In this document: positions 1-32,544 of the stretch, in pieces
How positions within the stretch are numbered: position 1 is the first letter of the stretch
Layout of the letters: each line of letters opens with the position of its first letter
IMG/VR virus record: IMGVR_UViG_3300035698_016908
Span: 1-32,544 of that record
Direction: 5' to 3' (one strand)
DNA length: 32,544 nt
DNA from: a virus
Made by a program: the position numbers and the translations under genes
Notes under the pieces: model-generated
Databases searched by the model: none
Told to the model about the DNA's origin: nothing
The model's input: the letters and a program-made list of their open reading frames with translations, nothing else

Positions 1-63
1 AGTGATTTATTACTTCGCAAGCCTTTTTTTTTAGATGTGAATTTTGTTTTATTGCAATACATT

Positions 64-318
64 TTATCTATTTAATACAGGCCCCCAGTCGCAACAGCCT
101 CTTTTTTTATGATCTTTTTCGATGCGCTTTAACCACAAATTAAGCCTAAACCACGACCAAAGGTAATATTTAGGCGTTATGGTGAGCGCAACTTCGAGTG
201 CCATTCCGATAATCCTGTCCACGTCCCATGGGTCATGGACTTCAAGCATGTCGATAGCCCGTTGATTAACCTCGATCACTTTCGAGATCTCCTTCCAATT
301 GCTGATTATGTTAGTCAT
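64..318 (-). CDS. Hypothetical protein, 84 aa
   Basis: I do not recognise this family. The chosen ATG (318) overlaps the end of the preceding gene by 8 nt, typical of the coupled genes here; an in-frame TTG at 354 would add 12 residues. The protein has a central helical, hydrophobic stretch and a Trp/Arg-rich C-terminal part (YLWSWFRLNLWLKR) that could sit on a membrane or nucleic acid, and ends with a Cys-Cys pair near the terminus. It is the last gene seen in the early operon before the left edge. Coding status is supported by the operon position and overlap only. Confidence 0.6.
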   Translation of the reverse strand: MTNIISNWKEISKVIEVNQRAIDMLEVHDPWDVDRIIGMALEVALTITPKYYLWSWFRLNLWLKRIEKDHKKRGCCDWGPVLNR

Positions 319-640
319 TTTGTTTAGTGTTTTTATTAAATTTACGTTTTGCAAAATACTTTCTCCTCACCTTATAGTACCCCTTATAAATTAGAGCTAT
401 GATCTCGACTGACTCACGAATGACTTTACCAAGCGATTTTGTGCTTAACTCGATGAAGTATGCAACCTTTATTCCGCTGTTTTGGAATGCGTTTAGAGAG
501 TCGGATAACGTCTGAGTATTTCCGCATTTAGAGCATTTCAAAGTTATATCTGAATCGGGCTTTTGTTTTTCTCTCAATTCAATTCTCAGGATATCACCCC
601 CGAAACCTGAATATTTTCGTCTTGGTTTTTTTTCATCCAT
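311..640 (-). CDS. Hypothetical protein with one CxxC knuckle, 109 aa
   Basis: No family recognised. The N-terminus is basic, followed by a single CSKCG knuckle near residues 36-40 that could be half of a zinc site. The C-terminal third is strongly basic (KVRRKYFAKRKF), suggesting nucleic-acid or ribosome contact. It starts one nucleotide after the stop of the deformylase-like gene and overlaps the next gene, so it is part of the same early operon. Function is unknown. Confidence 0.65.
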   Translation of the reverse strand: MDEKKPRRKYSGFGGDILRIELREKQKPDSDITLKCSKCGNTQTLSDSLNAFQNSGIKVAYFIELSTKSLGKVIRESVEIIALIYKGYYKVRRKYFAKRKFNKNTKQND

Positions 641-1141
641 TTATAAATCGTAAATATATATCCCGTTAAAATTATCGATCTCGTGTTGGAATATTGCTGA
701 TACTAATCCCTCAAAATCCTTGGTGTGCTTCTTCATTGACTTATCAAAATATTCTACTTTTAAATTGAAATATCTTCGCACCTTTTTCTTTTGGCGAAAG
801 GGGTACGATAAGCATGTCTCCCCACCCTTAGTAAGATTGTCTTTTTCTATGATTTTCGGGTTGATAAAGACGATATCATTCATATCAACAAAATATCTCA
901 ATGGATTTTCTGAGTTTATTTGAGGTTGCGCCAGAGCCAAACAACTCCGCCCGTGGTATCCGTGCTTATTCATTCGCCTGATAAAAACCTTCATTTTTTC
1001 CACCTCCTCCTCGATATCAGAATAATTTTGTACCGGCTTGGCTTGTTTTCTATGCGGATGCACGATAACCCTAAAACCCCTGTCGACTGGATCAACATGC
1101 TTTTTTTCTCTTGGCGCATCAATTTCGATGTGGTTTTTCAT
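641..1141 (-). CDS. Divergent peptide deformylase-like protein, 166 aa
   Basis: Peptide deformylases remove the formyl group from nascent N-terminal methionine using a metal held by one Cys and two His. The three family motifs are seen in order: LALAQPQIN (residues 68-76, matching the GxGLAAPQ motif with Gln74), GETCLSYP (107-114, matching EGCLS with Cys110), and HEIDNFNG (153-160, matching HExDHxxG). The length matches the family. The odd point is the third motif: the second metal-binding His is Asn157 (codon AAT), so the canonical metal site is incomplete. Deformylases are known in cyanophages and vibriophages. This copy could be inactive, use another ligand, or have a new role. It sits in the early operon between zinc-ribbon proteins. 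Confidence 0.75.
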   Translation of the reverse strand: MKNHIEIDAPREKKHVDPVDRGFRVIVHPHRKQAKPVQNYSDIEEEVEKMKVFIRRMNKHGYHGRSCLALAQPQINSENPLRYFVDMNDIVFINPKIIEKDNLTKGGETCLSYPFRQKKKVRRYFNLKVEYFDKSMKKHTKDFEGLVSAIFQHEIDNFNGIYIYDL

Positions 1142-1163
1142 TTGATTTTGATTAGTGCGGGTA

Positions 1164-1181
1164 GGCCGGACTAGGCCGGCC
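1164..1181 (-). other. GC-rich hairpin in the leader of the deformylase-like gene
   Basis: GGCCGG (1164-1169) and CCGGCC (1176-1181) form a six-pair stem with a six-base loop, in the 80-nt gap between the zinc-ribbon gene and the deformylase-like gene. No T-run follows on the minus strand, so it is not a standard terminator. It could attenuate or protect the downstream message. Confidence 0.45.
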
Positions 1182-1221
1182 CAAATTCTCGCCCGCTGTA
1201 TCCTCGTCAGATGATACTTGT

Positions 1222-1479
1222 TTATTGTACCGTTATTTCGAGCGAATCGTCAATTTTTTTGCCCTCATGCAAATCAGAAAGCCGTTTTCTTACATCTTCC
1301 GGGGTGGCAGTTGCTTTACACTCATTACAAATATGAACAAGCCTATGGCTGGTTTTTTTCCGGCCTCTTTCATCAATCTTCACCTCAGTTTTATTGAATT
1401 TTCCGAATTTTTTTGCGTTTGAATTTCCACAATCGCATGATAGGAAAAACATATCGCCGGTACGTTGTACTTTAATCAT
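1222..1479 (-). CDS. Small zinc-ribbon protein, 85 aa
   Basis: Two cysteine pairs, CDCG near residues 15-18 and CNEC near 51-54, are spaced as in a four-Cys zinc ribbon, with a basic linker (DERGRKK) between them. Such small ribbons in phages usually bind DNA, RNA or RNA polymerase, but no specific family is recognised. The C-terminus is acidic and helical. It lies just downstream of the HNH/NinG-like gene in the early operon, with an 80-nt gap containing a hairpin before the next gene. Confidence 0.7.
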   Translation of the reverse strand: MIKVQRTGDMFFLSCDCGNSNAKKFGKFNKTEVKIDERGRKKTSHRLVHICNECKATATPEDVRKRLSDLHEGKKIDDSLEITVQ

Positions 1480-1489
1480 GGTTCAAATA

Positions 1490-1855
1490 TTAAATTAATT
1501 TTAGCTGTTCTTTCAAGTCATTGTAGATGGATTCAATATCGCTTGGCAATAACTTCAAGACCGAGTTTGAGATTAGGTTTAGTGCATTGTATCTTTTGCG
1601 CCCCATGATCCTCATAAATATTGCTTTCTTTTTCTCCGGATGAGTGTCTATGAAGTCATGGCACGATCTACATCCACCGAATAAAGCACAAGGATTCCAA
1701 CGTGTAGATAGGTTACCGCGTCCAAAGACGTGCATCGGGTCATCTGTTATGCCAGTACAACCTTCGAGCTTTAAACGGCAATATGGATCACGAGTTGTAA
1801 TGATCGATGCCGTAATCCTGTCACATCTATCGATAATTGGTTTTAGCTTATTCAT
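1490..1855 (-). CDS. HNH/NinG-like nuclease, 121 aa
   Basis: The pattern matches small phage NinG/HNH proteins, which act on branched or duplex DNA during recombination or packaging. Visible residues are Cys26 and Cys33, then MHVFGRGNLSTRWNP (residues 41-55), where the His plus the Thr-Arg-Trp-Asn-Pro block is typical of the fold, and then CRSCHDF (62-68) with the second Cys pair and a His. The family often has an Asn after WNP; here Cys-Ala follow, so the active site is not a perfect match. The ATG overlaps the upstream small membrane gene by 8 nt. The neighbouring NinB-like gene supports a recombination role. Confidence 0.7.
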   Translation of the reverse strand: MNKLKPIIDRCDRITASIITTRDPYCRLKLEGCTGITDDPMHVFGRGNLSTRWNPCALFGGCRSCHDFIDTHPEKKKAIFMRIMGRKRYNALNLISNSVLKLLPSDIESIYNDLKEQLKLI

Positions 1856-2000
1856 TGATTATTTCAATGTTATTGGCGAAATATACCGCGATATCGACCA
1901 ATGCAACGAGCATCAAAACGTTAGCGCTGAAATGTACAATCACACCCCAAACTATAGCAATAAGCATTAATTGGAGGCGTTTTTTAAATTTAAATTTCAT
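1848..2000 (-). CDS. Small membrane protein, 50 aa
   Basis: The reading frame begins MKFKFKKRLQ and has two hydrophobic segments (about residues 11-23 and 27-41) separated by a short polar stretch, so it probably makes one or two membrane passes. The stop lies inside the next gene's start (8-nt overlap), which supports a real, coupled gene. No family recognised. The basic N-terminus suggests it faces the cytoplasm. Confidence 0.55.
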   Translation of the reverse strand: MKFKFKKRLQLMLIAIVWGVIVHFSANVLMLVALVDIAVYFANNIEIINE

Positions 2001-2020
2001 AGTGAAAAATTAAAAAATAA

Positions 2021-2437
2021 TTAAAGTTCAAAATCGTATCCTACCTGATTCGGTAGGCTGATAAAAATGCCGTGATCGGCACTAAAATGTTTACGGATGT
2101 CTCTCATGAAATCCTCAAATTCAATCGTACTAAAGCTCTCTATGCTCGGCGGGAATGGTAGCTCCTGCGTCACCCCGCGCTTAACTATAAGGATGTACTG
2201 CTTAACTGCTATGTGCATTTCGTCCTTAGTATGCCCATTAAAATGCTCCATCAATTTCGGCAAAACATATCCGAAGTAATACCCCAATTGTGGAATTGAT
2301 TTATCACGGCGCTGAAAAAACTTTTTATCAGATCGGACAATTTCTTTTCCCTCAAATTTTTGAATGTGTTGATCCCACATTAAAGGATTTTCAGGTGCAA
2401 ACCTTCCCTCTATGATTTTTCCCTTGAATTTGTCCAT
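2021..2437 (-). CDS. NinB-like phage recombination protein, 138 aa
   Basis: The central part (about residues 48-75: SIPQLGYYFGYVLPKLMEHF followed by TKDEMH) and the later SFSTIEFEDFMRDIRKHF block resemble the NinB/Orf-type family common beside phage recombination genes. Lambda Orf/NinB binds single-stranded DNA and helps load recombination factors. The match is by motif pattern only. The start at 2437 shares one base with the upstream stop (TAATG), an arrangement also seen at 12435; an in-frame ATG at 2443 is possible. It lies between a winged-helix gene and a small membrane gene in the early operon. Confidence 0.6.
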   Translation of the reverse strand: MDKFKGKIIEGRFAPENPLMWDQHIQKFEGKEIVRSDKKFFQRRDKSIPQLGYYFGYVLPKLMEHFNGHTKDEMHIAVKQYILIVKRGVTQELPFPPSIESFSTIEFEDFMRDIRKHFSADHGIFISLPNQVGYDFEL

Positions 2438-2739
2438 TAACATAGAGTTAGATTTTTTTCTTTTTCCTCGCTTATTTCCTTATCTACTTCATTGGCGGAT
2501 TTGCCCGATTCCAAATTGGGCGCCTTTGATTTAAATGGAATCATCCGGTATCGGTAGGTTGGGCCTCCGTTCTCTCTTTTAGATTCTATGCTCCATTTTT
2601 TAATAAACTCTCCTTCCCGCTTGAGTTCATTTATACGATTCCGATAACTTAGACCAAGGTGGACAAAGTGACTACAACCGTGCCAAAGTCCATCTGATAA
2701 AATTGAAAGTATTCGCCCCTTCATTGTAAGATTTACCAT
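2437..2739 (-). CDS. Winged-helix DNA-binding protein, 100 aa
   Basis: Residues 5-50 (MKGRILSILSDGLWHGCSHF, then YRNRINELKREG) have the pattern of a small phage winged helix: a first helix beginning with KGRIL, a turn with a Trp, a recognition helix of the RINELKREG type, then a beta wing containing YRYRM near residue 63. The C-terminal third is charged and probably disordered. It may be a replication or transcription accessory protein. It overlaps the upstream gene by 7 nt and the NinB-like gene by 3 nt. Confidence 0.65.
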   Translation of the reverse strand: MVNLTMKGRILSILSDGLWHGCSHFVHLGLSYRNRINELKREGEFIKKWSIESKRENGGPTYRYRMIPFKSKAPNLESGKSANEVDKEISEEKEKNLTLC

Positions 2740-3053
2740 TTGTTTGTAAAATTAATTTTAAAAGTTTGTCCGATTCCACTCCGGTAATATTCTACATCAG
2801 TTTTGCATCTTCCGCTCCTCAGGGTGGTGAACAATCCATTGGCCCCGGCAAAAATTAATAACAAGTATTCCCCTTTATCTGGTAATTTGTAGTTACCACC
2901 GCCAGCGCTACCATTATCATAAAGCGTATCATGGAAAATAAAATGTTTTGATAAATCCTCCAAATTTACATCAAGCACGTCGAGGAGTTTTGCTTCCATG
3001 CTTCCGAGTACGTTTAATTTCCAATATTTTTTTTGAAAGGTAATTTTTCTCAT
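2733..3053 (-). CDS. Hypothetical protein, 106 aa
   Basis: No family recognised. The composition suggests a small mixed alpha/beta domain: a beta-rich N-terminus (KITFQKKYWKLNVL), a helical middle, and a Gly-rich loop (GSAGGGNYKLP) followed by hydrophobic strands (EYLLLIFAG). It contains one Cys. Overlap with the downstream winged-helix gene and a 9-nt gap to the upstream gene support coding. Confidence 0.6.
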   Translation of the reverse strand: MRKITFQKKYWKLNVLGSMEAKLLDVLDVNLEDLSKHFIFHDTLYDNGSAGGGNYKLPDKGEYLLLIFAGANGLFTTLRSGRCKTDVEYYRSGIGQTFKINFTNKW

Positions 3054-3062
3054 AATTGTATT

Positions 3063-3272
3063 TTAAAATGGTAGATTATCTAATTCTTCGTCAGTTAACT
3101 CAGTTAACTCGGGTAGTTCTTCCACTGCTGTAATAGTTTCTCTATATGGCACTTGTACCTCCTTCCATTCTAATTTTTCATCAGATCTTGCCATTGTTCT
3201 AAATAACCTGCCGTCCTCTGTTAATCCATATAAAATTTCTGAATTTGTTGCAATTTGTATAAATTTTTCCAT
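3063..3272 (-). CDS. Small protein ending in an SSB-like acidic tip, 69 aa
   Basis: I chose the ATG at 3272, 14 nt after the upstream stop; a GTG at 3320 would overlap the nuclease-motor gene. The body is short and beta-like (SEILYGLTEDGRLFRT), not an OB fold. The last residues, TDEELDNLPF, resemble the acidic C-terminal tip of bacterial SSB (consensus DDDIPF), the peptide that recruits RecO, PriA, RecG, exonuclease I and others. Placed directly behind a nuclease-translocase and RecT-like pair, it may borrow host SSB-partner proteins. The tip match is seen; the role is inference. Confidence 0.6.
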   Translation of the reverse strand: MEKFIQIATNSEILYGLTEDGRLFRTMARSDEKLEWKEVQVPYRETITAVEELPELTELTDEELDNLPF

Positions 3273-3285
3273 TTTAAATTTGTTA

Positions 3286-5442
3286 TTAGTACATAAAACA
3301 TTGAATCCTAGCCGGTTCACGCATCTCCGGCGATCTAAATAGCGCGTCTCCTTTTCCGCTTAATTTCTCGGCCCCCTCCTCGTCTAACATAACCTTGGAG
3401 TCAGCACCGGAGGCAACCAATAGGCATAAGCGAGTTGAAAAGTTAGCTTTGGCATCACCGGTCATCACCTTCACGCTCCAACGCTGAGAGGAAAGCACAA
3501 TATGAATTCCTGCGGATCGAGCCTTTTGAGCGAGCAATAGTATGTTTTGCTCCAAGGTTTTAAAGTTCTCATCCTTTACAATTTTTGTCCTAAATTCTGG
3601 TATTTTATAATCTTCCCCACGAGCCATATACGGATCATAATCTTTATTCGGGCCGATAATCTCCTCGGTTTTTCTTATTTTTGTCTGACGAGTAAGGCAG
3701 TCACTCGCCTCGTCGAATATTATCAATTGCTTTGCCCCTGTACCGTTGGCCCCGCTTGCTTTATAAATTGCATCCATTTCCTCCACCTTTTTCTCAATAA
3801 AATCCTCGATTTTCCCTTGGTCGCTTACTACTTTAGCCCGCCCCTTGTACTCACCAAATTCAAATTTTGGATCGATGATTGACACCTGTACGCCCTTAAC
3901 TATAGCCGATTCAATGATCGTTTTAAGTGCGACGGACTTTCCGGAACCAGTTGCACCGGCAACAAGTAAATGCGGAGTGGATGGATTACCCATTTCCCAA
4001 AGTATAGGATTGTCGAAATTATCTCGGCCGATCGGTATTGAGTAATCACCTTTTTTAATCTCACTATTTCCGATCGTTAGAAATTTGCGCTTTTCCTTGT
4101 TTACTTCGATAGATAGGTAGGAGACGCCTTTATACGTTACGAGGTTTTTTGATATCCTCACGTCGGCGACTCCTACCGCGTTCGCAATGTCCATCTTGTA
4201 GCCTGCAATTGCGCTCATTTTAACGCCGGCCCCGATTTCTAATAAGTAGGTATCGCATGAGTAACCTCTGACCCTGTGGGCCACGCTACAAAGTACACCG
4301 AAACAAGAGAGGCGATGCTCGATCTTTTCGGCCGTTGACATATTTTCCATATCTTTAGAGTTAGATGATACAAAGCCACGTTGCTCTTTAAAAGCTCGGA
4401 TGACTGATTTCGGAACATTGGATATTTTAGAGCGCCGGATATCCGATCGACGCTTTTGTAGTATTTTTCTCGCGTTTGGTGTGAGGTTTGGGAATCCGTC
4501 TAATCCTTCGACCCGGGTCTTTACCCAAAAGTCGATCATCTCCTCTCCGTCGGTAAAATAATCGTTCGGATTCATTAGGTAAATATAGTCCGGATTCTGT
4601 ACGGCACTCAGCATCCTCCACACTCCTTCGAACAAGATCGCTTCGTACATCTCTTTCGTTTTGCTGATATCGATATCCACGCGCTTAATCTGGCGCTCTT
4701 TGTTCATGTTTTTAGTATATTTGTTCTCGTAATAGTAAAAGAACTTAACGCCCTCCTTGGCTTTTGGGTATTTCTTGATTAGGCTAGCCCACTCAGGACG
4801 CTCTATCATTGCCTTGGCCCCTGCTCCGTAAGCGGTGGACTGCAAGGATAGCCTTAGGGCAATCTCGCCCTTTTTCGTGTACATTTTTTTAGATTTGTGA
4901 TCCAATATACATAAATAACCGTCCTTATTAATAAAGACAATATCCGCGATCATTTTAATAGGGAGCGGAATATCTTGGCCATCGATCTCAATAAATTCGT
5001 GGATCGGCTTTTCGATCATTATAATTTCCTTGATTTCGTCCAGATAGCAATCCTTTTCTTGCATAAAATTCGTAACGGCAACGGCAAGGTACTTAAATGC
5101 CTCCGCTTTTTGTTGCTCAATCGTTTTTTTCTCGGTGGCCTTATATCTGTCGGCCCCAATCATTTCTAGCTCCTCCTTGGCGCATTGCATCATGATATCG
5201 TAATCGGCGATCTCTCCATCCTTATAAAGCTGAAAAAAGAACATGAGAGTCTTGTGGTACGCACTCCCAATAATCGCGGAGATCCCCATGTGTTTATCTC
5301 GGACTCGATAGATGTAATCTTTTTCAAAGGCTTTTTCGTTCCGTATAAATGAGGAGACGGCGCTGACTGACCAATGCTCTATCAAGTAGTTAGAGAAAAG
5401 CTCATCTAATTCGTCCGGTGATAATTTGGCAAATTGATTCAT
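3286..5442 (-). CDS. PD-(D/E)XK (RecB/Cas4-like) nuclease fused to FtsK-type DNA translocase, 718 aa
   Basis: Residues 1-300 look like a RecB/Cas4-type nuclease: GSAYHK (59-64), Asp167 in MIADIVF, the core DHK at 181-183, and QxxxY at 201-205. Residues 375-718 follow FtsK/SpoIIIE: a beta-domain segment (LEIGAGVKMSAI), Walker A GATGSGKS (496-503), Walker B LIIFDEAS (573-580), SSQRWSVKVMTGDAKANFSTR (651-671), and MLDEEGAEKLSGKGDALF (685-702), which matches the end of the motor. No membrane domain or KOPS-reading winged helix is present. The family logic predicts a hexameric pump that moves duplex DNA and cuts or resects it. It has its own promoter and lies directly downstream of the RecT-like unit. 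I know of no standard phage family with this order. Confidence 0.88.
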   Translation of the reverse strand: MNQFAKLSPDELDELFSNYLIEHWSVSAVSSFIRNEKAFEKDYIYRVRDKHMGISAIIGSAYHKTLMFFFQLYKDGEIADYDIMMQCAKEELEMIGADRYKATEKKTIEQQKAEAFKYLAVAVTNFMQEKDCYLDEIKEIIMIEKPIHEFIEIDGQDIPLPIKMIADIVFINKDGYLCILDHKSKKMYTKKGEIALRLSLQSTAYGAGAKAMIERPEWASLIKKYPKAKEGVKFFYYYENKYTKNMNKERQIKRVDIDISKTKEMYEAILFEGVWRMLSAVQNPDYIYLMNPNDYFTDGEEMIDFWVKTRVEGLDGFPNLTPNARKILQKRRSDIRRSKISNVPKSVIRAFKEQRGFVSSNSKDMENMSTAEKIEHRLSCFGVLCSVAHRVRGYSCDTYLLEIGAGVKMSAIAGYKMDIANAVGVADVRISKNLVTYKGVSYLSIEVNKEKRKFLTIGNSEIKKGDYSIPIGRDNFDNPILWEMGNPSTPHLLVAGATGSGKSVALKTIIESAIVKGVQVSIIDPKFEFGEYKGRAKVVSDQGKIEDFIEKKVEEMDAIYKASGANGTGAKQLIIFDEASDCLTRQTKIRKTEEIIGPNKDYDPYMARGEDYKIPEFRTKIVKDENFKTLEQNILLLAQKARSAGIHIVLSSQRWSVKVMTGDAKANFSTRLCLLVASGADSKVMLDEEGAEKLSGKGDALFRSPEMREPARIQCFMY

Positions 5443-5444
5443 GT

Positions 5445-5452
5445 TGACGAGG
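5445..5452 (-). promoter_or_regulatory. Leader octamer CCTCGTCA, copy 1
   Basis: On the minus strand CCTCGTCA lies 2 nt before the ATG of the nuclease-motor gene. The same octamer precedes the first gene of the two other early units (6964-6971, 7564-7571). It takes the place of a Shine-Dalgarno sequence, which is absent. Confidence 0.55.
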
Positions 5453-5463
5453 TTACATAAAAA

Positions 5464-5492
5464 ATACTAGCGGAAAGTCTGTACATTGTCAA
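5464..5492 (-). promoter_or_regulatory. Early promoter copy 1 (TTGACA-N17-TAGTAT)
   Basis: The -35 box TTGACA lies at 5487-5492, the spacer is 17 bp, and the -10 box TAGTAT is at 5464-5469. Transcription would start near 5457, giving a leader of about 15 nt for the nuclease-motor gene. The -35 overlaps the stop codon of the upstream gene. Confidence 0.75.
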
Positions 5493-5498
5493 GACTTT
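5474..5498. repeat. Operator-like dyad AAAGTCT-N11-AGACTTT, copy 1
   Basis: Perfect 7-bp arms (5474-5480, 5492-5498) flank the -35 and upstream spacer of the early promoter. The 11-bp centre, GTACATTGTCA, is shared with the other copies. A dimeric regulator bound here would block or contact RNA polymerase. Confidence 0.65.
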
Positions 5499-5893
5499 AT
5501 TTTTCTGATTTTAAATCCTGAAATACAAATCATCCGAACACGATCAGAAATTTCGATTTGTTCATCGGACTTGATTAGTCTTATTTTGAATTTAGTCATT
5601 TTTTCATTTAATTTTTCTAAACAATCTTTAAAGAGTAAGTCGCATAAATCATATATTTCAACCCCTCCCATTGAATCAAGGCAATCAATCACGCAATTTA
5701 CGGTGTACATTTCTTTACCGCACAAGAAATCTATCATATGGCCTATTGTGACTGATCTATAGGCTGATTTCCATGTTTCCTTAGTTGTATCTGATAAAGA
5801 TGGTAGAACATTCGGGCAAAGTCTGAATTTTTGTGCATCGTTTAACATTGACCATTGAAAGTTGCTGATATGTTGTCTAACAAATTTAGTCAT
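5489..5893 (-). CDS. Hypothetical protein, 134 aa
   Basis: No family recognised. It is Cys-rich (about seven Cys) without clear CxxC pairs, with a helical N-terminal half (FVRQHISNFQWSMLNDAQKF) and a C-terminal half rich in Lys, Ile and Asp. The start overlaps the RecT-like gene by 8 nt, so the two are probably co-translated; its product may be an accessory to annealing or resection. The stop falls inside the -35 of the next promoter. Confidence 0.7.
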   Translation of the reverse strand: MTKFVRQHISNFQWSMLNDAQKFRLCPNVLPSLSDTTKETWKSAYRSVTIGHMIDFLCGKEMYTVNCVIDCLDSMGGVEIYDLCDLLFKDCLEKLNEKMTKFKIRLIKSDEQIEISDRVRMICISGFKIRKIKS

Positions 5894-6962
5894 TAGATTT
5901 TTTGTTATTTCTTAATTGTTGTTTTTTGTCATTCACTGCGTCGATATTAGCATCGACCCCGGTCGCCATCTCCGGCGTGATCTCCTCGGCGCAATAATTA
6001 CACGGGCCAAGTATCTCAGGAATCTCCTGACGAGCGATGCGGGAGAGTCCAAAATATCGCATTTTAGACCTTCTATCAATTTTCATGGCATTACCGCTCA
6101 CTGTCTCGGCTTCGGCCAAGGTTACTTTGTATTCATAAGACTCTTGGTCTGGATCATTCAACTTTGTCACCGTAACCGTGACCCTATCCTCTTCGTAACC
6201 GGCTGGCTTTTGCACGTCAACCCCCGATAGTTTTTTTAAGTCACTCGCACTTTTTCCGCGTGTGCTTTTATAATCAAAATTACTAATTTCGTCAGTGTAT
6301 TTTATGCTATAACCGAATTTTCTAAACCTTTTTGCAAGCCCCTTACCCCATGGGGCAACTTGGCCGTACAGAATAACGAGATCACTCATTGCCTCCATTG
6401 GGCGGAGGCCCATCTCGCGACCGGCTTGCATTTTGACAAACACTTGCTCGACATTCCTACAGTCGGCCGTGAAACCTCCGGACTTAAAGAACTGCTCGGC
6501 CATCTTGTGCATAGAGTTAACAAGACCACCTTGCAAATCATAATCCATCGGTTGCTTTGGTATAAAAGCAAACGGATCTTTTATAATCGCCGGCGCCTGT
6601 GGTGTTTCTACTATCTCCGCCTCTGCCGGCTTTTCCGGTGGCGTTACGATCTCGGATTTTACCGGATCCTCAGATGTTGTTGCCTCGATACAGTTCGGAC
6701 AAAGTCCATCTTTAAAAGTTTCCTTTGGCATATCGGGGCCGGAAATGGCGCCGTCACGCTTGCAAGTAATCTCCTCGACCGGCTCCGCATCGTGGAAATT
6801 TTTGCAAACACAACAAACATCCAACTGATCGGTTACGCCGTCAGGCGTCTTGTTGGATATTGTTTCAATTGCCGTGTCCTTTTTACAGGTTTTGCACTTA
6901 TATAATTGTTCCGGTTTTTCCGGAGTTGTTTCCGCAGGATGCGGAGCGTTTTTTTCATCCAT
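5886..6962 (-). CDS. RecT-like single-strand annealing protein with N-terminal zinc ribbons, 358 aa
   Basis: The core (about residues 146-330) matches the RecT superfamily: QVFVKMQAGREMGLRPMEAM (173-192) corresponds to the family's KIQAGRELGLxPMxAM, followed by VILYGQVAPWGKGLA, a charged middle, and KMRYFGLSRIARQEIPE before the end. RecT proteins coat single-stranded DNA and anneal it to complementary strands. The N-terminal 95 residues are an unusual addition with cysteines at 23/26, 50/53, 67 and 88/91, probably one or two zinc ribbons, then a Pro/Glu linker (95-140). Another pair lies at 321/324. The nuclease partner is probably the fused nuclease-motor encoded next. A promoter copy lies about 80 nt upstream. 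Confidence 0.8.
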   Translation of the reverse strand: MDEKNAPHPAETTPEKPEQLYKCKTCKKDTAIETISNKTPDGVTDQLDVCCVCKNFHDAEPVEEITCKRDGAISGPDMPKETFKDGLCPNCIEATTSEDPVKSEIVTPPEKPAEAEIVETPQAPAIIKDPFAFIPKQPMDYDLQGGLVNSMHKMAEQFFKSGGFTADCRNVEQVFVKMQAGREMGLRPMEAMSDLVILYGQVAPWGKGLAKRFRKFGYSIKYTDEISNFDYKSTRGKSASDLKKLSGVDVQKPAGYEEDRVTVTVTKLNDPDQESYEYKVTLAEAETVSGNAMKIDRRSKMRYFGLSRIARQEIPEILGPCNYCAEEITPEMATGVDANIDAVNDKKQQLRNNKKSND

Positions 6963-6963
6963 T

Positions 6964-6971
6964 TGACGAGG
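6964..6971 (-). promoter_or_regulatory. Leader octamer CCTCGTCA, copy 2
   Basis: The octamer lies 1 nt before the ATG of the RecT-like gene, at the end of a leader of about 78 nt. No Shine-Dalgarno sequence is seen. Confidence 0.55.
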
Positions 6972-7047
6972 ATTAAAATGTAAAATTAGATCTGAGACTG
7001 TCCGTAGCGTATTGTTTTATTACTGCCCGCGCCTCTGATCTGTTTTC

Positions 7048-7076
7048 AATGTATATGAAAGTCTGTACGTTGTCAA
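7048..7076 (-). promoter_or_regulatory. Early promoter copy 2 (TTGACA-N17-TACATT)
   Basis: TTGACA at 7071-7076, a 17-bp spacer and TACATT at 7048-7053 place a start near 7041, upstream of the RecT-like gene. The sequence from the -35 into the spacer is nearly identical to copy 1. Confidence 0.7.
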
Positions 7077-7082
7077 GACTTT
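7058..7082. repeat. Operator-like dyad AAAGTCT-N11-AGACTTT, copy 2
   Basis: Perfect arms at 7058-7064 and 7076-7082 with an 11-bp centre that differs from copy 1 at one base (GTACGTTGTCA). It covers the -35 of the promoter. Confidence 0.65.
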
Positions 7083-7083
7083 T

Positions 7084-7260
7084 TTATTTTAATCCGAAAA
7101 ATTGGCTCAGACGAGAGCGAATCGCTAACGACTGATTACCGCCAAAATTATTTTTTGCGTCTCCTTTGATCTCATTCGTCAAACCATCATCGGCTCTAAA
7201 GTAGAACTCAGTGGCTTTTCCGCCGACTCGTGGAGTCTTTTTAACTTTCTTTTTAGTCAT
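7084..7260 (-). CDS. Small basic protein, possibly DNA-binding, 58 aa
   Basis: The frame begins with a Lys-rich head (MTKKKVKKTPRVGG), followed by a strand-like segment (KATEFYFRADDG) and a helix ending SLAIRSRLSQFFGLK. This strand-helix-helix order is reminiscent of small ribbon-helix-helix regulators, but the match is weak. It is the third small gene of the unit behind promoter copy 3, and its stop is directly upstream of the dyad of copy 2. If it is a regulator it is a candidate binder of the early dyads. Confidence 0.5.
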   Translation of the reverse strand: MTKKKVKKTPRVGGKATEFYFRADDGLTNEIKGDAKNNFGGNQSLAIRSRLSQFFGLK

Positions 7261-7268
7261 AAATTTTA

Positions 7269-7436
7269 TTATAAATTAATACTCTTTATAAATCCTTTGT
7301 CCAAAAGAGATTTCACAATATGTCTAAAAAAAGCTATTTCTCTTTTTGGTCTAAATAGAAATTTTACCCTTCCCCAAAAACTCGATTCCAAAAAATCAAT
7401 GAACATTATTGCTGTGCTATGCGCTTCTTTATCCAT
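7269..7436 (-). CDS. Small hypothetical protein, 55 aa
   Basis: It begins MDKEAHSTAIMFIDFLESSF and continues with aromatic and basic residues (FWGRVKFLFRPKREIAFF). It is probably helical and amphipathic. It follows the 38-aa gene with 8 nt between stop and start, and precedes the 58-aa gene with 8 nt. No family recognised. Confidence 0.5.
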   Translation of the reverse strand: MDKEAHSTAIMFIDFLESSFWGRVKFLFRPKREIAFFRHIVKSLLDKGFIKSINL

Positions 7437-7444
7437 AATATTTT

Positions 7445-7561
7445 TTAATTAACGTCCGCCTCGCTCACTTGTGAATCAACCAAATCGAAATAATCACGCT
7501 CTGCCTGATCGAGTGATTCATGATCGGTTTGATCTTCGGTGTATCCGGTTGGTAGGTTCAT
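7445..7561 (-). CDS. Small acidic protein, 38 aa
   Basis: It is the first gene after early promoter copy 3 and carries the CCTCGTCA leader. The protein is strongly acidic (many Asp and Glu, e.g. DQAERDYFDLVDSQVSEAD), a common feature of early phage proteins that mimic DNA or bind host enzymes. It is too short for family assignment. Confidence 0.55.
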   Translation of the reverse strand: MNLPTGYTEDQTDHESLDQAERDYFDLVDSQVSEADVN

Positions 7562-7563
7562 AA

Positions 7564-7571
7564 TGACGAGG
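7564..7571 (-). promoter_or_regulatory. Leader octamer CCTCGTCA, copy 3
   Basis: The octamer lies 2 nt before the ATG of the 38-aa early gene, within a leader of about 15 nt. Confidence 0.55.
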
Positions 7572-7581
7572 TTATGCGGAT

Positions 7582-7610
7582 ACATTATCAAAAAGTCTGT
7601 ACATTGTCAA
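7582..7610 (-). promoter_or_regulatory. Early promoter copy 3, half operator
   Basis: TTGACA at 7605-7610 is followed at 17 bp by TAATGT (7582-7587); GATAAT at a 15-bp spacing is an alternative. The AAAGTCT arm (7592-7598) and the centre are kept, but the outer AGACTTT arm is replaced, so only half the dyad is present. Regulation may therefore differ from copies 1 and 2. Confidence 0.6.
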
Positions 7611-7614
7611 TAAC

Positions 7615-7643
7615 AAAAAAACCCTCGGCAAGCCGGTCGGGTT
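7615..7643 (-). terminator. Rho-independent terminator
   Basis: AACCC/GGGTT outer and CGGC/GCCG inner pairs form a hairpin (7620-7643), followed on the minus strand by seven T (7615-7621). It ends minus-strand transcription just upstream of early promoter copy 3. Confidence 0.75.
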
Positions 7644-7678
7644 CCTAGGTGTTCCGTTCGTGTTACTACGTTCGCAAC
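7615..7678 (-). ncRNA. Candidate short RNA of about 64 nt
   Basis: A minus-strand promoter-like site (7685-7712) lies 7 nt upstream and a clear terminator ends the segment. No reading frame of useful length is present. The 5' part can form a small CGTT/AACG hairpin. The terminator's 3' arm contains TTGCCGAGG, which differs at one base from the complement of the early leader motif CCTCGTCAA. This is inference from sequence only. Confidence 0.4.
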
Positions 7679-7684
7679 GAGACT

Positions 7685-7712
7685 ACTTTAACAAACTGAG
7701 ATAAGAAGTCAA
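7685..7712 (-). promoter_or_regulatory. Divergent minus-strand promoter (TTGACT-N16-TAAAGT)
   Basis: TTGACT at 7707-7712 and TAAAGT at 7685-7690 are separated by 16 bp. The -35 is in one arm of an inverted repeat whose other arm holds the -35 of the plus-strand promoter. Confidence 0.45.
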
Positions 7713-7739
7713 TTTTTTAATTACCTTTTTAATTGACTT
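7706..7739. repeat. Inverted repeat containing both divergent -35 boxes
   Basis: AAGTCAATT (7706-7714) and AATTGACTT (7731-7739) are perfect 9-bp arms separated by 16 bp of AT-rich DNA. Each arm carries a TTGACT box, one per strand. A single regulator could control both directions. Confidence 0.6.
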
Positions 7740-7761
7740 TGTTTATTTGATATGCTATTAT
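7733..7761 (+). promoter_or_regulatory. Plus-strand promoter (TTGACT-N17-TATTAT)
   Basis: TTGACT (7733-7738), a 17-bp spacer and TATTAT (7756-7761) form a near-consensus sigma-70 site 35 bp upstream of the only plus-strand genes. The predicted leader is about 28 nt. Confidence 0.75.
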
Positions 7762-7795
7762 GGTATATAAACTTTTATTTTTTAACCAAAACAAA

Positions 7796-7912
7796 ATGAT
7801 AAGTTTACTTTTAATCATCGGGGCCTCAGTAATACTCACCGGGGCAAATCTTTATTTCTCTAAAAAAAATAAAAATGCAAAAGAAACATTTATTATTCGC
7901 CCTATTAGGTAA
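7796..7912 (+). CDS. Tiny membrane peptide, 38 aa
   Basis: It starts MISLLLIIGASVILTGANLY, a single hydrophobic segment, followed by a basic tail (FSKKNKNAKE). It is the first frame downstream of the plus-strand promoter. Its stop is immediately followed by a perfect UACG-tetraloop hairpin. It overlaps the next frame by 38 nt. The length, charge pattern and position resemble toxin-like or signalling membrane peptides, but this is not established. Confidence 0.45.
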   Translation: MISLLLIIGASVILTGANLYFSKKNKNAKETFIIRPIR

Positions 7913-8264
7913 TCTTCTACGGAAGATTTCTATAAATGCCGTTAGAGCGTCTATTATTGCTCTGGCATATCTTTTGAGGGCATTGTACAAAATATCAGAG
8001 ATAGGGCTATCAACGTTGTCGTGGGCGGGTAAATTTTTTGATGTTCACATACTCACCTTAGAGGTGGGCTCCGAATTGAACATGACTAGAACGTTCACGG
8101 ATGAAGAGATCCTATCGATGGCCCGGAGTGTGAATGAAAATGACACTATACAATCAATCTCCGGGAAGATGTCAATATCATACCGGCAAGCGCGGAGGGT
8201 TTCAGAGGCAAGAAAAAATTGCCTCCGTGTTAATTGCTACTCACTTGTGAATAAAGTCGTATAA
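7875..8264 (+). CDS. HTH protein of the plus-strand switch unit, 129 aa (or 60 aa from 8082)
   Basis: The C-terminal part from Met70 (8082) reads as a helix-turn-helix: FTDEEILSMARSVNENDTI, then ISGKMSISYRQARRVSEAR, with the second helix as recognition helix. The N-terminal 69 residues are hydrophobic to amphipathic (SIIALAYLLRALYKISEIGL) and their DNA holds several perfect hairpins, so it is unclear whether they are translated; a 60-aa protein from 8082 is the conservative reading. It is the only HTH gene on the plus strand, flanked by the inverted repeat and the GAATATTC array, and is the best candidate for the switch regulator. Confidence 0.55.
   Translation: MQKKHLLFALLGNLLRKISINAVRASIIALAYLLRALYKISEIGLSTLSWAGKFFDVHILTLEVGSELNMTRTFTDEEILSMARSVNENDTIQSISGKMSISYRQARRVSEARKNCLRVNCYSLVNKVV
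7911..7928 (+). other. UACG-tetraloop hairpin
   Basis: AATCTTC-TACG-GAAGATT forms a perfect 7-bp stem closed by a C(UACG)G loop, among the most stable tetraloops in RNA. It begins within the stop codon of the 38-aa peptide. Further stems follow at 7934-7969 (ATGCC and AGAGC arms) and 8053-8065 (CACCT-TAG-AGGTG). Confidence 0.6.
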
Positions 8265-8269
8265 TCCGC

Positions 8270-8309
8270 GAATATACGCGGATATTCATCGAATATTCAG
8301 CGAATATCC
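8270..8309. repeat. Phased array of four GAATATTC-like octamers
   Basis: GAATATAC (8270), GGATATTC (8280), GAATATTC (8291) and GAATATCC (8302) start 10, 11 and 11 bp apart, about one helical turn, putting all sites on one DNA face. The last three make a symmetric block GATATTC-N3-GAATATTC-N3-GAATATC. It lies directly after the HTH gene and could be its operator or a replication iteron set. Confidence 0.65.
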
Positions 8310-8422
8310 TCCCCAAAAAACTCTCCACATGACATAAGTCTAAGACCAAATATTAAGGCATAAATGGCCGAGCGGGCGAGACAAATGGGGTACATCAAAA
8401 AATGTAATTAAAGGATATCATT

Positions 8423-8460
8423 AAAAGAGAGGACTGTGAAGCCCCCTCTTTTTTTATTTT
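8423..8460 (+). terminator. Terminator of the plus-strand unit, possibly bidirectional
   Basis: AAAAGAGAGG (8423-8432) pairs, with one mismatch, with the 8443-8452 arm, followed by T-rich sequence on the plus strand. The minus strand has a shorter T-run after the stem, so it may also end late transcripts from the right. Confidence 0.65.
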
Positions 8461-8472
8461 TGTTTTCTACTT

Positions 8473-8931
8473 CTATCGCTGATCCTCAGCACAAACAAGG
8501 CGTAAGCTAGCTTTGTTGTTGTCTGCGATCGTTGTGAGTTTTAACAGATAAGTAGTTCCTTTCTCAAATATCATCTTTGGGAGTGGAACCTCCTGATAAC
8601 CCGCGGGGATTTGCTGTTGATAAACAAGCGTTCCGTCTCCGGAGTTAGTAGGATCGTATTCCGCTGTTGAATCAGGTGTTAAACTTGCATTCTGATCCAT
8701 CAACTGCGCTGTTAGCGCTGTTCCGGCTACGTTAGTGGTAGGATCTTTATACACCTGTAGAATTCCCGCTGTAAGCGCGGTAACAAGTGCCACAATATTA
8801 AGCGGATAATCGTCTCCGACGTATACGCCCCAGTATTTAGGCCCTGAAATATCCACATCGGCATCAAGGTCATTCCAGACAAAAGCACCGGATGGGATTT
8901 CTGATTCGAGATCGTCGTAAATGGTACTCAT
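8473..8931 (-). CDS. Beta-rich putative virion protein, 152 aa
   Basis: No named family. The N-terminus is acidic (YDDLESEIPSG), followed by a YWGVYVGDDYPL segment; a similar NVYVGDDYA occurs near the start of the major tail protein. The end, FEKGTTYLLKLTTIADNNKA, resembles the last strands of small beta-sandwich proteins near phage tail genes. It may be a decoration or fibre-tip protein. It follows the lysis genes and has its own promoter-like site upstream, so it might be expressed separately. Confidence 0.6.
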   Translation of the reverse strand: MSTIYDDLESEIPSGAFVWNDLDADVDISGPKYWGVYVGDDYPLNIVALVTALTAGILQVYKDPTTNVAGTALTAQLMDQNASLTPDSTAEYDPTNSGDGTLVYQQQIPAGYQEVPLPKMIFEKGTTYLLKLTTIADNNKASLRLVCAEDQR

Positions 8932-8960
8932 AAATATTTAATTAAAAAGTAAGTATCTCA

Positions 8961-8987
8961 ATAATACCACTTTTTAAAAAAAATCAA
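8961..8987 (-). promoter_or_regulatory. Possible extended -10 promoter
   Basis: On the minus strand TGG-TATTAT (-10 at 8961-8966) gives a TGn extended -10, with TTGATT 15 bp upstream. It is in the 70-nt AT-rich gap between the holin-like gene and the 152-aa gene. T-runs near by could instead reflect weak termination. Confidence 0.4.
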
Positions 8988-9000
8988 AAGAAAAATCAAT

Positions 9001-9273
9001 TTATTTTGATAATTTGTACAGACCGGTCGCAAAAGCGAAAGCGGAAACACCAAACGCTGACATTCTGGTTAGGATTTCCGGAGCGACAAAGGTCGTAATG
9101 AGGGTGTATGATACTCCACAAATAAGGCAAAGCCCTGCGCTAATATAGCGAGGATTAATATTTGCGAGTTTCTTAACTCTCTTTAGGATCGCTGTGCCGG
9201 CAATTACAAAGACCGCGCAAAAAGATAGCGGGCCGAAATTCTCTGCCAGTAGAGATAAAATTTGTTCTTCCAT
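9001..9273 (-). CDS. Holin-like membrane protein, 90 aa
   Basis: Three hydrophobic segments are seen (about residues 15-30, 43-62 and 70-87), with a basic loop (LKRVKKLANINPRY) after the first and a short acidic N-terminus. Size and topology fit class I holins, which form membrane lesions that release or activate the endolysin. It begins 2 nt downstream of the amidase stop. Function rests on topology and neighbourhood only. Confidence 0.65.
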   Translation of the reverse strand: MEEQILSLLAENFGPLSFCAVFVIAGTAILKRVKKLANINPRYISAGLCLICGVSYTLITTFVAPEILTRMSAFGVSAFAFATGLYKLSK

Positions 9274-9275
9274 TA

Positions 9276-9860
9276 TTATTTAGTTATGGAATTAATAGCT
9301 TGTATGATTGCCTCGACGCCTCTTTTACGAATTGCTAAAACGTCTTGCGGATTCGTAATAAATCCCATTTCGAGGAGTATCTCATTTGCGTCCGTTTTAA
9401 GGATATAGAGATCGTTTGAGTATTTTACCATCCTATTTTTGATACCGAGCGTCTCTGACATTATCCTGCATATACTCTGAGCCTTTACACGCGCGGGCGC
9501 GTCTGGATGATATACCCATGCCTCAAATCCGGTTGCAAATTGATTTCGATATTTTGGGGAGTTTAGATGAATCGATAGAACCCAGTCAACATTGTTATGC
9601 TCAATCCATTTCTTTTTTTGCCCTAAATCATAAGTAAAAGGGCAAACTAGAATTTTCGCATCTCCTGAATAGGCCCCCGCCGCACCATGTACCAATTTCT
9701 CGGCTTCGTGGTGTTCGTTATTAATTGGATCAAATGGAAATTCCCCGTATACCACTTCTTTAACGTATCGCGTAGGAACTGAGCCGGGATCTCTCCAATG
9801 ATGAAAAAAGGCTCTATGATGTCCTGCCAGCAATGCTAAAACCGGCTTATTGTTTTGCAT
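9276..9860 (-). CDS. Endolysin: N-acetylmuramoyl-L-alanine amidase (Amidase_3), 194 aa
   Basis: The enzyme cuts the bond between MurNAc and the first L-Ala of peptidoglycan. Amidase_3 features are visible in order: LLAGHHRA (first Zn ligand His14/15), NNEHHEAE (Glu52 region), WVLSIHLNS (His98) and the catalytic block LLEMGFITN (Glu164). No signal peptide or cell-wall-binding domain is present, so it would depend on a holin. The start overlaps a small membrane gene by 14 nt and the holin-like gene follows immediately. Confidence 0.9.
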   Translation of the reverse strand: MQNNKPVLALLAGHHRAFFHHWRDPGSVPTRYVKEVVYGEFPFDPINNEHHEAEKLVHGAAGAYSGDAKILVCPFTYDLGQKKKWIEHNNVDWVLSIHLNSPKYRNQFATGFEAWVYHPDAPARVKAQSICRIMSETLGIKNRMVKYSNDLYILKTDANEILLEMGFITNPQDVLAIRKRGVEAIIQAINSITK

Positions 9861-10023
9861 ATTTATCAGGTATTAAAAATTCCTTTATCTCTCCTAAGTC
9901 CTTTTTCATTAATAGAATATCCTCGTGCATATCCTTCGGCTCATAAAGTTCGATGTCTTCGATTCTATTAATAATGCTTCCGTAAACATTCATTATAAAT
10001 ACAGTTGCAACAATTACGGCCAT
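9847..10023 (-). CDS. Small membrane protein of the lysis cassette, 58 aa
   Basis: From the ATG at 10023 the protein starts with a hydrophobic segment (MAVIVATVFIMNVYGS) and ends with a charged helix (EDILLMKKDLGEIKEF). The frame stays open upstream to 10092 with no ATG, GTG or TTG; the extra residues extend the membrane segment (TIAKFGTIL), so an ATT start near 10086 is possible. It overlaps the amidase by 14 nt. It may be a second holin, an antiholin or a spanin-like component. Confidence 0.6.
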   Translation of the reverse strand: MAVIVATVFIMNVYGSIINRIEDIELYEPKDMHEDILLMKKDLGEIKEFLIPDKYAKQ

Positions 10024-10085
10024 AAGTATTGTACCAAATTTGGCTATTGTAAAACTGGCCTTTGTTTTTGGTGTTATTTGATTAA

Positions 10086-11309
10086 TTATAATTTAATTAT
10101 GTAGTTTACCACGAAATAAGGCTGTATATTTGCCTCATCACTCGCCGCACCTGACGCCTTATCGGCATTTGTGATTCGATCATATGTATTGGAACCATTA
10201 TTCGCGGTTAAAGCACCAGAATTATTTATACCATCATGAGACCATCCATCATGAGGTACGTCATGAGTATGTGAAACTGTTTCCGCTCCCCCAGCATCTC
10301 CAATTGGATCAAAAGTACCACCGGATTTATAGCCGACTGGTACTCTCTCTTGTAAATCTGGTAATTCAATATTTTTATCTGCCGCAAAATCCGCGGCCGC
10401 ACTACCACCACGACCTCCACTGACTGCTAACTCCGCGTCTGCAAAGCTATCCCATAACTGAGTAAATAATGTCTCCGTGTCCGCGTTTGCCCTTGCGGTT
10501 CCACTAGATGCCGCATTTCCTATGGTATCACCATTTGAAATAAGCCATCCACTTGGCTCTGACGCACCAGCGTAAGGAATTATTGCTCCCGTCGGCATAA
10601 TTGCACCTAATAAATCGTCAATATATTTTTTGTTTGCTAAATCCTGATCGTTCGATGGAGTAGGAGCGCCAGAATACCTCAATAAACCTGCAACTTCACG
10701 AATATTGCCAGTTGTTACCTTGATTATATCGACGAGACCTGTTCCGGCATCGTTTACCGATTGTAAGGATTGATCGTGTTGTAAAACAATTCTTTTATAC
10801 TGGATTAATAACCTAGTATCGCTAATATCACCGGTCGCTACTGTCGCATCCTGAGTTATATTTGCTAACCGGATCCAGTAGTATAGATTTGATGTCGCAG
10901 AATCGATCGCACCGTCGCTCAGTGGGGCGCCACTCGTTCCCGCCACATAAATGATACTAAATACACCTGTGCCAGCCTCAGGGTTAAGAGAGCCATCCTC
11001 TACGTCTGCCTTTGGTACAACCGCGATAATTGCCCCAATATTAGCCGGAGTGGTTGGCGTAATTGTCACATCCAAGGATGCACTGTTTTCGCAAAAAACT
11101 TTGAATGTTTTTGAGTCGCTGACCCTTGTCACCTCAATTGCACAAATACCGGCCGCGACTTTTACCGTAGCGTCCGGAACTGTTTGCTGTTCGACTAAAA
11201 GATCTCCTTCCTCAGCAATTCCAGCAGTTAGCTGTGTATTCTCAAATTGCACTACATCGTAATCTTGGGCTTTATTGGCCCCGTTTAGTACAGATACTCT
11301 TTTTGTCAT
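10086..11309 (-). CDS. Tail fibre/collar protein, 407 aa
   Basis: The C-terminal third is a phage tail collar domain: GAIIPYAGASEPSGWLISNG near residues 240-260, LPDLQERVPVGYKSGG near 318-333, SHTHDV with a His-rich loop near 345, and the ending NIQPYFVVNYIIKL. This family forms trimeric fibre tips whose His residues can bind metal. The N-terminal 230 residues are beta-rich and would attach the fibre to the tail. It is the last structural gene before lysis, a common position for receptor-binding proteins. Confidence 0.85.
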   Translation of the reverse strand: MTKRVSVLNGANKAQDYDVVQFENTQLTAGIAEEGDLLVEQQTVPDATVKVAAGICAIEVTRVSDSKTFKVFCENSASLDVTITPTTPANIGAIIAVVPKADVEDGSLNPEAGTGVFSIIYVAGTSGAPLSDGAIDSATSNLYYWIRLANITQDATVATGDISDTRLLIQYKRIVLQHDQSLQSVNDAGTGLVDIIKVTTGNIREVAGLLRYSGAPTPSNDQDLANKKYIDDLLGAIMPTGAIIPYAGASEPSGWLISNGDTIGNAASSGTARANADTETLFTQLWDSFADAELAVSGGRGGSAAADFAADKNIELPDLQERVPVGYKSGGTFDPIGDAGGAETVSHTHDVPHDGWSHDGINNSGALTANNGSNTYDRITNADKASGAASDEANIQPYFVVNYIIKL

Positions 11310-11319
11310 AACGATAAAA

Positions 11320-12435
11320 TTAGCTTCTAAGTTCGAGAGAATTTACTCTTTGAGATAGATCGTTTACAACATCGATCATGTCTCCCTTATCGCTTAATGC
11401 GTTCTCGGAAAATTCGAGATTTATGCGCGGGACTGCAAAGTCTGAGCGCCTTAGTGTTTTTTTAACGATTATAAACGTGTCATCGAAACTAAATAATTCG
11501 CTTCCAGTGTTTACAAATATTGGAATTACATCGCCGAGATTAATATCCTGATAATATAATTCTTTCGTTATTGGCTCTATATTTGGATATTGCGGATTTA
11601 ATTTTACCAAATCGAGGTATTCTTGTGCCTGAGTGGCCAAGTCCGCCGAATCCGTATCTGGGAAATTCTTTGTTGACTCTATTCTACCATACTCCGAAAT
11701 CGTTGTACCATCTGTTTTTCCTTCGTAATTTGCGCCGGATTTACCAAGTATCGCTGTGGCGAATTGAATTGTATCAAGAGGTGCGTCCGCCCTCGCTATG
11801 TTATTTTCATTTGGGTTATCGATATCGAATCTAAAAGATCGATAGTCAGGAGATCCAACGATCGATCGATCAATTCCTATCGTCGATTTAAACTCCAATT
11901 TTCTGTCTTTGAATTGAAATTGTGCAACGGTTCTGATCGCTAAATCCTTGATGATACTGATAAAATTATCACCGCGTGCGTATTCTTTGTTTATTACGGT
12001 GGTCAAAATATCAGTTGCGTTTATCGATATTCCGGTATCATCCAATGAGTTTATGGCGGCTAAAATTGTCGTGAGTGTTGTGTTTACTGCCTCTGCGCTG
12101 GCTGTATAATCGGAGGCCCATAGAATTCTATTCATAAAAAGAAACGAAAAATCGCCAATTATAACGGTTGTCCCGCTCAAATTTGGCTCATGTCCTCGTA
12201 TTACCCCCTCAAATATCTTCGTCTCATCGCTTCCAATTTGCTCATAGATGTCTACACGATTGAACTGCTTAACAATTGCCGATTGAGCATACGGGCTATT
12301 AAATGGCAGGAAAAAATTGGCTTCCCAAAAGTTATTCATGGTTTGGGATATTTCCATATCAACTGGATCGACTATCTGAGCTAGTAAATTGTCATCCTTA
12401 TCCGATATTTTGAATACATAACTTAGTTTACTCAT
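11320..12435 (-). CDS. Tail hub/baseplate (Tal-like) protein, 371 aa
   Basis: The order tape measure, distal tail protein, this gene, fibre is the usual siphovirus tail-tip layout. The start DPVDMEISQTMNNFWEANFF and the fold-like series of strands match gp27/Tal-type hub N-terminal domains (SPP1 gp21, lambda gpJ core). The length fits a minimal hub without an extended fibre or a peptidase domain. The ATG at 12435 shares one base with the upstream stop (TAATG); a TTG at 12444 is also in frame. The end NDLSQRVNSLEL is a short coil, possibly for the fibre junction. Confidence 0.7.
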   Translation of the reverse strand: MSKLSYVFKISDKDDNLLAQIVDPVDMEISQTMNNFWEANFFLPFNSPYAQSAIVKQFNRVDIYEQIGSDETKIFEGVIRGHEPNLSGTTVIIGDFSFLFMNRILWASDYTASAEAVNTTLTTILAAINSLDDTGISINATDILTTVINKEYARGDNFISIIKDLAIRTVAQFQFKDRKLEFKSTIGIDRSIVGSPDYRSFRFDIDNPNENNIARADAPLDTIQFATAILGKSGANYEGKTDGTTISEYGRIESTKNFPDTDSADLATQAQEYLDLVKLNPQYPNIEPITKELYYQDINLGDVIPIFVNTGSELFSFDDTFIIVKKTLRRSDFAVPRINLEFSENALSDKGDMIDVVNDLSQRVNSLELRS

Positions 12436-13325
12436 TAAATCCAAGTGTTAGACCATTCAAATAAAACAGTAGCGACGAGCCCATCTCCTAATCTTGATAA
12501 ATCATCCATTACGGTAAAATTACTACTGGCAGGCTCTACGAATGGCCAGATTGCTCCGGATATTCGATCAGATGATACGTCTACCCCGTTGAGCGTTAAA
12601 ATTTCATTCTCAGTATCGATCACTAAAACGTCTCCGTTAACCATTGGAGTCTGAACTCCGAAAAATTCGTTTGTATCGGTATTCACTACTCTCATGTTTG
12701 CCCCGGTGGTTCCTACGGCGGTTATGGTGATCTTGAGAGGCGATCTCCATGTACCGGAATTCGCTAGGGTTTGAATGTAACCATAATCATCAAATGCCAC
12801 TGGGAAAACTGTCGGAAACACAACGCCGCCATAAAATCCTTCCGTGCCTGCCTGACTCTCCGGTGTTGAATCTTTAACGTCCGGACTCTCTGCAAATAAC
12901 TGTACTTTGAAACGGGTTACATCGATATCCCCTAACTGTAATTGATCGTAGGCTGGGGTATTGAGTATTTTTGCGGAAATTGTTTTGCTGGTTCCGTCGT
13001 CGTCAGTAAAAACAAAATCATAAAATCCACGGTTATCTAGCGATGGAACAAATTCGAGTTTAAATATGTCATCGAGCGTTGTCCTGAACGTTTGCCTTTC
13101 AGACCGCGAATTTGCAATGATAAGCCCTTCGAGATCGATTAAACGCCCCCTGTAGAGTGTCGGGCTTGCATCTACCCCATGATCGCTCTGACGTGGCACT
13201 TGGTCATCGTCAGTGACAACCTCTGACCAGTCAACTTTTTGGAGTACAATTCCTTTTCCATTTACGGAATCAAATAATGAATCGCTTAATGACTGGCCCC
13301 TGTATGAAAAATCGTATCCGAGCAT
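12435..13325 (-). CDS. Distal tail protein (Dit-like), 296 aa
   Basis: The start FSYRGQSLSDSLF with following beta-rich sequence and the length match siphovirus distal tail proteins, which form the hexameric ring joining the tail tube to the hub. The middle (RLIDLEGLIIANSRSERQTF) corresponds to the conserved part where Dit families have DLxGxI and an aromatic/Arg segment. It starts 4 nt after the tape measure stop. Confidence 0.75.
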   Translation of the reverse strand: MLGYDFSYRGQSLSDSLFDSVNGKGIVLQKVDWSEVVTDDDQVPRQSDHGVDASPTLYRGRLIDLEGLIIANSRSERQTFRTTLDDIFKLEFVPSLDNRGFYDFVFTDDDGTSKTISAKILNTPAYDQLQLGDIDVTRFKVQLFAESPDVKDSTPESQAGTEGFYGGVVFPTVFPVAFDDYGYIQTLANSGTWRSPLKITITAVGTTGANMRVVNTDTNEFFGVQTPMVNGDVLVIDTENEILTLNGVDVSSDRISGAIWPFVEPASSNFTVMDDLSRLGDGLVATVLFEWSNTWI

Positions 13326-13329
13326 ATTT

Positions 13330-15891
13330 TTATCTTAAATGATATCTGGCCTCCCTCATTACCGATCTAAGCCCAACTTTATGATGGACAACCGGACTGA
13401 ATGAGACATTTTTATTACTCACATTTCCTCCGCCTTGGAATCCTTTCCGTTGCATGGCATCAAGCGATGAAATAAGCTTTTTATTTCCGTTAACGAAACT
13501 TGCCTTTGCCACCCACTCCCCACCATGCACGACACCGGCAACCTTATTACTTGGGCCGGAAGGTGTGAATCCTCCTGCTTGGAATCCCGCAGTAGCCTCT
13601 CCTCCTCCGCCAGCGCCGGAAGCACTGGAAAGCGCCGACTGTATCCGTTCCGCTAGCGCTCTATATTTTTCATCCAATCTTGCTATAAGCTGGTCATTTA
13701 TTGCCTCGACTGCCTGCGCACCTGCTATCCACGCATTTTGAATTGCAATCTGTTCCTGTTCAACCAAGGCGATTTCAGCGTCTATCTGTTCTTGTTTAGC
13801 TAGTAACTCCTGAGCAAACTGTTTATTTCTGAAATCTGTTATTTCCTCAAGTCTAACCTCCTCGCCAGCCTCTATTGCTTCCAAAATCCCCTGCCTTTCC
13901 TCTAAAAGTTCTTTTTCTTTTTCAAAATTCTCTCTTCGTATTCTTTCCTCATCGTTGTGCTGGTCAATCTTTACTTGAACTGCATCTCTGCTCGCTCGTT
14001 CCTCTGCTTCCAATAATAAATCATTGAATATACGATTTCCAGCGGTGGCGCTAACTGTTCTTTCAACGAGTGCCTTTCTCGCTGTCTGTTCTTCACGCTT
14101 TATCCGGTCAAGAGTATCTTTCTCGGAATCTGTGATATTGGTCTGTTCTTCTAGATTCTTTCTCTCATCGGTCAATCTAACAATATCATCCGCAAGACCT
14201 TTTAGGAAATCGCTCCTTGCTCCTACTCTTTCATCTGTGAAGCTATTTTGTAATTCAGTGACCGAATTAGTCACATCCTCTATCTCCCTCCTAATGTCCC
14301 CCAAGAATTTTTTGTTTTTATCCCGTAAGCTTTCCAGTCTCTTTTCTGTGTTTTCTATTCCCTTATTCCATTTATCGTAAGATTTAGCTAAGTCATCGAT
14401 TGAATCCTCTGCCTCTTTTATTGTGCCTACCGCGCCATCAAATGCTTTTTCTGTTTTTTTAGCACCTTGGACTAGGGAATCTCCGACCTCTCCTCCTTCC
14501 TCTTTTAATCCTTTCAGAGCTTGGTCTAATTGTTCAACTGCTTCACCTGTAAGTAATTCATCCAAGCCACCCTGAGCTTTCTTAGATGCTTCATTGAAAT
14601 CAATAGCTAATTTTCCGGATGCCTTTTCAAGTGCTTTCGCAAGCCTACTATTTGGGGCAAACTTTTTGACAATATTCGTTTCCAAATCAGCAACCTGAAA
14701 TTTTGCTTTAGCTATGAAGCTCTCTACGCTGGCTCCAACCTGTTTAATTCCCCCTAGTGGATTTTTTGTTAATAGTACGAAAAAAACCGCTAATTTTTTG
14801 CTCAAATTCCCAACTGCCAAGGTTATCCTATCCCATGCGTTTTTGATTATTTCACTTTGTCCATCTGCGGTGCGGGCATATTCCCTAAATTGCTCTTGTA
14901 CAAGATTTAACTCGCCCTTATTTTCTTTTAAATTTTCATTGAATTTTTCGTTTTGAGTCGTAGCTAGTGCAATTACCAACGTGGACGCCTCTACTTCCGG
15001 AATAAGGCGCCGGAGAGCCTCAGCATCTCCGTCTACTGCATCAAATACCTCCTTGGCCACTGCGACCAATCCCTTTTCTTGGATAGCGCTTTTTCCGACA
15101 TCGATTCCGAGCTCCTTAAATCGTTTACTTGATTCGATTGTCGGAGCGGCCAAAGCATTGATAGCCCCTTTTAATTGTGTGGCCACTTGTGCCGCATTAC
15201 CTGTCACACCTGTTCCGGTTGCTAGAATGGCAAAAAACTCCTCCATCGATACGCCGGCATTTCTGGCCAAACCAGATACCCCCTGAACGGCAGTAGCTAA
15301 TTCGCCTAGTGTTGTTTGCCCTTTAACGTTGGTTTGGAGGAATAGGTTTAGGATCTTTTCGGTGTCTCCCAAATCAGTACCAAACCCCTTTATAACAGCA
15401 GTCAAACCTTTCACGGCTGTAGCGGTATCGAACGCGCCAACTTTCGCGAACGCCACGGAAGCAGTTAGGAAATCAAGTTGTTTGCTCGCCTCAATTCCAG
15501 CACTGGCCACGTCAAAAAGTCCAGACTGTAATTCTGCAAGCGAAACCGGTAGAGTTTTTGATAAATCAAGCAATTCATCACCGAGCCCTTTTAGCTCCTC
15601 TCTGGATAATTGAGTAACCGTGTTAATCCTAGCCATTTCACGCTCAAAAGCTATCGATTGTTGTGTCGCACTTTTGAAAAAGTTAAATAAGGCTCTAGCG
15701 GCAAAAACACCCGCTATGGATTTTCCAACTGTTTTAATCGTGCTATTGAAATTACCGAACGCTTTTGTCGATTTTTTTACACCCTTGTTTATTTTTTTTG
15801 TACCTCGCTTTATTTCTTCCGCCCCTTTTTTTATCCCTTCCCCCTCTATCTTAACTCCAAATACGAGATCATCTATCTTTTTATCTGCCAT
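13330..15891 (-). CDS. Tail tape measure protein, 853 aa
   Basis: Tape measure proteins set tail length and are ejected with the DNA. The N-terminus is Lys-rich, followed by a hydrophobic segment (TVGKSIAGVFAARALFNFF) and the TP901-type core (residues about 60-340: FEREMARINTVTQL, SLAELQSGLFDVASAGIEAS, GVTGNAAQVATQLKGAINAL). A second hydrophobic stretch (LAVFFVLLTKNPLGG) follows. Residues 480-730 are long charged coils. The end has the GGFTPSGPSNKVAGVVHGGEWV motif typical of the family. No peptidase or lysozyme domain is visible. At about 0.15 nm per residue the tail would be near 130 nm (inference). It overlaps the chaperone gene by 11 nt. Confidence 0.92.
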   Translation of the reverse strand: MADKKIDDLVFGVKIEGEGIKKGAEEIKRGTKKINKGVKKSTKAFGNFNSTIKTVGKSIAGVFAARALFNFFKSATQQSIAFEREMARINTVTQLSREELKGLGDELLDLSKTLPVSLAELQSGLFDVASAGIEASKQLDFLTASVAFAKVGAFDTATAVKGLTAVIKGFGTDLGDTEKILNLFLQTNVKGQTTLGELATAVQGVSGLARNAGVSMEEFFAILATGTGVTGNAAQVATQLKGAINALAAPTIESSKRFKELGIDVGKSAIQEKGLVAVAKEVFDAVDGDAEALRRLIPEVEASTLVIALATTQNEKFNENLKENKGELNLVQEQFREYARTADGQSEIIKNAWDRITLAVGNLSKKLAVFFVLLTKNPLGGIKQVGASVESFIAKAKFQVADLETNIVKKFAPNSRLAKALEKASGKLAIDFNEASKKAQGGLDELLTGEAVEQLDQALKGLKEEGGEVGDSLVQGAKKTEKAFDGAVGTIKEAEDSIDDLAKSYDKWNKGIENTEKRLESLRDKNKKFLGDIRREIEDVTNSVTELQNSFTDERVGARSDFLKGLADDIVRLTDERKNLEEQTNITDSEKDTLDRIKREEQTARKALVERTVSATAGNRIFNDLLLEAEERASRDAVQVKIDQHNDEERIRRENFEKEKELLEERQGILEAIEAGEEVRLEEITDFRNKQFAQELLAKQEQIDAEIALVEQEQIAIQNAWIAGAQAVEAINDQLIARLDEKYRALAERIQSALSSASGAGGGGEATAGFQAGGFTPSGPSNKVAGVVHGGEWVAKASFVNGNKKLISSLDAMQRKGFQGGGNVSNKNVSFSPVVHHKVGLRSVMREARYHLR

Positions 15892-16513
15892 CGGTATTAT
15901 TTTTATTTTTAAATTCTTTGGCCCTTGACTTTATAGCTTCGATCCCAGCACTTCCTAATTCCATGAGATCATCAAGCCTTTCTTTAGCATCATTCTGTTT
16001 TTGCCCTTTCTTGGATTCATTATTTATCCAATATACGAGAGCGTTAGAATAAGCATTTAGCTGTGTAAAGGTCAGATTTAAAGCGTCTTCGTGATTTAAT
16101 GCACCATTTGAATAGCGCATTAGAAACATGATTTGACGCATTATTTTAATACCGGCGGTTTTACGGGATTTTTTCTTTTTTTTCGCCGTTCCCGTTTCCT
16201 GTTTTTTAAGTATCGGATCAAATATTTTGTCGATTATCTCATCAACTTTTTCCTGAGATAATTTTTGTATATGACTCCTTTTAAATTTTTTATCTATCGA
16301 ACTTATGAATTTGACTAAAGCAATTTCTGTGTTTATTTGATTTTCTAAGCTATTTGGATCACCATCGTAATCAAAGTCTCTAATTATTTCCAGCATTTGT
16401 GAGATCGTTTTCTCCCTCCATTTTATTTTAAAGTCCTGCTTTCCGGCGGTGATATAAGCTGTATATTCTTTACCTGTAATTTTTTCAAAATCTAAGAATG
16501 TTTTTGATAGCAT
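15881..16513 (-). CDS. Tail assembly chaperone, 210 aa, with internal frameshift site
   Basis: It lies between the major tail protein and the tape measure, where siphoviruses encode the G/GT chaperones that hold the tape measure and recruit tail subunits. The N-terminal 100 residues form one domain (YITAGKQDFKIKWREKT, EIALVKFISSIDKKF); a Lys-rich linker (111-119) joins a C-terminal domain (QIMFLMRYSNGALNHEDAL). In lambda the long form needs a -1 frameshift. Here the long form is in frame, and a slippery heptamer in the linker would give a 117-residue short form. Assignment rests on position and domain layout. Confidence 0.75.
   Translation of the reverse strand: MLSKTFLDFEKITGKEYTAYITAGKQDFKIKWREKTISQMLEIIRDFDYDGDPNSLENQINTEIALVKFISSIDKKFKRSHIQKLSQEKVDEIIDKIFDPILKKQETGTAKKKKKSRKTAGIKIMRQIMFLMRYSNGALNHEDALNLTFTQLNAYSNALVYWINNESKKGQKQNDAKERLDDLMELGSAGIEAIKSRAKEFKNKNNTDGR
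16175..16181 (-). promoter_or_regulatory. Programmed -1 frameshift heptamer A AAA AAG
   Basis: In the zero frame the codons GCG AAA AAA AAG AAA AAA place A AAA AAG exactly in register. A -1 slip reads GAA AAA ATC CCG and then TAA at 16161-16163, ending the protein after 117 residues. The same heptamer makes the short gamma product in E. coli dnaX. A purine-rich AGGA-like stretch lies about 15 nt upstream; a downstream stem is weak. Confidence 0.55.
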
Positions 16514-16521
16514 ATTTTAAA

Positions 16522-16546
16522 CGGAGGGGGCCGAGGCCCCCATCCG
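16522..16546 (-). terminator. Very strong GC hairpin after the major tail gene
   Basis: GGGGGCC-GA-GGCCCCC (16526-16541) with an outer CGGA/TCCG extension fills the gap between the major tail and chaperone genes. The minus strand has only TTT after it, so it is likely a partial terminator or mRNA-end stabiliser that lowers chaperone relative to tail-tube expression. Confidence 0.6.
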
Positions 16547-16548
16547 GT

Positions 16549-17340
16549 TTAGGTTGGATTGATTTGATCTTCAATCGACCATGCTGTATTTTTGCTATTC
16601 GTGAGAGTTACTGGGAATATACCAACGTCTCCGGCTTCCTCTGTGTCGAGGAACGGAAAGACTGCGTCGGACTCAATAACTGCCCCTTCCAAGACAACAA
16701 TACGCATTTTTGTAGGATCGTCGGCGCTTGGGCCTTCGATTCGTACATATCGCTCAGTAGCTACTAGCGAGGTTCCCCCCGTGATTGTAATACTGGCGTT
16801 CGGCGTGTAGTCATAATCGATCGTAACGATTTGCGCTAATGTGGTGATATTTGTACCACCTGCAACGGTATTTAAAACAATACCATATTTTCCTTGATCG
16901 TCTACGACTAGATGATAATCGTCGTCATCTGTTAGAGCGCCGTTTGTTGCCCCAGTCACGGAATTAATCGTAATGATTGTTCCGTCGCCGTTTTGATTTT
17001 CTATTAAATAGAAATCATTAGGCACGAATGGGCTTGCGAGGGCTTGGGTTGCTCCGGCTACCGGAGTTCCTGCTGTGTTTGTTTTTGTAACCAAACCTTT
17101 GAGCAGAATCTCCATGTTGTCCATGTTACCGGCCTCTAGCCAGTCAAAAGCGACTTGGCCATTAAGACGGTTTTTCCGAACAACTGAGCCTCTATTGTCC
17201 GATAGAATGTCGATAGGATTTTGAACTCCTGTAAACACTACGTTACGGACAGCACCCAAGTCGACGCGGGAGGCGTAATCGTCTCCTACATAAACGTTGC
17301 CGTACTCTAACAAAAGAGCATCTTGATCTAAAGCACTCAT
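16549..17340 (-). CDS. Major tail (tube) protein, 263 aa
   Basis: The position between the tail-completion genes and the chaperone is diagnostic. The protein is almost all beta-strand, with a DNRGSVVRKNRLNGQVAFDW segment typical of tube proteins that start by defining a fold and a long loop. It contains an inserted acidic domain (residues about 105-190: GDGTIITINSVTGATNGA and following). It starts 16 nt after the 58-aa gene and is followed by the strong hairpin, consistent with high expression. Confidence 0.8.
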   Translation of the reverse strand: MSALDQDALLLEYGNVYVGDDYASRVDLGAVRNVVFTGVQNPIDILSDNRGSVVRKNRLNGQVAFDWLEAGNMDNMEILLKGLVTKTNTAGTPVAGATQALASPFVPNDFYLIENQNGDGTIITINSVTGATNGALTDDDDYHLVVDDQGKYGIVLNTVAGGTNITTLAQIVTIDYDYTPNASITITGGTSLVATERYVRIEGPSADDPTKMRIVVLEGAVIESDAVFPFLDTEEAGDVGIFPVTLTNSKNTAWSIEDQINPT

Positions 17341-17356
17341 AAATTGGAGTTTTTAG

Positions 17357-17533
17357 CTAAATAAAAACTTCGGGCGTGGTCTTGAGCAGGTAATCTCTAG
17401 TCACTTGGCTAACCCTGACGATGTCGCCCTCGTGATAGAATTTACCATGCACATGTCCGTTCTGCTTTAGCGTTACGGTTGGACGTTCGACCTTAGTCTC
17501 AGTCCTTGCCTTTGATTTTTTCCTTCTAGGCAT
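17357..17533 (-). CDS. Small basic tail-region protein, 58 aa
   Basis: The frame begins MPRRKKSKARTETKVERPTV and continues with a KFYHEGDIVRVSQVTRDYLL segment, a beta-hairpin then helix. It resembles the short proteins of Lys/Arg-rich start and GDxVxVs strands often found between tail-completion and tube genes, which look like small SH3-like folds. The gaps to its neighbours are 32 and 16 nt. Function unknown. Confidence 0.6.
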   Translation of the reverse strand: MPRRKKSKARTETKVERPTVTLKQNGHVHGKFYHEGDIVRVSQVTRDYLLKTTPEVFI

Positions 17534-17565
17534 TTTTGTATTGCGTTACTGCTCAATTATAGCAT

Positions 17566-17967
17566 TTATCTCAAATAGTTAAACAGAAAATCCACTGAAA
17601 CCTGTTTTTCCTTATGGTCTGGGAGGATACTGCTGTTTTTGGTTGATCTCTTTACGCTTTTTACTACCTGCGTGCTTGAGCCGGATCCAAGTGTTCCAGT
17701 AAAATTGTCTAGATTTGCACTGACGAGCGCCTCGAGCGTATCAAGTAATTGTGATTGATTAGATGGACGGAGTGAACCTATTAAATTGATTTGCCATCGT
17801 TCCGTGTAGTAATCCACCGGGTTATCAGGCTCATCGCTTATGTCGAAATAAAGAATATATGGCAGAGTCGGATTTTTTGGTGGCGCATCACGGTATACCC
17901 TAGTGCTAACAATCGCCAAGATTGAGGCATCATCGACTAACTGCTGGTAAATTGCTTGTGAATTCAT
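17566..17967 (-). CDS. Tail terminator/completion protein, 133 aa
   Basis: The sequence has the layout of the DUF3168/gpU-like family that caps the tail tube: an N-terminal helix (AIYQQLVDDASILAIV), then VYRDAPPKNPTLPYILYFDIS, where the APPxxxxPYI motif is typical, followed by strands with a WQINL segment and a C-terminal strand VSVDFLFNYL. Its ATG overlaps the upstream stop (ATGA). Confidence 0.8.
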   Translation of the reverse strand: MNSQAIYQQLVDDASILAIVSTRVYRDAPPKNPTLPYILYFDISDEPDNPVDYYTERWQINLIGSLRPSNQSQLLDTLEALVSANLDNFTGTLGSGSSTQVVKSVKRSTKNSSILPDHKEKQVSVDFLFNYLR

Positions 17968-18413
17968 GATCTTAATTTGCTTATTAGTATATCCTCCAAT
18001 TCCTTATTATCTTTCCGACTGTCGAGAGTTTTCCTAAACATTGCGGCCCCAACGCCAGCAACGTCACCAAGACCCTCTACATTGTAAGTGTAAGTCCTCC
18101 CCTTAACGCCAAACTCAACTGCTTCCGCATAAACTACGTTTGTTCCTACTGGAAACCTGACAGAATTACCCTTAGCCTCCACTTTCAATGTTTCTGTATA
18201 TTCCTGAATGGATCCTTTTAGATTTCCAGACTCTACGGGTGTTCGATCTTGTACTTGAGTTACCAAAGTCGATTGCATTTCACTACCAGCCTCAAGCATT
18301 CTTTCTATTATCTCTTTTTCAGTTTTATCCACCGACTTTATGATTTGTTCTAAATTCAGTAAAACAAGAGATTGGTCTGGCCTGAATTTTCTCGCGATTC
18401 TAAGTAGGCTCAT
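17964..18413 (-). CDS. HK97 gp10-like tail-component protein, 149 aa
   Basis: The family marker RTPVESGNLKGSI is present near residues 60-72 as DRTPVESGNLKGSIQEY, preceded by a long helix (EKEIIERMLEAGSEMQ) and followed by NVVYAEAVEFGVKGRTY, matching the YAxxVEFG motif. The ending PMFRKTL-type pattern is also seen (AAMFRKTLDS). These proteins act at the head-tail junction or in tail completion. It overlaps both neighbours. Confidence 0.85.
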   Translation of the reverse strand: MSLLRIARKFRPDQSLVLLNLEQIIKSVDKTEKEIIERMLEAGSEMQSTLVTQVQDRTPVESGNLKGSIQEYTETLKVEAKGNSVRFPVGTNVVYAEAVEFGVKGRTYTYNVEGLGDVAGVGAAMFRKTLDSRKDNKELEDILISKLRS

Positions 18414-18735
18414 TGATTGATAAAAATAATTCGTAATGGTGAACGCCGACCGAGTTCTGGGCCTCTTTCACATGATCTATAATGTAAGTTTTAGATCCAT
18501 GGATTAAAAACATTCCATCCTCTACTCCTGAATTTTCAGGTAATATGAATGCCTTTTTTATGACGTTTGAATATTGCTCTTTACTTTCAACAAAACGCCT
18601 ATCCTGATAACTCAGTTCTGCGATTCTGGAAACGATATTCTCGTATAGATTTACAGGTGTCTGGGCTACATCTCCCGATGTATTCGCCTCAGTAAGAGAC
18701 TGAATTGTGACCGTGTCTATCAAGAGATGTTTCAT
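18400..18735 (-). CDS. Head closure/stopper protein, 111 aa
   Basis: This is the usual second connector (SPP1 gp16 / Phage_H_T_join type): a start with VTIQSLTEANTSGD, an IVSRIAELSYQDRR strand-loop segment, and YIIDHVKEAQNSVGVHHYEL, where the strand followed by HHYEL is typical of the family end. These rings close the portal channel after packaging. It overlaps the adaptor gene by 4 nt and the gp10-like gene by 14 nt. Confidence 0.75.
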   Translation of the reverse strand: MKHLLIDTVTIQSLTEANTSGDVAQTPVNLYENIVSRIAELSYQDRRFVESKEQYSNVIKKAFILPENSGVEDGMFLIHGSKTYIIDHVKEAQNSVGVHHYELFLSINEPT

Positions 18736-19259
18736 TTGTTGTTTTTTATGAATCTTTGGCGAGAATTTAATGCCCCATCAACCGGATAGACTGATCCACC
18801 GCCAACTGACGGAGGTGAAATTTGAACAGATTTTCTCCTGAATCTCAGTAGGAGTTGTTTTGCCTCGGGTGGAATGAGATCAAGGCCATTCAATTCGCTT
18901 GATGACTTATCCCGTGAATAACTGTAATCAGCAATCTTTTCACTTTTCATAGCGTTATCTTTCGGCGCCTTAGTTTCTCCATCGAGGGAAAGTGATTCAG
19001 TTATTCTAATACTCGCGATCTTTACCTCTTCCGGAATTGCCGAATCTCCATCCGTATCAATATCTACATCGCGCGGGAATTGGCGTGTTTGTGTTTCATC
19101 ATATTTGCACTGGCGCCCCACATAGTTATCAACAAAATACTCAGTCCTTTTTGCTAATTTATCGTAGTCCGCCTCGGATATTGAGGCGAGAGAGGCTACG
19201 ATTGTTTCATCTTTGAATTCTACCCATGTGACGTATGTCGGGGTGTAAGAAAAGGCCAT
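18732..19259 (-). CDS. Head-tail adaptor (DnaT-like/gp6-type), 175 aa
   Basis: The first 100 residues are mostly helical, with TYVTWVEFKDETIVASLAS, a TEYFVDNYVGRQCKYD helix, a QFPRD motif, and IPEEVKIASIRITESL, the W...FPR...IPxxVxxA pattern of adaptors that sit under the portal. It starts the head-tail connector set. The C-terminal 40 residues are Ser/Gly-rich and probably flexible. It begins one nucleotide after the exported 164-aa protein. Confidence 0.75.
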   Translation of the reverse strand: MAFSYTPTYVTWVEFKDETIVASLASISEADYDKLAKRTEYFVDNYVGRQCKYDETQTRQFPRDVDIDTDGDSAIPEEVKIASIRITESLSLDGETKAPKDNAMKSEKIADYSYSRDKSSSELNGLDLIPPEAKQLLLRFRRKSVQISPPSVGGGSVYPVDGALNSRQRFIKNNK

Positions 19260-19260
19260 A

Positions 19261-19755
19261 CTAATTTGTTAAAAGTGTTAAAATATCTATCGGCTTATTG
19301 AGTATTTTTATTTTATTTCTAGCCTTTTTCACTGTTAAATAAGCCGAATAGAGATATAAATCATTAACAGTAATGACATTATTTTTAAAGTATTTTTCCA
19401 CTTCCTTAAAATGATCCTCGCTGTCTACCATCATTTTTTTATGGAGCTTTGTGTGGACTGGATGAATATCTTTATCTTTAATTTTTGTATTGAGTTCGCT
19501 TTTTATGTTCTCAAAATGATTCAAGTCATCTTCCGAAATTGCTACCTGATATTCATAATCAAATTCTCTATTCTTATTTTCCCTCAAATCTTTTAGGAAT
19601 TCTACTTTTGATTCTGACTTTTTTTCTTCACTGATACAATAATTTTCTTCTTTAAGCTCGAATTCAAATCCGTCACAATTTTGCCCTACATTAATCAACG
19701 TGGCGATTCCAGCTATTACTAAGGCCGATAATCCTGCCTTGCTTATTAGTTTCAT
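19261..19755 (-). CDS. Exported or membrane-anchored helical protein, 164 aa
   Basis: A Sec-type start is seen: MKLISKAGLSALVIAGIATLI, with basic residues then a hydrophobic core. Two Cys (residues 27 and 42, NCDG and NYC) follow and could form a disulfide outside the cell. The rest is charged coil (SELNTKIKDKDIHPVHTKLH). Such a protein is unexpected directly before the adaptor gene. It may be an accessory moron, for example for host-surface modification. No family recognised. Confidence 0.7.
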   Translation of the reverse strand: MKLISKAGLSALVIAGIATLINVGQNCDGFEFELKEENYCISEEKKSESKVEFLKDLRENKNREFDYEYQVAISEDDLNHFENIKSELNTKIKDKDIHPVHTKLHKKMMVDSEDHFKEVEKYFKNNVITVNDLYLYSAYLTVKKARNKIKILNKPIDILTLLTN

Positions 19756-19797
19756 AATTATTTGTTAGCGAAAACAACCATTTATAACCTATTTTTA

Positions 19798-19986
19798 TTA
19801 ACTGGTATTAGCCGAAGCGGCAGTTACTGCCAACGCTGCTCCACTTGGAGTTTCGTAATAATCTCTACCATTTTTTACTGCACCAGCTGAATAGTTTACA
19901 TCCATATCAGGTGTGCCAGTTTCGGTAAGATAGAGTCCACTTTCTACCCTCGTACTACTGGAATTTGCTTTCGCTACGTAAGTCAT
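19798..19986 (-). CDS. Small hypothetical protein, 62 aa
   Basis: It begins MTYVAKANSSSTRVESGLYL and is Ser/Thr/Ala-rich with an Ala-rich end. No membrane segment or known motif is seen. It lies between the 35-aa membrane peptide and the 164-aa exported protein, with 2 nt from the former. Coding is supported by tiling only. Confidence 0.5.
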   Translation of the reverse strand: MTYVAKANSSSTRVESGLYLTETGTPDMDVNYSAGAVKNGRDYYETPSGAALAVTAASANTS

Positions 19987-19987
19987 A

Positions 19988-20095
19988 TTAATTTAAGTTA
20001 ATTATTAGTATAGATGATATTGCAATGAAATAGATACGCTTTCTCCACCACCGATTGTTGCTACCTAATTCTGGATATGTTGTTATGTATGTCAT
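19988..20095 (-). CDS. Tiny membrane peptide, 35 aa
   Basis: It begins MTYITTYPELGSNNRWWRKR and ends with a hydrophobic segment (IYFIAISSILIINLN). It starts 5 nt after the stop of the 1299-aa gene and ends 2 nt before the 62-aa gene, so it tiles the operon exactly. The N-terminal MTYI resembles the MTYV of the next gene, possibly an old duplication of a start region. It is too short for family assignment. Confidence 0.4.
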   Translation of the reverse strand: MTYITTYPELGSNNRWWRKRIYFIAISSILIINLN

Positions 20096-20099
20096 GTAA

Positions 20100-23000
20100 T
20101 TAAATTATGAATAAGTTTCCACCTCTAGCAATAAGTGTTATTGAATCGTAGTTACCTGTAATGGTAGCTGTAGCTGCTCCGTCAATCGTTTCTGCTCCTT
20201 CTGTTGTAATTGTGATTGTCTGAGCTGCCGCATTACCACCTTCGTCTTTAATTATGAAGATTCTACCGTCAACGGCAATGTCTGCTGATTGAATCTCAAT
20301 AGTATCAGCTCCAACCGTATCACAACCGAAGTATAGTGACTCTGCATCACTGTCTGTAGCTGCTCCAACTGCTTCAGTAGGAAATACTAGACCACTTAAT
20401 ATCTTTACTGATCCGTTTACTCCACCACCAGATTGAGTACCACCAGCCAATGTTACATCTCCACCGTCTTGTGCTGAACCTCCAGTTATAGCTGTACCAC
20501 CTATTAGACTTACATCAAATCCGTCACCAGGGGCAACTGCTATTGCTGTAATATCATTATCAGCATTTACTGTTATGAAGTCGTAAAGCCATTCAGCAGA
20601 TATGTTTAAGGATGCAAACGCCGCCAAGGCCGCTGAACCATCTGTATTTCTTGTATCAGCCGCAACACCTACTAAGAATGTATTAGCCGCATCTGAACTT
20701 GAAGGGTCAACTGTAAATGAGCCAGCTGCACCGAAGTTACTTGCTGTTGTCAATCCTTCTGAATTGAATGTAGAAGTAAGTGTACTTGCGTTTAAGTTTC
20801 CAGCATAAGAACCCTCTACGTTTAGCGAATTTGCACCAGTTACATCTGGGTTGCCACTAGACCCATGCTCGATATTCATTGTATCAGTAGTCGGGGCGGT
20901 TAAATCATTCACTGTTAATTTACCTGTTATGGTTGTTAATCCATCACTATCAATTGTCATTCTACTAATTGAAGTTGCAGTACTATTTGGAGTAGTAAAA
21001 AAATCCAATTTAGTACCTTGGTTTGTTGCACTCCAAGCCTCAGTAGCATAACCATTTATTGAAGCACGTCCAATAAAACTAGAACCGCTATACCCAGCAA
21101 ACTGTATTCCACCTAATTGGTCGCCTGATTGAGTTGCTGCTGGACTTACTTCTGTACCTCTTGCCTTTCTAAGCTGCATATATGGATAATGATCTGTTGC
21201 TGTATTTTTATATGCTGTAATAAAATTACCAGTATATTCATCTTCCCCTGATATTTCTAAATTAACATCAGGACTATCTGTTCCTATACCTACTTTACCG
21301 TCTTCTCCGATTAACATTCTTTGCTCTATTGAAGTACTTCCGTCTGGAACGGTATAAAAAGCTAAATCAGTTCCATGCGCTATGTCCGTGAAATTTTCAG
21401 AAGCTATTATTTTCATGCCAGCTCCATCAAGCGCAAACCCTGTTGCTCCGTATCCTGAACCAAGCAAAGATAGTAGGGTATCACCTGATTGTGACGCTGT
21501 TGGTAAAGCTAAAGTACCTCTCGCATATGCTCCAGCAATGACAGGAGAATAAGCACCAGAAGCACTATTTTCGTATGAAACCATTGATAATATATTTGTG
21601 TCATTATCCTTAACAATCTGCAAAGGTGTTTGCGGACTATCCGTTCCAATTCCAATTTTCCCTCCAAAAATAGCATCATCATCGGAATAAACTTGCGTGT
21701 CTGTATCGGTATAATTTATCCAACCACTCTCTGTAATTACATCATCACCATTACTCAATGTAGTTTCTGTTAAGATGGTTCCGCCATTCTCCGCATGATT
21801 AATATAATCAATAACACTGATTGTATCCCAAGCAGAAGCAACGGCTCGTGCGCCAGCCTTACCATTCATATAAAAGACATGATGGACATTGCTTGCATTA
21901 TTCCCTGACCCGTATCTGGCAATCATATAAGCATTTTCCTCACCATACAGTGCTTTATCAGCATTTAAAAGTGTGGAGCTCATCACTGAAACGAAAGATG
22001 AACCAAGCGCTTTAATACAAGAATTATTCGTGTGGTCAATAGCATCAATCATACTTTGTGACGAGCTAAAATAAGAAGCTTGTGTTACAAATACCGCATA
22101 ATTTACATCTGCCTTTACCCTAGCCCCCCAAGATATAACACGTCCCCCACTGGTAATATACATCCCGTAGGCTGGGCTTCCGCCAGAGGTATTAAATACA
22201 TTTATTCCTTGGAGCCACGCGTAGGACTCGCCAAATCTTAAAATACTTGTGCTTGGAGCTGTCGTAGCGTCCAAAGTAATTCCTTGTAGAATAAATAGCG
22301 GACTTCCTGTTGTGTTTGAAACAACATTTAGTGCTGGCTCAGCTCCTTGAGATTTTATAATTACGCCAGGCGTAACAATGTCGAACTCTGTACCTGCTCC
22401 ATAGCCTCCTGAACTTGGCCGATACTCAACTGTCAAAGTGTCTGCCGTGTTGCTCTTGATCATGGCAAAATCTTCGATATCAGACCAAACGGCTGTCTTG
22501 TCTGTATACGCAGTACCTCCGGTAATATTAGCCATTTTGTCTGCAAACTCATTGATAGTCCACCCCGCGCCGGTTAACACAATTGTTGTTTGGCTTCCAC
22601 CCGTCGCGGTTAAACCGCTTTCTAATACTGTAAGCTCTCCATCAATCGCCATTACTGTCTCATCACTGTCACCGGATAGAACAGATAAAACGGTTTCCTC
22701 TTCATAAGTACCGGACGCTATATGTACGACGGTTTGATTTTCAATAAAATCCGGCACCTCGCTAAAACCCTTATTAATTGTCAGACACGGATTCCCGACC
22801 CTACAATCATTACTATCACTCCCGGTCGCGGCATCAACATAAATATCTAAAGTAGAAGTATTTTTGTTTAATGCCGATCCCCAGCTACCAAAATTAAAAT
22901 CCGAGGCTGTCATTTCTCCCGTAGTAGTCAAATTTGCACTTCCAAAGTCCCACGTTCCAGCCGGATCATTAAATATGATATCACCCTCATGTCCCCTGAG

Positions 23001-23999
23001 ATCAGCGGCAGTGACAGCTACGTTTGCTCTGTCAGCTAAATCGAAACCATAATCAATCGTTGCGTCCCGGACAGCAAAAGCAGAGCCGGCCGCTTTTGGA
23101 TAAAGAACCACTCCGTGATCGAGCTTTTGGTCTGTGCTTGAATGCGTATGTAGGGATGCAAGTGAGCTTTCTCCACCGCCGGCCATTGGCGAAAGTTGTT
23201 TGTAAAAAACCGATAGACCTGTGTTTTCTCCACCGCTATGGATTACTGTGCCATCCGCATCGTAATTTTTGATAGTTAAACCAGCAGTCGTTCCGGTATA
23301 TGTAGCACCGGCCCCCAGTGTTGATTTGATTAAATGACCCGCGCTTGCCCCGGCTGGCAACGTATCATCAACATCTAGCTTCGCGCTTACATTTACATCA
23401 CCGTCGGTTGTGGTCAAATCAATATCTCCTAGTGCTGAAATAATTCCTATGTTTCCGGTGTCGGCTATCATCCCAAAATTATCGCCAGTCATACTCATGG
23501 CAATTTGAGGATCGCCTGCCTGCGCCCCATTTATCATTAAAAAATCCCCAGAATCTAAAGTAGCTGTACCCATTGTTAAACCACCGTCCTCAATTACAAT
23601 GGAGCTTCCTGAAAGTGCATTAAATTCATTTGCGATCATTTTAAAATCATCGGCGCCACCTATTTCAAAGTCAATTTGATCGTCGATGTCAGCTTGTAAT
23701 GACGTATTCCCATCGGCATCCATCTTTATAATTTCCCCATTCATATCTATTCCGCCAACCCCAACGATTGCGGTAGCAACATCTATTTCATTATTCACAA
23801 TTAATTTATCGGTGTTTACTTCTGCGAGAGGCTGTGTCGTATTACCAATTTTATGTAACCATGAAGTGATTAACGCGTCTCCACTGGGGAGAAAGTATGC
23901 CTGATTTTCTTTATCCCCGGCAAATACGAGATTATTAAACAAAAACATGCCGATAATCAGCGATGCTAAAATTTTCTTATTTAATATTTTTTGTAACAT
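20100..23999 (-). CDS. Exported fibre/spike-like protein, 1299 aa
   Basis: A clear Sec signal peptide leads (MLQKILNKKILASLIIGMFL, cleavage after VFA near residue 27). Beta-rich repeats follow, including a parallel beta-helix-like part with DIYVDAATGSDSNDCRVGNP near residues 385-405 (DUF1565 style). Two similar modules come next, containing GIGTDSP and SQSGD/TQSGD blocks with FYTVPDGSTSIEQRMLIGED and FFTTPNSTATSISRMTIDSD. The end (GRIFIIKDEGGNAAAQTITI and NLFII) resembles trimerising fibre termini. No S74 chaperone is seen. It sits between capsid and connectors, odd for a tail fibre, and the signal peptide is odd for a virion protein. It could be an adhesin-like moron. Confidence 0.8.
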   Translation of the reverse strand: MLQKILNKKILASLIIGMFLFNNLVFAGDKENQAYFLPSGDALITSWLHKIGNTTQPLAEVNTDKLIVNNEIDVATAIVGVGGIDMNGEIIKMDADGNTSLQADIDDQIDFEIGGADDFKMIANEFNALSGSSIVIEDGGLTMGTATLDSGDFLMINGAQAGDPQIAMSMTGDNFGMIADTGNIGIISALGDIDLTTTDGDVNVSAKLDVDDTLPAGASAGHLIKSTLGAGATYTGTTAGLTIKNYDADGTVIHSGGENTGLSVFYKQLSPMAGGGESSLASLHTHSSTDQKLDHGVVLYPKAAGSAFAVRDATIDYGFDLADRANVAVTAADLRGHEGDIIFNDPAGTWDFGSANLTTTGEMTASDFNFGSWGSALNKNTSTLDIYVDAATGSDSNDCRVGNPCLTINKGFSEVPDFIENQTVVHIASGTYEEETVLSVLSGDSDETVMAIDGELTVLESGLTATGGSQTTIVLTGAGWTINEFADKMANITGGTAYTDKTAVWSDIEDFAMIKSNTADTLTVEYRPSSGGYGAGTEFDIVTPGVIIKSQGAEPALNVVSNTTGSPLFILQGITLDATTAPSTSILRFGESYAWLQGINVFNTSGGSPAYGMYITSGGRVISWGARVKADVNYAVFVTQASYFSSSQSMIDAIDHTNNSCIKALGSSFVSVMSSTLLNADKALYGEENAYMIARYGSGNNASNVHHVFYMNGKAGARAVASAWDTISVIDYINHAENGGTILTETTLSNGDDVITESGWINYTDTDTQVYSDDDAIFGGKIGIGTDSPQTPLQIVKDNDTNILSMVSYENSASGAYSPVIAGAYARGTLALPTASQSGDTLLSLLGSGYGATGFALDGAGMKIIASENFTDIAHGTDLAFYTVPDGSTSIEQRMLIGEDGKVGIGTDSPDVNLEISGEDEYTGNFITAYKNTATDHYPYMQLRKARGTEVSPAATQSGDQLGGIQFAGYSGSSFIGRASINGYATEAWSATNQGTKLDFFTTPNSTATSISRMTIDSDGLTTITGKLTVNDLTAPTTDTMNIEHGSSGNPDVTGANSLNVEGSYAGNLNASTLTSTFNSEGLTTASNFGAAGSFTVDPSSSDAANTFLVGVAADTRNTDGSAALAAFASLNISAEWLYDFITVNADNDITAIAVAPGDGFDVSLIGGTAITGGSAQDGGDVTLAGGTQSGGGVNGSVKILSGLVFPTEAVGAATDSDAESLYFGCDTVGADTIEIQSADIAVDGRIFIIKDEGGNAAAQTITITTEGAETIDGAATATITGNYDSITLIARGGNLFII

Positions 24000-24038
24000 A
24001 AGAGTAAAAAATTATTGGTATTTATTTTTAACTTTGTA

Positions 24039-24521
24039 TTAGTTTTCGCAGTGAAAACTCAATCCTTCACCATCAACTTCTACATCGGCGTAAAAGTCTG
24101 CGAGATCAGCATTTTTGAGTGTGACTGATTGAAATGGTACGAGAGGCGTGCCGGTTCGAGGCCCCGCTAGCGTTGCGTCCACCGTGTCGGATCCGATTAC
24201 CATAACGTCAGTATTGCTTTGATTTGCCGTTAAAATGCACCTTACGAATGGTGTCGCACTCGCCGCCAATGCCTCGGGTGTTCCTCCTGTCGTTACAGTC
24301 ATTTCACCATCCGTCACCGCCGTTATCGTTGGCATTCCGCCAGATGTTGGCAGTGGATTTGTCGCACTCCATGTCAGACCATCGTCATCAACAAGAACGG
24401 CAGGCTTCGCATTTGAATACTCTATACCAACCGTGAAAGATGTGGCCATCGCCGCCCCAACGCCAAGAATAAAAAATATTGGCAAATATAAAAGGTACGC
24501 TTTTAGCTTATTTGAAATCAT
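24039..24521 (-). CDS. Exported protein, 160 aa
   Basis: The start KLKAYLLYLPIFFILGVGAA followed by MATSF is a Sec signal peptide with an AMA cleavage site. The mature part is beta-rich and polar (SFTVGIEYSNAKPAVLVDDD, TITAVTDGEMTVTTGG). It has one Cys pair of note (RCILTA and FHCEN) that could form a disulfide in the periplasm or outside. It is directly upstream of the 1299-aa gene, and the two may form one exported complex. No family recognised. Confidence 0.75.
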   Translation of the reverse strand: MISNKLKAYLLYLPIFFILGVGAAMATSFTVGIEYSNAKPAVLVDDDGLTWSATNPLPTSGGMPTITAVTDGEMTVTTGGTPEALAASATPFVRCILTANQSNTDVMVIGSDTVDATLAGPRTGTPLVPFQSVTLKNADLADFYADVEVDGEGLSFHCEN

Positions 24522-24585
24522 AGTTATAAAAATTAGTTTATAATTCGACTAAATTATAACGCATGTTTTCAAAATAAAACAGCGT

Positions 24586-24599
24586 ACCTTTTGAAAGGT
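24586..24599. repeat. Palindrome ACCTTT-TG-AAAGGT
   Basis: A 14-bp palindrome lies in the 91-nt gap upstream of the exported-protein genes. TATAAT on the minus strand (24553-24558) is downstream, without a good -35 at 17 bp. It may be an operator for a separate transcript of the exported cassette. Confidence 0.4.
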
Positions 24600-24612
24600 T
24601 TGAAAAAGAAAA

Positions 24613-25173
24613 CTATTTAGCGCAATTTTCTTTGTAGAATGGATAGAATTTGCTTTTTGTATCCTGTACGTTTTCCTCGAGCTTTGAAAAGTCAACCTTG
24701 ATCACTGTCAGATGTTGTTTCATTTCTGGGAGAGTAACATCATCATATTCCATCGGGTGGAGTGGATCTGAGTTTGACTGGTTTTCTGGCGGTTGTGCTG
24801 GATCCTGTGCTTTAGTATCTACCGCACCCTTTTCTTCTGAGGTCTTATCTTCTGGGGCATCTGGATTTTCACCTTGCTTTGGACCCTCGTCTTTTTCTGC
24901 TGGATCATATTGCAAGGCGACATTATTAGGAACTTCCTCCTGTACAAGTTGATTGGTTCGTGGATCTCTTACGCTTCTCATAATTATGCTCAGTGGTGGA
25001 ATGCTTTTATCCTCTTTTTGGTCAAAAACTGAAACATCCTCAGGAAATTGTTCGCATAATTGATCCATGCGTTTGTCCGTGACCTCTTTGATATCTTCTG
25101 TATCGAATACACCTCGACCGGCAGAAATATCATCTGTTAAAAATAATGTGTTTTGCTCAATTCTAAATAACAT
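24613..25173 (-). CDS. Acidic, partly disordered head-region protein, 186 aa
   Basis: No family recognised. The first 80 residues are folded-looking (MLFRIEQNTLFLTDDISAGR); residues 90-145 are a Pro/Glu/Asp/Lys-rich linker; the C-terminus is helical with basic residues. It follows the capsid gene after a strong hairpin and carries the C-rich leader TTAACCCCCT five nt before ATG, also found before the 146-aa gene. It may decorate or bridge heads. Confidence 0.65.
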   Translation of the reverse strand: MLFRIEQNTLFLTDDISAGRGVFDTEDIKEVTDKRMDQLCEQFPEDVSVFDQKEDKSIPPLSIIMRSVRDPRTNQLVQEEVPNNVALQYDPAEKDEGPKQGENPDAPEDKTSEEKGAVDTKAQDPAQPPENQSNSDPLHPMEYDDVTLPEMKQHLTVIKVDFSKLEENVQDTKSKFYPFYKENCAK

Positions 25174-25178
25174 AATTT

Positions 25179-25188
25179 AGGGGGTTAA
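25179..25188 (-). promoter_or_regulatory. C-rich leader decamer TTAACCCCCT, copy 1
   Basis: The minus-strand decamer sits 5 nt before the ATG of the 186-aa gene. An identical copy is at the same distance before the 146-aa gene (29808-29817). Confidence 0.5.
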
Positions 25189-25204
25189 TGATAAACAAAT
25201 CTAG

Positions 25205-25222
25205 GCCCCTCCGAAGAGGGGC
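25205..25222 (-). terminator. UUCG-tetraloop hairpin after the capsid gene
   Basis: On the minus strand GCCCCTC-TTCG-GAGGGGC is a perfect 7-bp stem with a C(UUCG)G loop, 13 nt after the capsid stop. Only a broken T-run follows. It may act as a partial terminator and 3' protector for capsid mRNA. Confidence 0.65.
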
Positions 25223-25235
25223 TGGAATCCACTTA

Positions 25236-26375
25236 TCAAGTGATACCGTACAAGGTTCCGTGATCTGTACTTATGTCCTTGAACAACATAGAGTATTGAC
25301 CCTGTAGTGTTTCTGCATGAACACGACTGTTAGTATTTGTCTCAACGACAAATCTAAGCATATCGTTATCAAACCATGTTTTGCCTGTCTTTGACTGATT
25401 GATGGCAAAAATGGCGTCGTCACGCATAGCTGGATCTGAAACAAAACCAACAAGACCAGCATTCTGATCTTGATACTGATCGATAATGACACCTGCCTCT
25501 CGATCGGTTCGGGCTGTTTGGATATAGCTATTGTTGAATCCGTTAGCAATTTGCTTGTTTTTCGGACTCATCAGCACAAGACCGGGGGCGCCTCCTCGTA
25601 AGGAGATCTCCCTCAAAAGTTGCTGTAATTTTGTCTCGGTGAAAACACCGGCACAATTAACGCGAACTGCTCCGTAAGTGGCAGAGTTCAAAAACTCTTC
25701 CATTCCACCGGCAGAGCGTGGAGTTGAGGATGTACCTACGGCTTTCAAACCATAGAATACTGAGCGATTAATTTTTTTAAGCGCTCGAACCATTGCTCTT
25801 TCACGTTCCCAAGGCATTTTTGCCTCGATGTCTTTTAGCTTTTGATTTTCCTGAGTAACTGTAATCTTAGCCATTTCCTCGACCAAAGAGTAGTAATTTG
25901 TCCTCTTGATGGTGTCCTCGGAAAGACCGTCAATATTGACGGTTCCCTCAACCTGAGCATTACCAACGATGGTAATTGCTGTTCCGGTGAGATGGGCGGC
26001 CGCACTAGATGAACCATGTCCACGAGCGAATACACTGATTGCACCCGCACCCGTTCCGCGGGCAGAAACCGCGCTAACAACGACATATTCACTTTCGCAC
26101 TTCAAGACATCACCGATTTGGACGATAACAGCTAAAGTGTCATCTACTCCCAAACTAGTGGTATCTGAATTGTTCCAGCCGGCACGATTAGCACCTGCAA
26201 GATCATATCTTTGAGCATCATACCAATCGAGATTGGTAGAATCACCCGGTTCAAGCTCAGGAAGTAAATCCCAAGAGACTGTTAAACGTGGTTCAACAAT
26301 CATGGCAAGACCTTTGATATCATCCGCTAAATAGGAGCTATCGTATGTTGTAAATAATCCGTGAGTAACACTCAT
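25236..26375 (-). CDS. Major capsid protein (SU10/DUF5309-like HK97 fold), 379 aa
   Basis: It builds the icosahedral shell. Seen features are the short N-terminal arm (VTHGLFTTYDSSYLADDIKG), the beta-rich insertion (QIGDVLKCESEYVVVSAVSA), the helix with KITVTQENQKLKDIEAKMPW and EREMA-like RERAMVRALKKINRSVFYGL, a spine region (TETKLQQLLREISLRGG), and VLMSPKNKQIANGF with TDREAGVIIDQYQDQNAG. These match DUF5309-type capsids, including the KxxEHAL-like ALKKINR block. The scaffold gene is directly upstream (35 nt). Confidence 0.88.
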   Translation of the reverse strand: MSVTHGLFTTYDSSYLADDIKGLAMIVEPRLTVSWDLLPELEPGDSTNLDWYDAQRYDLAGANRAGWNNSDTTSLGVDDTLAVIVQIGDVLKCESEYVVVSAVSARGTGAGAISVFARGHGSSSAAAHLTGTAITIVGNAQVEGTVNIDGLSEDTIKRTNYYSLVEEMAKITVTQENQKLKDIEAKMPWERERAMVRALKKINRSVFYGLKAVGTSSTPRSAGGMEEFLNSATYGAVRVNCAGVFTETKLQQLLREISLRGGAPGLVLMSPKNKQIANGFNNSYIQTARTDREAGVIIDQYQDQNAGLVGFVSDPAMRDDAIFAINQSKTGKTWFDNDMLRFVVETNTNSRVHAETLQGQYSMLFKDISTDHGTLYGIT

Positions 26376-26410
26376 AATAATTATTTTTCATATTGATAAA
26401 ATAATCTAAT

Positions 26411-27076
26411 CTATTTTTTGTCATCTTTTTCACCCTGTAATATCTTGATCTCAGCAGGTATTTCTAGTAACCTCTTTTTCTCCGCACTATTGAACATGCC
26501 GTTTTTTCGCCGCTTGTCGGCCAAAGCTTCAAATTCTTTTCTGAGTGCTTCGATTTTATCGAGTTTCACTTGCTTACCTTCTGGATTAGGATTTACACCA
26601 TTCCCAATGTCATCATTTCCCTTTTTTTCTCCGAGGAATTTTACTTTAAATCCCTTGATTAATTCTCGCGCATCGAGGGCATCTTTGCCAGCGATAGCAC
26701 TTTCAACGAGCTTTTTGTCTCCCTCGTCTTCAAACTTTTCAAGGTCTTTTTTGTTTTTTTCCTCAGCTTTTTCGAGGAGTTTTTCAAGGCGCTCGGATTG
26801 AGGTTTATACTTGTTGATTTCCTCGTCTTTCTGACCAAGGACTTCTGCGTATTTACCTTCTTCCTCTGCCTTTTTACGATCTTTTTCTGCCTTTCTTTCT
26901 TCGGCAGTTTTCTCGTAGTCTTTGAGTTTACCTTCGGCCTCTTTTGCCTTAGCGCGCTCACTGTCACGAGATTTAATAAGATTGTCATGTTCCTCTTTTG
27001 AAAGAACGACTTCATTATCCGCGGCCGGAGCCGGGTCAGCTGGTTTTGGATCAGCTGGCTTGGGTTCATCTGACAT
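26411..27076 (-). CDS. Capsid scaffold protein, 221 aa
   Basis: It lies directly upstream of the capsid gene. The N-terminus is a Pro/Ala tract (EPKPADPKPADPAPAAD), followed by long Lys/Glu coils (residues 25-135: EEHDNLIKSRDSERAKAKEA and following) and a C-terminal basic helix (KIEALRKEFEALADKRRKNG) of the type that binds coat subunits. Scaffolds guide prohead assembly and then leave. No protease domain is visible. The leader holds three repeat hairpins. Confidence 0.85.
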   Translation of the reverse strand: MSDEPKPADPKPADPAPAADNEVVLSKEEHDNLIKSRDSERAKAKEAEGKLKDYEKTAEERKAEKDRKKAEEEGKYAEVLGQKDEEINKYKPQSERLEKLLEKAEEKNKKDLEKFEDEGDKKLVESAIAGKDALDARELIKGFKVKFLGEKKGNDDIGNGVNPNPEGKQVKLDKIEALRKEFEALADKRRKNGMFNSAEKKRLLEIPAEIKILQGEKDDKK

Positions 27077-27097
27077 AAAAATGTTGATTAGAATATA

Positions 27098-27167
27098 ATT
27101 TGACGGATTACTCCGATTTTGCCATTTGACGGATGGCTCCGATTACAATTTGACGGATTGCTCCGGA
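27098..27167 (-). repeat. Three 20-bp direct repeats that fold as CGGA-N4-TCCG hairpins
   Basis: Repeats start at 27098, 27124 and 27148 (plus-strand consensus ATTTGACGGATTGCTCCGAT, mostly conserved). On the minus strand each forms CGGA-N4-TCCG with loops GTAA, GCCA and GCAA; two are GNRA. They lie in the leader between the predicted promoter and the scaffold start. Confidence 0.75.
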
Positions 27168-27193
27168 GTGTAACGCTAAATACGCCCAAATAA

Positions 27194-27222
27194 AATTTAC
27201 ACCTAAAATCCGAACGTGGCAA
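27194..27222 (-). promoter_or_regulatory. Capsid-cluster promoter (TTGCCA-N17-TAAATT)
   Basis: TTGCCA at 27217-27222, a 17-bp spacer and TAAATT at 27194-27199 place a start near 27187, upstream of the three hairpins and of scaffold and capsid. Confidence 0.45.
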
Positions 27223-27225
27223 GTT

Positions 27226-27396
27226 TTATTTTACTGGCTCAAAAATAACATCGTTACTTTGGTCTTTTCTAATTCTTTTATGCTTACTAGAGCCGTTTTT
27301 AATATCTTCTGGAATTCCTTCCGGATAAGCTTGGCAATTCCAGTTTCCTAAATAGTTTTTACAGTGGCCGCATGATGGATTGAAAATTGGTGACAT
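27226..27396 (-). CDS. Small Cys-rich phage protein, 56 aa
   Basis: CxxC at CGHCKNY (residues 9-15), a third Cys in WNCQAYPEGIPEDI, a later His and the ending DVIFEPVK match a small family found beside minor head and capsid genes, with the pattern CxxCxxY...CxAxPxGIP...H...FEP. It probably binds one zinc. The ATG at 27396 is preferred; a GTG at 27420 is in frame. The role in head assembly is unknown. Confidence 0.7.
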   Translation of the reverse strand: MSPIFNPSCGHCKNYLGNWNCQAYPEGIPEDIKNGSSKHKRIRKDQSNDVIFEPVK

Positions 27397-27475
27397 ATGA
27401 TAAGGATTTAATAACCTCACTTACTACTGTAATTATTTTATAATTTATATAAATAGTAGTAGGGGACTCTAGTGT

Positions 27476-27565
27476 GTTTTGCACAATTGTTATGTAATAA
27501 TAAAGTTTATTTTAATTATTGATTATATTAACCCGTTTCACTATGTGCAAAACTTGTGCAAAACT
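27476..27565. repeat. GTTTTGCACA repeats around a promoter
   Basis: Two perfect tandem 11-mers TGTGCAAAACT lie at 27544-27554 and 27555-27565. A third, inverted copy of ten bases is at 27476-27485. The first tandem copy covers the -35 of the promoter at 27522-27550 and the inverted copy is about 30-40 bp downstream of its start, an arrangement that permits DNA looping. Confidence 0.65.
27522..27550 (-). promoter_or_regulatory. Head-region promoter (TTGCAC-N17-TATAAT)
   Basis: A perfect TATAAT (27522-27527) has TTGCAC (27545-27550) exactly 17 bp upstream. The predicted start is near 27515, upstream of the Cys-rich gene, scaffold and capsid. Confidence 0.6.
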
Positions 27566-27580
27566 AGATTAATTAATAAA

Positions 27581-27657
27581 AAAATGTTCATAACTCAGAA
27601 AACTTCTTGAAACTTTTCGACATGCTCTTTTCAAATACTGGGAAAATGTTCATAACT
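27581..27657. repeat. 15-bp direct repeat AAAATGTTCATAACT, two copies
   Basis: Identical copies at 27581-27595 and 27643-27657, 62 bp apart, in the gap after the minor head gene. They lie upstream of the head-region promoter and may be activator sites. Confidence 0.6.
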
Positions 27658-27668
27658 TGTGGAAAGAT

Positions 27669-29162
27669 TTAATCCAATTTATTCAGGATTTTTCTCATCT
27701 CCGGAGGGATCACCCCGTAGTCTTTTACGGCAAAAGCTGAGAATGATTCTGCTATCATTTCATCACCATTGAATTTTGAATATTCAGAGAGTTTTTTGAG
27801 GTCGACTTTTCCAAAAAGTTTAAGCGCCTCTTCCCTGATTTTTGGATTTTGAATTGATAACACATGTCCAAGCTCATGACGCAGGACAGAGGGGACGATA
27901 TCGAACTCACCCTTATTGTATGTGAACCGACTGCTTTGGCTTTCTAAATCTTTTATTTGCTTATCGAAATAATCGAAATTCGATTTTGTGAACTTTTTTG
28001 CTCCCTCTGTTTCCGCCGTCTTAAAGGCGGCACGCCATTGTGATCTGATTGGCTTTAGACTGCTAAGTTCTATACTTTTTTGGGCGGGCGACATTAGGGT
28101 TTGATTTAATGTTTCCTGCTTTAGTAACCGTGCATTATTGGCGAACATCGCAGTGTTTACTCTTAACTCTCCGCCACCAAAAAGCATACTGGCCTTGTTG
28201 GTTTGCTTTGAGGTTGTTATCACATTCAATTTTCTGATATTGAAATTTTTGAATTGATCCTCGAATGTTCGATTGAGAGTATTTGCGGTACTTACAGAAA
28301 TGCCAGAGTAAGTGACTTTATCAGCGTATTGTTCCGCAAATTTCTCTGCCTGTTTTATGGTTGTGGCGGTTCCGGCCTTTTTCTTGAGATCGGTCGGACG
28401 GACAAATTGTAGGATGTGCCGGCAATTCGGATGATAAGGGGGGAGGGGGATGGCCGGATCCGTAATATCAACAATCTTCCCCTCATATTCATTACAAATA
28501 TCCCACCCATCTATATCGGCGTGCCGTGACACTTTAGCGAAGCGTTGTCCGTTTTGTAGTAGTCGGAGCCTAGCTCCGTCGTTACGGGCGCGCATGACTG
28601 TTGTACGCGCTAGCATGGCAGAATATTTACTCAGTTGGACTTTTCTACCACCCCGATCCGTAAATGCGGTTATTCCGGAAGCCCGTATTTCCTCCTCAAT
28701 TCCTCTCTTTATGGTTTGCGGGCCTACCCCCGCCGCGATATCAGATGCAATCGAATTGATAATATTTTGCTTACGAAAATCATCCAAAAAAGTCATGCCG
28801 GTTCTTGTGATCCCCTGCATGGTATTAGCAAACGTCAGATTCACGTCAGCTATCAAGCTATTGACCGTCAGCTTGTCAGCACTTGAGAAATTGATGTTGA
28901 TTTGCTTTTCACCTGCATTTTTCATTTCCCGCACTACACCGTTCGATCCGGATTTGTAATTTTTCTCAACTGTTTCCTCCGTCCACTCTTGGGATTGCTC
29001 TAAAAGGTCTCGCTCGATCTCCTTTATATTCGATAAAAGATTTTTGCGATTTGTCGTAAATGGCTTTTTTGGATCGAGCTTTTTTATCTGATTCTCAATT
29101 TTTTTTTCCGCCTCCAAATAAATAGAATGTAACCGGCGAATGTCATCATTGTCTAGAGCCAT
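27669..29162 (-). CDS. Minor head protein (SPP1 gp7/Mu F-like) fused to a zincin-like metallopeptidase, 497 aa
   Basis: The first half is a minor head protein: helices to about residue 200, then SRHADIDGWDICNEYEGKIV and LPPYHPNCRHILQFV (about 240-254), the DGxxCxxC...HPNCR signature. Such proteins bind the portal and enter the head. Residues 300-497 add a different domain with RHELGHVLS (His429, Glu430, His433) and DEMIAESFSAF (about 467-477), where a Glu may be the third zinc ligand. No prohead protease is seen elsewhere in the window. The domain may process head proteins, act after injection, or be a remnant. The start overlaps the 67-aa gene. Confidence 0.82.
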   Translation of the reverse strand: MALDNDDIRRLHSIYLEAEKKIENQIKKLDPKKPFTTNRKNLLSNIKEIERDLLEQSQEWTEETVEKNYKSGSNGVVREMKNAGEKQININFSSADKLTVNSLIADVNLTFANTMQGITRTGMTFLDDFRKQNIINSIASDIAAGVGPQTIKRGIEEEIRASGITAFTDRGGRKVQLSKYSAMLARTTVMRARNDGARLRLLQNGQRFAKVSRHADIDGWDICNEYEGKIVDITDPAIPLPPYHPNCRHILQFVRPTDLKKKAGTATTIKQAEKFAEQYADKVTYSGISVSTANTLNRTFEDQFKNFNIRKLNVITTSKQTNKASMLFGGGELRVNTAMFANNARLLKQETLNQTLMSPAQKSIELSSLKPIRSQWRAAFKTAETEGAKKFTKSNFDYFDKQIKDLESQSSRFTYNKGEFDIVPSVLRHELGHVLSIQNPKIREEALKLFGKVDLKKLSEYSKFNGDEMIAESFSAFAVKDYGVIPPEMRKILNKLD

Positions 29163-29356
29163 AAGAAAAGGCTTATTTTAATTGCCGTAACGATGGTAAA
29201 CAAAAGACTGAATACTAAGAACAGAAAATAAAACCATATCTTTACAGTTTTTTTTAAAAAGGTTGCAAAGTCAAAATTATAAAATTTTGATAACGTTTTA
29301 TCAATTCTCTCGGCCACTTTCTCAGGGTCGAGTCTGTGGATATTTGGTGTCTGCAT
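29153..29356 (-). CDS. Small membrane protein, 67 aa
   Basis: A charged N-terminus (DPEKVAERIDKTLSKFYNFD) is followed by one long or two short hydrophobic segments (IWFYFLFLVFSLLFTIVTAI). It overlaps the minor head gene by 10 nt. Membrane proteins are unusual between portal-side genes. The role is unknown; it might anchor a phage or host factor. Confidence 0.6.
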   Translation of the reverse strand: MQTPNIHRLDPEKVAERIDKTLSKFYNFDFATFLKKTVKIWFYFLFLVFSLLFTIVTAIKISLFLWL

Positions 29357-29361
29357 AAAAA

Positions 29362-29802
29362 TTATTTATCTTTTGCTCTCTGAACATCTTCTTTTTTTTC
29401 TTCATAAGGAGTATCTATAGCCTTTTTTAATTCCCTCTCCATGGCTTTAATTGTGGCAATATCCTTTGGGGTTGGGTTCTTATTCTCTTTTAATTTTGCA
29501 ATGTGAGCCTTTTTGCTTTTGATAAATTGCAACTTAGTGTATTCATCATCGGTCGCTATAACGCCATTTTTGCGCGCGAATTCTAGAAGTTTTTCATATT
29601 TTTCCTTATGGGTTTCAATTATAACTATCTGATATTCATGCCTTTTGATTGTCTTCTCAAGAGATTCGACTGTGAACTTGCTAGGAACTATTTCCAGCTT
29701 TCGATCCTCATAAGTTAAAAGGCCGTCATCTGTTACAAATGCGACTTGCAATTGGGGCTCGTCTGCATTCGGGAATTTGGTTTTGTCTGTATTGATATCC
29801 AT
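29362..29802 (-). CDS. Coiled-coil head-region protein, 146 aa
   Basis: No family recognised. The N-terminal third is a small beta-like segment (QLQVAFVTDDGLLTYEDRKL); the rest is charged helix (KTIKRHEYQIVIIETHKEKY, then KAMERELKKAID). It follows the portal and carries the second copy of the TTAACCCCCT leader. It may be a minor head or scaffolding partner. Confidence 0.65.
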   Translation of the reverse strand: MDINTDKTKFPNADEPQLQVAFVTDDGLLTYEDRKLEIVPSKFTVESLEKTIKRHEYQIVIIETHKEKYEKLLEFARKNGVIATDDEYTKLQFIKSKKAHIAKLKENKNPTPKDIATIKAMERELKKAIDTPYEEKKEDVQRAKDK

Positions 29803-29807
29803 GGTAA

Positions 29808-29817
29808 AGGGGGTTAA
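29808..29817 (-). promoter_or_regulatory. C-rich leader decamer TTAACCCCCT, copy 2
   Basis: It is identical to the copy before the 186-aa gene and at the same 5-nt distance from ATG. Confidence 0.5.
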
Positions 29818-29823
29818 AAAAAA

Positions 29824-31206
29824 TTAAATGATTAAGTCAGTGGACTCCTCCTCATCAATCGCATCTATTTCCTCATTGAGCTCATCCCCTTCCAGTCCTG
29901 TAAATTTTTGTACTGCTGTCTTCTTACTAACTATACGGGAATTTACGGCAACCTCAAGGGTTTTTGCTTCCATAAATTCATCCCGGGGTAATCCATCATT
30001 GAATTCGTACTCGATGTCTGCGATATCGATCTTCTTTTTTTCAAAGTCAGCTACCGCCTGAAAAATCTTATTCAAGAGTTTTTCATACGCCTTTTTATTA
30101 CGTTTTATTTTTTTGAGAAGAGGTAGCATTCGTATCTTTAGGGCCTCAACCTTTTCCACCCCGCCCTTTTCATCGTTGCTGAATAGAGTGCGCGGAACCT
30201 GAACGATGGCCGAGATTTTGTCGATGGTTTTATCGATATGCTGGAATGCGACTTCGATAAGGGAATTTTTATACTCGATGTAATGAGGGGCCACGTCGCC
30301 CTGTTCTGTAAAAAACACCTCTAAATCCTCTCCTACGATATTACCTGTATCCGGATCCACATTGAAAGCACCACGGGGGGCTGAAATTTTTGCGTTTAAA
30401 TGCTTCACGAATTGGACTGAAATTTGAGTAAAGCGATCGTTCACCTCTTCCAGTAAACCAAGAATTTTTTGATAATCAGACGTACCAAACCTACGTTTTA
30501 CTGTTTTGATATTATTGACCTGAAAAACCGGGATGTATTTTAAGCCCGTGTCCTGTTCATCTTTCATGTCCGGAAGGAATTCATTCAATGGTTGTTTTTC
30601 TTTCTGCTTTATCAGATTTGTGGAATCAACCGACCAAACCTCATTTTCAATCTTGCCAACTGTGTGAATATGTTTTAATAGAAACGTCTGTACTTTTCCA
30701 TTTAACACTTCTTTTTTAAAATAGACCCCAATAACGACCTCCTCAGATGTTGCACTCAAAATCACCCCCCTCCAATTAGGATAATAATTATCATAAGGAA
30801 TTTCTTCGACTTTTCCGAGGCTATCCTTTTTTCTTACTTGGAAAACGGAATACCCCTCCACTGAGTGGAGCAGGCTAGATTCATACATTTTCAATTCTAA
30901 ATCTTCACGCTCCTTCACGTTCTTTAAATAATCCTCTTGATCTCTATTTTTACTCCTGACTTGGAACCCCTCACCAAAAAGAAAATCCGCCAATACCGTA
31001 GATATCAGAGATCCGATATTAACGGCAATAGCTAAAACATCTCGCTTGCTTTTATCATTCTGAAAATATTGTTTCAACGCGAAAACCGTATCTTTGCGGT
31101 CTTTGGAATAAATTGATCCCTCAAAAATCTTATAATAATCATTGAGCTTTTTTATGCGTATTAAATCCTCCGCGTATGGAAAGACATTATCTTGATTGGT
31201 TGGCAT
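29824..31206 (-). CDS. Portal protein (SPP1 gp6-like), 460 aa
   Basis: The portal is the dodecameric ring through which DNA enters and leaves the head. The start DLIRIKKLNDYYKIFEGSI, the NIGSLISTVLADFLFGEGFQ segment (about residues 65-85), a middle strand-rich part with VNNIKTVKRRFGTSDYQKIL, and the helix-rich IDKTIDKISAIVQVPRTLFS segment (about 328-347) match the SPP1 gp6 portal family. The end is acidic (DEEESTDLII). It overlaps the HTH gene by 20 nt. Confidence 0.88.
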   Translation of the reverse strand: MPTNQDNVFPYAEDLIRIKKLNDYYKIFEGSIYSKDRKDTVFALKQYFQNDKSKRDVLAIAVNIGSLISTVLADFLFGEGFQVRSKNRDQEDYLKNVKEREDLELKMYESSLLHSVEGYSVFQVRKKDSLGKVEEIPYDNYYPNWRGVILSATSEEVVIGVYFKKEVLNGKVQTFLLKHIHTVGKIENEVWSVDSTNLIKQKEKQPLNEFLPDMKDEQDTGLKYIPVFQVNNIKTVKRRFGTSDYQKILGLLEEVNDRFTQISVQFVKHLNAKISAPRGAFNVDPDTGNIVGEDLEVFFTEQGDVAPHYIEYKNSLIEVAFQHIDKTIDKISAIVQVPRTLFSNDEKGGVEKVEALKIRMLPLLKKIKRNKKAYEKLLNKIFQAVADFEKKKIDIADIEYEFNDGLPRDEFMEAKTLEVAVNSRIVSKKTAVQKFTGLEGDELNEEIDAIDEEESTDLII

Positions 31207-31405
31207 AAATATTTTTTTTAGTTTTCCAAGTTGATTTTACCACAAAGTAATTTTTTTCATCTGGAAATTTAGTGATATATTTTTTAACATCGTCAGGATT
31301 TCGGATCGATAATCCATTTCGATAAAAATACTTCCGCACGGTGGCGTGATTTTTACCGAGCATATCCGCGATGAATTTGAATGTTATTCCGTATTTTTTA
31401 GGCAT
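31187..31405 (-). CDS. HTH DNA-binding protein, 72 aa
   Basis: ITFKFIADMLGKNHATVRKYFYRNG (about residues 7-31) is an HTH of the MerR/Xis or recombinase-like type, followed by a wing-like segment and basic tail. The place just before the portal is where small terminase subunits often occur, and many of those have such an HTH, but this protein is shorter than typical. It may be a small terminase or a late regulator. Confidence 0.6.
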   Translation of the reverse strand: MPKKYGITFKFIADMLGKNHATVRKYFYRNGLSIRNPDDVKKYITKFPDEKNYFVVKSTWKTKKNIYANQSR

Positions 31406-31406
31406 A

Positions 31407-31805
31407 TTATTTTTGCTCTTTTCCGTTTATGTATAAGATTGGCCGGCGCTCTATTTGTAATTTAAGCTGTTCACCTAGCACGTTATAATCAATAGTGAAT
31501 ATAGTCTGTTCCGGATTCATCGTCATGGTAGCCTGTTTGATTTCGGATATCTTTTCCTTTACTTCATTTTTATGCGTGCGTGAGTCGTTTTTTACCTTTT
31601 CATAAACTTCGTCTTGGTAGAATTCATTTTCGATACGATTTTTCTCCTCTTTGATCTGTTCGCTCATCTCCTTCCGCGCGCTCGTGAGTTGCGTGAGACG
31701 ATCAGATTTGATCTTATAGTCCTCTAATACTGTTTTGTCTAAAAATATCTTATCTTGTAATCTTGTAAGCTCAACGAGCAGGTTTTCGACTGTTTTATTT
31801 TTCAT
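31407..31805 (-). CDS. Coiled-coil protein, 132 aa
   Basis: Nearly all of the first 100 residues are charged coil (LTRLQDKIFLDKTVLEDYKI, then KNRIENEFYQDEVYEKVKND). The end has short strands (TIFTIDYNVLGEQLKLQIER). No family recognised. It starts a cluster that runs directly into the HTH and portal genes. Confidence 0.65.
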   Translation of the reverse strand: MKNKTVENLLVELTRLQDKIFLDKTVLEDYKIKSDRLTQLTSARKEMSEQIKEEKNRIENEFYQDEVYEKVKNDSRTHKNEVKEKISEIKQATMTMNPEQTIFTIDYNVLGEQLKLQIERRPILYINGKEQK

Positions 31806-31835
31806 AATGGTGGTGTGATTAAGAAGTATTTTTTA

Positions 31836-32417
31836 CTATTTTTGCATCTGTTCTATTTGCGCGTTTCTCTGGGCCTCCACTTCCGCCCTTCTCTGGGCCT
31901 CCTGCGCTTGCTGTTGTCTAAGCTTTTCCTCCTTGACGATCTCATTGTTATCAAGTTCCCATTTGGCTTCTAAATAAATTGATGTTGTGGATAAGCTTTT
32001 GATGAATTGGAGAGCCGGTGTAGGCGGGAATGATTCCCAGTTGTAATTTTTGAGTATAAAACCTTTTTCTGGAATATATTCTAGCGTTGTCTGGCATATG
32101 GGCGGTTCATTCAACTCAAACATAAATTTGCGAAATTCTTTGCAGTTGAATTGTTTTTTTTCTTCGCCGCTTATAAGCATAAATTCGGCAGTCCATTCGT
32201 CTTTATCTTCACATTCATCAAAATCAACATACCATTTGTACATTTCTGATGTACCTGCGATTTCAACAAACGCACCACGTTCGACCTCATCGGTTTCAAG
32301 CGTGAACACATTGCTCGTGCCGGTATCGACCTCTTTAGGTTTTAAACTTTTCTCCGGTGATAACGTACACGCGGATAAAACGATGATTGCCACAAGGGCT
32401 AAAAGAAATTTCTTCAT
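31836..32417 (-). CDS. Lipoprotein, 193 aa
   Basis: The start MKKFLLALVAIIVLSACTLS is a lipoprotein signal with lipobox LSAC, so Cys17 would be lipidated and the protein anchored to a membrane. The mature domain contains several Cys (ECEDKDE, QFNCKEF, PPICQTTL) and ends in a Gln/Ala/Arg coil (QQQAQEAQRRAEVEAQ). Phage lipoproteins often block superinfection or modify the host envelope. No family recognised. Confidence 0.8.
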   Translation of the reverse strand: MKKFLLALVAIIVLSACTLSPEKSLKPKEVDTGTSNVFTLETDEVERGAFVEIAGTSEMYKWYVDFDECEDKDEWTAEFMLISGEEKKQFNCKEFRKFMFELNEPPICQTTLEYIPEKGFILKNYNWESFPPTPALQFIKSLSTTSIYLEAKWELDNNEIVKEEKLRQQQAQEAQRRAEVEAQRNAQIEQMQK

Positions 32418-32448
32418 AATATTGAGAAATTAAAAAATAAAAATGTTG

Positions 32449-32529
32449 TCAATGGGAAGGTGGTTGTTTTTTATTGGGTATAATAAGCCCTATAAATAAT
32501 GTAATTGCGATAAACAGTATTGTTTTCAT
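32449..32529 (-). CDS. Tiny membrane peptide, 26 aa
   Basis: MKTILFIAITLFIGLIIPNK and a short basic tail; one membrane segment. It lies just before the lipoprotein gene at the edge of the window. It could be real, but the length makes chance occurrence likely. Confidence 0.3.
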   Translation of the reverse strand: MKTILFIAITLFIGLIIPNKKQPPSH

Positions 32530-32544
32530 GTTATGTATTTTTTG

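Follow-up and report, generated by a model that had tools for sequence, protein, structure and literature searches.

The fusion of a nuclease to a DNA motor and the pairing of a single-strand annealing protein (SSAP) with an exonuclease are both known kinds of arrangement. RecB, AddA/B, AdnA, and Dna2 each join a nuclease to a helicase on one chain, and RecE- and lambda-type nucleases provide single-stranded DNA (ssDNA) to SSAPs. The resection motors known to us either unwind DNA (RecBCD, AddAB, and Dna2) or act as a separate HerA subunit. FtsK motors are hexamers that pump double-stranded DNA (dsDNA), and to our knowledge FtsK is a duplex pump with no record as an unwinding resection motor. 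Similarly, the SSAP-partner exonucleases that we know of, those of lambda Red and RecET, come without a motor, whereas the phage protein described here carries an FtsK translocase. In Deinococcus, pumping by HerA drives the digestion of the 5′ strand by NurA, leaving a 3′ ssDNA tail (PMC9960219), and in DndH an FtsK/HerA domain shares its chain with a restriction nuclease (PMC10853773).

The window that we analyzed, a stretch of 32,544 bp, is the virus record of a tailed phage, with genes for portal, minor head, SU10-type capsid, tape measure, tail, and amidase proteins, and it looks like a genome fragment. At 3286..5442, its minus strand encodes a nuclease-FtsK fusion protein of 718 amino acids (P0001) in a single uninterrupted open reading frame (ORF); an earlier, sequence-only reading of this gene had given no strand. 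Also on the minus strand are a phage peptide deformylase gene (641-1141; Pfam E value of 7.8e-25) and a 1,299-amino-acid tail-fibre-like ORF (20100-23999) with no Pfam or PHROG match. The fusion had been put forward as a novelty, which holds in part: a nuclease and a motor on one chain were already known, and the novelty lies in the union of a nuclease of RecB/RecE type with an FtsK pump within a phage SSAP module. We found no named phage family of this kind and no earlier description of the phage nuclease-FtsK-SSAP combination in the searchable literature, which leaves most subscription journals and preprints outside it.

A nuclease and an FtsK motor on one chain

The sequence-only reading had proposed a PD-(D/E)XK nuclease and an FtsK motor in one protein, and Pfam, NCBIfam, PHROG, and PDB searches all return this two-module layout, in agreement with the fold comparisons. 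The nuclease domain, of RecB/RecE/Cas4 type, spans residues 23 to 239 (4726..5376; all features of the gene are on the minus strand) as the Pfam family PDDEXK_1, with an E value of 6.7e-8 for the whole fusion protein and of 1.4e-8 for the N-terminal part alone, and its modeled core covers residues ∼1 to 284. It bears His63 of a GxxxH motif (5254..5256), Asp167 (4942..4944), the PD-(D/E)XK core D181-H182-K183 (4894..4902), and Gln201 of a QxxxY motif (4840..4842). A linker of low confidence in the structure model (residues ∼285 to 365; 4348..4590) leads to the FtsK alpha domain (FtsK_alpha, residues 360 to 447, E value of 8.7e-8; 4102..4365) and to the RecA-like beta motor (FtsK_SpoIIIE, from residue 467 to residue 718, E value of 8.6e-16; 3289..4044), the latter with the Walker A sequence GATGSGKS (residues 496 to 503; 3934..3957), the Walker B region with D577-E578 (residues 573 to 580; 3703..3726), and the FtsK signature GAEKL (residues 690 to 694; 3361..3375). 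The three Pfam matches exceed the gathering scores of their families, and FtsK motor domains in the PDB were matched over residues 370 to 713 (4.5e-34). The residues that the sequence-only reading had named, namely D167, D181-H-K183, Q201, Walker A, Walker B (ending in D577-E578), and GAEKL, were thus correctly placed.

Modeled alone with AF2, the nuclease half reached a pLDDT of 92.7 and a pTM of 0.88. Because its profile gave only weak matches to PDB sequences (best E value of 0.13), fold comparison was needed, and here the closest match was 3l0a, a putative exonuclease from Eubacterium (Z score of 16.8), followed by AdnA (16.4) and the Cas4-family protein ACE1 (15.2), and further by RecE and Dna2 (both 14.9) and AddB (14.6). 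Two alignments of the nuclease diverged too strongly to be scanned for patterns. In the predicted structure, a RecB-like nuclease fold is present in the N-terminal half, and the possibility that this half is not a PD-(D/E)XK domain is excluded by both profile and fold. The motor superposes on FtsK (2iut) with a Z score of 34.6 and an rmsd of 2.4 over 306 residues, with FtsK ranking ahead of TcpA, EccC, and HerA. The whole-chain model has a pTM of 0.51 and the linker is poorly predicted, and the relative placement of nuclease and motor is therefore without a confident model.

These modules set the phage protein apart from each of the systems that it resembles. It shares the alpha and beta parts of the motor with cellular FtsK and SpoIIIE but lacks both their N-terminal membrane domain, the N terminus being occupied by the nuclease, and their gamma (KOPS/XerD) domain, as the chain terminates at the last motor strand. 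With RecBCD, AddAB, and AdnAB, it has in common a nuclease fold linked on one chain to a DNA motor that serves end processing, but their motor is an SF1 unwinding helicase, whereas that of the phage protein belongs to the ring-forming dsDNA pumps. Further, the four conserved cysteines of the Fe-S nucleases AddB, AdnA, Cas4, and Dna2 are absent, with no cysteine in the alignment columns conserved at 90% or more. The HerA-NurA pair of archaea and some bacteria likewise combines a dsDNA pump of the FtsK/HerA superfamily with a nuclease and has been proposed to make recombinogenic 3′ tails (PMC9960219), yet it differs in that (i) HerA and NurA are separate proteins, whereas the phage fusion is one chain in 57 distinct members; (ii) the phage motor carries an FtsK alpha domain, belongs to the FtsK branch, and matches the fold of FtsK far better than that of HerA (Z score of 34.6 compared to ∼20); and (iii) the phage nuclease is of RecB/RecE type and is partnered with an SSAP. 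DndH, too, has a nuclease and an FtsK/HerA domain on one chain, and the SspH profile matches the phage motor, but DndH is a protein of ∼1,700 residues and eight domains with a restriction-type nuclease, encoded in phosphorothioate defense operons (PMC10853773), compared to ∼630 to 740 residues, two modules, and an exonuclease-class nuclease in phage SSAP operons.

Conservation and ancestry of the fused family

A single-sequence search of viral contigs gave no matches, and the family surfaced only with an FtsK-aligned profile. A profile scan of viral contigs yielded about 40 loci aligned along their full length, and a second scan with the nuclease half only added further loci, giving 57 distinct fused proteins after removal of copies, nearly all of them on contigs of uncultured phages. 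The same architecture thus exists in other phages, in homologues of ∼630 to 740 residues with ∼25 to 40% identity to the window protein, and since 57 distinct proteins share the fusion, a sequencing artefact can be rejected. Viral members found by the nuclease half all run into the motor, except where a contig end truncates them and at one locus (L031) discussed below. The nuclease half had no tblastn match among 50,697 phage records, and the phage and plasmid collections returned FtsK-motor matches only. Among these collections, six faecal records that we read (MT83xxxx, “Bacteriophage sp.”; L002-L007) encode a bacterial-type FtsK with long N-terminal extensions and are probably bacterial contigs inside a phage collection.

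Across 37 aligned full-length homologues, D167, D181, K183, K502, S503, D577, and E578 are invariant, as are S27, G59, H63, E144, the main Walker A and Walker B residues, Q653, and the GAE-L residues, whereas Q201 is conserved at 90% or more. The catalytic motifs of the nuclease agree across all 57 fused and 15 standalone sequences. Judged from these alignments, both the nuclease and the ATPase active sites are intact in every full-length member aligned. Pfam finds the FtsK alpha domain and the RecA-like beta motor in 37 of 37 members and lists the FtsK gamma family for none of them, and in the 51 proteins measured the chain ends 3 to 10 residues past the last conserved motor motif; the expectation that the motor has no KOPS-reading domain is therefore confirmed across the family. 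The stretch that follows Walker B (residues ∼583 to 635 of the window protein) and leads up to the next conserved motif is 13 to 95 residues long in the fused family, compared to ∼15 in cellular FtsK, and so amounts to a variable insertion. Regarding the nuclease, 35 of the 37 domains match the phrog_1218 exonuclease and 32 the phrog_69 exonuclease, with exonuclease VIII matched by two.

In a likelihood tree of 111 motors, a branch supported at 100/99 sets off all fused motors. The sole sequence labeled as unfused within this clade, L126, comes from a contig that keeps only the last part of the nuclease. By this tree, the fused motors are one clade, separate from all the unfused FtsK proteins sampled, and because they share this well-supported side of the tree, the phylogeny points to a single old fusion event behind the family.

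A standalone, motor-less form of the nuclease, mostly 270 to 310 amino acids long, is conserved in a single clade of Patescibacteria, on the chromosome and with housekeeping genes as neighbors (L135-L137 and L142-L153). We found it in 43 of 98 genomes in a set consisting of one Patescibacteria genome and its relatives, in 3 of 380 genomes across the Patescibacteria phylum besides the starting genome, and in none of 395 Bacteroidota genomes, apart from the phage contig of the starting genome. All 15 standalone nucleases examined keep the full set of catalytic residues, with up to 41% identity to the fused domains, and they lie across a fully supported branch from the fused nucleases. On the motor side, the FtsK of the same bacteria is not the closest relative of the fused motors. 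Four contigs of metagenome-assembled genomes with the fusion are labeled Collierbacteria, Patescibacteria, Fermentibacteria, and Bacteroidia, although these are binned whole phage contigs and thus weak host evidence. The hosts are possibly for the most part poorly known bacteria, Patescibacteria among them.

The apparent split of the fusion gene at L031 (5923-7950) is explained by in-frame TGA codons, of which the gene has two, with no TGG. A further 12 in-frame TGA codons occur at L174, across a stretch with the terminase gene of the same 48.5-kb phage contig. In this phage, TGA seems to be decoded as an amino acid, likely tryptophan, with glycine (code 25) as the alternative. As a separate observation, the terminase matches on three phage contigs (G971, G974, and G975, those of L025, L032, and L035) cross several in-frame TAG/TAA stops, which might reflect split genes, introns, or matches extended too far.

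Pairing with single-strand annealing proteins

The sequence-only reading had placed a RecT-like gene beside the fusion. The gene is real (5886..6962, minus strand, upstream of the fusion gene), although its kinship to RecT is distant and a 134-amino-acid ORF without family match (5489..5893, minus strand) sits between the two. The window SSAP is so divergent that only a relative, that of L026, ties it to the RecT-like families, with a BLASTP match of 3e-20 between the two and matches of the latter to the RecT-like phrog_561 and phrog_4171. The window protein also has an N-terminal extension of ∼100 residues, absent from L026, in which several CxxC pairs hint at zinc-binding modules. The same gene block holds a NinG/Rap-type recombination junction nuclease (1490..1855, minus strand; phrog_5034, E value of 1.2e-7). 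At other fused loci, the neighbors include DnaD-like helicase loaders and DNA methyltransferase/ParB-like proteins, as well as a cluster that by eye resembles RusA in sequence.

The pairing itself extends over the whole family. In each of the 54 fused loci for which upstream sequence exists, a RecT/Bet-type SSAP gene lies close by and in the same orientation, usually directly upstream of the fusion gene and mostly with overlapping stop-to-stop frames; in a minority of loci, other genes separate the two by up to ∼2.4 kb. With the same models, neither an SSAP nor this nuclease was found in the available flanks of 40 unfused-FtsK loci (0/40). The fused loci were also the source of the SSAP models, but for every SSAP type, representatives were independently confirmed by matches to PHROGs and to Pfam RecT. 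The SSAPs fall into at least four subfamilies, and at least seven changes of SSAP type are needed on the tree of the fusion, which is retained throughout. A pairing that outlasts the exchange of one partner is good evidence that fusion and SSAP form a working unit.

A candidate resection machine and its alternatives

Taken together with the invariant active sites, the presence of an SSAP at 54 of 54 fused loci compared to 0 of 40 unfused ones supports, at the level of sequence and gene context, the earlier suggestion of an end-resection role alongside the RecT-like protein. We consider it probable that the fusion is the exonuclease partner of the phage SSAP, equipped with a built-in dsDNA pump, and that it resects DNA ends. 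The recombination genes among its neighbors and the analogy with NurA-HerA of Deinococcus speak for the same reading. On dsDNA that is broken or offers a replication or incoming end, six or more fusion chains would close into a ring like that of FtsK. ATP-driven pumping would then bring the duplex to the nuclease domains tethered to this ring, and these would digest one strand processively. The leftover strand, probably 3′ ended, would be coated by the RecT-like protein and annealed to its complement, in the course of repair, concatemer formation, or replication that depends on recombination. As the fusion has no gamma domain, no KOPS-like steering or sequence-directed orientation is expected, and the direction of translocation would be set by the DNA end.

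One could also imagine an SSAP-partner nuclease in which resection is not motor driven and the FtsK ring serves only to load, anchor, or slide the nuclease to ends or to strip proteins, with digestion itself being ATP independent, as in lambda exonuclease or RecE. This is conceivable in that its relatives, the phrog_69 and phrog_1218 exonucleases and RecE, act alone, as do by their architecture the 15 standalone Patescibacteria homologues with retained catalytic residues, and in that the linker, being long and poorly predicted, might leave nuclease and motor uncoupled. However, nuclease and motor share a chain in every distinct member, their active sites are invariant, and viral sequences found by the nuclease half only also carry the motor or meet a contig end, and we regard this reading as unlikely.

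Still less probable is a weapon against DNA, by which the fusion would break down host or competitor DNA or serve as a phage-carried, restriction-like defense in the manner of DndH and SspH. These two are defense effectors and the closest known chains of an FtsK motor and an effector (PMC10853773, PMC8092258), and the PADLOC profile of SspH matches the phage motor. Yet the PADLOC matches are confined to the motor, with none on the nuclease domain, which is of the class of phage recombination exonucleases and not of restriction enzymes; no Dnd/Ssp-like modification genes were recognized next to the fused genes in the classes examined; and the SSAP pairing is without exception at the loci that have upstream sequence. 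The role in defense or host DNA breakdown that the sequence-only reading had also entertained thus finds no support in the gene context.

We hold it for very improbable that the fusion is a packaging or genome-end motor, a terminase substitute that cuts concatemers and fills heads, because separate canonical large terminases were found, with a single profile, in 17 of 30 contigs of fusion-bearing phages, and the fusion gene lies in a recombination block next to the SSAP and away from the portal, even though a nuclease and an ATPase on one chain are the layout of a terminase, FtsK/HerA ATPases package DNA in membrane-containing phages, one motor match of the window protein is to phrog_2666, named terminase, and no terL gene was recognized within the window, a fragment with the portal gene close to one end, outside which the terL of this phage may lie.

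Returning to resection by a pump-driven exonuclease, the phage protein resembles lambda Red and RecET in that an SSAP gene lies next to an exonuclease gene of the phrog_1218/phrog_69/RecE class. The chances seem to us about even that the family is a distinct and ancient phage resection class, in which a homo-oligomeric nuclease-FtsK ring pumps the duplex, trims one strand, and hands ssDNA to interchangeable SSAPs, and there is a fair chance that it would stand as a distinct class upon biochemistry. If true, a dsDNA pump would take the place of the helicase in a function like that of RecBCD, and one polypeptide would illustrate how resection can be powered by a dsDNA translocase, within a compact system of two genes, the fusion and its SSAP. 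Such an enzyme may be processive by design and pairs in nature with different SSAPs, so that it could serve recombineering. Further, the family offers a handle on recombination in the phages of uncultured bacteria.
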